Assembly (NCBI GenBank): GCA_016192455.1
Contig: JACPUC010000003.1
Location: forward strand, 124,001 to 188,000
DNA length: 64,000 nucleotides
Direction: 5' to 3'
Source: Candidatus Tectimicrobiota bacterium
GTDB lineage: Bacteria; JACPUC01
Shown here: in pieces, positions 1 to 64,000 of the stretch
Layout of the letters: each line of letters begins with the position of its first letter
How positions within the stretch are numbered: the first letter of the stretch is position 1
Made by a program: the position numbers and the translations under genes
Notes under the pieces: generated by a model
What the model was told of the DNA's origin: nothing
The model's database searches: none
Seen by the model: only the letters and a program-made list of their open reading frames with translations

Positions 1-2076
1 GGCACCATGTCGGTGCGGCGCAGCAGCGAGCAGCCGATGTTCGAGGCCTCGGAGCTGGCGCTCCTCGAGCTCCTCTGCGCCCAGGCCGCCGTCTCCATCC
101 GCAATGCCCAGCAGCATGAGACCCTCGAGAAAGCCGAGGCGCGGCTGCGCGATCTCTACGACCACGCGCCCGACCTCTACCACTCGCTGGACCGCAACGG
201 CGCCATCCTGGGCTGCAACCAAACCTATGCGGATACCCTCGGCTACACCAAGGAGGAGCTCATCGGCAGCTCCTACCTCGACCTCGTGGCGCCGGGGGAG
301 CGCGAGGAGGCGCTCAGCAACGTGCGGAACATCTTCGGCAGCGCCACGCCGATGCGCATCGAGCGCACCATGGTGCGCCGGGATGGCTCCACCTTGACGG
401 TGGAGGTGAAGCGCCGGGCGGTCCTCGACGCCAGCGGCAACGTCGTGCGCACCGACACCCTCCTGCGCGACATCAGCGACCGCAAGCGGGCGGAGGCGGC
501 GCTGCGCGCCAACGAGCTGCGCACCGGGCTCATCCTCGATAACGTCATGGACGCCATTGTCACGACCGACCGCGCCTGCGCCATCATCTCGTTCAACCGC
601 GCCGCCGAGCGCATCTTTGGGTACAACGCCGCCGAGGCCATCGGCCAGAACGTCATCAGCCTCCTGCTGGCGCCGCGCCTGCAAGCCGAGTACGCCGCGC
701 ACCTGGCCAACTACCTGCGCACGGGGGAGCGCCGCGTCGTGGGACACCCGCGGGAGACCGAGGGACAGCGCCGCGACGGCTCGATCTTCCCGATGGAGCT
801 GGCCGTCTCCGAGCTCGAGCTGGACGGGCACCAGCTCTTCATCGGCATCCTACGCGATATCAGCGAGCGCAAGCAGGCCGAAGCGGAGCGGCGGCACTTG
901 CAAGCGAAGATGCAGCAGTCCCAGAAGCTGGAGAGTCTCGGCGTGCTGGCGGGGGGGATTGCGCACGACTTCAACAACCTGCTCATGGGTGTCATGGGTC
1001 ACGCCAGCCTGGCCCTGATGGAGCTCCCTCCCGAGTCGCCGGCGCGGCAATCCATGCAACAGGTGGAGACGGCGGCCCGCCGCGCCGCCGAGCTGACCAA
1101 CCAGATGCTGGCGTACTCGGGGAAAGGGCGGTTCATCGTGCAGCCACTCAACCTCTCCAAGCTCGTCGAGGAGATGGCGCATCTGCTGCAAACAGTGATC
1201 TCCAAGAAAGCCGTGCTGCGGTTCGACCTGGCGAAGGACCTCCCCCCGGTCGAGGTGGATGCCACGCAGGTCCGCCAGGTGGTCATGAACCTCATCACCA
1301 ATGCCTCCGACGCCCTCGACGGCGCCACCGGGGTGATCACCCTGCGGACGGGCATCTTCGAGGCCGACCGCGCCTACCTGTCGCGGACCTACCTCGATGA
1401 GGAGCTGCCCGAGGGCCGCTACGCCTACATCGAGGTCGCCGATACCGGCGCGGGCATGGACCACGACACGGTCGCCAAGATCTTCGATCCCTTCTTCAGC
1501 ACCAAGTTCACCGGCCGCGGCCTGGGACTCGCCGCGGTGCTCGGCATTGTGCGCGGTCACCAAGGAGCGATCAAGATCGACACCAGAAAGGGCGTCGGCA
1601 CGACGATCCGCATCCTGCTCCCCTGTCAGGACCGCGCCGCCGAGGCCGGCCTTCCCGAAGAGCCGAAGCCCGCGGCAGGCTGGCGCGGCAGCGGCGCCAT
1701 CCTGGTGGTTGATGACGAGGCCGCGGTGCGCTCCATCACCCAGCGCGCCCTGGAGAAGTTCGGCTTCACCGTCCTCACCGCCGAGGATGGCCGCGAGGGG
1801 GTCAAGCTCTTCCGCGCCCACGCCGACGAGATCGTTGTGGTGCTGCTGGACATGACGATGCCGAACATGAACGCCGATGAAGCCTCGCGCGAGATGCGCC
1901 GCATCCGACCGGCGGTGCGCATCATCCTGTCCAGCGGCTACACCCAGGATGACGTCGCCGCGAAGTTCCCCAGGGACGCCCTGGCGGGGTTCATCCAGAA
2001 GCCCTACCTGGTGATGGACCTCGTCGCCAAGGTGCGCTCGGTTCTGGAGCAGCCACCCGGCCCATCGCCGTCGTGA
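1..2076 (+). CDS. Hybrid sensor histidine kinase (GAF remnant-PAS-PAS-HisKA-HATPase-REC), 5' partial
   Basis: The frame is open at the left edge, and the first 40 or so residues look like the end of a GAF domain (LELLCAQAAVSIRNAQ), so the gene starts outside the window. Numbering from the first ATG at 7, two PAS domains follow at about 50-160 and 175-290. The HisKA phosphoacceptor is His320 in IAHDFNN, the ATPase domain has an N box (NLITNASDA) and G boxes (DTGAGM, GRGLGLAA), and a C-terminal receiver at about 565-685 has acidic DD and phospho-Asp615 in LLDMTMP. Such proteins autophosphorylate and relay phosphate from His to Asp. No membrane segment is visible in the part present, so sensing is probably cytoplasmic. 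No cognate output regulator lies next to it; the signal is unknown. Confidence 0.9.
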   Translation, partial: GTMSVRRSSEQPMFEASELALLELLCAQAAVSIRNAQQHETLEKAEARLRDLYDHAPDLYHSLDRNGAILGCNQTYADTLGYTKEELIGSSYLDLVAPGEREEALSNVRNIFGSATPMRIERTMVRRDGSTLTVEVKRRAVLDASGNVVRTDTLLRDISDRKRAEAALRANELRTGLILDNVMDAIVTTDRACAIISFNRAAERIFGYNAAEAIGQNVISLLLAPRLQAEYAAHLANYLRTGERRVVGHPRETEGQRRDGSIFPMELAVSELELDGHQLFIGILRDISERKQAEAERRHLQAKMQQSQKLESLGVLAGGIAHDFNNLLMGVMGHASLALMELPPESPARQSMQQVETAARRAAELTNQMLAYSGKGRFIVQPLNLSKLVEEMAHLLQTVISKKAVLRFDLAKDLPPVEVDATQVRQVVMNLITNASDALDGATGVITLRTGIFEADRAYLSRTYLDEELPEGRYAYIEVADTGAGMDHDTVAKIFDPFFSTKFTGRGLGLAAVLGIVRGHQGAIKIDTRKGVGTTIRILLPCQDRAAEAGLPEEPKPAAGWRGSGAILVVDDEAAVRSITQRALEKFGFTVLTAEDGREGVKLFRAHADEIVVVLLDMTMPNMNADEASREMRRIRPAVRIILSSGYTQDDVAAKFPRDALAGFIQKPYLVMDLVAKVRSVLEQPPGPSPS

Positions 2077-2240
2077 GGCGCAGAGACGCTGGAGTGGCGG
2101 CCGCAAGCCAACGCGCCGGCTCCCCGGAACCGCCGGCGCCAGGGCGAGCGCCGGCAGCTTCAGGAAGACCTGCGAGCGTGGTGGAAATGGAAGGAAGGAG
2201 GATGTCCCGAGCCTGGGCGCCTCCTGAGCTTCCGCGAAGG

Positions 2241-2267
2241 AATAAAAAAGCGCCGCTGTCGCGGCGC
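2241..2267 (-). terminator. Rho-independent terminator of a minus-strand unit
   Basis: Read on the minus strand, a 7-bp GC stem (GCGCCGC, loop GACA, GCGGCGC) at 2267-2250 is followed directly by TTTTTTATT. The T-run is only on the minus-strand side, so it ends a transcript coming from higher coordinates, matching the small unit at 2303-2579. A second small hairpin (ACCTC/GAGGT, about 2273-2288) lies just before it. Confidence 0.75.
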
Positions 2268-2302
2268 CTTATACCTCTCGTTCGAGGTAGGGGTAGCTTC
2301 TC

Positions 2303-2440
2303 TCACCTGCGAGGAAGCGTCACCATGCTCTCTGTTCTGCGAGCACCCTGACCAGCGCTGACATCCACGCCGATCAGGGGGAATAGCTCAACTTGCAGGA
2401 CTCCGTTGAGCAGATGAACCCTCACAGTCCTGTCGTTCAT
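2303..2440 (-). CDS. Small hypothetical protein, 45 residues
   Basis: An ATG at 2440 is preceded on the minus strand by an A/G-rich ribosome site (AAAAGGGGGTGTGC). The product begins MNDRTVRVHLLNGVLQVELF and ends with a basic tail. It has no domain I recognise; the first 25 residues could form a beta hairpin. The frame lies between a promoter and a terminator on the same strand and behind a long hairpin, which argues for a real transcript. It may equally be incidental within a structured RNA, because GCTCAAC/GTTGAGC and other inverted repeats lie inside the frame. Confidence 0.4.
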   Translation of the reverse strand: MNDRTVRVHLLNGVLQVELFPLIGVDVSAGQGARRTESMVTLPRR

Positions 2441-2458
2441 GCACACCCCCTTTTCTCT

Positions 2459-2536
2459 GGCACTGGGAAAGCCCCATCTCCAACGGCTTTCCATCACCCA
2501 GACAGTCAACCCAACTCAGCAGGCTTTCCCAGTGCC
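2459..2536 (-). ncRNA. Candidate structured RNA or leader element (15-bp perfect inverted repeat)
   Basis: GGCACTGGGAAAGCC and its exact reverse complement flank a 48-nt spacer, giving a 15-bp stem close to the 5' end of the predicted minus-strand transcript (start near 2544). The minus-strand spacer contains a second GGAAAGCC, which could pair with the right arm and allow an alternative fold. The local sequence is visibly less GC-rich than the flanks. It could be a leader regulating the 45-residue frame, or part of a roughly 300-nt RNA ending at the terminator at 2241. It does not match the cobalamin, c-di-GMP, TPP, 6S, tmRNA, SRP or RNase P patterns I know. Confidence 0.45.
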
Positions 2537-2550
2537 ATTTCTCTACAAGT

Positions 2551-2579
2551 AACCTAGAATCCAGCTTCACTCCCGTCAA
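2551..2579 (-). promoter_or_regulatory. Sigma70-type promoter, minus strand
   Basis: On the minus strand TTGACG (2579-2574) is followed after exactly 17 nt by TAGGTT (2556-2551). The -35 is 5/6 and the -10 is weak (3/6). It would start transcription near 2544, immediately before the 15-bp inverted repeat. Confidence 0.5.
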
Positions 2580-2703
2580 GAGGGGGCCTCTGAAATTCGT
2601 CCCCCCCGCGGTCCATCCCAGCGCACGCTGTTGGGCCGCGGGGAGCTCGCGCCGCCACCCCGCCTGGCGAGAGCGCGAAGAAGCGTGCCACCGAGGCCGG
2701 GCA

Positions 2704-2732
2704 TTGCCAAGCGTCCAAGCCCCGGGTATACT
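2704..2732 (+). promoter_or_regulatory. Sigma70-type promoter for the TenA-like gene
   Basis: TTGCCA, a 17-nt spacer, then TATACT: both hexamers are 5/6 matches with ideal spacing. Transcription would begin near 2740 and leave a leader of about 120 nt before the ATG at 2859. Confidence 0.6.
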
Positions 2733-2858
2733 CCGCTTGTCACAGTAGGTACTTGAGAACCTCGCGCCCGCCTCGCGGCAAGGGCGGCTCGCCCGCCAGG
2801 AGCCCTGCTCCGGCACGAGATTTCTCCTCCGCTCCGAACTGCAAAAGGGGGGCTTGGA

Positions 2859-3608
2859 ATGGCTCTGCTTTCACCCGAAGCCTTGATCGCCGACCTGAAA
2901 ACGACGCTGCGCACGCGGCACCCGCGGCCTCATCCGGTGCGCGGTCTGCTCCTGCAAGGGAAGTTGACCAAAGCGCAGCTCCACGTCTGGGCCAAGAACC
3001 AGTTCCACGAGTTCCGCAACATCCACCGCTTTTTCGGGGTGCGCTACCTGAAGTGTCCCATTCCCGAGCTGCGGCGCGGGCTGATCGAGAACATCGTCGA
3101 GGAAGAGGGGGAGGACCTCTTCGGCGGCAAGTATCCCAGTCATGCGGAGCTGTGGACGCGCTTCGGCGAAGGCATGGGCATCCCGCGCCAGGAGATGCTG
3201 AGCTACGAACCGCTGCCCGGCGTGCGCGCCGCCCTCGAGATGTACGTGAAGCTCGTCGAGCAGAGCCACTGGGTGGTTGCCATCGGCTCCGGCATGGTCT
3301 TCGAGGGGGAGGGCCCCGAACGCATGCGCGAGGAGCGCGAAGCCCTGGAGCGGCACTACCCGTGGATTCCGTCGGAGACGCTCGACTTCTTCCGCGCCCA
3401 CGAGTATCACGACGAGGGGCACGGCAACTTCATCCTCGAGGTGCTTGGCGCGTATTGCATGGAGGAGCACCTGCAGAACGAGATGCGCGAGGTGGTGAAG
3501 TTCCGCACCGACACCATGTGGCTGCAGAATGAGAGCATCTACGGGGCCATCGGCAGCCCGGCGTACAGCCCCGAGTCGGCGCGCCAGCCCGCCCTCAGCC
3601 GCGCCTAA
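2859..3608 (+). CDS. TenA/PqqC-like (haem-oxygenase fold) metalloprotein
   Basis: The 249-residue product resembles the TenA/THI-4/PqqC superfamily of all-helical, iron-containing oxidoreductase-like proteins. It carries acidic and His-rich stretches typical of a buried metal site: HEFRNIHRFF near 48-57, ENIVEEEGED near 80-89, and EYHDEGHGNF near 180-190. Family members include PQQ synthase, thiaminase-like proteins and non-haem di-iron oxygenases. No pqq or thi genes are in the window, so neither cofactor role is supported. The ATG is preceded by AAAAGGGGGG (about 10 nt upstream). It precedes a DUF4178-like gene and an aromatic-ring dioxygenase, so an oxidative role is possible but is inference. 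Confidence 0.7.
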   Translation: MALLSPEALIADLKTTLRTRHPRPHPVRGLLLQGKLTKAQLHVWAKNQFHEFRNIHRFFGVRYLKCPIPELRRGLIENIVEEEGEDLFGGKYPSHAELWTRFGEGMGIPRQEMLSYEPLPGVRAALEMYVKLVEQSHWVVAIGSGMVFEGEGPERMREEREALERHYPWIPSETLDFFRAHEYHDEGHGNFILEVLGAYCMEEHLQNEMREVVKFRTDTMWLQNESIYGAIGSPAYSPESARQPALSRA

Positions 3609-3744
3609 GCGTGGAGTGCGGAAACGCCGCGGAGGCGCCGTTGGGGCGCGGCGCAATCGCCGACAACGGCGGCGCTTCCCGCTGACGCAAGAGGCGGCGT
3701 GCCGCGGCGGCTGCGGCGGTGTGGGAGAGAGGAGCAGACAGGGC

Positions 3745-4308
3745 ATGATATTCCGCGGCTTCTTCGGGGGAGATCGAAAGAAAGAGGAGGACTTCGACCC
3801 GCTGGCGGACCTGGCGCTGGAGAACATGAAGCTCGGTTACCTGGTGGACTACGACATGAAGACCTGGGAGGTGACGGCGCGCCATTGCTACGACTGGGGC
3901 GAGGGTCGCTCCAGCCAGGAGTGGGAGCTGCGCAGCGCTGACGAGGTCATCTACCTGGAGCGGGAGGGGGACGACGACGCCGAGTGGTGCGTGTCGCGCA
4001 AGGTCCGCGTCGCCGACATCACGCCGGACGTTCGCCGCAGCATCGCGGCAAGCGACGATCCTCCCGAGCGGGTGACCTTCGAGGGCGTGGCGTACGAGCT
4101 GGAAAGCGACCGCGCCGGCTACTTCCACCGCAACACGCCGCGCCTCTCCGAGGCGAAGGGGCAAGGGCAGCAACTCATCACCTGGAGCTTCATCGACGCC
4201 AGCGGGCAGCGTTTCCTCGCCCTCGAGCAGTGGGGGGAGCGCGAGTTCGAGGCGGCGGCGGGCAGCGCGGCGGAGGAGTTTCAGTTCAACCACATCCTGC
4301 CGCGCTAG
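3745..4308 (+). CDS. DUF4178-like protein
   Basis: Start chosen at the ATG at 3745 behind GAGAGGAGCAG; upstream in-frame codons are low-complexity arginine-rich sequence. The 187-residue product has the character of DUF4178 proteins: a beta-rich repeat with conserved tryptophans and lines such as EWELRSADEVIYLE and ITWSFIDASGQRFLALEQW. No signal peptide or membrane segment is seen. The molecular function of the family is unknown. It probably shares a transcript with the TenA-like gene 136 nt upstream. The stop TAG TAG is followed at once by a dispersed repeat. Confidence 0.65.
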   Translation: MIFRGFFGGDRKKEEDFDPLADLALENMKLGYLVDYDMKTWEVTARHCYDWGEGRSSQEWELRSADEVIYLEREGDDDAEWCVSRKVRVADITPDVRRSIAASDDPPERVTFEGVAYELESDRAGYFHRNTPRLSEAKGQGQQLITWSFIDASGQRFLALEQWGEREFEAAAGSAAEEFQFNHILPR

Positions 4309-4322
4309 TAGCATGTCCCCTA

Positions 4323-4454
4323 CGTTCCATCACCTAATTCTGAGAGGGGACCTTCTCCCCAACCGCGCCCGCGGGGACTGATCGTAGGGGCGGGGCTTGC
4401 CCCGCCCGCAACCTCAGTCTGGGAAGGAACCGTGTCTCCTCGCGCGCCCCGGCT
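4323..4454 (-). repeat. Dispersed intergenic repeat, copy C
   Basis: This 132-nt stretch is close to the reverse complement of 10950-11080 (copy A), including a 9-bp stem with 2-nt centre at 4388-4407 (GGGCGGGGC TT GCCCCGCCC). It fills most of the gap between the DUF4178-like gene and the dioxygenase. No transposase is nearby. Confidence 0.8.
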
Positions 4455-4520
4455 GCAGCGTGCGCCCTGGGGTTGGGACGCCGCCGCGGCAGGGACAAGA
4501 CGCGCCGCGGGGGGGCGAAC

Positions 4521-5060
4521 ATGTCCGTGACGCCGCCGTTCAATTTTCAGAAGTGGATCGAGGAGAACCGCGAGGCCTTGAAACCCCCCGTGGGCAATAA
4601 GGAGGTCTATGCTTGCGGCGACTTCATCGTGCAGGTGATCGGCGGGCCGAACCGTCGCAACGATTTCCACATCGACCCCGGCGACGAGCTCTTCTACCAG
4701 GTGCGCGGTGAGGTGGAGGTGATCTACCTCGACGAGGATGGGCGGCGCCAGGTGGCCCACCTGCGGGCCGGGGACCTGTGGCTCTGCCCGGCCTGGGTGC
4801 CGCACAGCCCGCAGCGCGGTCCCCATACCGTGGGCTTGGTCGTGGAGCGCCGGCGGCTGGAGACCGAGCAGGACCGCTTCGCCTGGTTCTGCGACGCCTG
4901 CAACTCCCTCATCCACGAGGTGTCGCTGCGCGTCACCGACATCGTCGGCCAGCTCAAGGTCATCATGGAGGAGTTCTACGCCAGCGACGCCATGCGCACC
5001 TGCAAGAAGTGCGGCGCCGTGCTGCCGGCGCCCAAACCCCGCGGTCTCCCTTCGTCGTAG
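4521..5060 (+). CDS. nbaC: 3-hydroxyanthranilate 3,4-dioxygenase
   Basis: The 179-residue cupin opens 3-hydroxyanthranilate to 2-amino-3-carboxymuconate semialdehyde with Fe(II) and O2 (kynurenine or nitrobenzoate routes). Family residues are all present: metal ligands His50, Glu56 and His95; substrate arginines Arg46 and Arg99; and the bacterial C-terminal rubredoxin-like iron site Cys124/Cys127 and Cys161/Cys164. Length matches the bacterial enzyme. The ATG at 4521 follows GGGGGGGCGAAC. No aminocarboxymuconate decarboxylase, kynureninase or kynurenine monooxygenase is nearby, so the rest of the pathway must be elsewhere or the substrate may differ. The alternative gene name haaO is also used. 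Confidence 0.92.
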   Translation: MSVTPPFNFQKWIEENREALKPPVGNKEVYACGDFIVQVIGGPNRRNDFHIDPGDELFYQVRGEVEVIYLDEDGRRQVAHLRAGDLWLCPAWVPHSPQRGPHTVGLVVERRRLETEQDRFAWFCDACNSLIHEVSLRVTDIVGQLKVIMEEFYASDAMRTCKKCGAVLPAPKPRGLPSS

Positions 5061-5355
5061 CGCGATACCCTTCGAGAAGCTCCCCGAAATTCAATGCGGA
5101 CGGCATGATCCTCTGTTTCCTGAACGGGTTCGCGCCACGAGCGCCGCCCCCCAACCAGGGCAACGCCTCCCTCCCCGTTCGGTAGCCATTTGAAGACGAC
5201 GGTCGCACTCGCGCCCGCCTGCGCGCCGCATACAGACAGGCCGCCCCCCGCAAGCCAGCGCCGCCCTCCTCCAGCAGCCGCATCTCCTCCGCGCAAGGCG
5301 CCGCCTGTCGCAATGCGGCTCTGCCGCGCCTGAGCAGCTTTGGGGGATGAACCGC
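5061..5355 (+). other. Intergenic stretch with no recognised gene
   Basis: About 300 nt between the dioxygenase and the next promoter. It is pyrimidine-rich and GC-rich, with no convincing frame, tRNA or terminator. The half-site GAACGGGTTCGC near 5126 weakly resembles the dispersed-repeat palindrome. Confidence 0.4.
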
Positions 5356-5385
5356 TTGACGCATGTTCTGGCTGATTGATATAGT
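5356..5385 (+). promoter_or_regulatory. Sigma70-type promoter for the small gene/HyuB unit
   Basis: TTGACG, an 18-nt spacer, then TATAGT (both 5/6). It sits in a locally AT-richer patch. The expected start is near 5392, about 70 nt before the GTG of the small frame at 5463, and it could drive hyuB. Confidence 0.6.
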
Positions 5386-5462
5386 CACGCTTCAGCGTTG
5401 GATGCGACAAGGACCTCTTTCCGTCGCGGCAGGCGGCGGCGGGCGGGGCCTCCGCGGGGGAG

Positions 5463-5741
5463 GTGAGGGTGGAGCAGGTGTCGGGGCCGGGGATCAAGCC
5501 GCTGACAAGCGCCGAACTCTTCAAGAAGGTCCACCATCTCTGCGGCCGGAAGCGCCTGCATGTCGGCTTGTTTGTGGACCTGGAAACCGACGCGCGCTGC
5601 GATGAGAGCGGCAACATCCAGCTCCTGCGTCGCATCACCGCCTTCCGCCAATGCACCCACAACGACGGCTGCCTGCAGACCTGCGTGGAGATCGACCACC
5701 TCCGCCAGGCTCTGATTCGAGGGCAGCTTGCAGGATCATGA
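5463..5741 (+). CDS. Small hypothetical protein, 92 residues
   Basis: A GTG start is preceded by GCGGGGGAG and lies behind a good promoter. The product (starts MRVEQVSGPG; contains KPLTSAELFKKVHHLCGRK) has ordinary amino-acid composition, unlike the arginine-rich false frames around it. Three cysteines occur at about residue 27, 47 and then in CTHNDGCLQTC. I do not recognise the family. It lies 133 nt upstream of the HyuB gene on the same strand and may be co-transcribed. It could be a small regulatory or metal-binding protein, but nothing in the sequence settles this. Confidence 0.45.
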   Translation: MRVEQVSGPGIKPLTSAELFKKVHHLCGRKRLHVGLFVDLETDARCDESGNIQLLRRITAFRQCTHNDGCLQTCVEIDHLRQALIRGQLAGS

Positions 5742-5874
5742 GGCGCAGGCTTCCACGGCCGGCTGCGTCGGGCCGGTCGCCGTGTCGGGTTCGGCGCGCC
5801 TGAAGCGCGGCGGCGGGCCGCTGGGCCCGACGGCTCGGACGCCCGGCGCGGAACGTGAAAGGAGAGCACCAGGA

Positions 5875-7746
5875 ATGGCCAACACCGAGAACAAGGTGGG
5901 GATGGATCCCATCACCTTCGAGGTCTTGAAGAACGCCTACATGAGCATGTGCAACGAGGGGACCCGCCTGATCGAGCGGGTGGCGTACGGGCCGGTGATC
6001 ACCGAGGGGCACGACTACTCGGTGTCGCTGCTCACCAAGGACGGGCGCATCGTGGCGCACGGCCCAAATGACCTGGCGCCGCACTTCGGCACCTTCGAGG
6101 CCTCCATGCGCTACATCCTGGCGAGCATCGGCGGGGCGGAGAAGCTCAAGCCGGGTGATGTCTACTGCTGCAATGAGCCGTACACCGCCGGCACCCACGC
6201 CCAGGACATCCGCTTCGTGCGGCCGGTCTTCTACAAGGGCGAGCTGGTGGCGATCACCATGGCCCTCTGCCACTGGACCGACGTCGGCGGCCCCATGCCG
6301 GGGAGCTTCAACCCCAAGGCCGTCGAGTGCTTCGCCGAGGGGCTGCAACTGCCGGCGATGAAGATTTACGAGAACGACGAGCCGGTGCGGCACACCTTCG
6401 AGCTCATCCGCCTCAACGTGCGCGTGCCGCACGACCGCATGGGCGACATCGCGGCGCAGTACCAGGCGGTGCGCCAGATGGAGCGGCGCATGTGCGAGTA
6501 CGTCGAGCGCTACGGCCTGGCCACCATCTGGCAGAGCTTCGAGGAGATCATGGACTACACCGAGCGCCTCTTCCGCGCCGAGGTGGAAACGCTGCCGGAC
6601 GGATCGTACGAGTTCGTGGACTACGTGGACCAGGACGAGGGGCAGGAGGGGCGCCCGCCGGTGAAGGTGCACTGCGTCATGAGCATCGCGGGGAGCGACG
6701 TCACCTTCGACTGGAGCGGCTCCGACCCCGTCAGGGGGCCCAGCGGCGTCACCTTGCCGGCCTGCCACAGCGCCACCTTCAACGGCACCCTCAACATGTT
6801 CCCGCACCTGCTGCCGCTCAACAACGGCATCATCCGCTCGATCAAGGTGGTGACGAAGCCGGGGACGGTGACCCACGTGGTGCGCCCCACGCCGGTGGCC
6901 GGCTACTGCAGCGGCGCCTACGAGAAGGTCAACTGCGCCACCATGGGGGTGTGGGCCAAGGCGTTCGCCACGGTGAACCCGAAGCAGATCACCTGCGGCA
7001 CGGTGAATTTGCAAAACTGCGTCACCGGCGGCGTCCATCCGAAGACCAAGGCGCCCTACGTCTCCTACGTCTGGCTGGAGGGGGGCCAGGGCGCCCACCC
7101 CGACGCCGATGGCAACAGCTTCGCCATGATGATGTACGCCGGCGGCGCCTCGAACCAGCCCTGCGAAATCCACGAGCGCTGGTACCCGCTCCGTTACACC
7201 GCCGTGGAAGCGGTGCAGGACTCCTGCGGCGACGGCAAGTTCCGCGGCGGCTACGGCATCCGGCGCGACTACGAGATGTGGGGCGACGGCGTCCTCTCCA
7301 TCCACGGCGACCGCGCCAAGATCACCCCCTTCGGTCTGGCGGGCGGCAGCAACGGCGGGCCGAACCAGCTCATCCTGAACCCCGGCGCGAAGAACGAGCT
7401 GAACCTCGGCATGTACGCCACCGGCATCAAGCTCAAGGCCGGCGACCGCCTCGCCTTCAGCTCCAATGGCGGCGGCGGCTTCGGCAACCCGCTCGAGCGC
7501 GAGCCGCGCGGCGTCCTGGAGGACGTCATCGACGAGTTCCTGTCGCTCCACAAGGCGCGCGACGTCTACGGCGTGGCGATCCGGGTCATCGACAAGGACC
7601 TGGCGCGCTACGAGATCGACGTGGAGGAGACGAAGCGCCTGCGGGCGGCGCTGGCCGGCAAAAAGCGGCCCACCGGCTACGGGCCCTGGGAGGTCCATCC
7701 CTACGGCTCGCTCCCCACGCTCGCCGAGGGCGGCACGGGGAGCTAG
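5875..7746 (+). CDS. hyuB: Hydantoinase B/oxoprolinase family protein
   Basis: Start at the ATG at 5875 with AAAGGAGAGC upstream. The 623-residue protein matches the HyuB family throughout: N-terminal DPITFEVLKNA, the conserved GPNDLAPHFGTFEA region, CNEPYTAGTHAQDIRF, and the C-terminal GGGGFGNPLER signature. HyuB proteins pair with a HyuA ATPase subunit. Together they hydrolyse or carboxylate their substrate in an ATP-dependent way (N-methylhydantoinase, 5-oxoprolinase, acetone or acetophenone carboxylase). The only HyuA in the window is on the opposite strand 12.5 kb away. Its direct neighbour is a PaaK-like CoA ligase, 131 nt downstream, which would fit activation of a carboxylated product; this is inference. 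Confidence 0.9.
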   Translation: MANTENKVGMDPITFEVLKNAYMSMCNEGTRLIERVAYGPVITEGHDYSVSLLTKDGRIVAHGPNDLAPHFGTFEASMRYILASIGGAEKLKPGDVYCCNEPYTAGTHAQDIRFVRPVFYKGELVAITMALCHWTDVGGPMPGSFNPKAVECFAEGLQLPAMKIYENDEPVRHTFELIRLNVRVPHDRMGDIAAQYQAVRQMERRMCEYVERYGLATIWQSFEEIMDYTERLFRAEVETLPDGSYEFVDYVDQDEGQEGRPPVKVHCVMSIAGSDVTFDWSGSDPVRGPSGVTLPACHSATFNGTLNMFPHLLPLNNGIIRSIKVVTKPGTVTHVVRPTPVAGYCSGAYEKVNCATMGVWAKAFATVNPKQITCGTVNLQNCVTGGVHPKTKAPYVSYVWLEGGQGAHPDADGNSFAMMMYAGGASNQPCEIHERWYPLRYTAVEAVQDSCGDGKFRGGYGIRRDYEMWGDGVLSIHGDRAKITPFGLAGGSNGGPNQLILNPGAKNELNLGMYATGIKLKAGDRLAFSSNGGGGFGNPLEREPRGVLEDVIDEFLSLHKARDVYGVAIRVIDKDLARYEIDVEETKRLRAALAGKKRPTGYGPWEVHPYGSLPTLAEGGTGS

Positions 7747-7877
7747 GGCCGGACATGCGACAGCCCGACTCGCGGGGCGAGGCGGGCCGCGGTGGCAGAG
7801 CGCGGGGGGTGCGCGCAGGCCGGCGCCCGAAAGCCAGCGGATTGGCGCCGGCCTCGGTCTGCTTCGGAGCGTAGCGC

Positions 7878-9218
7878 ATGGGCTATGGGGCGTACTTCAA
7901 CGAAGCCGTCGAGACCATGGAGCCGGCGAAGCTGCGGGCCATGCAAGAGACGAAGCTGCGCACGCAGCTCAAGTACAACGCCAAGCACTCCTCCTTCTAT
8001 CGCGAGAAGTTCGCCGCCGCCGGTCTCGACCCCCTCGACGTGACGACCATCGAGGACCTGGCGCGCCTCCCCTTCACCACGAAGGATGAGCTGCGCGACA
8101 GCCAGCTTGCCCAGCCGCCCCTCGGCACGCACGCCGCGGCGTCGATGGAGCGGGTGATCCGCGTCCACTCCTCCTCCGGCACCACGGGGCGGCCGAGCTA
8201 CGTCGGCATCACCGCCCACGACCGCCGCGTCTGGACCGAGGTGGTGTCGCGCGTCTACTGGTGCGAGGGGGTGCGGCCGAACAGCATCGTGGCGATGGGG
8301 TTCGGCATCGGCTTCTTTGTCGGCGGCCTCCCCCTGCACGATGCCGTCGAGAACATCGGCGCCACCTTCCTGCCGATCGGCACGGGCGCCTCGGACCGCC
8401 TCCTCTCCTCCTGCCGCGACCTCAACGCCGACATCCTCACCTGCACGCCGTCCTATGCCGCCTACCTGGCCGAATACGCCCAGACGAAGATGCGCCTCGA
8501 CCCGAAGAGCGTCGGCATCCGCCGTATCCTCTGCGGCGCCGAGCCCGGCGGCGGCGTGCCGGGCGTGCGCCGGAAGCTCGAGGAGCTGTGGGGCTGCGAG
8601 GTGACCGAGGGGGTCGGCAACGCCGACATCATCCCGGTGTACGGCGCCGAATGTCCGCAGCGCTCCGGCAACCACGTGCTCTGCGGCGACGTCGTCATCC
8701 TCGAGATCATCGACCCGCGGACGGGCAAGGTCATCGAGCCCGCCGAGGGGGTGACCGGCGAGCTGGTCGCCACGCACATCGAGCGCGAGTGCGTCCCCCT
8801 GGTGCGCTTCCGCAGCCGCGACCACATCCAGGTGTGGACCGCGCCCTGCCCGTGCGGGCGGACGAGCTGGCGCCTGCGCATCATCGGCCGCACCGACGAC
8901 ATGCTCATCCTGCGCGGCGTCAACGTCTGGCCCTCGGCCATCAAGGATGTCATCTCCTCCATGCGGCCGCGCACCACCGGCGAGGTGCGGATTCTCCTGC
9001 GGGCGCCCGGCCCGCGCGTCGACCCGCCACTGCGCGTGCAGGTGGAGCACGGCCCCGGCGTTGACGATCCGGCGCACCTCAAGCGGGACGCCGAGGAGCT
9101 GCTGCGGGCCAAGCTCGTCTTCACGGCGGACGTCGAGGTGGTGGCGCCGGGAGCGCTGCCGCGCTACGAGATGAAGGCCCAGCTCATCCAGAAGCTCTAC
9201 GAGGCGCCGGCGCGTTGA
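7878..9218 (+). CDS. Phenylacetate-CoA ligase-like AMP-binding enzyme
   Basis: The 446-residue length and layout match the PaaK branch of adenylate-forming enzymes. The phosphate loop is SSSGTTGRPS at about 98-107, and the C-terminal domain has GRTDDMLILRGVNVWPSAI, where GRTDD is the hinge. The N-terminal motif with TKDELRDSQ is also PaaK-like. It would convert an (aryl)acid plus ATP and CoA into acyl-CoA. The true substrate is uncertain because PaaK homologues act on phenylacetate, indole-acetate and other aromatic acids. It follows HyuB and precedes the ribose-type ATPase, whose alternative TTG start overlaps its stop codon. Confidence 0.88.
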   Translation: MGYGAYFNEAVETMEPAKLRAMQETKLRTQLKYNAKHSSFYREKFAAAGLDPLDVTTIEDLARLPFTTKDELRDSQLAQPPLGTHAAASMERVIRVHSSSGTTGRPSYVGITAHDRRVWTEVVSRVYWCEGVRPNSIVAMGFGIGFFVGGLPLHDAVENIGATFLPIGTGASDRLLSSCRDLNADILTCTPSYAAYLAEYAQTKMRLDPKSVGIRRILCGAEPGGGVPGVRRKLEELWGCEVTEGVGNADIIPVYGAECPQRSGNHVLCGDVVILEIIDPRTGKVIEPAEGVTGELVATHIERECVPLVRFRSRDHIQVWTAPCPCGRTSWRLRIIGRTDDMLILRGVNVWPSAIKDVISSMRPRTTGEVRILLRAPGPRVDPPLRVQVEHGPGVDDPAHLKRDAEELLRAKLVFTADVEVVAPGALPRYEMKAQLIQKLYEAPAR

Positions 9219-9274
9219 CGGGCCCCCACGACGCGGCGGGCGGTCTCCGCGCGCCCGCCGCTGGATGCTCCCCG

Positions 9275-10822
9275 ATGACCCAGGGCAGAGACGCAGCCGG
9301 CGGCGCGCCTGGCGGCCAAGCGGGCACGCTGCTCGCCATGCGCGGCATCAGCAAGAGCTTCTACGGCGTGCGCGCCCTGCGCGGGGTTGATTTCGACCTG
9401 GCGACGGGCGAGGTGCACGCCATCGTCGGCGAGAATGGCGCCGGCAAGAGCACCCTCATCAAGGTCCTCTGCGGCGTCCTGACGGCGGAGCACGGCAGCA
9501 TCGAGCTGCAGGGGCGGCGGGTGCAGTTCACCAGCCCCGGCGACGCCTACGCGGCGGGTCTGGCGGTCATCCACCAGGAGCGCCACCTGGTGCCGCAGCT
9601 CTCGGTGGCGGAGAACGTCTGCCTGCGGCGCCTGCCGGCGCGGAGGCTCCTCGGCTGCCTGCCGGTGCTCAACCGCCGGCGCATGCTCGCCGGCACGGAG
9701 CAGCTCCTCGAGACGCTCGGCGTGCGCCTCGATCCCCGCGCCCCCGTCTCCGCCCTCAGCCCGGCCGAGCAGCAGCTCGTGGAGATCGCCAAGGCGCTGA
9801 ACCAGGAGGCCCGCATCCTGGTGATGGATGAGCCGACGGCCAGCCTGGAGGCGCACGAGGTCGAGGCCCTCTTCGCGCTCATCCGCCGCATGAAGGGGCA
9901 GGGGACCGGCACCATCTTCATCTCCCATAAGATCGACGAGGTCTACGCCATCGCCGACCGCGTCACCGTGCTGCGCGACGGCGAGGTGGCGGCGGCGCGC
10001 GCCTGCCGCGACCTGGCGCCGCAGGAGATGATCCGCCTCATCGTCGGGCGCGACGTGCGCGACCTCTACGTCAAGGAGGAGCATGCCGGCGCCGAGGTGG
10101 CGCTGGCCGCCCAGGGCTACACCTTGCAACGGTTTCGGACGCCGCTGTCGTTCGAGGCGCGGCGGGGCGAGGTGCTCGGGCTCACCGGCTTGCTGGGATC
10201 GGGCTGCGCGGAGGTTCTGCGCGGACTCTTCGGCGCCGCGCCGGTCGTCGCTGGCGAGCTGGTCGTGGGGGGCCGGCGGGGGAGGGCGCGCAGCCCCGCC
10301 GCCGCCATCGCGCGCGGCATCGCCTTCGTGCCGGAAAACCGCCAGGTCGAGGGGCTGGTGATGAATCTCTCCGTCGAGGCCAACCTCATCCTCCCCAACC
10401 TGCGCCGCGTCAGCCGCTGGGGATTCCTGTCGCGGCGGGCGGTGCGGCGGCTCGTGACGCCCCTCATGCAGCGCTTTGACATCCGCGCCCCCCGCTCCAG
10501 GACCGCCGTCAAGCACCTGAGCGGCGGCAACCAGCAGAAGGTGGTGTTGGCGAAGTGGTTCGCGGCCCAGGCGTCGATCCTGGCCCTCGATGAACCGACG
10601 CACGGCATCGATGTGGGGGCCAAGGCCGAAATCCACCGCATCATGAATCAGTTCACCGGCGCCGGGGGCAGCATCCTGCTCAGCAGCTCCGAGCTGCCGG
10701 AGGCCCTGGGGATGAGCGACCGCATGCTCGTCTTCCGCGGCGGCCGCATCACGGCGCGCTTCGAGCGCCACGAGTTCTCGCAGGAGCGCATCGTGGCCCA
10801 CGCGGCGGGCATGGCGAGCTAG
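9275..10822 (+). CDS. Sugar-type ABC importer, duplicated ATP-binding subunit (RbsA/MglA family)
   Basis: Start taken at the ATG at 9275; an in-frame TTG at 9215 overlaps the previous stop and a later ATG at 9338 is also possible. The 515 residues hold two ATPase domains. The first has Walker A GENGAGKST at 52-60, signature LSPAEQQ and Walker B VMDEPTASL. The second has the degenerate P-loop usual in this family (TGLLGSGCAE), signature LSGGNQQKV and Walker B ALDEPTHGIDVG. This powers import by the permease at 13542 and binding protein at 14565, from which it is separated by the H+-pyrophosphatase gene. Substrates of the family include pentoses, inositol and autoinducer-2; the one here is unknown. 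Its TAG stop forms the first bases of a dispersed repeat. Confidence 0.92.
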   Translation: MTQGRDAAGGAPGGQAGTLLAMRGISKSFYGVRALRGVDFDLATGEVHAIVGENGAGKSTLIKVLCGVLTAEHGSIELQGRRVQFTSPGDAYAAGLAVIHQERHLVPQLSVAENVCLRRLPARRLLGCLPVLNRRRMLAGTEQLLETLGVRLDPRAPVSALSPAEQQLVEIAKALNQEARILVMDEPTASLEAHEVEALFALIRRMKGQGTGTIFISHKIDEVYAIADRVTVLRDGEVAAARACRDLAPQEMIRLIVGRDVRDLYVKEEHAGAEVALAAQGYTLQRFRTPLSFEARRGEVLGLTGLLGSGCAEVLRGLFGAAPVVAGELVVGGRRGRARSPAAAIARGIAFVPENRQVEGLVMNLSVEANLILPNLRRVSRWGFLSRRAVRRLVTPLMQRFDIRAPRSRTAVKHLSGGNQQKVVLAKWFAAQASILALDEPTHGIDVGAKAEIHRIMNQFTGAGGSILLSSSELPEALGMSDRMLVFRGGRITARFERHEFSQERIVAHAAGMAS

Positions 10823-11080
10823 TGGTGGGTCTCGCAAGTTCGCTCATATCTGTGCGGCCCTGCTCGCCGCATCGGCAAGGGGTGTGCGAGGGACCCATGC
10901 TCCCCCACACGCCCATCCCGTAGGGGCGGTTCGCGAACCGCCCCTACAAGCCGGGGCGCGCGAGGAGACACGATTCCTTCCTAGACTGAGGTTGCGGGCG
11001 GGGCAAGCCCCGCCCCTACGATCAGCCCCGGCGGATGCGGGAGGGGAGAAGGTCCTCTCGCGGAATGAGGTGATGGAACT
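10820..11080 (+). repeat. Dispersed intergenic repeat, copy A (most complete)
   Basis: The unit starts with TAGTGGTGGGTCTCGCAA, whose TAG is the stop of the ABC ATPase gene. It includes a perfect 28-nt palindrome at 10920-10947 (GTAGGGGCGGTTCG followed by its exact reverse complement) and a second stem at 10996-11015 (GGGCGGGGC AA GCCCCGCCC), and ends near GGTGATGGAAC. The distal half recurs inverted at 4323-4454, and the whole recurs with changes at 22401-22640. No coding frame or terminator T-run is present. It fills most of the gap between the ATPase and pyrophosphatase genes. Confidence 0.85.
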
Positions 11081-11291
11081 TCGGGGAGACGATACAAGCC
11101 CGCCGCGGCGGGCCAAGGGCGCCCCATTCCGGCCCGGGGCGCAGCCACGATGACGCGTGACGCACAAGGGGCGGGTGGGAGAGGCTCCCGCATCCGCGGG
11201 GACCGACCACCGGCCTCTCAACTCAGGGAGGGGGCCCCCCAGAAGCCCGCGCGCGCTTCTCACCCGCCCCGCCCATCGTAGGAGGGTATGC

Positions 11292-13454
<2,163 letters not shown>

Positions 13455-13541
13455 GGCGCAGCCGCGACAGGTTCGCGGGCGCCGCGACGTTGGCGGCGCC
13501 AGCCCGCGGGGGGAGCGGGCGGGGCAGGTAGGTGGTCGAGC

Positions 13542-14537
13542 ATGGTCCAATTCAATGCCGCACCGGCCGCCGCCACGCTGGCCGGCGGCGAGCGGCGACG
13601 TTCCCGCTGGTCGCTGCTGCTGGCGCGCTACCCATGGCTCATCACGCCGCTGGCGCTGCTGGTCATGTCCGCCGTCGCCGCCCTGCTCAGCGACCACTTC
13701 CTGACGGTGCGCAACGTCACGAACATCCTCAACCAAGCGGCGGTGCTGGCCATCGTCTCGGTGGGGATGACCGTGGTGATCATCAGCGGCGGCTTCGACC
13801 TTTCGGTCGGCTCGGTCGTGTCGTTGGCGGGCTGCGTCGGCGCCGCGGTGATGGTGCGGGGGAGCATCGCGGGGGGCGTGCTGGCCGGCCTGGGGATCGG
13901 GCTCCTGGTGGGGGTGATGAACGGCGTCGTGGTCAGCCTGCTCAACGTCTCCCCCTTCATCGCCACCCTCGGCGCCATGGTGCTGGTGCGCGGCGCGGCG
14001 CTCCTGTTCACGGGCGGCGTGCCCATCGTCAACCTGCCGGAGACGTTCACCGTCGTCGGCACCGAGGGGGTGTTCGGCATTCCCATTCCGGTGCTGATCA
14101 CGGCGCTCATCTTCGCGGTCTTCTGGGTGCTGCTGCAGTTCACCCCGCTGGGGCTGAAAATCTACGCCGTGGGGGGCAACCGCGAAGCCTCGCGGCTGTC
14201 GGGCGTGGCGGTGAACCGCGTCACCATCGCCGCCTACGGCATCTGCGGCGCCCTGGCCGGCGCCGCCGGCTTGGTGCTGACGGCGCGCCTGCGCTCCGGT
14301 CAACCCACGGCGGGAGAGTTCTACGAGCTCACCTCGATCGCCGCGGTGGTGTTGGGCGGCGCCTCGCTGACCGGCGGCGAGGGCAAGGTGCAGCGGACGG
14401 TCCTGGGGGTGCTGATCATCCAGGTGCTGAGCAACAGCCTGAACCTCCTCAACGTCCACTCGTACTGGCAGCGCGTCCTGGTGGGAGGGATCATCATCGT
14501 GGCGGCGGCCGTGGACCGATTCCGGCGCACGGCGTAG
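13542..14537 (+). CDS. Sugar-type ABC importer permease (RbsC family)
   Basis: The 331-residue protein has about eight to ten hydrophobic segments and the RbsC-family hallmarks GGFDLSVGSVVSLAG near 85-99 and GGASLTGGEGKVQRT near 268-282. The ATG at 13542 follows GGGGCAGGTAGGTGG. It forms the membrane channel for the ATPase at 9275 and the binding protein 27 nt downstream, with which it is surely co-transcribed. Some of its transcription may come through hppA, whose stop is 87 nt upstream. Confidence 0.93.
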   Translation: MVQFNAAPAAATLAGGERRRSRWSLLLARYPWLITPLALLVMSAVAALLSDHFLTVRNVTNILNQAAVLAIVSVGMTVVIISGGFDLSVGSVVSLAGCVGAAVMVRGSIAGGVLAGLGIGLLVGVMNGVVVSLLNVSPFIATLGAMVLVRGAALLFTGGVPIVNLPETFTVVGTEGVFGIPIPVLITALIFAVFWVLLQFTPLGLKIYAVGGNREASRLSGVAVNRVTIAAYGICGALAGAAGLVLTARLRSGQPTAGEFYELTSIAAVVLGGASLTGGEGKVQRTVLGVLIIQVLSNSLNLLNVHSYWQRVLVGGIIIVAAAVDRFRRTA

Positions 14538-14564
14538 GCTTCACCTGATTAGGAGGCGAGAACG

Positions 14565-15503
14565 ATGAAAGCGCGTGTTCTGCTCGTCGGGCTCATGTCG
14601 CTGGCGCTGGTTCTGGCCGCCGGCGCCGGGCGCGCTGCGGCCAAGGAGTTCACCCTGGGCGTCTCCCTGGCCAGCGACGTCAATCCCTTCTACATCGCCA
14701 TGGCCAACGGCATGAAGATGCAGGCGAAGGAAACGGGGGCCACGCTGCGCTTCGTGACCGCCAACGAGGACATGGCGACGCAGCTCAACGGCGTCCAGGA
14801 CCTCATCGCCGCCGGCGTCAATCTCATCCTCATCTCGCCGATCGATGCCGTGGCCTCCGGCGCCGCCTACGACGCCGCCGCCAAGGCCAACATCCCGATC
14901 ATGAGCATCGCGCGCGGCGCCAAGTCGGAGAAGCAGACCGCCTTCATCCGCATGAACGAGGAGCAGATCGGCGAAGAGGTCGGCCAGTGGGTGGTGAAGC
15001 AGACGGGCGGCAAGGGGAACATCGCCATGCTCTCGGGACCGGCCGGCGCCTCCTTCGCCTACTTCATGGCGCAGGGGTTCAAGCGCGAGATCGCCAAGAA
15101 CCCCGGCCTGCGGATCGTCGCCGAGCTGCACTCCGGCCTCACCCGCGAGGAGGGCCTGAAGCTGGCCGAGGACGTGCTGACGGCGCAGCGCGACCTGGCG
15201 GTCATCTACGCCGCCAACGATGAGATCGCCCTCGGCGCCTCGCAGGCCGTGCAGGCGGCGAAGCGCGCCACCATCAAGGTGACCGGGCTGAACGGCATCC
15301 CGCCCGCCGTCATGGCGGTGCGCGAGGGACGCATGGCCCTCACCGTCGGGCTCAATCCCGTCGACTGGGGAAAGCTCGGCGTGAAGACGGCGGTGGACTA
15401 CCTGAACGGCGTCAAACCCGGCAAGAACGTCTACATCCGGCACCTGCTGATCGACTCGAGCAACGCCCAGAGCATCAAGCTGCCGCCGCCGCCGAAGAAA
15501 TAA
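14565..15503 (+). CDS. Sugar-type ABC importer substrate-binding protein (RbsB family)
   Basis: The 312-residue protein has a clear signal peptide of about 25 residues (MKARVLLVGLMSLALVL, cleavage after AAA), then a periplasmic-binding-protein type I fold of the RbsB branch: GVSLASDVNPFYIAMANGMK at the start of the mature protein, PIDAVASG, AANDEIALGA and GLNGIPPAV. The start codon follows TTAGGAGGCGAGAACG, a strong ribosome site that would give the usual excess of binding protein. The ligand cannot be named: the mature protein lacks the residues I would need to call ribose, xylose or inositol. Confidence 0.93.
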   Translation: MKARVLLVGLMSLALVLAAGAGRAAAKEFTLGVSLASDVNPFYIAMANGMKMQAKETGATLRFVTANEDMATQLNGVQDLIAAGVNLILISPIDAVASGAAYDAAAKANIPIMSIARGAKSEKQTAFIRMNEEQIGEEVGQWVVKQTGGKGNIAMLSGPAGASFAYFMAQGFKREIAKNPGLRIVAELHSGLTREEGLKLAEDVLTAQRDLAVIYAANDEIALGASQAVQAAKRATIKVTGLNGIPPAVMAVREGRMALTVGLNPVDWGKLGVKTAVDYLNGVKPGKNVYIRHLLIDSSNAQSIKLPPPPKK

Positions 15504-15512
15504 ACCGGCGAC

Positions 15513-15532
15513 GGTTCGCGGCACTGCGAACC
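15513..15532 (+). repeat. Hairpin related to the dispersed palindrome
   Basis: GGTTCGC and GCGAACC form a perfect 7-bp stem around a 6-nt loop, 10 nt after the RbsB-type gene stop. The arms equal the core of the 28-nt palindrome seen at 10920 and 56501 with six bases inserted. No T-run follows, so it is not a classical terminator, though it may protect the 3' end of the transcript. Confidence 0.45.
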
Positions 15533-15795
15533 AAGGCGCGCGCCTTCCTCTGGCGCGGTGCACGCCGCGGCTGCGCCGCAGAGGTCTCCTTTGCCCCGAG
15601 GCGCGGGGAGTCCGCGCGTCGCGGGGCGGCATGGAGCGCGGCGACGGGCCTGGGCTTGCGCCTCGCGTGAGGCGCCGGCGCCGGGACTGGAACTGAGCCG
15701 GGCGGCACGTTGCCGGCGGCTTGCGCGCCAGGCGGGGAAGGGGGGCGGCGCCCCCAGCTTCCGACGTGGCTTGAACCAACGAAGGGGGGAGAGCG

Positions 15796-16785
15796 ATGGA
15801 GAAGAAACATCTGCTGCGTCTCATCTTGGCCGGCGCGCTCCTGGCGCACCTGGGTCTCCTGGCCGCCGGCGCGCCGGCGAGGGCGGCGGGCAAGGAGGTG
15901 CTCACCATCCCGGCGGTCACCCTCTCGGCGTTGCCGGCGTGGGTGGCGGCTGAGCGCGGCTACTTCACCGAGCAAGGTCTGCAGATCGAGGTGCGGCGCA
16001 TGCGGCCCGACATCTCCATCAAGGGCATGATCGCCGGCGAGGTGGTCTACGCCACCGCCATCGGCAGTGTGGTGCGGGCGGCGGTCACCGGCGTGCCCGT
16101 GAAGGCGGTGATGGCCTACCTCACGTCGGCCCTGGGGGTGATGATGACGAAGCCGGAGTGGAAGACCATCGAGTCGCTGCGCGGCGAGCCGAAGCAGATC
16201 ATCGGCACCGAGAGCGTCGGCGGCACCATGGAGTACATGCAGCGGCAGTTCCTGCGCCACTTCAAGCTGGAGCCCGGCAAGGACGTGGTGCTGCGGGTGG
16301 TGGGCTTCGCCGAGCAGCGCGCCAAGGCGCTGCAGGCCAAGGTGGTGGACGCGACCATCGTCATCCCGCCGCAGGACGAGTTCCTGAAAGAGCAGGGCTT
16401 CAACGAAGTGGTCTTCGGGCCTGACATCATCCCGGAGTTCCTCCTCGGCGGCCTCGGCACCACGGTGAAGAAGATCACCGAGGACCGCGAGGGCGTGAAG
16501 AAGGCGATCCGCGCCAGCCTGAAGGCGACGAACTACATCAACACGGAGAGCGCCGGCACCATCGACATCATCGCCCAGTGGTTCCAGCTCGAGCGGCGCT
16601 ACGCCGAGAAGACCTTCGCGCGCCTGAAGAAGGCCTTCCCGGCGGACGGCAAGGTCGGCGATGCGGCCGTCCTGGAGAACATCGAGCTGGCGAGCCAGCG
16701 CCTGAAGGATGTCGGCAAGGTTCCCGTCGAGCGGGTGGTCGACTTCGGGCTGCTGAACGAGGTGCTGAAAGAGACGAAGCGGTAG
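15796..16785 (+). CDS. ABC importer substrate-binding protein, NMT1/TauA type
   Basis: The start follows AAGGGGGGAGAGCG. The 329 residues begin with a signal peptide (about 30 residues ending ARA-AGKEV). The mature part belongs to the NMT1/SsuA/TauA-like periplasmic binding type II proteins: LPAWVAAERGYFTEQGLQIE, GEVVYATAIGSVVRAA, and ESVGGTMEYMQRQFL. It would deliver an anionic or aromatic small molecule to the ATPase at 16936 and the permease at 17743. Substrates of this class include taurine, sulfonates, nitrate, riboflavin precursors and phthalate-like acids. The neighbouring UbiD gene hints at an aromatic acid, but that is guilt by association. Confidence 0.9.
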   Translation: MEKKHLLRLILAGALLAHLGLLAAGAPARAAGKEVLTIPAVTLSALPAWVAAERGYFTEQGLQIEVRRMRPDISIKGMIAGEVVYATAIGSVVRAAVTGVPVKAVMAYLTSALGVMMTKPEWKTIESLRGEPKQIIGTESVGGTMEYMQRQFLRHFKLEPGKDVVLRVVGFAEQRAKALQAKVVDATIVIPPQDEFLKEQGFNEVVFGPDIIPEFLLGGLGTTVKKITEDREGVKKAIRASLKATNYINTESAGTIDIIAQWFQLERRYAEKTFARLKKAFPADGKVGDAAVLENIELASQRLKDVGKVPVERVVDFGLLNEVLKETKR

Positions 16786-16935
16786 CGGCTGGACGCCCGG
16801 CGGACCCCTCGTGAGGCCGGCGGTTGGCGGCGCCGGGAGGGTGCGAGGCCGGGATGTCCGAGGGCTGGGGAAGCATCCGGCGCGAGGGGCGGGCGGCGAC
16901 CTCGTCGCCGCGGGGTGAGTCAGCGAGGTGGGGAG

Positions 16936-17709
16936 ATGGCGCCCTTACTGGAATTCAGCGGCGTCAGCCAGGTCTACGAAGCCGGCGGCGAGTTCACCAC
17001 CGCCCTCGAGAACGTCACCTTTACCATCAAGCCGCAGCAGTTCGTGACCATCGTGGGGCCGAGCGGCTGCGGCAAGACCACCCTGCTGAAAATCTTGGCG
17101 GGTCTCCTGGCGCCGAGCAGCGGCGAGGTGCGCTATGCCGGCAAGGCGCAGCCTCGTCCCCATCCTGATTTTGCCATGGTGTTCCAGGACTTCCGCCTTT
17201 TCCCCTGGATGACCATCCTGGCGAATGTGGAGTTCGGCCTGCGCTTCCACGGCCGCGAGCGCTCCCACGAGCGCGCGCAGGACCTCATCAAGCGTCTGGG
17301 GCTCGAGGGCTTCGAGCGCCACTACCCCTACGAGCTCTCGGGCGGCATGCAGCAGCGGGTGGGCATCGCGCGGGCCCTCTGCGTCGAGCCCAAGGTGCTG
17401 ATGATGGATGAGCCCTTCGCCGCCCTCGATGCGCAGACTCGTGAAATCCTGCAGCGTGAGATGCTCGACCTCTGGGAGCATGACCGCAAGACGGTCTGCT
17501 TCATCACCCACAGCATTGACGAGGCGATCCTCCTCGGCGACCTGCTGATCGTCATGAAGGCCCGGCCCGGCCGCATCAAGACGATGCTCGACATCACCCT
17601 CCCCCGGCCCCGCTGGCGCCGCGAGGTGAAGGAATCGCCCGCCTTCCTGGAGCTCCGCAGCCACATCTGGGAGCTGCTGGAAGAGGAGATCAACCTCCGG
17701 CGGCGGTAG
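16936..17709 (+). CDS. ABC importer ATP-binding protein, SsuB/TauB type
   Basis: ATG at 16936 chosen with GAGGTGGGG just upstream; an in-frame GTG at 16915 is the alternative. The 257-residue ATPase has Walker A GPSGCGKTT at 41-49, Q-loop VFQDFRLFPWMT, signature LSGGMQQRV at 134-142, Walker B VLMMDEPFAALD and the switch His in FITHSIDEA. It belongs to the nitrate/sulfonate/taurine importer family and lies in order SBP-ATPase-permease with the flanking genes. Confidence 0.93.
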   Translation: MAPLLEFSGVSQVYEAGGEFTTALENVTFTIKPQQFVTIVGPSGCGKTTLLKILAGLLAPSSGEVRYAGKAQPRPHPDFAMVFQDFRLFPWMTILANVEFGLRFHGRERSHERAQDLIKRLGLEGFERHYPYELSGGMQQRVGIARALCVEPKVLMMDEPFAALDAQTREILQREMLDLWEHDRKTVCFITHSIDEAILLGDLLIVMKARPGRIKTMLDITLPRPRWRREVKESPAFLELRSHIWELLEEEINLRRR

Positions 17710-17742
17710 CTCCGCCTCTGCATCTTCTCGCGGTCATCACCC

Positions 17743-18510
17743 ATGCGCCTGCTGAAACGGCACCGTTCCCTTGTCTTGGGCCTGAGCGGCCTGGCCGGCT
17801 TCCTGGCCGTCTGGGAGCTCGCGACCGCAACGCTGCGGCTCGTGGACCCCCTCTTCCTGAGCGCCCCCTCGGTGATCCTCTCGGAGTTCGGCAGCCTCCT
17901 GCGCAGCAGCGAGCTCAACCCCCACCTCTGGGCCAGCCTGAAGGAGTTCAGCGTGGCCCTGGCGCTGGCCATCGTGGCCGGTGTGCCGCTCGGCCTGCTG
18001 CTGGGCCGCTTGACCATCCTGGAAGAGCTCTTGGACCCGTTCATCATGGCCTTCTACTCCATGCCCAAGGTGGCGCTCCTCCCCCTTTTCCTGGTGTGGT
18101 TCGGCATCGGCTTCACGAGCATCTTCACCCTCGTCTTCGTGATGGCCGTCTTCCCCATCATCATCAACTGCCTGGCAGGGGCGAAGACCGTGAACCCGGC
18201 GCTCGTCGAAGCGGCGCGTGTCTTCGGGGCGGGGGAGAAGGACATCTTCGTCCTGGTGGTCTGGCCCTCCACCCTGCCGCTCATCCTCACCGGCATTCGT
18301 CTCGGCCTCGGCGCCGCCCTCATCGGCGTGGTGGTGGCCGAGTTCTACATCGGCAACAGCGGCCTGGGATACGTCCTCGTCGAGGCGGGGGCAACCTTCC
18401 GCACCCCGAAGATTTTCGTGGTCGTCACCCTGCTCATGGCGGCGGCCATCGTGCTGAGCAAGTGGTTGGAGTGGATCGAACGGCGTCTGGCCCCCTGGAA
18501 GTACCGCTAG
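17743..18510 (+). CDS. ABC importer permease, SsuC/TauC type
   Basis: The 255-residue integral membrane protein has six or so hydrophobic segments and the EAA loop (EAARVFGAGEKDIFVLVVWPS, about residues 156-176) that docks the ATPase. The stretch FYSMPKVALLPLFLVWFGIG is typical of SsuC/TauC permeases. It lies 33 nt after the ATPase gene. The intergenic region after its stop contains a degenerate member of the dispersed repeat (18580-18606). Confidence 0.92.
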   Translation: MRLLKRHRSLVLGLSGLAGFLAVWELATATLRLVDPLFLSAPSVILSEFGSLLRSSELNPHLWASLKEFSVALALAIVAGVPLGLLLGRLTILEELLDPFIMAFYSMPKVALLPLFLVWFGIGFTSIFTLVFVMAVFPIIINCLAGAKTVNPALVEAARVFGAGEKDIFVLVVWPSTLPLILTGIRLGLGAALIGVVVAEFYIGNSGLGYVLVEAGATFRTPKIFVVVTLLMAAAIVLSKWLEWIERRLAPWKYR

Positions 18511-18579
18511 AAGCGCGCGGGGTCTCCCCACCCCGCCGTCTGGAACGGCGCCGCGCGGGCGCGGACGTTGCGCGGGCGA

Positions 18580-18606
18580 TCGTAGGGGCGCCGCTTGCCG
18601 CGCCCG
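18580..18606 (-). repeat. Degenerate dispersed-repeat stem
   Basis: TCGTAGGGGCGCCGCTTGCC followed by GCGCCC matches the arrangement at 4383-4407 (copy C) with several changes. It is about 25 nt only and the surrounding module is not retained, so it looks like a decayed fragment. Confidence 0.4.
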
Positions 18607-18709
18607 AAACGGACGATGACGCACGGGCGCGCGCGTCGCCCGAACCGGCAGCGGGGGGCCGCGCAAGGTCCGCCCCGCAAGGTGGAAATCGAAACAGGAG
18701 GTGGAGAGG

Positions 18710-20128
18710 ATGGCGCATGCCGACCTGCGTGAGTTTCTTGGGCTCTTGGAGAAGAACGGCTTGCTGGTGCGCGTCAAAGCCGAGGTGGACCCCGTCTACG
18801 AGATCGGCGCCATCGTCCGGCGGGTCTTCGACCGGCGTGGTCCCGCCCTGCTCTTCGAGAAGGTGAAGGGCAGCGCCCATGCGATGCTGAGCGGCGCCAT
18901 GGACACCTTCAAGCGCTACGCCCTGGGCATCGGCACGGCGGAGAACCCCGCCGCCATCATGGAGAAAGTGCGCTGGGCCACCAAGAATCCGCGCCCGGCG
19001 GTGGTCGTCGCTCGCGGCGTCTGCCAGGAGAACGTTATGGAAGGCGACGCCGTCGATCTCCTCGGCCTGCCGGTGCCCCTTTGGCACCGGCTGGACGGCG
19101 GCAAGTACATCGGCACCCTCGGCGTCTCCTTCGTGAAGGACCCGGAGACCGGCGTGCGCAACGTTGGCATCTACCGGCACCAGCTCCACGGCGCGGACCG
19201 CATGGGGCTGAACGGCACGCAGCAGATGGGGGTGCTGTACCAGAAGCACCAGCAGCGCGGCCGGCCGATGCCCATCGCCGTGGCGATCGGCGTCGATCCC
19301 TACGTGCTGGCGGCGAGTTGCTTCCGCCCGCCGCTGGGGCACGACGAGCTCGACATCGCCGGGGCTCTGCGCGGCGCCCCGGTGGAGATGGTGCGCTGCC
19401 GCAGCATCGATGCCGAGGCCCCGGCCAACGCCGAGATCGTCATCGAGGGCGAGGTTTCACCAAACCCGGACGACTGGGAGATGGAGGGCAACTTCGGCGA
19501 GTTCACGGGCTACTACGGCGGCATGAAGAGCCCCAAGCCGGTCATCAAGGTAAAGGCCGTCACGCACCGCAACCAGCCGATCTTCCAGGGAACCCTCGAA
19601 GGCAAGCCGCCCTCGGAGAGCACCACCCTGCGCACCATCGGTCACTCCGCCGGCGCCTGGTTCACCCTGACCCACTGCGGCACGCCCGGGTTTAAGGATT
19701 GCTACGTCACCGACATGGGGGGCGCGAACCTCTGGGTGGTCATCCAGATGAGCCGCCAGTACTACCAGGGGAACTCCCGGCAGCTCATGCGCGCTCTCTG
19801 GGCCACGGGACACTACGGCAAGTTCGCCGTCGTCGTCGATGCGGACATCGACATCTACGACCGCGGCCAGGTGGAATGGGCCATGGCGACGCGGGTGCAG
19901 CCGCACCGCGACATCATCATCACCTCGAACCGCGAGTGCGGCATCAACCTCGATCCCTCCATCCCGCCGGAGGTTCGGGAATACCCGGACACGGCGACCT
20001 CGAAGATCGGCATCGACGCCACCCTGCAGTACAAGGGCTTCGAGTTCGTCCCCCTGGCCGTTCCCAGCCCCGCCGACGTGCGGCACGTCGACGAGCGCTG
20101 GCCGGACTACGGCATCGACCTCGCTTGA
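18710..20128 (+). CDS. UbiD family (de)carboxylase, first copy
   Basis: Start at the ATG at 18710, eight nt after AGGAGG. The 472-residue protein aligns along its length with UbiD-family prenylated-FMN enzymes, which reversibly decarboxylate aromatic or alpha,beta-unsaturated acids. Characteristic stretches are HRLDGGKYIGTLGVSFVKDPETG, ANAEIVIEGEVSPN followed by EGNFGEFTGYYGG (with active-site acidic residues), THRNQPIFQGT, and DADIDIYDRGQVEWAMATR. No ubiX-type flavin prenyltransferase is in the window, so prFMN must be made elsewhere. It is the last gene of the plus-strand set, directly after the TauABC-like importer, suggesting that it acts on the imported acid. It is not UbiD of ubiquinone synthesis by context. 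Confidence 0.92.
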   Translation: MAHADLREFLGLLEKNGLLVRVKAEVDPVYEIGAIVRRVFDRRGPALLFEKVKGSAHAMLSGAMDTFKRYALGIGTAENPAAIMEKVRWATKNPRPAVVVARGVCQENVMEGDAVDLLGLPVPLWHRLDGGKYIGTLGVSFVKDPETGVRNVGIYRHQLHGADRMGLNGTQQMGVLYQKHQQRGRPMPIAVAIGVDPYVLAASCFRPPLGHDELDIAGALRGAPVEMVRCRSIDAEAPANAEIVIEGEVSPNPDDWEMEGNFGEFTGYYGGMKSPKPVIKVKAVTHRNQPIFQGTLEGKPPSESTTLRTIGHSAGAWFTLTHCGTPGFKDCYVTDMGGANLWVVIQMSRQYYQGNSRQLMRALWATGHYGKFAVVVDADIDIYDRGQVEWAMATRVQPHRDIIITSNRECGINLDPSIPPEVREYPDTATSKIGIDATLQYKGFEFVPLAVPSPADVRHVDERWPDYGIDLA

Positions 20129-20280
20129 TAGCTGCTGATGCGAACCGCCCGCGCGGGGCGGCGGTCGGCTTTGCGCCGCCCTTGCCGCGGGCAGCAAAAG
20201 AGGGGCGCCGCTCGCCGCGCACCCCTCACCCTTCCGCTTCGTCCTCTCCAGCGCCCCAACGCCGCCTCGCCGCGCGGCGC

Positions 20281-22350
20281 TCACTTCCTCCCCGGCAGCG
20301 CTCCCTCCACGGCGATGATCAGGTTCAAGTAGTCATCCACCGTCGCCGCGGCGCTCGGCGGCACGACGGTGGTCGAGTCGAGCTGCTCGATGATCGCCGG
20401 GCCGACGAAGGCGGCGCCGGGGAGCAGGCGGGCGCGCTCGTAGATGCGCGACTCGGTGAAGCCGCCGGCTTCCTTGAAGTAGACCGGACGCGACCCCTTC
20501 AGCGCCGCCGACGCCTCGCCCCGCTGGGTGTAGCGCCGCAGCTCGGGGCTGGGGAGGTTGCCGGTGGCGGCGATGCGGGCGTTGCCGATCTCGACGGCGA
20601 CGAACTCCAGCGGCACCGTGTAGCCGAACTCCTGCTCGTGCCGCTGCGTGAAGGTGGTGACGAGCCGGTCGATGTCCTCGCGGCTGTAGGTCTTGGTGTC
20701 GATGGGGATGCTGAGGTACTGCGTCTGCGGGAAGTACTTCACGTCCACGATGCGGCTCAGCTCGATGGCGCTCTCCGGGATGTCCTCCTCCTTCAGGGTG
20801 CGAATGGCCCGCTCCTCGAGCTCCGCCCAGACGGCGTTGAACCGTTCGGGCGAGAGGCTGGCGGCCTTCTCGATGATCGGCGCGATGAAGTCGTGCTTCA
20901 CGTGCACCAGGCTGACGCCGAAGGCCGAGGTGACGCCCGGGGAGACGGGGACGATGATCTTCGGGATGGAGAGCTCCTGGGCCAGGGCGGCGGCGTGCAG
21001 GGGCCCGGCGCCGCCGAAGGCCACCAGGGCGAAGTCGCGCGGGTCGTAGCCGCGCTCGACGGTGATGCGGCGGATGGCGTTGGTCATGTTGGTGTTGGCG
21101 ATGTGGATGATGCCGAAGGCCGCCTCCTCGACGGTCATGCCGAAGTGGGCGGCGATCTTCTCCGCGATGGCGGCGCGGGCCAGGTCCGGCCGCAGCGTCA
21201 TCTCGCCCCCCAGGAAGGCCGCAGGGTCGAGCCGCCCGAGGACGAGGTTGGCGTCGGTGTTGGTCGGCTCGCTGCCCCCCTGATCGTAGCAGGCGGGGCC
21301 GGGGATGGCGCCGGCGCTCTGCGGGCCGTTCTTCAGCGCTCCGCCGACGTCGATCCAGGCGATGCTGCCGCCGCCCGCGCCGATCACCTCGAGGTCGACC
21401 GAGGGGTAGCGCACGGGGACGCGAAACTCGACCTTGGTGCCGGGGGTGTAGAGCGGCTGCCCCTTGTAGACGAGGGAGAGGTCCGTGCTCGTCCCTCCCA
21501 TGTCGAAGGTGATGACGTTCTCGTAGCCGGCCAGCCGGCCGATGAAGGCGCCGCCCATGACGCCGCCGGCGGGGCCGGACTGACAGGTGCGCGCCGGAAA
21601 CTTCTTGGCGCTGTCAATGGAGATGACGCCGCCGCCGGAGTGGACGACCAGGATGTCGCCGCGGAAGCCCTTGTTCTTGGCGCGCTTCGTCAGCTCGCTG
21701 TAGTAGTCCTCCACCAGGGGGCCCAGGTAGGCGTTGGCCACGGTGGTGCTGGTGCGCTCGAACTCGCGCTGCTCGGGGAACTCGTTCGAGTTGCAGACGA
21801 AGACGTCGGGCATGAGCTCCTCCACCAGCTCCTTGGCGCGGCGCTCGTGCTCCGGGTTCATGAAGGAGTTGATGAAACAGATGGCGACCGACTGCATGCC
21901 GCGCTTCTTGAAGATTTCCGCCACCCGCCGCACTTCCTCCTCGTTCAGCGGCTCGATGGCGTTGCCCTCGTAGTCGATGCGCTCGCTCACCGTCAGGCGG
22001 TGGCGCCGCAGGACGAGCGGCGCCGGCGGCGCCCAGCGCAGGTCGTAGATGTTCGGGCGGTTGCCGCGCGCGGCCTCCAGCACGTCGCGGAAGCCCTTCG
22101 TGGTGATCAGCCCCGTCAGGGCGCCCTTGCGCTCGAGGATGGCGTTGGTGGCGATGGTGGAGCCGTGCTTGAAGACGCTGATCTCGGAGAGCTGAATCCC
22201 CGCCTTGGCGAGGACGTTCATGATGCCGTCAATGAACGTCGGGGGAGTTGACGGCACCTTGGCGATGGTCATCTCCCCGCTCTCGTCGTTGATGCAGACG
22301 AGATCGCTGAAGGTCCCTCCAATGTCCACGCCGACGGTGTAGCGAGCCAT
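20281..22350 (-). CDS. hyuA: Hydantoinase A/oxoprolinase family ATPase subunit
   Basis: The second of two close ATGs (22350; the other is 22356) is preferred because GAAGGG lies 7 nt before it. The 689-residue protein starts ARYTVGVDIGGTFSD and contains the ASKHA nucleotide-binding signatures, including GPAGGVMGGAFIGRLAG and ITFDMGGTSTDLSLV. It is the ATP-handling partner of HyuB in hydantoinases, oxoprolinases and acetone/acetophenone carboxylases. Here it lies at the end of the minus-strand molybdenum hydroxylase gene set, converging with the plus-strand UbiD gene at 20128. Its HyuB partner is most likely the gene at 5875. Confidence 0.92.
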   Translation of the reverse strand: MARYTVGVDIGGTFSDLVCINDESGEMTIAKVPSTPPTFIDGIMNVLAKAGIQLSEISVFKHGSTIATNAILERKGALTGLITTKGFRDVLEAARGNRPNIYDLRWAPPAPLVLRRHRLTVSERIDYEGNAIEPLNEEEVRRVAEIFKKRGMQSVAICFINSFMNPEHERRAKELVEELMPDVFVCNSNEFPEQREFERTSTTVANAYLGPLVEDYYSELTKRAKNKGFRGDILVVHSGGGVISIDSAKKFPARTCQSGPAGGVMGGAFIGRLAGYENVITFDMGGTSTDLSLVYKGQPLYTPGTKVEFRVPVRYPSVDLEVIGAGGGSIAWIDVGGALKNGPQSAGAIPGPACYDQGGSEPTNTDANLVLGRLDPAAFLGGEMTLRPDLARAAIAEKIAAHFGMTVEEAAFGIIHIANTNMTNAIRRITVERGYDPRDFALVAFGGAGPLHAAALAQELSIPKIIVPVSPGVTSAFGVSLVHVKHDFIAPIIEKAASLSPERFNAVWAELEERAIRTLKEEDIPESAIELSRIVDVKYFPQTQYLSIPIDTKTYSREDIDRLVTTFTQRHEQEFGYTVPLEFVAVEIGNARIAATGNLPSPELRRYTQRGEASAALKGSRPVYFKEAGGFTESRIYERARLLPGAAFVGPAIIEQLDSTTVVPPSAAATVDDYLNLIIAVEGALPGRK

Positions 22351-22400
22351 GCTCATCCCTTCTCTGCGCTGCGTTCCGGTGACGATGGCGGCAAACGTCG

Positions 22401-22640
22401 AGTGGTGCGTCCCACAAGTTCGCTTACCTAGTTGCGGCGGTGCTCGCTGTATTGGCAAGGAGCTTGTCAAGGACCCATGCTCCCCCCTACCCCCATCCCG
22501 TAGGGGCGGTTCGCGAACCGCCCTTACAAGGCGGGGTGCGCGAGGGGACAAGGTTCCCTCGCAGACGTAGGCGCCGGGCGGGGCAAGCCCCGCTCCCTAC
22601 GATCCGCTCCTACGGAGCGCGCGGAGGGGACAAGGTCCCC
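22401..22640 (+). repeat. Dispersed intergenic repeat, copy B
   Basis: Same layout as copy A: GTGGTGCGTCCCACAAGTTC start, a 28-nt palindrome at 22500-22527 with one mismatch, the GGGCGGGGC AA GCCCCGC stem at 22576-22595, and a GGGGAC-AAG-GTCCCC stem at its end (22626-22640). Its right end runs into the 3' end of the molybdenum subunit gene (stop at 22610), so the last few codons of that gene lie within repeat sequence. The left end fills the hyuA upstream gap. Confidence 0.85.
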
Positions 22641-24940
22641 TGCTTGGCTTCGAGGGCGGCGAGCACGCGCTCCGGCGTCAGGGGGAGGTCCCGCAGGCGC
22701 ACGCCGAGGGCATGGCTGACGGCATTGGCGATGGCGGCGGCGGTGGCCACCAGGCCGGGTTCGCCCACCCCCTTGGCGCCGAACGGGCCGTGCGGGTCTT
22801 CCTCCTCGACGATGATCGCGGTCATCTCCTCCGGCACGTCGAGGATGCTGGGAATCTTGTAGTCGATGAAGGAGGGGTTGAGCGTCTGGCCGCCCTCGGT
22901 GCAGAGCTCCTCGAAGAGGGCGTAGCCGAGTCCCTGCGCGAAGCCTCCCTCGATCTGCCCTTCGACCACCGTGGGGTTGATGGCCCGCCCCACGTCGTGG
23001 GCCGCCGCCGCCTTCAGCACCTTGACCTCGCCGGTCTCCACGTCCACCTCGACCTCGACGACGTGCACGCCGAAGATGTACGCGGTCAGCGGCCCGAAGG
23101 GGAAGCCGCGCAGCACCGCCCGCTTCGGGTCGAAGCCGGGGCCGTCGACGATGAAGGAACCCTTGGCGAGGATCGGGCCGCCGCTCACCCAGTGGCTGAT
23201 GGCGCCGAGGTCGCGGTAGGAGAGCGCGCGCTGGGGCGAGCCCTTGACGCGCACCGTCCGATCAACGGTCTCCAGGTCGTCGGGGCTGACCTCGAGCGTC
23301 TTCGCCGCCAACGCCAGGAGCTGCCGGCGGGCGTCGCCGGCCGCCAGGCGCACGGCGTTGCCGACCGTGAAGGTGGTGCGGCTCCCCGCGGTGCCCCAGT
23401 TGAAGGGCGCCGTATCGGAGTCGATGGCGGCGTAGTGGATGTCGCTCATCGGCACGCCGAGCTCCTCGGCGGCGATCTGCGTCAGCACCGTCTCGCAGCC
23501 CTGGCCGATGTCGACGGCGCCGGCCACCAGCCCCACCGTGCCGTCTTCATTGATCTTCACGAAGGCCCCCGCCGAGAGCAGGCCGCTGATGTGGTGCATG
23601 GCGGCGACGCCCATGCCGCGGCGCTTTGTGGGCGAAGAGGAAGCGGAAACCCGACGCCAGCCGGCGCGCGCCGCGGCCTGCTCGAAGCAGCGCCTCAGCC
23701 CGACGCTCGTGTAGCGTTGCCCCCCCAACGCGGTGTCCCCGGTCTGCACGGCGTTGCGCAGGCGCAGCTCGATGGGGTCGAGGCGGAGGCGCTCGGCGAT
23801 GAGGTCGAGCTGGGACTCCGAGGCGAAGGTGGCCTGCGGGTTGCCGAAGCCGCGGAAGGCGCCGCTCTTCGGCAGGTTGGTGTAGACGCAGTAGGCGTCG
23901 ATGCGCACGTGCGGGATGTTGTACGGACCGCGCGCCATCATGGCGCCGAAGCCGGCGATCCCCGGCCCGTCGTCGGCGTAAGCGCCGGTGTTGTAGATGA
24001 GGCGCACCTGCTTGGCGGTGAGGCGCCCGTCGCGCTTGACGCCGGTCTTGATGTCGATGCGGCTGCTGTGGCGCGGCTTGCCGAAGGTGAACTCCTCGTC
24101 GCGGCTGAGGTAGAGCTTCACCTTCTTGCCGCACTTCAGGGCCAGGGCAGCGGCCATGGGCTGCACGGTCGGCTCCATGCGCCCCCCGAAGCCTCCGCCG
24201 ACGCGGCTGTTGATGACGTGGATTTTCGACTGCGGAATGAGCAGGGCCTCGGCGATGCGGATTTGCGTCAGGTGCACCGACTGGGTGTTGCTCCAGACGA
24301 CGAGGCGCCCGCCCGCGTCCACCTCCACCACGGCGCCGCTGCGCTCCAGGTAGGTCTGGTGCACGCGCTGCGTCGTGAAGGTGTCCTCGAAGACCTCGTC
24401 GGCCTCGGCGAAACCGGCGTCAAGGTCTCCTTCGGCGAAGGTGGTGTGGGAGCAGACGTTCCCCTCCTGGACGGCCTCATAGATCTTCACGTAGCTCGCC
24501 AGGTCGGGGTGGAGGAGGGGGGCGCCGGGACGCAGGGCGTCCTCGGCGGTGAACACCGCCGGCAGCTCCTCATACTCCACCTCGATGAGCTGCAAGGCCT
24601 CGGCGGCGGCCTCGTCGGAGCAGGCGGCGACAAGGGCCAGCGGCTCGCCGACGAAACGCGTCACCCCCTTGGCGAGGATCGGCTCATCCTTGATGAAGGG
24701 ACCCATCAGGCCGTCGGGAAGGTCGGCGCCGATGACGATCGCCTTCACCCCGGGCACACGCAGCGCCCGACTGCGCTCAATGTTGACGAGGCGCGCGTGC
24801 GGCTGGCGGCTCCAGAGCACTTTGCCGACGAGGGCGTCGCGGTGCGGGACGTCATCGAAGTAGCGCGACCGCCCGCTGACCTTCTCGGCGGCATCGACCT
24901 TCACCACGCTCGTGCCGACAACCGCCAGGGGCGTTGGCAT
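22610..24940 (-). CDS. Molybdenum hydroxylase large (Mo-cofactor) subunit, xanthine dehydrogenase family
   Basis: The 776-residue protein carries the molybdopterin-binding signatures: GGGFGGR at 248-254, AFRGFGNPQ from 361, and the catalytic glutamate Glu727 in GVGEPGLV. With the FAD (25464) and 2Fe-2S (24953) subunits it forms an electron-transferring hydroxylase that inserts water-derived oxygen into N-heterocycles, aldehydes or aromatic acyl-CoAs. The active-site loop lacks the Cys of form I CO dehydrogenase (AYRCSFR), so a CODH role is not supported. The start codon is 12 nt after the FeS subunit stop. The C-terminal tail (QGTLSPPRAP) is encoded by intergenic repeat sequence and probably is not ancestral. 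Confidence 0.93.
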   Translation of the reverse strand: MPTPLAVVGTSVVKVDAAEKVSGRSRYFDDVPHRDALVGKVLWSRQPHARLVNIERSRALRVPGVKAIVIGADLPDGLMGPFIKDEPILAKGVTRFVGEPLALVAACSDEAAAEALQLIEVEYEELPAVFTAEDALRPGAPLLHPDLASYVKIYEAVQEGNVCSHTTFAEGDLDAGFAEADEVFEDTFTTQRVHQTYLERSGAVVEVDAGGRLVVWSNTQSVHLTQIRIAEALLIPQSKIHVINSRVGGGFGGRMEPTVQPMAAALALKCGKKVKLYLSRDEEFTFGKPRHSSRIDIKTGVKRDGRLTAKQVRLIYNTGAYADDGPGIAGFGAMMARGPYNIPHVRIDAYCVYTNLPKSGAFRGFGNPQATFASESQLDLIAERLRLDPIELRLRNAVQTGDTALGGQRYTSVGLRRCFEQAAARAGWRRVSASSSPTKRRGMGVAAMHHISGLLSAGAFVKINEDGTVGLVAGAVDIGQGCETVLTQIAAEELGVPMSDIHYAAIDSDTAPFNWGTAGSRTTFTVGNAVRLAAGDARRQLLALAAKTLEVSPDDLETVDRTVRVKGSPQRALSYRDLGAISHWVSGGPILAKGSFIVDGPGFDPKRAVLRGFPFGPLTAYIFGVHVVEVEVDVETGEVKVLKAAAAHDVGRAINPTVVEGQIEGGFAQGLGYALFEELCTEGGQTLNPSFIDYKIPSILDVPEEMTAIIVEEEDPHGPFGAKGVGEPGLVATAAAIANAVSHALGVRLRDLPLTPERVLAALEAKQGTLSPPRAP

Positions 24941-24952
24941 AGTCTTCTCCTG

Positions 24953-25456
24953 CTACGGCGCGGCGGCCCCGGCTTCAGGACGCGTGGCCGCGGCGAGCCG
25001 GCGCGCGGCATGCTGCACGGCCGCCACGATCTTCGCATAGCCGGTGCAGCGGCAGAGGTTGCCGGCGAGGTGCTGCTTGATCTCCGCCAGCGTCGGCCGC
25101 GGCTGCACGTCGAGCAGGGCCTTGGCGGCCAGGATCATGCCGGGGATGCAGAAGCCGCACTGCACGGCGCCGAGCTCCATGAACGCCTCCTGCAAGGGAT
25201 GAAGGCGCCCATCAACCGCCAGGCCCTCGATGGTGGTGATCTCTTTGCCCGCGGCGTCGAAGGCGAAGAGGAGGCAGGAGCGCACCGCGGCGCCGTCCAG
25301 CAGCACCGTGCAGGAGCCGCACTCGCCGACCTCGCAGGCCTCCTTCGTGCCGGTGAGGTTGAGGCGGCCGCGCAGGAGATCGATGAGCAGTTCGTTCGCC
25401 GGCGCGTCCAGGGTCTCGGAAGCGCCGTTGACCCGCAGGGTGAGGGAGATCAGCAT
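24953..25456 (-). CDS. Molybdenum hydroxylase small 2Fe-2S subunit
   Basis: ATG at 25456, 7 nt after the FAD-subunit stop and behind GGAGTGAG. The 167-residue protein has both clusters of the family: plant-type ferredoxin cysteines Cys41, Cys46, Cys49 and Cys61, and the helical-domain cluster Cys100, Cys103, Cys135 and Cys137 (QCGFC and CRC). It carries electrons from the molybdenum site to FAD. Gene order FAD-FeS-Mo matches the coxMSL-type arrangement and the three genes are tightly packed, so they form one complex. Confidence 0.95.
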   Translation of the reverse strand: MLISLTLRVNGASETLDAPANELLIDLLRGRLNLTGTKEACEVGECGSCTVLLDGAAVRSCLLFAFDAAGKEITTIEGLAVDGRLHPLQEAFMELGAVQCGFCIPGMILAAKALLDVQPRPTLAEIKQHLAGNLCRCTGYAKIVAAVQHAARRLAAATRPEAGAAAP

Positions 25457-25463
25457 GCGAGGC

Positions 25464-26345
25464 TCACTCCGGGATCGGCAGGCCCGCGGCGGCGACGGCC
25501 CGGCGCAGGGCCCGCCGCGCGAGCACGCGGACCATCTTGCGGCGGTAGTCGGCGGAGGCGCGCAGGTCGCTGATCGGCCGGGCTTCCCGCGCCGCCTGCG
25601 CGGCGGCGGCGGCGATGCTTGCGGCGGTGGGCGCGGCCCCGCGCAGAAGCGCCTCGGCGGCCGGGCAGCGCATCGGCGTGGGGGCCGCGGCCGCCAGGCC
25701 GATGCGCGCCTCGCGCAGCACCCCATCCTGGAGGGCGACGGTTACCGAGACCGCCACGATGGGGATGTCGGTGGCGTTCTTGCGCAGCTTCTCGTGGGCG
25801 CCGCTGCGTCCCGCCAGCTCGGCCGCCACGCTGATGCCGGTGAGGAGTTCGTCCGGCTGGAGCTGCGTCTCGTGGGCGTCGAGGAAGAACTCCTCGATCG
25901 GCAGAGTCCGCTCGCCGTCGCTGCTGCGCAGGTGCAGGCGGGCGCCGGCGGCGATGAGCGCCGCCGCCATGTCGGTGGCGGGGTCGGCGTGGCTGAGGCT
26001 TCCCCCCACGGTGCCCATGCGGCGGATCGGCAGCGAGGCGACGTGGCCCGCCGCCTCGGCGAGGATGGGGTAGTGCGCGGCGATGGTGGCCGATTCGGCG
26101 ATCCACTGGTGCCGCGCCAGGGGGCCGATGCGCAGCCCGGTCGCGGCATCGTAGTCGATGCGGTCCAGGCCGGGGATGGTCTTGATGTTGATCAGGCAGG
26201 TCGGCTCGAAGAGATGCTGCTTCATCAGGATGGTGAGGGCGAGGCCGCCGGCGAAGACCTTGGCCCCTCCATACTCCCGCAGCCAGGCGCAGGCTTCCTC
26301 CACCGAGGTGGCTTCCAGGTATTGGAACTCGCGGACTCTCGCCAT
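25464..26345 (-). CDS. Molybdenum hydroxylase FAD-binding subunit
   Basis: ATG at 26345 is preferred over 26357 because AGGGGGG lies between them. The 293-residue protein has the two FAD motifs of the CoxM/XdhB family, FAGGLALTILMKQ near 37-49 and MGTVGGSLSHADPATD near 107-122. It lacks the extra 4Fe-4S-binding insertion of the 4-hydroxybenzoyl-CoA reductase FAD subunit, which argues against that enzyme although the genomic context is aromatic. It passes electrons to NAD+ or another acceptor. It is 66 nt downstream of the UbiD gene on the same strand. Confidence 0.93.
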   Translation of the reverse strand: MARVREFQYLEATSVEEACAWLREYGGAKVFAGGLALTILMKQHLFEPTCLINIKTIPGLDRIDYDAATGLRIGPLARHQWIAESATIAAHYPILAEAAGHVASLPIRRMGTVGGSLSHADPATDMAAALIAAGARLHLRSSDGERTLPIEEFFLDAHETQLQPDELLTGISVAAELAGRSGAHEKLRKNATDIPIVAVSVTVALQDGVLREARIGLAAAAPTPMRCPAAEALLRGAAPTAASIAAAAAQAAREARPISDLRASADYRRKMVRVLARRALRRAVAAAGLPIPE

Positions 26346-26411
26346 CTCCCCCCTCATGCGACGCCGCCGGTCGGAGCGCCCGCCGCCGATGCCGCTGCGG
26401 CTCGCCGCGGC

Positions 26412-27899
26412 TCAACTGGGGCGCTGGGCGGTGGACTTCATCCCGGTCGGCAGATGGGTGATCCCCTCGCCGGTGATCTTGGACTCCTCCGGCAGCTCGA
26501 TGAGGGGCTTGGTGTAGGTATCCACGAAGCCCTCGATGTAGTCCCCCAGGTTGATGGTATGGGTGGGGAAGTAGCAGGGCTGATTGATCATCGGCGAGGT
26601 CACCTTGTCCAGGCCGATCGGCCGGGTGCAATCGAAGCCCATCTTGGTGACCACCGAGTCGGTGGTGGTGGGATCGAGAGGGATGCCGAGGGTGTCCTGG
26701 ATGAAAACCACGTCGTCCCTGCCGCGGCAGCGGGTGGCGAAGGCCCATTCCACCTGGATGTGGTTGCGCGCGTCGATGTCTTCATCCACGACCCAGACGT
26801 TCTTCACCCCCTGGTACGACAGGACCGTGGAGATCACCTGCTTGCCGTGGCCCGGATAGACCTTCTTGATGCGCACCACGCAGTCGAAGTAAGTGCAGCC
26901 GCCGGGGGTGAGGTAGACGTCGAGGATGCACTCCTGCGGGAAGACCCGTTCCAGCGCCCGATAGACCTCCACCTGGTTGGTGATCAGCATCGGCTGGTTC
27001 TCATCGGGCGGCGGGCCGGTGACGATGTCGTTGTAGATGGGGTTGTTGCGGTGGGTGATGGCGGTCACGTTAAAGACGGGCGCCAGGCGCTCGTCGCCGT
27101 AGTAGCCGGTGAACTCGACGAAGGGGGCCTCGGGGAGACGCTCGTGCGGCGGGATGAGCCCCTCGATGATGATCTCGGCGTTCGCCGGGACCTCGACGTC
27201 GATGGTCTCGCAGCGCACCAGCTCGACCGGTTTCCGCCGCTGCGCGCCGGCGAAGGCGAACTCGTCTTCGTCCAGCGGCATGCTCGTTGAGGCGGCCATC
27301 ATGGTGGCGGGGTCGGCGCCGATGGCCACCGCCATCGGGCACGGTTCCCCGCGCTCCCAGTACATCATGATGATGTGCCAGAGGTTGAAGGGCGACATCC
27401 AGAGGCCGGTCTGATTTTTCTTATGGATGTAGAGGCGATGCACCGAGGCGTTGTGCACCCGCGTCACCGGGTGCTGCACGACGCAGCAGGTGGCGTCGAT
27501 GTACCAGCCGCGGTCCTTCTTGGCGTGCCAGGTGATGGGGAACATGTTCAGGTCCACGGCGTCGCCCGTGATGATGTTCTCCTTGCACGGCCCGTCCTTG
27601 ACCAGCACCGGATCATACTGTCCGATGCGCTTCGAGCCAGCCATGTAGTCCCGCACGAAGTTTTCCGGCGTCGTGTCGAGGCCCATGCAGACGCGCTTCT
27701 GCGTGCCGTACACCGCCACCGTCAGGGGGACGCGATAGCCCTTGACGTTCTCGAACCAGAGGGCGGGCCCCTGGAAGTCGATGGACTTCTTCGCCACCAG
27801 CGTCGTTTCGAGGTAGCGATCGACCTCGCGGGTCACGCGCTTGAGTTCGCCCTGACTCTCAAGGTACGACAGGAAGCTGCGGAAATCGTCGAATGGCAT
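26412..27899 (-). CDS. UbiD family (de)carboxylase, second copy
   Basis: Start at the ATG at 27899 (MPFDDFRSFL), with GGGAGCAAGG just upstream; the longer in-frame extension is not family-like. The 495 residues show the UbiD hallmarks: TGDAVDLNMFPITWH, HRLYIHKKNQTGLWM, ANAEIIIEGLIPP followed by FVEFTGYYGD, THRNNPIYND, and DEDIDARNHIQVEWAFATR. It is clearly divergent from the copy at 18710, so the two probably have different substrates. It leads the molybdenum hydroxylase genes; a decarboxylation or carboxylation step coupled to hydroxylation of the same ring is a reasonable inference. It depends on prenylated FMN made elsewhere. Confidence 0.92.
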   Translation of the reverse strand: MPFDDFRSFLSYLESQGELKRVTREVDRYLETTLVAKKSIDFQGPALWFENVKGYRVPLTVAVYGTQKRVCMGLDTTPENFVRDYMAGSKRIGQYDPVLVKDGPCKENIITGDAVDLNMFPITWHAKKDRGWYIDATCCVVQHPVTRVHNASVHRLYIHKKNQTGLWMSPFNLWHIIMMYWERGEPCPMAVAIGADPATMMAASTSMPLDEDEFAFAGAQRRKPVELVRCETIDVEVPANAEIIIEGLIPPHERLPEAPFVEFTGYYGDERLAPVFNVTAITHRNNPIYNDIVTGPPPDENQPMLITNQVEVYRALERVFPQECILDVYLTPGGCTYFDCVVRIKKVYPGHGKQVISTVLSYQGVKNVWVVDEDIDARNHIQVEWAFATRCRGRDDVVFIQDTLGIPLDPTTTDSVVTKMGFDCTRPIGLDKVTSPMINQPCYFPTHTINLGDYIEGFVDTYTKPLIELPEESKITGEGITHLPTGMKSTAQRPS

Positions 27900-27910
27900 A
27901 GCCTTGCTCC

Positions 27911-27995
27911 CGCTGGATACAGCGTCTCCCCCGAGATGGAACCAGCATCCCGTTGCAGGGATTTCACCTGGAGTGGTTCGCCTGGTTTTGCCAGG
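27911..27995 (-). promoter_or_regulatory. Structured leader upstream of the UbiD/molybdenum hydroxylase genes
   Basis: Between the predicted promoter and the ATG at 27899 lie three stems: CCTGG/CCAGG (27981-27995), GAACC/GGTTC (27939-27943 with 27975-27979) enclosing ATCCC/GGGAT (27947-27962), and CGCTG/CAGCG (27911-27924) just before the ribosome site. The nested arrangement looks like a folded leader. It does not match the Moco, cobalamin or c-di-GMP riboswitch cores I know, so a regulatory role is only a possibility. Confidence 0.3.
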
Positions 27996-28163
27996 ATAGG
28001 CCGCCTTGGAGACTGGAAAGACGTCCGCCGCCTGCAACGTCGAGGCTGCGGAACGGTGACGTTCTTCGCACCCGTGGGCGCGATTTGGGGTGGCCTTCCG
28101 GCGCAGGTCGTCCGCTTGGCCTGGGCGGTCGATCCTCTCCGTCGATGAAGCTGACGAGGCGTT

Positions 28164-28193
28164 ATCTTATGACAAGGAGTGCTTTGACGTCAA
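28164..28193 (-). promoter_or_regulatory. Sigma70-type promoter for the UbiD/molybdenum hydroxylase set
   Basis: On the minus strand TTGACG (28193-28188), an 18-nt spacer and TAAGAT (28169-28164). It lies in a local AT-rich patch within the 480-nt gap between the acyl-CoA synthetase and UbiD genes. The start would be near 28157, leaving a leader of about 260 nt. The rest of the gap (28194-28382) shows no gene or clear terminator. Confidence 0.5.
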
Positions 28194-28382
28194 TGGCAGC
28201 GCCCGCCCGCGGCGCGCCGAGGGCGTCGTGGGGCGGTTCCGCCGGAGTGCGAGGCCAAGGCAGGCGGGGCGCGGCGCCAGCCGAACCCTGGCTGGACCTG
28301 CCCCCCTCCTGGGGTGGAGAGCCTGCTCACCTTCGCGCGGAGGGGCCGACTTGTCGGGGTCGCTCCAACTCCACAGCGACGC

Positions 28383-29993
28383 TCAGCGCACGCGCTCGCG
28401 CGCTTCGTTCTTGATCGCCTGGTCCTGGATGCTGCCGGGGCCGAACTTACGCAGCTTCACGCCGCCGGAGAGCCGCGGGAACTCCGTGAACAGGCAGAGC
28501 TCGTCGGGGAGCTTGTAGCGCGCCACGTGCTCGGCGAGGTACTGCCGCAGCTCGGCGAGGGTCGGCTTCTCCTCGCCCTTCGGCACGATGCAGGCGCAGA
28601 TGCTCTCCCCCAGCACCGGGTTCGGCGTTGAGACGACGCACACCTCCTTCACCTTCGGGTGCTTGTCGAGGAGGCTCTCCAGCTCGCTCGGGTAGATTTT
28701 CATGCCGCCGCGGTTCACCATCTCCTTCAGGCGGCCGGCGATGCGGTAGTGCTCCTCCTCGTCCGCCACCGCCACGTCGCCGGTATGCAGCCAGCCCTCC
28801 GCGTCGAGCTGGCGGGCGGTCTCCTCGGGGTTGCGCCAGTACTCCGTCAGCACGGCGTAGGAGCGCACGCAGAGCTCCCCCGGCTGCCCCGGCGGCAGCG
28901 TCGTGCCGGCCTCGTCGATGACCTTGAACTCGAACCCCTCGAGTGGCTTGCCGGCGGTGGTGGCGCGCATCTCCAGGCTGTCGTGGTCGTAGTCGCAGAC
29001 CAGCCCCTCGAAGGCTTCGGAGCACCCCCAGGAGCCGAGGTAGTGGCACCCCATGCGGTCGCAGGCGCGCTTGAACGTCTCCGCCGGCGGCACGGCGCCC
29101 GCCACGAACCCCGTCCGCAGGGAGCTGAGGTCATGGGCCGCGAAGTCGGGAACGTTCAGTTCCAGGATGAGATGGGCCGGGGCGACGTGCTGCACGGTGA
29201 CGCCATGCTCGGCCATCAAATGCAGCGCCTCGGCGGGCTGGAAACTTTGCTGCAGCACGCAGGAGGCGCCCGAGAAGAGGGCGGCGTTCAGCGTGCAGGT
29301 GCGGCCGAAGAGGTGGAAGAAGGGGAGGTGGCCGATGTAGACCTCGTTCTCCGTGCCGTGGTAGGAGTTCACCACCCCCACCACGTTCCGCACCATGTGG
29401 TAGTTCGTGTGCACCGCCGCTTTCGGCACCCCGGTGGTGCCTGAGGTGTGCTGCAGGAAGAGGACGTCCTTGCGAACATCCATGGTCACGGCGGGCGGCG
29501 TCGCTCCCTGGTGGCGCTCGAGGATGGCTGCCAGGTCCTCCTCCCGCGGCCCTTGCGGCGCCGGCAGGCCGTCGACGATGAGCTGCCGCAGCGAAGGGAC
29601 CTGCCGCCGCAGCTCCCGCACCATGCCCAGGAAGTCGAATCCGGCCACCTCGCGGGGGAGGAACATGGTCGTCGGCTGGGTGTTGCGCAGCACGAAGAGG
29701 AGGTCGCTGTGACGGAAGGCCGGGTTGGTCCAGACGATGACGGCGCCCGCCTTCACGCATCCCAGGTAGCTCGCCACCATCTCGGGGGTGTTGAGCAGCG
29801 CCACCGCCACGCGGTCTCCTTTCTTCACCCCCCGCTCGGCCAGGCCGACCGCCACGGCATCGGCCATGCCGAGAAGGTCTCGGTAGGTGACGCGCCGCTC
29901 GCCGGCAATGAGCGCAACTTTCTCGGGCAGCCGCCGGGCGCTGAGCTCGACGGCCTGCGCCACGGTGAGGTTTTCAACATCCCGCAGTTCCAT
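28383..29993 (-). CDS. Acyl-CoA synthetase (AMP-forming), fatty/aromatic acid type
   Basis: ATG at 29993 (MELRDV) with GGAGGAGG 6 nt upstream. The 536-residue adenylate-forming enzyme has the phosphate loop HTSGTTGVPK at 182-191, then GSWGCSEAF, the hinge region GWLHTGDVAVADEEEHYRIAG and the C-terminal VNRGGMKIYPSELE. The catalytic lysine region reads LSGGVKLRKF. It activates a carboxylic acid to its CoA thioester with release of AMP and pyrophosphate. The substrate is not readable. It is a different family branch from the PaaK-like ligase at 7878. It lies downstream of the SDR gene on the same strand. Confidence 0.9.
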   Translation of the reverse strand: MELRDVENLTVAQAVELSARRLPEKVALIAGERRVTYRDLLGMADAVAVGLAERGVKKGDRVAVALLNTPEMVASYLGCVKAGAVIVWTNPAFRHSDLLFVLRNTQPTTMFLPREVAGFDFLGMVRELRRQVPSLRQLIVDGLPAPQGPREEDLAAILERHQGATPPAVTMDVRKDVLFLQHTSGTTGVPKAAVHTNYHMVRNVVGVVNSYHGTENEVYIGHLPFFHLFGRTCTLNAALFSGASCVLQQSFQPAEALHLMAEHGVTVQHVAPAHLILELNVPDFAAHDLSSLRTGFVAGAVPPAETFKRACDRMGCHYLGSWGCSEAFEGLVCDYDHDSLEMRATTAGKPLEGFEFKVIDEAGTTLPPGQPGELCVRSYAVLTEYWRNPEETARQLDAEGWLHTGDVAVADEEEHYRIAGRLKEMVNRGGMKIYPSELESLLDKHPKVKEVCVVSTPNPVLGESICACIVPKGEEKPTLAELRQYLAEHVARYKLPDELCLFTEFPRLSGGVKLRKFGPGSIQDQAIKNEARERVR

Positions 29994-30160
29994 TCTCATC
30001 CTCCTCCAACGCCGCATCCCTCACGAGCACGCAGCTCCGCGCACTCAGCGCCCGCCCGCCGTCGCGCCCCGGCAGGAGGCCGAGGCGGCGCCGCCCTTCG
30101 CGGCCTCCCCGGCGTTGCGCGCCGCGCGTCCCCCCGCCTCTCCGTCCTTGCCAACGTTTC

Positions 30161-30907
30161 TCAGTTGAACGACATCCCCCCATTGACCTGCAGACACTGC
30201 CCGGTGACGAACGCCGCGTCCTCGGAGCAGAGGAAGACGATGGCGCCGGTGAGGTCCTCCGGCATCTGCTTGCGCTTGATGCACTGCTCATCGATGCGCT
30301 TCTGGAACCACTCCTCGGCGTAGGCATTGCGCACGGTGGCGGTCTGCGTCAGACCGGGGGCGACGCAGTTCACGGTGATGCCGTACGGCCCGAACTCCTT
30401 CGCCATGGCGCGCGTCAAGCCGATCACGCCGCCCTTGCTGGCGATGTAGTGCGCCAGGCGCGGCGACCCCGACCAGAACGTGCTGGAGGCGATGGTGACG
30501 ATGCTGCCGCGCCGCTGCTCCTTCATGCGCGGCACCACCGCCTTGCAGCAGAGGAAGGTGCCGGTGAGGTTGACGTTCAGGACGCGCTGCCAGTCATCGA
30601 GGGTGATCTTCTCCCACTCGGTGAGGGGGTAGATGCCGGCGTTGCAGACCAGGGCGTCGATGCGGCCGAAGCGCTTCACCGCCACGTCCGCCATGCGCCG
30701 GGTCTCCTCCGGCGAGCTCACATCGACGCGCTCCGCCGCGGCCTTGCCGCCGGCGGCCTGCAGCTCCTCGGCAAGCCGCCGCCCCGCCTCGCCGTCGATG
30801 TCGGCGACGAGGACGGCGGCCCCTTCCTTCACGCAGCGCCGGGCATACGCCTCGCCGATGCCGTGGGCCGCCCCGGTGATGATGACGACGCGATCCTTCA
30901 GCTTCAT
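30161..30907 (-). CDS. Short-chain dehydrogenase/reductase (classical SDR, FabG-like)
   Basis: ATG at 30907, with AGGAGG and GAGGAA upstream. The 248-residue Rossmann protein has TGAAHGIGEA at 11-20, DIDG near 37 with an Asp that favours NAD(H), the NAG motif at 89-91 and the catalytic Ser141/142-Tyr154-Lys158 set. It ends with the FabG-like CLQVNGGMSFN. It oxidises or reduces a hydroxyl/keto group, plausibly on the CoA ester formed by the ligase next to it. General FabG function in fatty acid synthesis cannot be excluded but no fab genes are nearby. Confidence 0.9.
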   Translation of the reverse strand: MKLKDRVVIITGAAHGIGEAYARRCVKEGAAVLVADIDGEAGRRLAEELQAAGGKAAAERVDVSSPEETRRMADVAVKRFGRIDALVCNAGIYPLTEWEKITLDDWQRVLNVNLTGTFLCCKAVVPRMKEQRRGSIVTIASSTFWSGSPRLAHYIASKGGVIGLTRAMAKEFGPYGITVNCVAPGLTQTATVRNAYAEEWFQKRIDEQCIKRKQMPEDLTGAIVFLCSEDAAFVTGQCLQVNGGMSFN

Positions 30908-31139
30908 GGTTCCTCTGCCTCCTGGGTTGGGGGTCGCCGCTGCCGCCCTGCCACCCCGCGGCCAGGCGGGCGCGGCGGCGCCTCCACACCCCTCGCCCCG
31001 TCCTCCCCTGGCCTCTCGCCCGGGGACGGCTGCCATGCGGCCGGGAGAGGAGCCGCGAATGCCCCCGCCCTACCCCTCGAGCCGCTCGCCCGCGGCCGGG
31101 AATCCGCCCCGGGTTCTCTCTTGGCGCGGCAAGGCTTCT

Positions 31140-31167
31140 AGTGTACCATCATTTTGACCCACGGGAA
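31140..31167 (-). promoter_or_regulatory. Possible promoter for the SDR/ligase genes
   Basis: Minus-strand TTCCCG (31167-31162), 16-nt spacer, TACACT (31145-31140). The -10 is a 4/6 match and lies in one of the few AT-rich patches of the 447-nt gap between the divergent SDR and RodZ-like genes. Confidence 0.35.
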
Positions 31168-31285
31168 GCCTACCGCCGTGGTGCCGCGCGCTCACGCCAC
31201 GTCGCGGCAGGCGCCAGGGGCCTGAGCAGGCCGCCCGCGCGGGCGCCGGGCCCTGCCGGCGCAGCCGCGGCGGCGAGGGAAAGCC

Positions 31286-31314
31286 TGGGCAGTTTTCCAG
31301 TGGTGAGGTATAGC
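31286..31314 (+). promoter_or_regulatory. Sigma70-type promoter for the RodZ-like/aroE genes
   Basis: TGGGCA, a 17-nt spacer, TATAGC. The expected start is near 31321, 34 nt before the ATG at 31355. It lies at the head of a 25-kb run of plus-strand genes. Confidence 0.5.
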
Positions 31315-31354
31315 ACAGGTTTCGTCCGACGAGTACCTCACGTAGGGCAGCAGC

Positions 31355-32293
31355 ATGTCCACTTTAGGGAGAACCCTGCGACAGGCCAGGGAAGAGAAAG
31401 GGCTGACCCTCGAGAACGTTGCCGAGAAGACCAACATCAACCGGCGCTACCTGGAAGCGCTCGAGAGCGGACGGTTCGACCTCCTGCCGGGGGGTCCCTT
31501 TATCCGCGGTTTTCTGCGCGCCTACGTGCAGCTCGTGCACCTCAACTACGACGAGGTGATCTCGCTCTACCTGGATGAGACGGCGCCCAAGCCGCCGCTG
31601 GAGGAGACGCCGGCGCCGCCGCCGGAGCCGGCGCCGCCGACAGCCGCTCCGCCGCGCGGCATGCCGCGGCGGGCGCTTCTCGCGGTCGGCATCGTCATCA
31701 TCCTGGGGCTTGGCGCCGTGGCGGGATGGCGCCTGGGGCTGGACCTGGCGGCGCGGCAGTTTTTCCAACTCGGCTCCGTGCCTGCGCCCGAGCCCCGGCG
31801 GCCCGTCAGTCCGCAAGCGCCTGAACCCACCTTGCAGCGTCTCGGGCCGGCGCTGCCGGGGCAGGAGCCCAGCCTGTGGCCGCAGGCGCCGAGCGCGCAG
31901 GAGCGCTCGACCTCCGATCACCTCAGCGGCGCCCCCGCCGGAGCAGGCGCCAGCGGCAACGCCGGCCAGATGCCGGGGGCTGCAGCGGCGCTCGCCGCCC
32001 CGCGTGGCGCGTCGCGTCCAGGGCCGTCGCCGCGCTTCACCCTGCGGGTGCGCAGCGCCCGGACGAACTGGATGCGCCTGAGCATCGACGGGCGCGTCTC
32101 CGAGGACATCACCATGACGCCCGGCGAGGAGTACCGCTGGCAGGCCGCCGAAAGCTTCCTCCTCACCATCGGCAACGCCAGGGCGGCGGAGGTCTACCTT
32201 AACAATGTGCGGCTGATGCTGCCGGTCACCCAGGACAACGTCCTGCGCGATTTTCATGTCGATGCGGGGAGTCTGCGTCAGCATCGGCAGTAG
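31355..32293 (+). CDS. RodZ-like HTH membrane protein
   Basis: The 312-residue protein has an N-terminal helix-turn-helix of the RodZ type (LGRTLRQAREEKGLTLENVA, residues 4-23, and the PGGPFIRGFLRAY region), a proline-rich linker at 78-100, one membrane segment at about 104-124 and a proline/alanine-rich extracytoplasmic stretch. A C-terminal DUF4115 domain lies near 225-305. RodZ anchors MreB to the inner membrane and sets cell shape. Here it heads genes for shikimate dehydrogenase and pilus proteins, a placement that does not itself imply function. Upstream ribosome site is weak (TAGGGCAG). Confidence 0.82.
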   Translation: MSTLGRTLRQAREEKGLTLENVAEKTNINRRYLEALESGRFDLLPGGPFIRGFLRAYVQLVHLNYDEVISLYLDETAPKPPLEETPAPPPEPAPPTAAPPRGMPRRALLAVGIVIILGLGAVAGWRLGLDLAARQFFQLGSVPAPEPRRPVSPQAPEPTLQRLGPALPGQEPSLWPQAPSAQERSTSDHLSGAPAGAGASGNAGQMPGAAAALAAPRGASRPGPSPRFTLRVRSARTNWMRLSIDGRVSEDITMTPGEEYRWQAAESFLLTIGNARAAEVYLNNVRLMLPVTQDNVLRDFHVDAGSLRQHRQ

Positions 32294-32398
32294 GCGAGCG
32301 CCCGCCGGCGTCCCCTCGCCGCCGTCGGCGCGGCGGTGGAGGAGCGGGCGCGGGCGGCATCTCCTTGGTTGCGGCGGGGTCGGGGAGGAAGGACCAGG

Positions 32399-33271
32399 AT
32401 GGCGCAGCCGCGGGTTCTGGCCGTGCTTGGGCAGCCCATCGAGCACTCCCTGTCGCCGCTCATGCACAACACGGCGATTCAGGCCCTGGGGCTGGCCTAC
32501 GTCTACGTCGCCTTCGAGGTCGCCCCGGCGGACCTGGCCGAGGCGGTGGCCGGCTTGCGCGCCCTCGGCGTGCGCGGCTACAACCTCACCATCCCGCACA
32601 AGGAGCGCGTTCTCCCGTACCTCCAGGAGCTCACCGAGGAGGCGCGGCTGATCGGCGCGGTGAACACCGTGCGGCTCGACGGCCAGCGGCTCATCGGGCA
32701 TAACACCGATGGGGTCGGGCTGCTGGCGGCGCTGCGGCGGGACGGCGGCATCGATCCCGCCGGCAAGCGCTGCGTGGTGCTCGGCGCCGGCGGCGCGGCG
32801 CGCGCCGTGGTCGTGCAGTTGGCCCTGGCGGGCGCCGCCGAGATTCTCATCGCCAACCGCACGCCGGAGCGCGCCGCAGCCCTCGCCAGCCACGTCGCGG
32901 CGAACGTGGGAGGCGTGGCGCTGGCGGCGCTCCCCCTGGACGGCGAGAGGCTGCGGCAGCCGCTGGCGCGGGCGGACCTGGTCATCAACGCCACCTCGGT
33001 CGGCATGGGGGATGACGCCGCCAGCCCCCTGCCCGCCGACGTGTTGAGCGACCGGCACTTCGTCTGCGATCTCATTTACCGCCCGCCGCAGACGCGCCTG
33101 CTGCGCCAAGCGCGCCAGCGCGGCGCGCGCGTGCTGAACGGACTCGGCATGCTTCTCTACCAGGGCGCCGCCGCCTTCCAGTGGTGGACCGGAGAGCCGT
33201 TCCCGGTGGAGCAGGTGCGGCGCGCCTTGCTGGAGCACCTGGCGGCGGGAGACGAGGAGGCTCGATCCTGA
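32399..33271 (+). CDS. aroE: Shikimate dehydrogenase
   Basis: ATG at 32399 behind GGGGAGGAAGGACC. The 290-residue enzyme reduces 3-dehydroshikimate to shikimate with NADPH in chorismate synthesis. It has the substrate motif GQPIEHSLSPLMHN at the N-terminus, catalytic Lys68 in TIPHKE and Asp104 in NTDG, the nucleotide loop GAGGAARA and NRT, and the C-terminal DLIYRPPQTRLL and NGLGMLLYQGAAAF. Full length. It lies 105 nt after the RodZ-like gene and 161 nt before pilC. Confidence 0.96.
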   Translation: MAQPRVLAVLGQPIEHSLSPLMHNTAIQALGLAYVYVAFEVAPADLAEAVAGLRALGVRGYNLTIPHKERVLPYLQELTEEARLIGAVNTVRLDGQRLIGHNTDGVGLLAALRRDGGIDPAGKRCVVLGAGGAARAVVVQLALAGAAEILIANRTPERAAALASHVAANVGGVALAALPLDGERLRQPLARADLVINATSVGMGDDAASPLPADVLSDRHFVCDLIYRPPQTRLLRQARQRGARVLNGLGMLLYQGAAAFQWWTGEPFPVEQVRRALLEHLAAGDEEARS

Positions 33272-33432
33272 CGCTCCACGCCTTTCCGCCCTGCCGCGAC
33301 CCCGGCACGGCTCTGGCCCGAGTGAGCTGCGTGGTCAGGGTGCTAGAGGCGGGGTGGGCGACGCGTCAATTGTGAAGGGAACCGCGGGCTCTCCTTCGGA
33401 ATTGCAGCCACTCCTGAGGAATGGGACAGGCC

Positions 33433-34647
33433 ATGGCAACATTCGTGTGGACAGGCAGGCTCGGCGGCGGTGATGTGCAGACCGGCGAGATCGAAGCGGC
33501 GAGCCGCACGGTCGCCACCGCGCTGCTGCGACGCCAGCGCGTCGCCGTGCAAACGCTGAAACCGAAGACGAAGCCGCTCAACATCAAGATTCCCGGCCTC
33601 GGCGGCGACAAGGTCACGGACCACGACATCGTCATCCTCACGCGCCAGTTCGCCACCATGATCGACGCCGGCTTGCCCCTGGTAACGATCCTCGACATCC
33701 TGGGCAAGCAGAGCGAGAACAAGCTGCTCGCCGGGACCATCCTGAAGATCAAGGCCGACGTGGAAGGCGGCGCGAGTTACGGCGACGCCCTGCGCAAGTT
33801 CCCGCAGATTTTCGACAACCTCTACGTCAACATGGTCGATGCGGGGGAGACCGGCGGCATCCTCGACACGATCCTCTTCCGCCTCTCCGCCTACCTCGAG
33901 AAGAACGCGGCACTGAAGAAGAAGATCAAGTCCGCTCTCGTCTACCCTATCGCCATCGTGGGGGTGGCCGTCTTGGTGGTGGTCTTCCTGCTCATCTTCG
34001 TCATCCCCACCTTCGGCAAGATGTTCTCCGACGCCGGCCAAAAGCTGCCGCTGCCGACCGCGATCGTCCTTGGCGCCAGCGATATCACGATGAGCTACGG
34101 CTACCTGGTGATCCCGCCGATCGTCGGGGTGGTGATCGCCTTCAAGCGCTACTACAAAACCAAGGCGGGCCACCGCAAGATCGATGGGCTGACGCTGAAG
34201 CTGCCGGTGTTCGGCCTGTTGCTGCGCAAGGTGGCGGTGTCGAAGTTCACGCGCACCCTCGGCACCCTCATCAGCAGCGGCGTGCCGATCATCGAGGCCC
34301 TGGGGATCACGGCGCGCATCGCCGGCAACCTCGTGGTGCAGGAGGCGATCGAGACGACGATCACCAGCATCAAGCAGGGGGAAACGATCAGCAAGCCCCT
34401 CGGGCAGACGCAGATCTTCCCCCCCATGGTGATTCAGATGATCCAGGTGGGGGAAACCTCGGGGGCCTTGGACACCATGCTCGGCAAGATCGCCGACTTC
34501 TACGACGAGGAGGTGGACAGCACCGTCGGCGCCCTCACCGAGCTGCTCGAACCGATGCTCATGGTCTTCCTTGGCACCGTCGTAGGGTTCATCGTCGTCG
34601 CCATGTACCTGCCGATCTTCAACATGGCGAGCACCCTGGGGAGCTAG
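33433..34647 (+). CDS. pilC: Type IV pilus inner-membrane platform protein
   Basis: The second ATG (33433, MATFVWTG) is chosen because it matches the usual PilC start; the ATG at 33421 lies too close to its GAGGA. The 404-residue protein has two T2SSF domains (about 70-190 and 273-395) with the typical RQFATMIDAGLPLV and FTRTLGTLISSGVPIIEAL segments and three membrane helices. It is the platform on which assembly and retraction ATPases act. Neither pilB nor pilT lies between aroE and pilC or elsewhere in the window. Confidence 0.95.
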   Translation: MATFVWTGRLGGGDVQTGEIEAASRTVATALLRRQRVAVQTLKPKTKPLNIKIPGLGGDKVTDHDIVILTRQFATMIDAGLPLVTILDILGKQSENKLLAGTILKIKADVEGGASYGDALRKFPQIFDNLYVNMVDAGETGGILDTILFRLSAYLEKNAALKKKIKSALVYPIAIVGVAVLVVVFLLIFVIPTFGKMFSDAGQKLPLPTAIVLGASDITMSYGYLVIPPIVGVVIAFKRYYKTKAGHRKIDGLTLKLPVFGLLLRKVAVSKFTRTLGTLISSGVPIIEALGITARIAGNLVVQEAIETTITSIKQGETISKPLGQTQIFPPMVIQMIQVGETSGALDTMLGKIADFYDEEVDSTVGALTELLEPMLMVFLGTVVGFIVVAMYLPIFNMASTLGS

Positions 34648-34675
34648 GCCCGGCGGCGGGAAAGGTGGCGGCGCG

Positions 34676-36526
34676 GTGGTGAGTGCAGGCTCGGAACAAG
34701 CGCGAGACGCGGTGATGACGCCTCCGCGGACGCCGCGACGAAGATTGCCGGCAAGCCTCCGCACCATCATCGTGCTGCGGCTCCTCCTGGCGAGCGGCGT
34801 CCTCGGCGCGGTGACGCTGGCCGAGGCGAGCTTCGCCGCCTGGCCGGAGACGGGCGCGCTTCGCCTCCTCATCTCGCTCGCCTACGCCGTGAGCCTGCTC
34901 ACCTACCTGGTGTGGCGCCTGCTGGGCGACCACCCGGCGCTGCCGCCCGCCCAGTTCGCCGCTGATGTCGTCATCATCAGCGGCATCGTCCTGCTGACGG
35001 ACGGCCTGCAGAGCCCCTTCACCTTCCTCTACATCCTCCCCATCATCGGCGCCGGCATGACGCTGCCGCGGCGCATCAGCCAGGCCACCGCCGCGCTCGC
35101 CAGCCTGGGGTATATCGGCGCCGCCTTGAAACTGCCCCTCCTCGGCGCCGCAGGACCGAGCGGCTGGCTCAGCCGCACCATGGCGGGCATCACCGCCGAG
35201 CGGTCGTACCTGCTCTTCTTCCATCTCAGCGCCTTCTTCCTCGTCGCCTTCCTGGGCAGCCACCTCGCCGAGAAACTGAAGGCCCAGCGCCGCGAACTCC
35301 AGGAGACGAGCGACTCCCTGGAAGAACTGCAGGAGCTGCACACGCGCCTCGTCACGAGCATGCGCGTGGGACTCTTCACCTGCGATTGCGACGGCCGCGT
35401 CACCTCCCTCAACCAGGCGGCGGCAACCCTCCTCGGCCACTCCTGGCCACAGGTCCGCGGCCAGAGCTGCGCCACCCTCTTCCCGGGGTTTCCGATCAAG
35501 GACTTCCTGGAAACCCTCTGCGGCCCAGGCGCGGCGGCGACGCCGGCGCAGGCGGCCGCCGGGCGCTTCGTCGAGGGGGAGTTCGAGCACCGAGGGGGGG
35601 CCACCATCAACCTGACCATGAGCCTCTCCCCCCTCCTCCCACCCGGCGGCCACTGCGCCGGCATGGTGGGCATCTTCCAGGAGAGCACCGAGCTGCACAC
35701 GATGCGCCAGCGCCTGGAACGCGCGGACCGGCTGGCGGCCGTCGGGCGCCTGGCGGCGGGCATTGCGCACGAGATCCGCAACCCGTTGGCGTCGCTGAGC
35801 GGCGCGCTCCAGGTGCTGCGCGGCGAGGTGGACCTCGATGCCACGAATGCCCGCCTGCTGGATATCGCCCTGCGCGAGGCCAACCGCCTCAGCACCACGA
35901 TCACCGAATTCCTCACCTATGCCCGCCCGCAGGCGCCGGAACCGCAGCCGTTCGACCTCAACATCCTCGTCAAGGAGACCCTGGAGCTGCTCAGCAACAG
36001 CCCGCAGTACCATCCGGAAATCAGCATCGAGATGGCCTGCGCCCCCCAGCCGGTGGTCGCCGAGGTCGACCTGCACCAACTGCGCCAGGTGCTCTGGAAC
36101 CTCTGCCTGAACGCCTTGCAGGCATTTCCCGCGGAGGGGGGGATGCTGCGCGTCAGCACCGGCGCGAGCGGCGCCGGCGTCGAGGCGGGGCAGACGAGCG
36201 CCGCCCCCCTCGCCCCGGCGCTCCAGGCGCGCGGCGCGCTGGCTGATCCCTACGTCACCTTGACGATCGCGGATACCGGGGTAGGCATTCCGCACGACCT
36301 CCAGCAGCAGGTCTTCGAGCCGTTCTTCAGCACGAAGAGGTATGGCAGCGGCCTGGGGCTGGCCGTCGTGCATCAGATCGTCACCGCGCACCACGGTGAG
36401 ATTTACCTCGACAGCAAGCCCGGCCGGGGCACGCGGTTCCGGATCGTGCTGCCGGCGCGGGCCCCGGCGGGCCTCGGCGCGGCGGGGCCGGCGCCGGCGA
36501 GGGATCGGCGCGCCGCACAGCCTTGA
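34676..36526 (+). CDS. pilS: Pilus-type sensor histidine kinase
   Basis: GTG at 34676 (with GGGAAAGGTGG upstream) or ATG at 34715 are possible starts. The 616-residue protein has about six N-terminal membrane helices (28-200), a coiled-coil, a PAS domain near 222-340, HisKA with phosphoacceptor His365 in AHEIRNP, and an ATPase domain with N box LWNLCLNALQAFP, DTGVGIPHDL and GSGLGLAVVHQIV. It is followed by an NtrC-type regulator, the PilS-PilR arrangement that senses pilin level and controls pilA transcription. An alanine/proline-rich tail closes the protein. Confidence 0.92.
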   Translation: MVSAGSEQARDAVMTPPRTPRRRLPASLRTIIVLRLLLASGVLGAVTLAEASFAAWPETGALRLLISLAYAVSLLTYLVWRLLGDHPALPPAQFAADVVIISGIVLLTDGLQSPFTFLYILPIIGAGMTLPRRISQATAALASLGYIGAALKLPLLGAAGPSGWLSRTMAGITAERSYLLFFHLSAFFLVAFLGSHLAEKLKAQRRELQETSDSLEELQELHTRLVTSMRVGLFTCDCDGRVTSLNQAAATLLGHSWPQVRGQSCATLFPGFPIKDFLETLCGPGAAATPAQAAAGRFVEGEFEHRGGATINLTMSLSPLLPPGGHCAGMVGIFQESTELHTMRQRLERADRLAAVGRLAAGIAHEIRNPLASLSGALQVLRGEVDLDATNARLLDIALREANRLSTTITEFLTYARPQAPEPQPFDLNILVKETLELLSNSPQYHPEISIEMACAPQPVVAEVDLHQLRQVLWNLCLNALQAFPAEGGMLRVSTGASGAGVEAGQTSAAPLAPALQARGALADPYVTLTIADTGVGIPHDLQQQVFEPFFSTKRYGSGLGLAVVHQIVTAHHGEIYLDSKPGRGTRFRIVLPARAPAGLGAAGPAPARDRRAAQP

Positions 36527-36632
36527 GGCACGGGTTGCCCCAGGGTAGGGAGCGGGCGAGCCCGCCCGCCGCCCGGCGGCTCCTCGCCGCGAAGGAGCGC
36601 GCGCCTCTCCAGTCGTTGCGAAAGCAGAGCCG

Positions 36633-38000
<1,368 letters not shown>

Positions 38001-38003
<3 letters not shown>

Positions 38004-38160
38004 TGTTGCGTCTCACAACGTCGCTGAAAATTTGCCGCGCAACGGCCTACATTTTTTCTCGGGAACCCTCGCTCCCCCACCCCCCCAGTCCCCGTGAGCT
38101 GCGCCGCGGCTCGCGTAGCTGGGGTGCGCGAAGGGACAAGGCCCCTCGCAGAAATTCATG
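38001..38160 (+). repeat. Dispersed intergenic repeat, copy F (without palindrome core)
   Basis: Starts TAGTGTTGCGTCTCACAA, where TAG is the pilR stop, matching the start of copies A and B. It keeps the tail hairpin GCGAAGGGACAAGG and CCCCTCGCAGA, also seen in copy B, but the 28-nt palindrome between the two is replaced by unrelated sequence. Confidence 0.65.
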
Positions 38161-38694
38161 ATGTAACTTACACCACAGGAGAGTGCCGGGGATGCGCCGC
38201 CGCGCCCGGCCAGAAGCCGCCGCCGCCCCTCGCCGCGCGGGCGCTGGCGCGCAACGTCAAGCTGCAAACCCAGGCCCCGCGGAGGACCGCCGCCGGGAAT
38301 TCCGCTGGAATCTGCGCGCACCCCTTGCGGGAAGTCCTCCTGAGTGCCTACCTTGAGCACGAGCAGCGAACCGGGGAGCGATCCCGGGGTTCCGCGCCCA
38401 GCGGTGCGTTTCGTTCGCAGACCTTCGCCGGGGCGTCCCATGAGGGGTGGTCTGCGTTTGCCGCTTTCCCTTCGCTGTCGCGCCGCGGCGAAGGCAGGCG
38501 CGCGGGAGGCGGGAGCCCGAAGACCCCGGCATGCCTCGCGGCGCGGAGCGAGACCCCCTGCCGGTCCTCCCCGGCGGGTGGACGTTTGCCTGCTCGCCAC
38601 CTCCCCCTTGAGGCTGCGACCGACGCGCGGCAGGGAGCCGCGAGGCCGCCTGGGCCTGTCCGCCGGGGACGCGCAGCCGTGAGAGTTCTGATCG
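38161..38694 (+). other. Long gap before mfd with no recognised gene
   Basis: About 530 nt with open frames on both strands, all with arginine/alanine-rich, false-looking translations. A hairpin with GAACC/GGTTC arms is seen at about 38368-38393. No promoter-like pair, T-run or tRNA is evident. It may contain remnants of a lost gene such as a pilin, but nothing supports that directly. Confidence 0.35.
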
Positions 38695-41600
38695 GTGACG
38701 GCGTTGCGTGATCTCTCCTCTCTCTTCGAAGACCTCCTGCGGGGGGCGGACCGCCTGCGGCTCGGCGGCCTTTCCGGCCCCGCCCTGGCGTACGTGCTGA
38801 GCGAGCTCGCCCGCGCCTCGGGCCGGCCCCTCTTCATCATCTGCCCCGATGTCGACACCGCCGTGGAGCTCAGCGTCGACCTGGAGTTCTTCCACGACGG
38901 CGGCGAGACCGCGCACCCCGCCGCCGCGCCGCCTGGGGCGCGCGAGGAGCTGGCGCCGCCTGCCGGCGGATTTGCCGGGCCGCTCTTCTTCCCGCCCTAC
39001 GAGGTCACGCCGTACGACGGCATCCAGCCCGACCACGAGGCGACGCGGCGGCGCCTGAAGGTGCTGAGCGCCCTCTGCGAGGAGCCGACGCGCCTCGTCG
39101 TCACCACCGCGACCGCCGCCATGCAGCGCGTGCTGCCGCGGCGCACCCTGGCGTCCGCCTGCCTGCACCTGGCGGTCGGCTCGACCTCCCCCCTCGAGGC
39201 GCTCGCCGGTCAGCTCGCGCGGGGCGGTTATCGCCGCGAGGTCCAGGTCGAGGCGCACGGCGACTTCAGCATCCGCGGCGGCATCCTCGACGTCTATCCC
39301 CCCGGCGCCGAGCACCCGGTGCGCTGCGAGTTCGTCGGCAATGAGCTGGAGTCGATGCGGCTGTTCGACCTCGCCACGCAGAAATCGCTGCGGACCATCA
39401 CCGCCATCACGCTCGAGCCGGTGCGCGAGTTCTTGGCGAACCCCGAAGACCTGCCGGCCGTCCTCGCCCGCCTGCGCCGCGCCGCCCAGGCGCAGGACCT
39501 GCCCGACGGCGAGCGCGCCGCCCTGGAGGAGCGCCTGCGCGAGGGCTCCGCCTCCTTCCCCAGCGAAGCGCTGCTGCCGCTCTGCCACGGCCAGCTCGAC
39601 AGCATCTGGGACTACCTCGACCCCGAGTGCATCCAGGTGCTCTACGAGCCGGAACGGCTTGCCGAGATGGCGCGGCGCGCCTGGGAGGGGCTGAGCCTGA
39701 AGTACCGGGCGGCGCGCGCCGACGGCCGGCTGGCCCTCGATCCGCCCCAGCACGCCCTGCGGCCCGATCAGCTCCCCGGCCTCTGCGCTCAGACGCCGCG
39801 CCTGGAAATCTCGGAGCTCTCCGCGGGCGAGGGGGCGTCACCGCTGCGCGGCGCCCTCCGCCTGCTCTCCCTCGCCTCCTTCCGCGGCCGCTTCTCCTCC
39901 TTCATCGATCAGCTCCGCGTCTGGCTGAAGGAGCGCTACCGGATCATCATCGTCTGCTCCAGCCAGTCGGGAGCGGAGCGCTTGCAGGCGCTCCTGCGCG
40001 AGCACGACCTCGGCGCCAGCATCGCGCCGCGCTTCAGCGCGCTGCGCCTCGGCAGCCCCTGGGCCGGAAACGGGCAGGGAGAGGCCAGGGAAGGAGCGCG
40101 GCGCGTCCGGGACGCGCAGGAGCCGGACCTGGGCCTGGAGGGCGGGGCGGCCAGGCGCCGCATCGCCGCGGCCGCGGACGAGGATGGGGCCGGCTTCGAG
40201 CCGCGCCTCGAGCTCTGCCTCGGCCGCATCAGCGGCGCCTTCCAGTTCCTCCCCCTGCGCCTCATCATGTTCAGCGAGAGCCAGATTTTCGGGCTGCGGC
40301 TGCGCCGCCAATTCAAGGCGCGGCGCGCCAGCACCCTGCTGAAGTCCGGCTTGCGGGAGCTGCACCCGGGCGACTTCGTGGTGCACCACGAGCACGGCAT
40401 CGGGTGCTACGTCGGGCTGCGCGAGCTGGCGGTGGGAGGGGCGCCCCGCGAGTTCGTCGAGCTGGAGTACGCCGAGCGCGAGAAACTCTACGTGCCGGTG
40501 GAGAAGCTGCACCTCATCGACCGCTACATCGGCGCCGGGGGGCGGGCGCGCCTGGACCGGCTGGGAGGGGTGTCCTGGAAGCGCGTCAAGGCCCGCATCA
40601 AGCGCTCGGTGCAGCACATGGCGCGGGACCTCCTGCGGCTCTACGCCGTGCGCGAGGTGCTGGAGGGGACGTCGTGCGAGGCCGACGGGCCGCTCCACCA
40701 CGAGTTCGCCGCCGCCTTCGAGTACGAGGAGACGGAGGACCAGGGGCGCGCCATCGAGGATGTGGGCCGCGACATGGAGAACCGCCGCCCGATGGATCGC
40801 CTCATCTGCGGCGACGTCGGCTACGGCAAGACGGAGGTGGCCATGCGCGCCGCCTTCAAGGCGGTCTTCGACCATCGCCAGGCGGCCGTGCTGGTGCCAA
40901 CGACGATCCTCGCCCAGCAGCACCTCCAGACCTTCACCCAGCGCTTCGCCGGCTGGCCGGTGCACATCGCCCTGCTCAGCCGCTTCGTGCCGCGCCCGCA
41001 GCAGAAGGCGACGCTGCGCGACCTCGCCGAGGGCAAGGTGGACATCGTCATCGGCACGCATCGGCTGCTGCAGGAGGATGTGCGGTTCAAGGAGCTTGGG
41101 CTGCTCGTCGTTGATGAGGAGCACCGCTTCGGCGTCGCTCACAAGGAGCGCATCAAGCGCTTCCGCAACCTCGTGGACGTGCTCACCCTCAGCGCCACGC
41201 CGATCCCGCGCACGATGCAGTTCGCCCTCATGAACATCCGGGACCTCAGCATCATCAACACCCCGCCCGAGGACCGCCTGCCGGTCCATACCTACGTCGT
41301 CAAGTTCAGCACGCGGGTCATCCGCGAGGCCATCATGAACGAGCTGCAGCGCGGCGGCCAGGTCTTCTTCGTGCACAACCGCGTGCAGAGCATCGACTCG
41401 ATGGCCGCCGTGGTGAAGTCAATCGTCCCCGAGGCGCGCGTCGGCATCGCCCATGGGCAGATGAGCGAGCGCGCCCTCGAGCGCGTCATGGTGCGGTTCC
41501 TGCGCGGCGAGTTCAACGTCCTCGTCTGCACCACGATCATCGAATCGGGGCTCGACATCCCGAACGCCAACACGATCATCATGCACCGCGCCGACAAGCT

Positions 41601-42351
41601 GGGGCTGGCGCAGCTCTACCAGCTTCGCGGCCGGGTCGGGCGGGATCGCTACCAGGCCTACGCCTACCTCCTCGTCCCCGGCATGGACGCCCTCAGCGAC
41701 GTCGCCCGCAAGCGCCTGCGCACCATCGAGGAGCTGAGCGAGCTGAGCGCCGGCTTCCAGCTCGCCAGCCGCGACCTGGAAATCCGCGGCGCCGGCAACA
41801 TCCTCGGCTCCGAGCAGTCGGGGCACGTCGCCGCCGTCGGCTTCGAGCTCTACTGCCGGCTCATCGAAGAGGCCGTGGCGGAGCTGCGCGGCAAGAAGCC
41901 CTCGGAGATCTTCGAGGCCGACATCAGCCTCGATTTCCACGGCTCCATCCCCGCTGACTACGTGCGCGACGCCCAGGAGCGCCTCGATCTCTACCAGCGC
42001 CTCTCCCTCAGCGACGACGAGCAGGAGGTGGACGCCTTCGCCGACGAGCTGATCGATCGCTACGGCGGCATCCCCGACGAGGTGGAGCAGCTCATCGCCG
42101 CCACGCGCCTGCGCATCCTCGCCCAGCGCCTGCACCTCGAACGGCTGGCGCGCACGAGAGAGGGGGCGGACCTCCGCTTCCATCCCTCCACCGCCCTGGA
42201 ACCGGAACGGCTCCTCCGCTTCCTCCAGACCCACCAGCGCACCGCCAAGCTGGAGCCGGAGAACCTCCTGCGTATCGCCATCGCGCCGGACGACTGGCGC
42301 GAGACCTATGCGACCCTTGCCAATCATTTGCGCGCCCTCGCCGGCCCATGA
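38695..42351 (+). CDS. mfd: Transcription-repair coupling factor
   Basis: GTG start ([11 protein letters not shown]). The 1218-residue ATPase removes stalled RNA polymerase and recruits UvrA to lesions. Order: UvrB-like region with [16 protein letters not shown] near 188-203; the RNA-polymerase-interacting CarD-like domain near 555-625 ([19 protein letters not shown]); the motor with Walker A GDVGYGKT at 706-713, DEEH at 807-810, [11 protein letters not shown] and the Arg-finger region QLRGRVGRD; and a TRCF domain at the C-terminus. A poorly conserved insertion of about 40 residues with charged, alanine-rich sequence lies near 455-500. Confidence 0.96.
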
Positions 42352-42357
42352 TACACT
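42328..42357 (+). promoter_or_regulatory. Possible promoter for the isomerase genes
   Basis: TTGCGC, 18-nt spacer, TACACT spans the mfd stop codon. It is a moderate match in an AT-richer patch and would serve the PpiC lipoprotein gene if that gene is not simply co-transcribed with mfd. Confidence 0.35.
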
Positions 42358-42432
42358 CACTGGTAGGCATTGACCGCAGGGGGATCTCTCGAGGTGGCAG
42401 TTCGGCTGGCGCTGGGCATCCTGAAACGGGCC

Positions 42433-43449
42433 ATGAGGCTCCACGCCATGCGGCGGCGCGCCGCCTCACCCTCCGCCGGGAGGGGGGGACGGCGCTTCTG
42501 GTGCGCCCTCCTGGCGGGCCTCCTCCTCGGCTGCACCGCGCCGCCGCCTCGCGCCGCGCAGCTCCCGCTCGAGCCCGTTGATCCGATCGTCGCCGAGGTG
42601 GACGGCACGGCGCTGACGAAGAGCGAGGTTGAGCGTTCCTGGAGGGCTGCGCACAAATCCCCCATGGAGACGGCAACCTCCGACCGACGCGCCGCCTTCC
42701 TCCTGAAGATGGTGGAGCAGGCGCTCTTCCTGCAGGCGGCCAAGAAGGAGGGCCTGGAGGTTCCCGACCTGGAGGTGCAGCAGGCCGAGCATGCCCTGCG
42801 CGCCAGCTACTCGGACAGCCAGTTCTTTACGAAGCTCGACGGCATGGGCCTCACCCTGGAGGAATGGCGGCAGGACCTGCGCCAGGACCTCCTGGTCCGC
42901 AAGCTCATCGAGCGCCGGATCAGCGGGCAGGTCAAGGTCGAGGAGGCCGACGTCGAGGCCTACTACCGCGCCAACCAGCAGCGCTTCCGCCGACCGCCAC
43001 GGGTGAAGCTGCAGCAGATCGTCACCGAGAGCAAGGCGGAGGCGTTTCGCCTGCGCACCCAGCTTGCGCGCGGCGCCGACTTCGCGCGGCTCGCCCGCGC
43101 CAGCTCCGTGACGCCCGAGGCCAAGAACGGCGGCGTGGTCGGCTGGTTCTCGCCGGGCCAGCTCCCCGAGAAGCTCGATGAGGTCGCCTTCAAGCTGCGG
43201 CGCGGGCAGATCAGCGATGTGGTGCAGACACCTTACGGCTTCCACGTCCTGCGCATCATCGAGCAGGAGAACGCTGCGGACCTGAAGTTCGACGAGGTGC
43301 AGGAGATGATCCAGCAGAAGCTCTTCCAGGAGCGGCAGGCCCTCCTGTTCCAGCAGTACGCGCAGCAGCTTTGGCGGGACTCGACCGTCCGGACCTACCT
43401 GGATCGCCTGCTCGCGCAAGGGTCGAAACCTGCTGCCCCCTCCTCCTGA
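42433..43449 (+). CDS. PpiC/SurA-type peptidyl-prolyl isomerase, lipoprotein
   Basis: ATG at 42433 (alternatives 42448, or TTG at 42370). The 338-residue protein has an arginine-rich start, a hydrophobic stretch and a lipobox LLLGC with Cys34, so it should be a lipoprotein. A SurA N-terminal-like helical domain (about 50-160) is followed by a parvulin domain near 185-285 (GVVGWFSPGQLPEKLDEVAF; TPYGFHVLRI). It assists folding of exported proteins. It is followed by a second SurA-like gene 85 nt downstream, so the two form a chaperone pair behind mfd. Confidence 0.88.
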   Translation: MRLHAMRRRAASPSAGRGGRRFWCALLAGLLLGCTAPPPRAAQLPLEPVDPIVAEVDGTALTKSEVERSWRAAHKSPMETATSDRRAAFLLKMVEQALFLQAAKKEGLEVPDLEVQQAEHALRASYSDSQFFTKLDGMGLTLEEWRQDLRQDLLVRKLIERRISGQVKVEEADVEAYYRANQQRFRRPPRVKLQQIVTESKAEAFRLRTQLARGADFARLARASSVTPEAKNGGVVGWFSPGQLPEKLDEVAFKLRRGQISDVVQTPYGFHVLRIIEQENAADLKFDEVQEMIQQKLFQERQALLFQQYAQQLWRDSTVRTYLDRLLAQGSKPAAPSS

Positions 43450-43534
43450 GAAGGTTCGCCGCGAGGTGCGCTCGGCGTGCGTCCAGGGGGGTCGAGCGGA
43501 GGGGCGCAGGGAGTTCGGCGCGAAGGGAGGGAGC

Positions 43535-44809
43535 ATGATCCACCGCAGCGGGCGCCGTGGCGAAGGGGCAGGGCGCTCTTTCGGCTGGCGCCGGAGCGTC
43601 CTGGTGCTGGCGGGGAGTGTGCTCATCCTCAGCGCCCCCCCAGCCGAGGCGGGGTTGCTCGGCACCCTCGGCAAGATCATCGCCGCGCCGGTGACGCTGC
43701 CCATGAAGCTGCTGCGCCGCGGCGACGACAAGGATGCCGAGAAGAAGAGGCAGGAACGCAAGGAGAGCGCCGCTCCCGAGGACGGCTTCGCGGCGGCCGG
43801 CGCCTCCCTGGAGGGCGAGCCCGCCGGCGGCCCGCCAGCCGCCTTCCCCCCCATCAAGGTGGTGCGCTCGCCGGCCCTGCAGGCGGAGGGGCGGGGGCCG
43901 CGGCAAGCGATCCTCATCGACCGCGTGGTGGCCAAGGTTGGAACCCAGATCATCACGCTGAGCGAAGTTGAGGAGGCGGCGGCCGAGGAGATTCGCCAAA
44001 TCTGGCAGGAGTCCCAGGGCGAGGGCCGCGAGAAGAAGCTCGCCGACATCCGCCGCCGGTTCCTCGAGCAACTCATCGAAAAGAAACTGCAGCTCGGCGA
44101 GGCGCTTCGTATCGGCATCGAAGTGGCCGAGAAGGACGTCGAGCGCGCCATGGAAGAGATCAAGAAAGAGAATCGCCTCGATGACGCGGCACTCAAGACC
44201 ATGCTCGAGCAGAGCGGCATGACGATGCAGAACTACAAGGACGAAGTCCGCGAGCAGATTCTGGTGCGCAAGGCCTACAACTTCGCGGTGGTCTCCCGCG
44301 TGGCGATTGACGACGAGGAAGTCCGGCAGTATTACACCGCCAACGCGACGGAGTTCAGCATCGCCGACGAGGTGCAGGCCAGCCACATCCTCCTGCGGCT
44401 CCCCGAGGCCGCCAGCGAAGCCGAGGCGAACGCCGCGCGCGGCCGGCTGGAAGAGATTCGGCGCACCCTCCTCAACGGCGCCGACTTCGCGGAGGTCGCC
44501 AAGAAGGTCTCGGAAGGGCCGGCGGCCGATCGCGGCGGCGACCTGGGGGTGTTCCGTCGCGGCCAGGTGCTCCCCGAGATCGAGCAGCATGCCTTCGGGC
44601 AAGCCGCGGGAACCATCAGCGAGGTCTTCCGCACCCAGCTCGGCTTTCACCTCATCAAGACCGAGAAGCTCCTGGTGAACCGTCGGACACCCCTTGAGTT
44701 CGCGCGCGACCCCATCCGGAACAAGCTCTACGGCGAGAAGACCACGGCGCGCTTCAAGGAATGGGTGACCAAGCTGCGCGAGGAGGTTTTCGTTGAAGTG
44801 CTGATGTAG
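43535..44809 (+). CDS. SurA-like periplasmic chaperone/isomerase
   Basis: ATG at 43535 behind AAGGGAGGGAGC. The 424-residue protein has a signal peptide (hydrophobic stretch SVLVLAGSVLILSAPPAEA, near 20-40), a charged, low-complexity spacer at 60-125, then a SurA N-domain (DRVVAKVGTQIITLSEVEEA at about 129-148, FLEQLIEKKLQLGEA) and a parvulin domain near 280-385 (ASHILLRL, GGDLGVFRRGQVLPEIE, FRTQLGFHLIK). Likely outer-membrane-protein chaperone. The long spacer after the signal peptide is unusual for SurA. Confidence 0.88.
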   Translation: MIHRSGRRGEGAGRSFGWRRSVLVLAGSVLILSAPPAEAGLLGTLGKIIAAPVTLPMKLLRRGDDKDAEKKRQERKESAAPEDGFAAAGASLEGEPAGGPPAAFPPIKVVRSPALQAEGRGPRQAILIDRVVAKVGTQIITLSEVEEAAAEEIRQIWQESQGEGREKKLADIRRRFLEQLIEKKLQLGEALRIGIEVAEKDVERAMEEIKKENRLDDAALKTMLEQSGMTMQNYKDEVREQILVRKAYNFAVVSRVAIDDEEVRQYYTANATEFSIADEVQASHILLRLPEAASEAEANAARGRLEEIRRTLLNGADFAEVAKKVSEGPAADRGGDLGVFRRGQVLPEIEQHAFGQAAGTISEVFRTQLGFHLIKTEKLLVNRRTPLEFARDPIRNKLYGEKTTARFKEWVTKLREEVFVEVLM

Positions 44810-44925
44810 GGAGCGGCGGCGCGCCGGGCGGCTGGCGGCGACGGCGGGGCCGGGCCGCATGTCGGCTGACGGGTGCCGCGCCGGACCGGGCCCCCTGGAG
44901 CAGGCCCCCCCAGCCCCTCGCTCCC

Positions 44926-45216
44926 ATGCCGCAGGAGGCGAGGGTGCGGCTCGACGTCTTCTTGCAGCGCAGCCGGCTCATTCGCCGGCGCTCCCAGTCG
45001 AAACTCTTCTGCGATGCCGGCGCCGTGCAGGTGAACGGCAAGGCGGCGAAAGGGAGCAAGCCCGTGCGCGTCGGAGACCGCGTCCGCGTGGCCTTCTGGA
45101 ACCGCAACGTGGAGGTGGTCGTCACCGAGCTGGTGGAGCGGGCGGGGCAGCGCGGCGCCCCTTCCCACCTCGCGTTCGAGGTGGTGCTGGAGGAGCGCAA
45201 GGACCCCCTCCAGTAG
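44926..45216 (+). CDS. S4-domain RNA-binding protein (Hsp15-like)
   Basis: The 96-residue protein is essentially one S4 domain: VRLDVFLQRSRLIRRRSQSK at residues 6-25 and AVQVNGKAAKGSKPVRVGDR, followed by a short beta tail. Hsp15 (HslR) and related proteins bind free 50S subunits with trapped nascent chains; YlmH/RqcH-associated RqcP is a similar small S4 protein. Length and order favour HslR/RqcP-like. The ATG follows CTCGCTCCC with no strong ribosome site. It lies 116 nt after the SurA-like gene. Confidence 0.85.
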   Translation: MPQEARVRLDVFLQRSRLIRRRSQSKLFCDAGAVQVNGKAAKGSKPVRVGDRVRVAFWNRNVEVVVTELVERAGQRGAPSHLAFEVVLEERKDPLQ

Positions 45217-45303
45217 GAGCGCAGGCTGGACGCGCCGCCGGGCCCGGGAAGTTGGCGAGGAGCGGCGGGGCGTCGCCAACGAGGCGCCCCCCCCCGAAAG
45301 GAC

Positions 45304-45332
45304 TAGCCAGGGGGGTCGCGGGGTGCTATAGT
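45304..45332 (+). promoter_or_regulatory. Promoter of the pyrB unit
   Basis: TAGCCA, exactly 17 nt, TATAGT. The -10 is 5/6, the -35 4/6. Transcription near 45339 would give a leader of about 240 nt that contains the terminator at 45395. Confidence 0.5.
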
Positions 45333-45369
45333 AGTTCCTGGTTGGAGCAGGTGGTGTGAGCTAGCCCCA

Positions 45370-45489
45370 ATGGCAACGGCGCCTTCCCGGAGAGACCTCC
45401 CGCATGCCGCTTCCCTGGCGGTTTGGGAGGTTTTTTTCCATGCCGCGCCGGTGTGTTGCTTTCTCCCCTGGAGACACGGCGTTCCTTGA
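45370..45489 (+). CDS. Possible pyrB leader peptide, 39 codons
   Basis: An ATG at 45370 opens a 39-codon frame (MATAPSRRDLPHAASLAVWE onward) that runs through the leader terminator; the T-run encodes Phe-Phe. In enteric pyrBI, translation of a leader through a UTP-sensitive pause decides read-through. The ribosome site here is weak, so this may be chance. Confidence 0.25.
   Translation: MATAPSRRDLPHAASLAVWEVFFHAAPVCCFLPWRHGVP
45384..45437 (+). terminator. Rho-independent terminator within the pyrB leader (candidate attenuator)
   Basis: ACCTCCC (45395-45401) pairs with GGGAGGT (45425-45431); the loop contains a second stem CCGC/GCGG, and TTTTTTT follows at 45431-45437. The terminator sits 140 nt before the pyrB start, so it acts on pyrB itself or closes the previous unit. 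The left arm overlaps TTCCCGGAGAGACC (45384-45397), which resembles the PyrR-binding loop (consensus with UCC, NGN, GAGR). No pyrR gene lies in the window. Confidence 0.6.
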
Positions 45490-45579
45490 TCTCGGCGCAT
45501 TCCCTGCCTTCGCACCTTGCCGAGCGCTCCCTCGCGGTCCGGCTCGGGCGAGGCAAGAGAACCGCCCAAGAAGCACTCC

Positions 45580-46821
45580 ATGAAACGGCGGAGCATCATC
45601 TCCATCAACGACCTCAGCAACGCCGAAATCGAGGGCTTGTTCCGCGTTGTCAGCGATCTCCAGCAGGCGCGCAAGAGCACCCGCCAGCTCGACCTCTGCC
45701 GCGGCGACATCCTGGCCACGCTCTTCTACGAGTCGAGCACGCGCACGCGCCTGTCGTTCGAGAGCGCCATGCTGCGCCTGGGCGGCCAGGTGATCAGCGC
45801 CCCCAATGCGCTCACCACCTCCTCCGCCGCCAAGGGGGAGACCATCCGCGATACGGTGCGCGTCGTCCAGCACTACGCCGATGTCATCGTCATGCGGCAC
45901 TTCCTGGACGGCGCCACGCGCGTGGCGACGGAGATGGTGAAGACGCCGATCATCAACGGCGGGGATGGCAGCCACGAGCATCCCACCCAGACCCTCTGCG
46001 ACCTCTATACGATGCAGAAGGAGTTCGGCGGCCTGGAGGGCATCCGGGTGGCGCTCTGCGGCGACCTGAAGTATGGCCGCACCGTGCACTCGCTGGCGAT
46101 CGGCCTGGCGCGGTTCGGGGCGCGCATCATCTGCGTCGCCCCGCCGGGCTTCGAGATGCCGGGCTACATGGTGCGCCGCCTCGAGCGCGACTACGCCTGC
46201 AAAGTCGAGACCTATGACCGGCTCGACGCGGTGACCTCGATGCCGGCGGCGCCGCCCTCGGAGAACGGCGCGTCGGAGGAGACGAGCACGCTCTTCGGCG
46301 ACATCATTTCCACCCTCGACGTGGTGTACCTCACGCGCGTGCAGAAGGAGCGCCTCGCCGAACACGACCGCACCCCCGCCGTGGAGAGCAGCTATGCCAT
46401 GAGCGCGGCGCTGCTGCGACGCGCCAAGCGCGAAGCCGTCATCCTCCATCCGTTGCCGCGGCAGGACGAGCTGAGCTACGCCATCGACCACGACCGCCGG
46501 GCGGCGTACTTTCGCCAGGCGGGGAACGGCGTCTGGGTGCGCATGGCGCTGCTGGCGCTGGTGCTGGGCCGCATCGAGCTGCCCGCCGGCGAGCGCGCCG
46601 CCGCCGAGCCCGAGCCGCGGCGCGCGCCGAGGCTGTCGCGGCGCAAGGCGCTCCTGTGCGGCAACGCGAAGTGCGTCAGCCAGCATGCGGAGGTCGAGGC
46701 GGGGAAGTACTGGGCCACCGAGAACGAGACCCGGCTGAGCTGCTACTACTGTGATCAAGAGGTGGACCTGCCCCAGCCCTCGCATCCCGACGAGAGCCAA
46801 CGCACCTTACTCGAAAGCTAG
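45580..46821 (+). CDS. pyrB: Aspartate carbamoyltransferase catalytic chain fused to a PyrI-like zinc domain
   Basis: The 413-residue product joins carbamoyl phosphate and aspartate in pyrimidine synthesis. Catalytic motifs are present: FYESSTRTRLSFE near 47-59, HPTQTLCD near 133-140, and LHPLPRQDEL near 290. Beyond the usual end (about 305-330) it carries an arginine-rich linker and a zinc-ribbon with Cys360-x4-Cys365 and Cys388-x2-Cys391. This is nearly identical in spacing to the zinc domain of the regulatory chain PyrI (Cys109, 114, 138, 141 in E. coli), and the sequence CGNAKCVS and CYYCDQE is PyrI-like. The PyrI allosteric domain is absent. The ribosome site before ATG 45580 is weak (AAGAAGCACTCC). 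Next gene starts 14 nt downstream. Confidence 0.92.
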   Translation: MKRRSIISINDLSNAEIEGLFRVVSDLQQARKSTRQLDLCRGDILATLFYESSTRTRLSFESAMLRLGGQVISAPNALTTSSAAKGETIRDTVRVVQHYADVIVMRHFLDGATRVATEMVKTPIINGGDGSHEHPTQTLCDLYTMQKEFGGLEGIRVALCGDLKYGRTVHSLAIGLARFGARIICVAPPGFEMPGYMVRRLERDYACKVETYDRLDAVTSMPAAPPSENGASEETSTLFGDIISTLDVVYLTRVQKERLAEHDRTPAVESSYAMSAALLRRAKREAVILHPLPRQDELSYAIDHDRRAAYFRQAGNGVWVRMALLALVLGRIELPAGERAAAEPEPRRAPRLSRRKALLCGNAKCVSQHAEVEAGKYWATENETRLSCYYCDQEVDLPQPSHPDESQRTLLES

Positions 46822-46835
46822 GAATCCCGGCTGTT

Positions 46836-47465
46836 GTGAAAGCATGGCTCCTCATCGCCTCCTACGTTGCGGCGATCTTCGCCACCATGCCCTACCAGCC
46901 GCGCTTGGTCTACGCCTTTCACGGACCTTACGCGAACCTCTTCGCCCCGCTCATGCTGGCGATCTTCGGCCTCGTGGCGGCGGCGCTGCTGGGGTATACC
47001 GTTCGCCTGCACCGTCGGCTGCGCGTCACCAGCATCTTCTGCCTGGCCGTGGCCGGCGCCGCCGCCTGGGTGGTGAGCCGCCATCTCGAAGCGCCGGTCG
47101 AGAAGATCCACCTCATCGAGTACGGCGCGCTGAGTGTGCTGCTCTACCGGCGCTTCGCGCACCACTTCCCCGCGGCCCCCGCCAAGGCGCTGATCTTGGC
47201 GGTGGCGGCGGCAAGTCTCATCGGCATCGGCGATGAATTCTACCAACTCTATCTCCCGAGCCGCTACTTCGGCTGGTTCGACATGGTGACGAACCTCATT
47301 GGCGTCTTCCTTGGCCTCGTCATCTGGTTCGGCGTGCTTAGGCCCCCTGCCCCGTCGGCGGGCATGGCGCCAGCACCCGCGCCGCTCCTCGTCGCTTCCC
47401 CATCCCTGCCGTTGGACGGAGCCCCGCAGGTGAGCCCGGCGGCCTCGCGCCCCAACGTGTCGTGA
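46836..47465 (+). CDS. VanZ-like family membrane protein
   Basis: GTG start ([10 protein letters not shown]). The 209-residue protein has four or five membrane helices and the VanZ-like signature [12 protein letters not shown] near 88-99 with [20 protein letters not shown] at 129-148. VanZ proteins are associated with teicoplanin resistance in enterococci, but most family members have no known role. It sits between pyrB and carA with 14-nt and 7-nt gaps, so it belongs to the pyrimidine transcript. An alanine/proline tail follows the last helix. Confidence 0.8.
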
Positions 47466-47472
47466 GTGTGGC

Positions 47473-48645
47473 ATGCAACGCGCGGTCTTGGCCCTCGCCG
47501 ACGGCACCGTCTTCGAGGGGCGCAACTTCGGCGCCTCCGGCGCCTGCATCGGCGAGGTCGTCTTCAATACCAGCATGATGGGCTACCAGGAGATTCTCAC
47601 CGATCCCTCCTACAGCGGCCAGATCGTCACCATGACCTACCCGCTCATCGGCAACTATGGCGTCAACGAGCAGGATACCGAATCGACCCGCCCGCGCGTC
47701 GAGGGCTTCGTGGTGCGGGAATGCAGCCCCATCGCCAGTAGCTGGCGGCAGCAGCTCGACCTGGCCGGCTACCTGCGGCGGCACGGCATCGTCGGCATCG
47801 ACGGCATCGACACCCGCGCCCTCACCCGCCGCCTGCGGGACCACGGCGCGCAGATGGGCGCCATCTCCAGCGAGGCCGAGTCCGTGGCCGCGGTGCGGCG
47901 GCTGGCGGCGACGGCGCCGCCGCTGGAGGGGCGCGACCTCGTGGCCGGGGTGACGTGCCCGGCGCCGTACCCCTGGCGGGAGGGACCCTACCAGCACCGC
48001 CTCGGCCCGGCGGAGGGGCGCGGCGAGTTCAGCGTTGCCGCGCCGTCCGGCGGTGACACGGCAGGCCCCCCCTGGCACGTCGTGGCGTACGACTTCGGCG
48101 TCAAGCGCAACATCCTGCGCCACCTCGTCGCCGTCGGCTGCCGGGTGACCGTCGTGCCGGCCGCGACGACGCCGAGCCAGGCGCTGGCCCTGAAGCCGGA
48201 CGGCATCTTCCTGTCGAACGGCCCGGGGGATCCCGCCGCCGTGCCGTACGCCATCGAGGCCGTCTCCGGCCTGCTCGGCCAGCGGCCCATCTTCGGCATC
48301 TGCCTCGGCCACCAGCTCCTCGCCCTGGCGTTGGGCGGCCGAACCTTCAAGCTGAAGTTCGGGCACCACGGCGGCAACCACCCGGTCATGGACCTGCGCA
48401 CCGGCTCCATCGCCATCACGGCGCAGAATCATGGCTTCGCCGTGCAGGCCGAGACGCTGCCGGCCTCCCTCGAGCTGACCCATATCAACCTCAACGATCA
48501 GACCGTCGAGGGGTTTTGCCACCGCAGCCTGCCGATCATGTCGGTCCAGTACCACCCCGAAGCCTCCCCCGGGCCCCACGATGCCACGTACCTCTTTCAA
48601 CGATTCATCGAGCTGATGAGAGCGTCCACCTCTCGTTCCGCCTAA
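47473..48645 (+). CDS. carA: Carbamoyl-phosphate synthase small (glutaminase) subunit
   Basis: The 390-residue protein has the CarA N-terminal domain ([25 protein letters not shown]) and a class I amidotransferase domain with nucleophile Cys277 in GICLGHQ and His361/Glu363 in YHPEA. It releases ammonia from glutamine for CarB, whose gene lies 71 nt downstream. Feeds carbamoyl phosphate to pyrimidine and arginine synthesis; location next to pyrB points to pyrimidines. Confidence 0.97.
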
Positions 48646-48716
48646 CACCGGGCGGTCGCGGGGCCCCGCGCGCCGCGGCGCGCGCCGCCCCAGGCCGGCC
48701 CGCAACGGACGCACGC

Positions 48717-51974
<3,258 letters not shown>

Positions 51975-51977
51975 ACC

Positions 51978-52913
51978 ATGGACGACACTGAGCGCCTGCG
52001 GGCGCTGCAGGCGAGCATCGAGCAGGTCCTCATCGGCAAGACGGCCGCCATCCGGCTCGCCCTGGTGACGCTCTTCGCCCAGGGGCACCTGCTCATCGAG
52101 GATGTCCCCGGCGTCGGCAAGACCACCCTGGCCCGCGCCCTGGCCCGCTGCCTGGCGTGCAGCTTCCAGCGCATCCAGTTCACGCCGGACCTGCTCCCCT
52201 CCGACATCCTCGGCGTCTCGATCTACCACGCCGAGAGCGGGCGCTTCGAGTTCAAACCCGGCCCCATCTTCGCCAACGTCGTGCTGGCCGATGAGATCAA
52301 CCGGGCCTCGCCGCGCACCCAGAGCAGCCTCCTGGAAGCCATGAACGAGGGCCAGGTGTCGGTGGACGGCGTGACGCACGAGCTGCCGCGCCCCTTCATG
52401 GTCATCGGCACCCAGAACCCCCTGGAGTTCGAAGGCACCTACACCCTCCCGGAGGCGCAGCTCGACCGCTTCCTCATCCGCCTGGCGATGGGCTACCCGG
52501 AGCGGCAGGACGAGCGCCGCGTGCTCCTCGACGCCGCCTCGCGCCCGCCGGTGGACGCCCTGGCGCCGGTGCTGAGCGTCAGCGAGGTGGAGGCGATCCA
52601 AGACCAGGTGCGGCGCGTCCGCATCGAACCCAGCCTGGTGGACTACCTCCTGGACATCGTGCGCGCCACGCGCGAGTCGCCCCACCTCGAGGTGGGGGTG
52701 AGCCCCCGCGGCGCCCTGGCCTTGCAGCGCGCCGCCCAGGCCCTGGCGTTCGTCAACGGCCGCGCCTACGTCATCCCCGACGACATCAAGCAGCTCACCC
52801 TGCCGGTGTTGGCGCACCGCGTGCTGCTGCGCGACTACCTCTCGCAGGCGCCCCTGCGCGCCGCCACGGAAGTCCTCCAGGACATCCTCGACAAGCTCCC
52901 CGTCCCCCTCTAG
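51978..52913 (+). CDS. MoxR family AAA+ ATPase
   Basis: The 311-residue ATPase has Walker A GVGKTTLA near 44-51, Walker B VVLADEINRASP near 103-114, and the MoxR-typical IGTQNPLEFEGTYTLPEAQLDRF. MoxR ATPases act as chaperones that mature or insert metal into partner proteins and typically sit beside DUF58 and VWA-domain genes. It is followed by DUF58 and transglutaminase genes in close order, the common MoxR-DUF58-TgpA operon. Confidence 0.93.
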   Translation: MDDTERLRALQASIEQVLIGKTAAIRLALVTLFAQGHLLIEDVPGVGKTTLARALARCLACSFQRIQFTPDLLPSDILGVSIYHAESGRFEFKPGPIFANVVLADEINRASPRTQSSLLEAMNEGQVSVDGVTHELPRPFMVIGTQNPLEFEGTYTLPEAQLDRFLIRLAMGYPERQDERRVLLDAASRPPVDALAPVLSVSEVEAIQDQVRRVRIEPSLVDYLLDIVRATRESPHLEVGVSPRGALALQRAAQALAFVNGRAYVIPDDIKQLTLPVLAHRVLLRDYLSQAPLRAATEVLQDILDKLPVPL

Positions 52914-52937
52914 CCGTCTGCCGGGAGGAGGCTTTGC

Positions 52938-54278
52938 ATGCGGGTGCCGCGCCCTCGAGCCCGCCGCGGCGGCGCAATTCCCGGCCGGCGCGCGCCGGAA
53001 GAGCCCGCGCCCCAGGATGGTGACCCCGCGAGGCCGCCGCGACGCATCACCGCGCGAGGCCGCCGGCACTGGCTGCGCTGGCGCAGCAGCCGGCGCACCG
53101 CCTCCATGACGACGGAGGGAAAAGTCTTCCTCCTCCTGACCATCACCCTCGGCGCCATCACGGTGAACACCGGCCTCAACCTCCTCTACTTGCTCCTGGC
53201 CCTGCTCTTGAGCGCCATCCTGGTCTCCGGCATCCTCTCCGAGCTGAGCCTGCGCGGCGTCGAGGTGGCGCGCCGCCTCCCCGCCGAGCTCTGGGCGGCG
53301 CGGCCGGCCGTCCTGACGGTCGAGGTGCGCAACAGCAAGGCGTGGCTGCCTAGTTTTTCGCTTCACCTCGAGCAGCGCCTCACCCCACCCCAGGGGGAGA
53401 TGCTGCCCCTCGCCAGCTACCTCCTCTACCTGAAGCCGCGGCAGCGGCAGGCGATCACCGCCACGGTCGTCCCGGCGCGCCGCGGCTGGCACGCGCTGCG
53501 GCGAGCAACCCTGGGCACGCGGTTCCCCTTTGGGCTGTTTGTGAAGCGGCTGCGCCTGGGGGAAGAGAGCAGGGTCCTCGTCTACCCGCAGATCGTGCCG
53601 CTGCGCTCGCCCGCGCTGGAGCGCGCCATGGAGGAGCTGACGGACCGGCGAGGCCGGCGGCGGCGCGGCGCCGGCATGGAGTTCCAGGCCCTGCGGGAGT
53701 TCCGGCCGGGAGACAACCCCCGCTGGATTCACTGGCGCTCCACCGCCAGGCAAGGGCGGCTCATGACCAAGGAGCTCGAGCAGGAGCGCCTCTGGTGCGT
53801 CAACCTGCTGCTCGACGGCGCCTGCGAGCCGGGCGGCGAGGAGGCGTTCGAGCGCGCCGTCAGCATCGCCGCGTCGCTCTGCTGCGACCTCGACGCGCGC
53901 GGCTGCTGGGTCCTCTTCGCGACCGTGACCGACCGCCTGCACCTCATCCCGTACGGACATGGGCGGGCGCATCTGCGACGCATCCTCCGCCTCCTCGCCA
54001 CCGTCGCGCCGCAGCCGGCGGCCGAGCGGAGCGCCCTCTACGAGGCGGTGCGCCGGCGCAGCCGCGGCCACGCCGCCACGCTCCTGGTGAGCAGCGCGGC
54101 GGGCGCCAACGACCGCCTCGACGCCGAGGCGTCCGCACCCCGCATCGTTATCAGTCCCTCGAGCGACATCCCGGCCGCCGCGCCGGCGGCGGCCCGGGGG
54201 AGCGGCGCACGCAGCGCCGCCAGCCGCGCGGACGGCGGCTCTTTGCCGGAGTCGGCTGAGGAACGAGTGACGCCATGA
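52938..54278 (+). CDS. DUF58 domain membrane-associated protein
   Basis: ATG at 52938 with GGGAGGAGGC upstream; the ATG at about 53106 (MTTEGKVFLLL) is an alternative that removes an arginine/proline-rich head of 56 residues. Two membrane helices lie near 60-105. The DUF58 core reads GMEFQALREFRPGDNPRWIHWRSTARQ near 246-272, with the RxYxxGDxxRxIdW-type motif, then a VWA-like fold. It functions with MoxR; exact biochemistry unknown. Overlaps the next gene by 4 nt (ATGA). Confidence 0.88.
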   Translation: MRVPRPRARRGGAIPGRRAPEEPAPQDGDPARPPRRITARGRRHWLRWRSSRRTASMTTEGKVFLLLTITLGAITVNTGLNLLYLLLALLLSAILVSGILSELSLRGVEVARRLPAELWAARPAVLTVEVRNSKAWLPSFSLHLEQRLTPPQGEMLPLASYLLYLKPRQRQAITATVVPARRGWHALRRATLGTRFPFGLFVKRLRLGEESRVLVYPQIVPLRSPALERAMEELTDRRGRRRRGAGMEFQALREFRPGDNPRWIHWRSTARQGRLMTKELEQERLWCVNLLLDGACEPGGEEAFERAVSIAASLCCDLDARGCWVLFATVTDRLHLIPYGHGRAHLRRILRLLATVAPQPAAERSALYEAVRRRSRGHAATLLVSSAAGANDRLDAEASAPRIVISPSSDIPAAAPAAARGSGARSAASRADGGSLPESAEERVTP

Positions 54279-56452
54279 AGTTGGAACGCGCCTTTCACCT
54301 CACCACCTACCTCACCGTCGCCACGACCCTCAGCACCCTGGCGCTGGCGGAGGGGTCCGCGCCCCTCACGGTAGCCATCCTCGTGCTCGTCGGCTGCGCC
54401 TGGCTGCAGGAGCATGCCGGCAGGCCGCGCTACCTGCCGGCCTGGCTGGCGACGGCGCTGTCGCTGCTGTCGCTGCCGCTGGGCGTGCTGGACGCCCAGC
54501 TCTGGTCGGGCTCCTACGTCCTGGGCGCGGCGCACCTCCTGGCCGTCATCCAGCTCATCAAGCTCTTCCAGCCGAAGGCGGACCGCGACTACCTGCAGAT
54601 CGCCTTTCTGAGCCTGCTCCACCTCATCGTCGCCTCGGTGCTCACCACGGCCTTGAGCTTCTCGATCGCCTTCCTCATCTACTTCTTCACCGCCACCTGG
54701 TCGCTCATGCTCTTCCACATCCGGCGCGCCAGCCGGGGCGAGGGGCCCGCCGCCGACGGCGCCGCCGCCTCCCCGACCAGCGTCGCGGCGCTGCGCATCG
54801 ACGGGCGCTTCGCGGCGAGCGTCTCCTGCATCACCCTGCTGACCCTCCTCCTCACCATGAGCATCTTCCTCTTCGTGCCGCGGGTGACGATGGGATTCCT
54901 CCACAAGCAGGCGGGGATGCCCGAGGCAGTCGTCGGCTTCACCGAGGAGGTCTCGCTCACCGAGATCGGCCGCATCAAGCTGAGCCGCGCCCAGGTCATG
55001 CGCGTCGAGCCGCCTGGCAGCCGCCCCCTCTACGGCAAGCAGCAGCTCTGGCGCGGCAAGGCCTTCGACCGCTACACCGGCGCCGGCTGGGCCGCCACGG
55101 AGAGCCGCCGCGCCTGGGTGCGGGGGGACGACGCCGGCCTCGTGCGCCTGCCCGCGATCGCCGCCGTGGCCCGCCAGCCCGCGGAGGAGTTCCGCTTCCA
55201 TGTGCGGGAGATCAACACCAACGTCGTCTTCACCGCCTACTACACGACGCAGATCGCCGGCCTGTCGCGCGCCCTGGCGCTGGATCGGTACGGCACGGTC
55301 TACACCGGCCTCATGCACTACCTCGGCACCAGCTACGTCGCCACGGCGCGGACCTCGCTCGGCGGCGCGCCGCCGCCGGCGATGCTGCGGGCGAACCTGG
55401 CGACGTACCTCGAGCTGCCGCCGGGGAGCGAGCGTCTCGGCGAGCTGGCCCGTCGCGTCACCGCCGGCGCCGCGCGCCCCCTCGAGCAGGCGCTGCTCCT
55501 GGAGCGTTACCTGCGCCGCGCCTACGCCTACTCCCTCGACCTGAAGCCTGCCCTGGGGCGCGACCCGGTGAACGCGTTCCTCTTCGACTGGCAGGCCGGC
55601 CACTGCGAGCTCTTCGCCTCGGCGATGGCCTTGATGGCGCGGGCCGTCGGCATTCCGGCGCGCTACGTGACGGGCTTCAGCGGCGGCGAATGGAACGAGT
55701 TCGGCGGCTACTACCTGGTGCGGCAGCTCGACGCGCACGCCTGGGTCGAGGTCCACGATCCGGCAGTCGGCTGGGTGCCCTTCGACCCCACCCCGGCCGC
55801 TCCCCCGGATGGCGCCGGCGGCATTCTCGCCCGCCTCGGCATCCTGCAGCGCTACCTCGACTCGCTGCGGGTGCGCTGGAACGCCTACGTGATCGACTAC
55901 AGCCTGCACCAGCAGCTCAAGCTGACGCGGCTCGTGCGCGGTCTGCTCAGCGCGCTCTCCCGCCACCTCGTCGATGCGGCGGCCTCCCTGACCGAGGCGG
56001 GGCGGTGGGCCTGGCGCGCCGCCGGCAGCCTGGCGCGCCGGAACCTCCCCGCCCTGCTCGGCATCAGCCTGGCCCTCCTGGGCGCCGCCGGGCTGGTCTG
56101 GTTCGCCGCCCTGGGCCTGGCTCGGCGCCGCCGCGCCCCCAGCCGACCCGCGGCGGCCATCCCCCTAAGCTACGCCTCCTTCCTGAAGCTGATGGAACGC
56201 CATCGGCGCGCCAAGCCGGCCCACCTGACGCCGGCCGAGTTCGCCGCGGCGCTGCTGGAGGACCGCAGGCTGCCCGCGTCGGCCATCGACCTCCTGACGC
56301 TGGGGTACTACGCAGCTCGTTTCGGGCACACGCCGACGACGCCCGGCCAGGAGAGCGCCGAAGCCGCGGCCCTCGCCGCCCTACGCGCCGCCCTGCGGGG
56401 CCCCGACACGGCCTCGCGCGGCGCCGCGGCTAGTGTCTGTTTCTCAAATTAG
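54275..56452 (+). CDS. Transglutaminase-like membrane protein (TgpA family)
   Basis: The 725-residue protein has an N-terminal multi-helix region (DUF3488-like, about 1-210), a periplasmic transglutaminase core with catalytic Cys444 in GHCELFAS, His488 in DAHAWVEV and Asp504 in FDPT, a further membrane helix near 590-615 and a DUF4129-like C-terminal stretch. TgpA is needed for viability in Pseudomonas aeruginosa; substrate unknown. It is the end of the MoxR-DUF58-TgpA operon. The last seven residues (ASVCFSN) are encoded by a dispersed repeat that starts at 56431, so the original stop was probably nearby. Confidence 0.92.
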   Translation: MKLERAFHLTTYLTVATTLSTLALAEGSAPLTVAILVLVGCAWLQEHAGRPRYLPAWLATALSLLSLPLGVLDAQLWSGSYVLGAAHLLAVIQLIKLFQPKADRDYLQIAFLSLLHLIVASVLTTALSFSIAFLIYFFTATWSLMLFHIRRASRGEGPAADGAAASPTSVAALRIDGRFAASVSCITLLTLLLTMSIFLFVPRVTMGFLHKQAGMPEAVVGFTEEVSLTEIGRIKLSRAQVMRVEPPGSRPLYGKQQLWRGKAFDRYTGAGWAATESRRAWVRGDDAGLVRLPAIAAVARQPAEEFRFHVREINTNVVFTAYYTTQIAGLSRALALDRYGTVYTGLMHYLGTSYVATARTSLGGAPPPAMLRANLATYLELPPGSERLGELARRVTAGAARPLEQALLLERYLRRAYAYSLDLKPALGRDPVNAFLFDWQAGHCELFASAMALMARAVGIPARYVTGFSGGEWNEFGGYYLVRQLDAHAWVEVHDPAVGWVPFDPTPAAPPDGAGGILARLGILQRYLDSLRVRWNAYVIDYSLHQQLKLTRLVRGLLSALSRHLVDAAASLTEAGRWAWRAAGSLARRNLPALLGISLALLGAAGLVWFAALGLARRRRAPSRPAAAIPLSYASFLKLMERHRRAKPAHLTPAEFAAALLEDRRLPASAIDLLTLGYYAARFGHTPTTPGQESAEAAALAALRAALRGPDTASRGAAASVCFSN

Positions 56453-56580
56453 ATCGCATCGATGTCGGAGGGAGCCTCGCCCCCTCGCGCATCCCGACTG
56501 GTAGGGGCGGTTCGCGAACCGCCCCTACGGAACAGGGGGTGTGGGGGAGCAAGGGTCCCCCACAAAAACTTCCCCGCCAC
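56431..56580 (+). repeat. Dispersed intergenic repeat, copy E
   Basis: Begins TAGTGTCTGTTTCTCAAA and contains a perfect copy of the 28-nt palindrome at 56501-56528 (GTAGGGGCGGTTCG plus its reverse complement). A GGGGGAGC-AAGG-GTCCCCC stem follows. It overlaps the 3' end of the transglutaminase gene out of frame with its TAG. The region to 56817 has no further gene. Confidence 0.8.
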
Positions 56581-56817
56581 ATGGCACGAAGAAGGCGTTG
56601 AATGAAGGATGGAACTTGTGCGACGCAGCACGATGAGGCGGCGGGGAATAGGGCGCGCCCTCGGCTCGTTGTCGTGGTGTGGCCTGGAGGCAGCCGGACC
56701 GGCGCATCGTGGGGAGAGCGGCAGGGGCGAGGCGCGTTCACGTCCGGGCTGGCGTGGTTCCCATGCCCCACCCAGCGCGGCGGGCGAGGAGACGCCGGGG
56801 TGGAGCGCGGCGGGAGA

Positions 56818-57159
56818 TCAGGTGGGAGGCTGAGGCTCGCCGGGTCCCTGCGCGGGGTCCGAGGGCGGCGCGGAGGGTTGCGGCGCGGCGGGAAGGGCGG
56901 CGCGGTATTTTTCGAGGACGGCCTGCCGGATCATCGTCTTCAGCTCTTTGGTGAGCGGCGCCACGAGGTCGCGGAACTCGCCGCCGGGGCTCTTCTGCGC
57001 GGGGTAGCTGATGAAGAGCCCCCCGGCGGACGTCTCCATCACCCGCAGGCCACGAAGGAGGAGGGCGTCGTTGAAGGTGACCTCGGCGTAGGCGCGCACG
57101 GTGCTGCCGACGCTGCGGAGGTCGAACGGGTAGAGCGTCACGTGGGTGATCTGCAGCAT
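56818..57159 (-). CDS. SpoVG family protein
   Basis: ATG at 57159. The 113-residue product matches SpoVG over its first 80 residues: ITHVTLYPF, then VRAYAEVTFNDALLLRGLRVMET, GGLFISYPAQKSPGGEFRDL and a C-terminal EKYR. SpoVG proteins bind DNA and RNA and affect septation, sporulation and virulence genes in Firmicutes; homologues are common in non-sporulating bacteria. A proline-rich tail (PQPSAPPSDP) is added here. It is divergent from the small zinc-motif gene with 130 nt between, where both promoters overlap. Confidence 0.85.
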   Translation of the reverse strand: MLQITHVTLYPFDLRSVGSTVRAYAEVTFNDALLLRGLRVMETSAGGLFISYPAQKSPGGEFRDLVAPLTKELKTMIRQAVLEKYRAALPAAPQPSAPPSDPAQGPGEPQPPT

Positions 57160-57227
57160 GCGACGGGCCGGGCGCTTCAGCGGCAGGCCGGCGATCCGCG
57201 CTTGCGGGACGCGGCGGCCTGCTCGCA

Positions 57228-57256
57228 TTGACAGGGCGAGGCTGCGTTGGTATCGT
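57228..57256 (+). promoter_or_regulatory. Promoter of the small zinc-motif gene
   Basis: TTGACA, exactly 17 nt, TATCGT. The -35 is consensus and this is the best -35 in the window. Start near 57263, 27 nt before the ATG at 57290. A minus-strand TACACT (57264-57259) three nt away may serve the divergent spoVG-like gene. Confidence 0.6.
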
Positions 57257-57289
57257 CTAGTGTAACCTCCCTCTCGTTGGCACGCCACC

Positions 57290-57535
57290 ATGCGCCTCCT
57301 CCTCTATGCCGTCCTCATCCTGATCGCGTACTACGTCGGGCGCAACCTCCTCAAGAGCCCCGGCAAACGCGCCGCCAATCCCCCGGCGGAGAAGCAGGGC
57401 GCCGTCATCAACGAGATGGTGAAGTGTCCCGTCTGTGGGACCTACGTGCCGCAATCCCAGGCGATTGTCAGGCGCCTGGGGCGCCAGGCGTATGCATGCT
57501 GCAGCGAAGAGTGCGCGGCCAGCTTGCGCGCCTGA
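57290..57535 (+). CDS. PP0621-like small membrane protein with Cys motif
   Basis: The 81-residue protein has an N-terminal membrane helix (LLLYAVLILIAYYVGRNLL, 3-21), a lysine/proline linker, and a C-terminal zinc-binding-like motif CPVCGTYVPQSQA at 46-58 with CCSEEC at 70-75. Small proteins of this PP0621-type layout are widespread and of unknown function. It is transcribed from its own promoter and is not followed closely by another gene. Confidence 0.75.
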   Translation: MRLLLYAVLILIAYYVGRNLLKSPGKRAANPPAEKQGAVINEMVKCPVCGTYVPQSQAIVRRLGRQAYACCSEECAASLRA

Positions 57536-57919
57536 GGCCCGCCGCGCCTCCCTGCCGCGGCCTCCCCCACTACCTCTGCGCCGCCCGCCGCCACGCTCGC
57601 GCCGAGCCGCGCCCGCGGCCGCAGCCGCGAGTCCGCGCCGCGACGGCGAGCTGCCTGCTTGCGTTGGGTTCGGCAAGGGCCAACATTAGCCGTGGGTCCT
57701 GGCGCGATCCTGGGCCGGTGAGGCCAGCGTCCGGCAGGGAGAAGCCGGGCGCCGGTGGCGCAGCATGGTCGTCCCGGTCTCATCTTGGTGGCGGAGCTCG
57801 CGGCGGCGTCACGTTGGGCGCGCCGCTCATGCTCGCACCCAATCCACGCGAGGCCGAAGCCAGCCCTTCGTCTTCCGCCGCCGCTGTCACCCGCTGCTTC
57901 CCTGAGAGGAACGAGAGGA

Positions 57920-59179
57920 ATGGCCGTAGCCCAAGCAGTCCTGAGCGCCTATGAGAATGCTCTTGGTCAGTTCGACCGCGCCGCCCGCTACATCAAGCTG
58001 GAGGCCGGCATGTACGACATCCTGCGGGCGTGCAAGCGTGAGCTTACCACCCATTTCCCGGTGCGCATGGATGATGGCGCCATCCGCGTCTTCACCGGCT
58101 ATCGCATCCAGCACAACCTGGCGCGCGGGCCCGCCAAGGGGGGCATCCGCTACTACCCCAAGGTGAACCTCGATGAGGTGCGCGCCCTGGCGATGTGGAT
58201 GACCTGGAAGTGCGCCGTGGTGAATATCCCCTTCGGCGGCGCCAAGGGTGGGGTTGCCTGTGATGCAAAATCCATGAGCCTGGCGGAGCTGGAGCGCCTG
58301 ACCCGCCGCTTCACCTCCGAAATCTCGCTCCTGCTCGGACCGGAACGGGACATTCTGGCCCCCGACATGTACACGAACGCGCAGGTCATGGGCTGGATGA
58401 TGGACACCTACAGCATGAACAAGGGCTACTCCGTCCCCGGCGTGGTCACCGGCAAGCCCCTCTCCATTGGCGGTTCGCGGGGGCGGGTGGACGCCACGGG
58501 CCGCGGCTGCTTCTACATCATCATGGAAGCCGCGCGGGTGCTCGATCTCGACCTGCTGTCGAGCACCGTGTCGGTGCAGGGCTTCGGCAACGCCGGCATT
58601 TCCGTGGCAAGCCGCATGCACGAGCTGGGCAGCAAGGTCATCGCCGTCAGCGACTCGAGCGGCGGGGTGATCAATCAGCGCGGCTTGAACATCCGCGAGC
58701 TCATCCGGCATAAGACGGAAACCGGCTCCGTGGTCGGCTTCCCCGACACCGAGAGCTGCTCTCCCACGGATGTCCTGGAAATCCCCTGCGACGTGCTCAT
58801 CCCGGCAGCGATGGAGAACCAGGTCACCGGCGACAACGCCGAGCGGGTGAGGGCGAAGCTGGTCGCCGAGTGCGCCAACGGCCCGCTGACCCTCGAGGCC
58901 GATGATATCCTGCACGAGAAGGGCGTTTTCCTCCTGCCCGATATCCTGGCGAATGCCGGCGGCGTGGTCGTTTCCTACTTCGAGTGGGTGCAGAACCTCC
59001 AGGAGCTGTTCTGGAAGGAAGACCACATCCACCAGCAGTTGCGCGAGATCATGAGCGGGGCGTTCGCGCGCGTCTACGAGAAGGCCCAGCTCCTCGACGT
59101 GGATATGCGCACCGCCGCCATGGCGGTGGCCATCAGCACCGTGCAGGAAGCGACGATGATGCGCGGCATCTTCCCGTAG
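57920..59179 (+). CDS. gdhA: Glutamate dehydrogenase
   Basis: ATG at 57920 behind GAGAGGAACGAGAGGA. The 419-residue enzyme interconverts glutamate and 2-oxoglutarate plus ammonia. The binding and catalytic lysines Lys73, Lys97 and Lys109 and the catalytic Asp149 have exactly the spacing of the Clostridium symbiosum enzyme (89, 113, 125, 165). The dinucleotide motif GFGNAG lies near 220. Length matches hexameric NAD-type enzymes of about 420 residues. It could instead favour NADP; the motif region VAVSDSSGG does not decide. Single gene, spaced from its neighbours. Confidence 0.95.
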   Translation: MAVAQAVLSAYENALGQFDRAARYIKLEAGMYDILRACKRELTTHFPVRMDDGAIRVFTGYRIQHNLARGPAKGGIRYYPKVNLDEVRALAMWMTWKCAVVNIPFGGAKGGVACDAKSMSLAELERLTRRFTSEISLLLGPERDILAPDMYTNAQVMGWMMDTYSMNKGYSVPGVVTGKPLSIGGSRGRVDATGRGCFYIIMEAARVLDLDLLSSTVSVQGFGNAGISVASRMHELGSKVIAVSDSSGGVINQRGLNIRELIRHKTETGSVVGFPDTESCSPTDVLEIPCDVLIPAAMENQVTGDNAERVRAKLVAECANGPLTLEADDILHEKGVFLLPDILANAGGVVVSYFEWVQNLQELFWKEDHIHQQLREIMSGAFARVYEKAQLLDVDMRTAAMAVAISTVQEATMMRGIFP

Positions 59180-59342
59180 GCGGGCCGCGGCCCGCGCGGC
59201 GCGGGACTCCCCCTCGTGGCGTCGGCAGGAGATTGCCCGCCGCCGCGGCCCGCTTGGCCGTTGGGGGGCGCCTGGAAGGGGAGGCGTGCGACCGGGCCGG
59301 GACGCGATGCGCCGGCGCGGCCCAGCTCAATGAGGAGTGAAG

Positions 59343-60242
59343 GTGGCTGAAACCTTGCGCGAAGCCTTGGGTCGCCGCATGCTCGTGGCGGATGGGGCCA
59401 TGGGGACGATGCTGCAGAAAGCCGGTCTGAAGATCGGCGGAGCGCCCGAGGAGATGAACGTCACCCACCCCGAGGTGGTGCGCGACATCCATCGCCGCTA
59501 CTTCGAAGCCGGCAGTGATTTCGTCCTCACGAACACCTTCGGCGGCACCGAGCTGCGCCTGCGGGAGAGCGATTTCAGCGGCAAGGTGCGCGAGTTCAAC
59601 CTGCGGGCGGTGGAGCTGGCCCGCTCGGTGGCTCCCGAGGGGCGCTTCGTGGTCGCCTCGGTCGGTCCGAGCGGTCAACTCCTTGACCCGCTCGGCACCA
59701 TGACCTATGAGGAGTGCGTGGAGAACTTTCGCGCCCAGGTCGCCGCGCTGCACGAAGCGGGGGTCGATGCCATCAACATCGAGACGATGAGCGACGCCAC
59801 CGAGGCGAAGGCGGCCATCGCGGCGGCGCGCTCCGTCTCCGCCACCCTCCTCATCATCGCCACCATGGCCTTCGACTCCGGCAAGGAAGCCCTCTTCACC
59901 ATGATGGGAGTGGATGCCGTCACCGCCGCCACCGAGCTGCTGGCGGCGGGCGCCGACGTCGTGGGCGCCAACTGCGGCACCGGCGTGGAGCAGGCGATTG
60001 TGCTCCTGCGCACCATGCGGCACGGGCGCGAAGACAAGCTCTTCAGCGCCAAACCGAACGCGGGCATCCCGGAGATCATCAACGGCGCCATCGTTTATAG
60101 CTTGACTCCGCAGATGATGGCCGAGAAGATGAAGCGCTTCGTGAAGCTGGGCGTGAACATCGTCGGCGGCTGCTGCGGCTCCACCCCGGAGCACATCCGC
60201 CTCCTCGCGGAGATGGTGGCGCGGGAGACCGGGCGGACGTAG
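59343..60242 (+). CDS. Homocysteine S-methyltransferase domain protein
   Basis: GTG at 59343 is chosen since GAGGAG lies 5 nt upstream; the GTG at 59337 overlaps that site. The 299-residue barrel has the zinc-binding triad Cys211, Cys277 and Cys278 (ANCG and GGCCGS) and the N-terminal VADGAMGTMLQ. It corresponds to the first module of MetH or to stand-alone MmuM/BHMT-type enzymes that methylate homocysteine. The cobalamin, folate and activation domains of MetH are not in the window, so either it uses another methyl donor or a split MetH lies elsewhere. Confidence 0.9.
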   Translation: MAETLREALGRRMLVADGAMGTMLQKAGLKIGGAPEEMNVTHPEVVRDIHRRYFEAGSDFVLTNTFGGTELRLRESDFSGKVREFNLRAVELARSVAPEGRFVVASVGPSGQLLDPLGTMTYEECVENFRAQVAALHEAGVDAINIETMSDATEAKAAIAAARSVSATLLIIATMAFDSGKEALFTMMGVDAVTAATELLAAGADVVGANCGTGVEQAIVLLRTMRHGREDKLFSAKPNAGIPEIINGAIVYSLTPQMMAEKMKRFVKLGVNIVGGCCGSTPEHIRLLAEMVARETGRT

Positions 60243-60371
60243 GCGGCGCCAGGCCGGCGCAGGCGCAGCCCGCCGTTCGCCCGCGGCGCCGGTCAGAGGA
60301 CACAGCTTCCACGTCTTCCAGCACACGCCCGCGGGGGGATGGCCACCTGCCGGGGCTGCGAAGGAACGGAG

Positions 60372-60590
60372 ATGGAGCAGCTCTTGCAAACCTTGGCCGG
60401 CATGTTCCTGGAGGTGCACACCGACAAGCTCATGTTCCGCGGCACCTTTACCGGAGTGACCAATCAGATGGCGCACCTCGACGAAGAGGAGGGGGGCGAG
60501 GTCTGGGTGCGGCTGGATGAGATCAAGGCGGTGCGCAACCCCAAAAAAAGCCGCAGCCAGCGGCTGAAAGCCGGGCCGCTGCAAGCCTGA
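60372..60590 (+). CDS. Small protein, possibly Sm-like
   Basis: ATG at 60372 behind AAGGAACGGAG. The 72-residue product contains LEVHTDKLMFRGTFTGVTNQ at 13-32, then MAHLDEEEGGEVWVRLDEIKAVRNP. The pattern of strands with a central G-x-F/hydrophobic turn and a basic tail (KKSRSQRLKAG) resembles bacterial Sm/Hfq-fold or small beta-barrel proteins. This is fold-level inference. It may be co-transcribed with the unrecognised gene at 60759. Confidence 0.6.
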   Translation: MEQLLQTLAGMFLEVHTDKLMFRGTFTGVTNQMAHLDEEEGGEVWVRLDEIKAVRNPKKSRSQRLKAGPLQA

Positions 60591-60758
60591 CGATGGACGC
60601 GGTGCCGGGCGGCGGTCTCGCCGCGGCGCGCGCGCCTTCCTCTTCCTGGCGACCTGCTTGCTACTGCCGTGGCGGCAGGCGGCGGCGAGCGCGCTCCTTG
60701 GCGAGAGATGGCGAAGCCGGCCACCGCTCGAGAGCAGCACTACCCGGAAAGAGTGCCC

Positions 60759-61685
60759 ATGAACTATCGGGGGGGTGGAGACGAGGGCGGCGTGGAGAGG
60801 CGGTCCCGGTCGCCAGGGCGCTCCGCTAGCCAGCAGCACCAAGAGAACCTCGCCAGTGATCTCATCTTCACCTACACGTTGATGAGCGACGTCGTCATGG
60901 AGCTGCTGGAAGAGAAAGGCGTCGTCACCCGCGAGGAGGTGATGCAGAAGATTGTCGAGGTGAAGCGCGATCTGCTTGAGGCGGGGTTTCAGGAGGGTCC
61001 TGCCGAGACCGCGCCCGCAGGAGCGCCGCCACGAGAACGTCGGCAGGCGGCCGGCGGCGAGCCGACGTGGGCGCCTGAGGACGCCTACCGGGAGCAGGCG
61101 CCTCTGGACCTCTCACTGGTCGCGGACCTGCCGCGCATCATGCACCTGCCGGAGGGAGATAACGTCAACTACGAGAAGGATGCCGGAGAGACGTTCGTCA
61201 TCCCGGACCCTCGCTCCCTCAATCTCTTCGCAAACCCCGAGCTGCAGAAACGCTGCACCGCCAAGAGCATGACGGTGTGCGTGACCGGGCTGCATTTCGG
61301 GGGGCTCTCCGCTTGCCGTGAAGACCCTCTCCTGCCACAGCAACTGGTCTTGACCGTTCCCGGGCTGGCACACTGGCCCGATTACCATCAGATGCTGGCG
61401 CCGCCGGAGTACTGCGTTGGCCTCGAGCCGGAGGAGGAGGAGCGTTGGGTCTCATTCCTCGACATGATCGGCATGCTCCTCTACGACCTCGAGTTCCGCA
61501 GCTTCCTCAAGATGGAAAACTACGCCCAAGCCTTTCGCACCCTGCTGGTGGCCCTCTGCCTCTTCCATGGGGTGGGATTCCTCCTCACGGAGGATAAGCC
61601 CGCCTACCGGAAAGCGTTCCGCATCGAACGGCGCAGCCACCTGAAACTCGTGCGCCCCGCGACCTTCGAGATGCTGCTCCAGTGA
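60759..61685 (+). CDS. Unrecognised protein, 308 residues
   Basis: ATG at 60759 preceded by GGAAAGAG; longer starts upstream read arginine-rich sequence. The N-terminal 30 residues are disordered-looking (GGGDEGGVERRSRSPGRSAS). Next comes a helical segment resembling a dimerisation or regulatory helix (SDLIFTYTLMSDVVMELLEE, residues 35-54; VTREEVMQKIVEVKRDLLEAG), then a low-complexity linker. A C-terminal region of about 190 residues follows, rich in Leu, Pro and Trp, with LFANPELQKRCTAKSMTVCV and DLEFRSFLKMENYAQAFRTL. Cysteines are present but not in a clear metal motif. No membrane helix is certain. I do not know the family. Confidence 0.65.
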   Translation: MNYRGGGDEGGVERRSRSPGRSASQQHQENLASDLIFTYTLMSDVVMELLEEKGVVTREEVMQKIVEVKRDLLEAGFQEGPAETAPAGAPPRERRQAAGGEPTWAPEDAYREQAPLDLSLVADLPRIMHLPEGDNVNYEKDAGETFVIPDPRSLNLFANPELQKRCTAKSMTVCVTGLHFGGLSACREDPLLPQQLVLTVPGLAHWPDYHQMLAPPEYCVGLEPEEEERWVSFLDMIGMLLYDLEFRSFLKMENYAQAFRTLLVALCLFHGVGFLLTEDKPAYRKAFRIERRSHLKLVRPATFEMLLQ

Positions 61686-61895
61686 GCCGGCTGCAGGCCG
61701 GTCCCGACTTCCCGCGCGGCGGGTCTGAGAGATTCCTGCCGGAATGACGCGCGGCGAGGCGACCCCACCGACCCCAGGCGGGGTGGAGCTCGACCTACGC
61801 GGTCATGACACCCCGATCGCGGCAGGCTGACGGCCGGCGACGTGGACGCGTTCAGCGTGGAACCTGATCTTCAGGGCTTCCGGCTCTCCCCCCCC

Positions 61896-62357
61896 TCAGC
61901 CAGCCCCGCCTTCGTCAACCAGGTAGGCGCCTTGGATGAGGCGCGCCTCCTTGCTCTCGTGCTCGTAGAGGAAGGCAAGGAGCGGCCGCAGGTCCTGGTG
62001 GATCGCCTCCAGGTTCTCCTCGCCGCCGCCTTGAAGCCGCGTCGTAAGCTGGTCGAGCTGGTCCAGGATGCGGAGATGCTCCTTCTTCAGATGAAGGAGC
62101 TTGCGCTCTTCAGTCGGACGCTGCTCCTGGATGTCCTCGAAGAGACCTCGCGGCCCCTCTTCTATGTGGAAGAGGCTCGTGAGGTGCTTCTGCAGGTTCA
62201 GAACCTGCGCCATGGTGCTGGCTCGGCGCGCCGCCGCGTCGTTCGCGCCCCCTCCATCGTCGAGAAGTTTCCCCAACTCCTTCAGCGTCCTCAGCAGATG
62301 TCTATTCTCTTCCAGGAAGCGGCGAGCTAAGGTGTGGCTGGCGCCTTCTCGTGTCAT
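61896..62357 (-). CDS. Hemerythrin-like metal-binding protein
   Basis: ATG at 62357, 6 nt after GAGGAG, is preferred over ATG at 62435, which has no ribosome site. The 153-residue all-helical product has the four-helix hemerythrin arrangement of histidines and acids: ENRHLL near 19-23, HLTSLFHIEEGPRGLF near 60-75, KKEHLRILDQLDQL near 90-105 and FLYEHESKEARLIQ at the end. These could hold an O2- or NO-binding di-iron site. Transcription likely starts near 62421, where the minus strand has TATACAAT. Convergent with the unrecognised gene before it. Confidence 0.8.
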   Translation of the reverse strand: MTREGASHTLARRFLEENRHLLRTLKELGKLLDDGGGANDAAARRASTMAQVLNLQKHLTSLFHIEEGPRGLFEDIQEQRPTEERKLLHLKKEHLRILDQLDQLTTRLQGGGEENLEAIHQDLRPLLAFLYEHESKEARLIQGAYLVDEGGAG

Positions 62358-62770
62358 GGCGAGCTCCTCAGTCGTGGGGCTGGTGCCTGGCGTGAGCACG
62401 CCCCCTGTTCGCACATCTGTATTGTATACCTTCATTTTCGAGGCCCGCAACGTCAATCTAGGGGTTGATCCAGCCGGGAGCAGGCGGCGCGGGGCCGGCT
62501 CGCGGGGATCACCCCGCCTGCCCCCCGCTGGCCTCGCGCTTCCCCTCGAAAGCAGGAATTTCTCCGCCATCCCTACGAGATGTGGTGGCTTTTCCAGGAT
62601 GGGCCCCCACATATTGTGGAAAAGCTGTGGATTCTGTTGAAAGCGCGCCGCTCACCCAGCCCGGCATCGCGACAGTTCGGCGGCGGCGGTTTGGAGGCGG
62701 CCCGGCGGCGGCCAGGTCGAGCGCGGGGCGCGAGTCGGTTGGCGGGGCGCTGCCGTTCTCGGCGATTTCC
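62358..62770 (+). other. Gap with AT-richer patch and TGTGG repeats
   Basis: About 410 nt between divergent genes. At 62589-62624 CTTTTCCA and TGGAAAAG form an 8-nt inverted repeat with 20-nt spacer, overlapping a series TGTGGAAAA, TGTGGATTC and TGTTGAAAG (starting 62615, 62626 and 62635). No coding frame is convincing. Confidence 0.4.
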
Positions 62771-62798
62771 TTGCCGCCCCTGCCAGTCGGGGTATAAT
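62771..62798 (+). promoter_or_regulatory. Strong promoter of the ABC importer gene
   Basis: TTGCCG, 16 nt, TATAAT (perfect -10, the best in the window, with a GG before it). Start near 62805, 68 nt before the ATG at 62873. Confidence 0.7.
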
Positions 62799-62872
62799 AG
62801 GGGCGCTGCTGCGTGCGCCGCTGGGCACGGCGCGTTGCTGGACCGCAGCACCGATTGGGGAGGAGGAAAGAG

Positions 62873-63832
62873 ATGGCACGGAGGTTCTCTTTGAGCGCGC
62901 TGTGGGTGATCGCGCTTGCCACCCTGCTGCTGAGCTCGGCGGGTCAAGCGCAGGAGAAGATTGTCTATGGCTCGTCGACCGGCGGAGGCATTCGCCTCGT
63001 CACGGACATCATTAAGGCGCAGCGGCTTGACGAAAAGAACGGCATCGTGCTCGACTTGAAGTACTTTGCCGGCCCCAAGGGGCAGCAAGCCCTGATCCTG
63101 GGCAAGGTCGACGCCACCTACTTCTCACCGTTAACCTCCGCCTTGCAGCTTGCGGAGGGAAATCATTTCGTCAACTTCGAGATCATGATGGACAGCCACA
63201 TCTCCCTGCTGAAGCCGAAAGGCTCGCCGCTCAAATCGCTTGCCGACGTGCGGGGGAAACGTCTCGGCTTCATCCCGCGCACCTCCGCCGCCTACATGAC
63301 GTTTCGCATCCTCAATGCCATGCAAGGCCGGGACGCCGACAAGGATTTCCAGCTCATCGTCGGCAACCCCATGGCGCTGATGGCGTTTATCGCGCGGGGC
63401 GAGGTGGATGCTTCGATTCACTACGAGCCCTTCTCGACCATGCTGCTGGTGAACGGCCAGGCGGAGCAGATCGCCTGGTACGAAGACCTCTGGCGCGAGA
63501 CCACGAAGACGCCGCTGCTCTTCTCCACGCTGGCGGCCAGTCAGTCCTGGATCGACGCGCACCCGAAGGCGGCCCGCACCCTTGCCCGCATCGTCGGCGC
63601 GACGCGCGCCTGGATTGTGGCGCACCCGGACGAAGCCCTCGAGATCGGCCGCAAGGCTCTGGAGATCACCGACCCACGCGTCATCGCGGCGCTGAAGGAA
63701 CGGATGCTGCGTATCTACCGGACGCCCTGGAATGAGAAAGCGCTGGAAGCCGGACGCTGGCAAGTCGAGAAGGCTGTTGAGCTGGGGCTGGTGCCGAAAC
63801 CCACCAAGGAGATTCTCGCCCTCCTCAACTGA
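62873..63832 (+). CDS. ABC importer substrate-binding protein, NMT1/TauA-like
   Basis: ATG at 62873, behind GGAGGAGGAAAGAG. The 319-residue protein has a signal peptide (hydrophobic stretch ALWVIALATLLLSSAGQAQ, cleavage after QAQ) and the NMT1/TauA-like domain: GKVDATYFSPLTSALQLAEG near 80-99, GKRLGFIPRTSAAYMTF and RGEVDASIHYEPFS. It is distinct from the binding protein at 15796. It is followed within 162 nt by the start of another gene, probably permease or ATPase of the same importer. Confidence 0.9.
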   Translation: MARRFSLSALWVIALATLLLSSAGQAQEKIVYGSSTGGGIRLVTDIIKAQRLDEKNGIVLDLKYFAGPKGQQALILGKVDATYFSPLTSALQLAEGNHFVNFEIMMDSHISLLKPKGSPLKSLADVRGKRLGFIPRTSAAYMTFRILNAMQGRDADKDFQLIVGNPMALMAFIARGEVDASIHYEPFSTMLLVNGQAEQIAWYEDLWRETTKTPLLFSTLAASQSWIDAHPKAARTLARIVGATRAWIVAHPDEALEIGRKALEITDPRVIAALKERMLRIYRTPWNEKALEAGRWQVEKAVELGLVPKPTKEILALLN

Positions 63833-63994
63833 CGGTGCCGCGGGCGTGCCTCGCAGCCGCCGAGCCGACGCCGCTGGTCCGAGAGATCGAGGCAGGGGAG
63901 CCGTGCCGGCCGCCGCCCGCGGGGGTGGAGCCTGCACCCCGCCGCCCGGCGCGGCGAAGCATCCCGCCGCCTCTTCACGCCGCTGGAAGGAACG

Positions 63995-64000
63995 ATGCGC
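63995..64000 (+). CDS. Start of the next gene, cut by the window edge
   Basis: ATG CGC at the right edge is preceded by GGAAGGAACG, a good ribosome site. Only two codons are visible. Context (after an NMT1-type binding protein) suggests an ABC permease or ATPase, but the product cannot be determined. Confidence 0.4.

Follow-up and report, generated by a model that had tools for sequence, protein, structure and literature searches.

Between a kinase gene and a gene for a PqqC-like protein, the minus strand of the stretch of DNA analysed here (64 kb, referred to as the window) carries what looks like a complete small transcription unit with a strong hairpin in its leader. Is this a small gene with an evolved regulatory leader, a structured RNA, or a unit into which the hairpin was inserted later? 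The answer favored here, with confidence evenly divided for and against, is a foreign-looking orphan small transcription unit whose leader hairpin would be a later 80-bp MITE-like insertion.

Anatomy of the unit

Read on the minus strand from position 2579 to 2241, the unit presents, in order, a promoter, an inverted repeat, a ribosome site, a 45-codon frame, a second hairpin and a terminator. An earlier note on this DNA had given this order, without the second hairpin, within 340 nt, and all of the elements that it listed are present. Apart from the inverted repeat, they are:

2551-2579, minus strand: sigma70-like promoter TTGACG-17-TAGGTT (8/12 consensus positions)
2444-2452, minus strand: Shine-Dalgarno-like AAGGGGGTG, read from the sequence, 3 nt before the ATG
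2303-2440, minus strand: 45-codon frame MNDRTVRVHLLNGVLQVELFPLIGVDVSAGQGARRTESMVTLPRR (45 aa, without a homologue)
2272-2289, minus strand: 6-bp hairpin TACCTC-GAACGA-GAGGTA ahead of the terminator (folding)
2241-2270, minus strand: intrinsic terminator, a 10-pair stem (2270-2247) followed by TTTTTTATT (terminator scan and folding)

The promoter boxes, TTGACG (2579-2574) and TAGGTT (2556-2551), are separated by a 17-nt spacer. Only ten sites on both strands of the 64 kb meet criteria comparable to those of this promoter, yet a stricter promoter scan of the window did not pick it up. The promoter that the earlier note described therefore exists, and its strength is modest (weak to moderate). 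The ribosome site it described is a good Shine-Dalgarno sequence at 2452-2444, and its hairpin with a T-run is the terminator, which is the sole strict intrinsic terminator match on either strand of the 64 kb. The impression of a region less GC-rich than its surroundings is likewise borne out, as the GC content of 2241-2579 (55.2%) is essentially the lowest among all 339-base windows of the 64 kb. A self-contained transcription unit on the minus strand is plausible, since promoter, Shine-Dalgarno sequence and terminator stand in the right order and a terminator of this quality is an exception in the window. The earlier observation is accurate and in part goes beyond what chance would produce.

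The leader hairpin as a proposed insertion

The inverted repeat lies between the promoter and the ribosome site and is more extensive than first described. The earlier note reported a perfect 15-bp repeat; the repeat is indeed perfect, but its arms are 16 bp long. The features of this segment are:

2458-2537: 80-bp inverted-repeat element with perfect 16-bp arms at 2458-2473 and 2522-2537 (TGGCACTGGGAAAGCC), a candidate MITE-like insertion
2452-2457: TTTCTC, left flanking direct repeat (candidate target-site duplication), read from the sequence
2538-2543: TTTCTC, right flanking direct repeat, read from the sequence
2485-2492, plus strand: GGCTTTCC, which repeats part of the arm a third time within the loop (GGAAAGCC on the minus strand), read from the sequence

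The arms are 100% complementary with 48 nt between them, and no other perfect inverted repeat in the window whose arms are at most 100 nt apart is as long (the runners-up have 12 bp). Folded alone, the hairpin reaches -44.1 kcal/mol (z -6.0). The TTTCTC copies, which the earlier note did not mention, abut the outer ends of the arms exactly on both sides. The 64-kb window holds 317 perfect inverted repeats with a length of 8 bp or more; only this one, which is the longest, has a 6-bp flanking direct repeat. At 80-bp spacing, a 6-bp repeat occurs at about 3 in 10,000 random window positions, a figure to be read with the fact that the TTTCTC flank was spotted after the fact. When the flanks are joined in silico (with the 80 bp taken out along with one copy of the repeat), the sequence reads TAGGTT-ACTTGTA-GAGAAAAGGGGGTGTGC-ATG, which is an ordinary compact leader of about 20 nt. 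Because of the exact TTTCTC flanks and the ordinary leader that remains once the 80 bp are removed, the hairpin is best read as an insertion, although its arrival by transposition would be a reconstruction from one locus. The partial arm copy in the loop would fit the subterminal repeats of transposable elements.

Known MITEs offer the closest comparison. They are shorter than 500 bp, have terminal inverted repeats of about 4-30 bp and, in young copies, direct-repeat flanks (PMC10969869). A short duplication combined with terminal inverted repeats marks a non-autonomous element that has transposed, and MITEs favor AT-rich intergenic DNA and give transcripts that fold into stable stem-loops (PMC10969869). 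The 16-bp perfect arms and the 80-bp length of the element fall within these ranges, and TTTCTC at both arm ends supplies the direct-repeat flanks, which would represent a duplicated target. Like the prokaryotic MITEs, including the Correia element, ERIC and MITEAba12 (PMC10969869), the element is small, intergenic and bounded by inverted repeats, with short direct-repeat flanks, a stable stem-loop in its transcript and a place beside a promoter. In contrast to them, it is single-copy and no related insertion sequence or transposase was found; it is also small at 80 bp, and no match was made with its arm sequence.

The search for further copies covered the assembly (88% complete), 386 genomes and viral contigs, and none revealed a second copy of the element. 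For this reason, it is labelled MITE-like rather than a MITE. Arm matches with up to 3 mismatches number 38 in the genome versus 40 for a reversed-pattern control, and, among the 30 arm matches examined, only the element itself has a second, inverted arm nearby (with up to 4 mismatches allowed). One arm copy with a single mismatch (G000:C23:8436) was set aside, as chance could account for it and no inverted partner accompanies it. Viral contigs and the 386 genomes contain no exact or slightly shortened arm pairs. A search of the assembly for a partner transposase, in the family DDE_Tnp_1 (PF01609), found none. Neither the arm matches examined nor the PF01609 search revealed an autonomous insertion sequence with the same ends. 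Insertion sequences of the IS1634 family generate direct repeats of 5-6 bp and have ends of the form C-----YT (PMC2266710). The 6-bp direct repeat here agrees in length, but the ends start TGGCACTG instead of C-----YT and the genome has no PF01609 transposase.

Each arm, 2458-2473 on the plus strand and 2537-2522 on the minus strand, reads TGGCAC-N5-AAGCC, in convergent orientation. The sigma54 -24/-12 consensus is TGGCAC-N5-TTGCW. The arm motif agrees with it at 8 of 11 fixed positions, probably by coincidence.

The proposed history of the locus starts from what is observed: how the signals are ordered and how good they are, the exactness of the direct repeats, the base composition and the lack of relatives in the data searched. 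Positions 2241-2580 would be a small transcription unit that is specific to its lineage and foreign in composition, and that would be both transcribed and translated. The mRNA, driven by a weak-to-moderate promoter, would be short, with a strong Shine-Dalgarno sequence and the 45-codon frame, and would end at a good intrinsic terminator. An 80-bp non-autonomous inverted-repeat element would later have landed downstream of the transcription start and ahead of the ribosome site, duplicating the 6 bp TTTCTC, and its transcript would form a stable hairpin, not a switch. If this is right, a poorly sampled bacterial lineage has a tiny orphan gene with a minimal inverted-repeat element inserted precisely between its promoter and its ribosome site, and the wider importance is small. 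The case does carry a lesson: before calling a strong, perfect leader hairpin a riboswitch, one should look for duplications that flank it.

A possible regulatory leader or switch

The alternative that survives best, although it is unlikely, is that the hairpin is native to the small gene and regulates it as a leader (an attenuator, a stability element or a protein-binding site) and that the flanks, GAGAAA on the minus strand, are coincidental or part of the motif. The hairpin is well placed for such a role between the promoter and the Shine-Dalgarno sequence, its fold is strong (z -6.0), its loop carries an arm copy and the genome has no other copies of it. The exact 6-bp flanking repeat argues against a native leader, as do the location of the Shine-Dalgarno sequence and the weakness of the alternative pairing. 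The Shine-Dalgarno sequence lies outside the hairpin, and the full-length fold is predicted to pair AAGGGGGTG with a CCCCC stretch within the frame. A bistable switch was considered and rejected. The earlier note had proposed that a second GGAAAGCC in the loop could allow one; that copy does exist (2485-2492), but the fold in which it replaces the left arm reaches -22.2 kcal/mol versus -44.1 kcal/mol for the 16-bp stem, a deficit of about 22 kcal/mol, so that no balance between the two folds is expected.

The unit shares with leader-controlled small genes and riboswitch-type leaders (Rfam) the succession of promoter, hairpin leader, Shine-Dalgarno sequence, short frame and terminator. It differs from them in having no Rfam match, no bistable folding and no conservation. 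The suggestion of a small gene with a folding leader holds as far as the transcription unit, which is plausible, whereas an evolved regulatory leader is weakened because the exact 6-bp flanks fit the insertion of an 80-bp element.

Coding potential and relatives

The 45-aa product has no match in Pfam, NCBIfam, PHROGs or PDB. The homologue search that the earlier note recommended was carried out and returned only local matches at chance level. No credible relative was found in sets of 59, 386 and 297 genomes or in plasmids, phages and viral contigs (for the protein search, the 386 genomes are spread across the domain and the 297 belong to the same phylum as one of the nearest relatives found for the PqqC-like protein). 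The best matches (E of about 0.002 per genome) sit inside long unrelated frames, and this is the level expected by chance from hundreds of genomes. The GC3 of the frame is 0.63 versus about 0.92 in neighboring genes, its codon score of -0.20 per codon is within the off-frame (non-coding) range, and a single-sequence structure model of the product has low confidence (pLDDT 59). With no homologue and no coding signature in codon score or GC3, coding of the frame is unsupported, though a recently acquired gene would show the same GC3 and codon score, and so the frame may still be coding.

The DNA of the unit likewise has no relative in the 386 genomes, in 18 genomes with relatives of the PqqC-like protein, or in plasmids and phages, and the genomes compared include no other member of the phylum of the host. 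The matches found are 19-27 nt long, about the level of chance. Since no relative was found anywhere searched, the unit is regarded as a minor curiosity and not as a new system.

It is rather improbable that the locus is intergenic DNA without a function, decayed or of foreign origin, with a chance promoter and frame and with only the terminator or the hairpin having once mattered. The lack of homologues in every search, the weak promoter and the atypical codons are compatible with decay. Decayed DNA does not readily account for signals ordered on one strand with correct spacings, or for a terminator that is unique in the window.

A possible structured RNA

A non-coding structured RNA of about 300 nt, with the 45-codon frame incidental, is very doubtful. 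The whole-unit fold (z -7.5), the poor codon score of the frame and the strong terminator are in its favor. However, the 16-bp stem and the terminator account for most of the whole-unit z-score, as the remaining 150 nt have a z of only -2.6, and the Shine-Dalgarno sequence and ATG are well placed for translation. Rfam covariance models gave no match in the window at gathering scores, and a permissive scan returned sub-threshold noise only (eukaryotic miRNA, snoRNA and lncRNA). This agrees with the statement in the earlier note that the segment matches no known RNA family, and it leaves the structured RNA of about 300 nt proposed there unsupported as a conserved RNA, given that there is also no relative to compare for covariation. 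It is highly improbable that the unit is an uncharacterized small gene or RNA of an isolated phylum in which the leader hairpin has become a real regulator through domestication of an inverted-repeat insertion.

Genomic surroundings

On one side of the unit, a plus-strand gene for a kinase with PAS, HisKA, HATPase and receiver domains ends at 2076. On the opposite side, the gene for the PqqC-like protein, a member of the TENA/THI-4/PqqC family, starts at 2859. The closest relatives found for this protein are 69-76% identical and come mostly from MAGs titled Deltaproteobacteria or Candidatus Binatia. No comparable hairpin, and nothing resembling the unit, lies upstream of these orthologues. The kinase was not found next to them, nor were the genes that follow downstream, and the orthologue loci are therefore no test of the absence of the unit. 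A plus-strand site at 2704-2732 (TTGCCA-17-TATACT) is among the best sigma70-like sites of the window and probably drives the PqqC-like gene. Two genes past the PqqC-like protein, the plus strand at 4521-5060 encodes a 3-hydroxyanthranilate 3,4-dioxygenase (NF009763, above cut-off).

The window also contains a 28-bp palindrome, GTAGGGGCGGTTCGCGAACCGCCCCTAC, at 10920-10947 and 56501-56528 and also near 22491-22536, with a related half-site near 4386-4411. With up to 2 mismatches, the genome has about 134 copies versus 2 for a reversed control, and the copies are mostly identical among the matches listed. By its copy number, GTAGGGGCGGTTCGCGAACCGCCCCTAC appears to be an abundant REP-like family.
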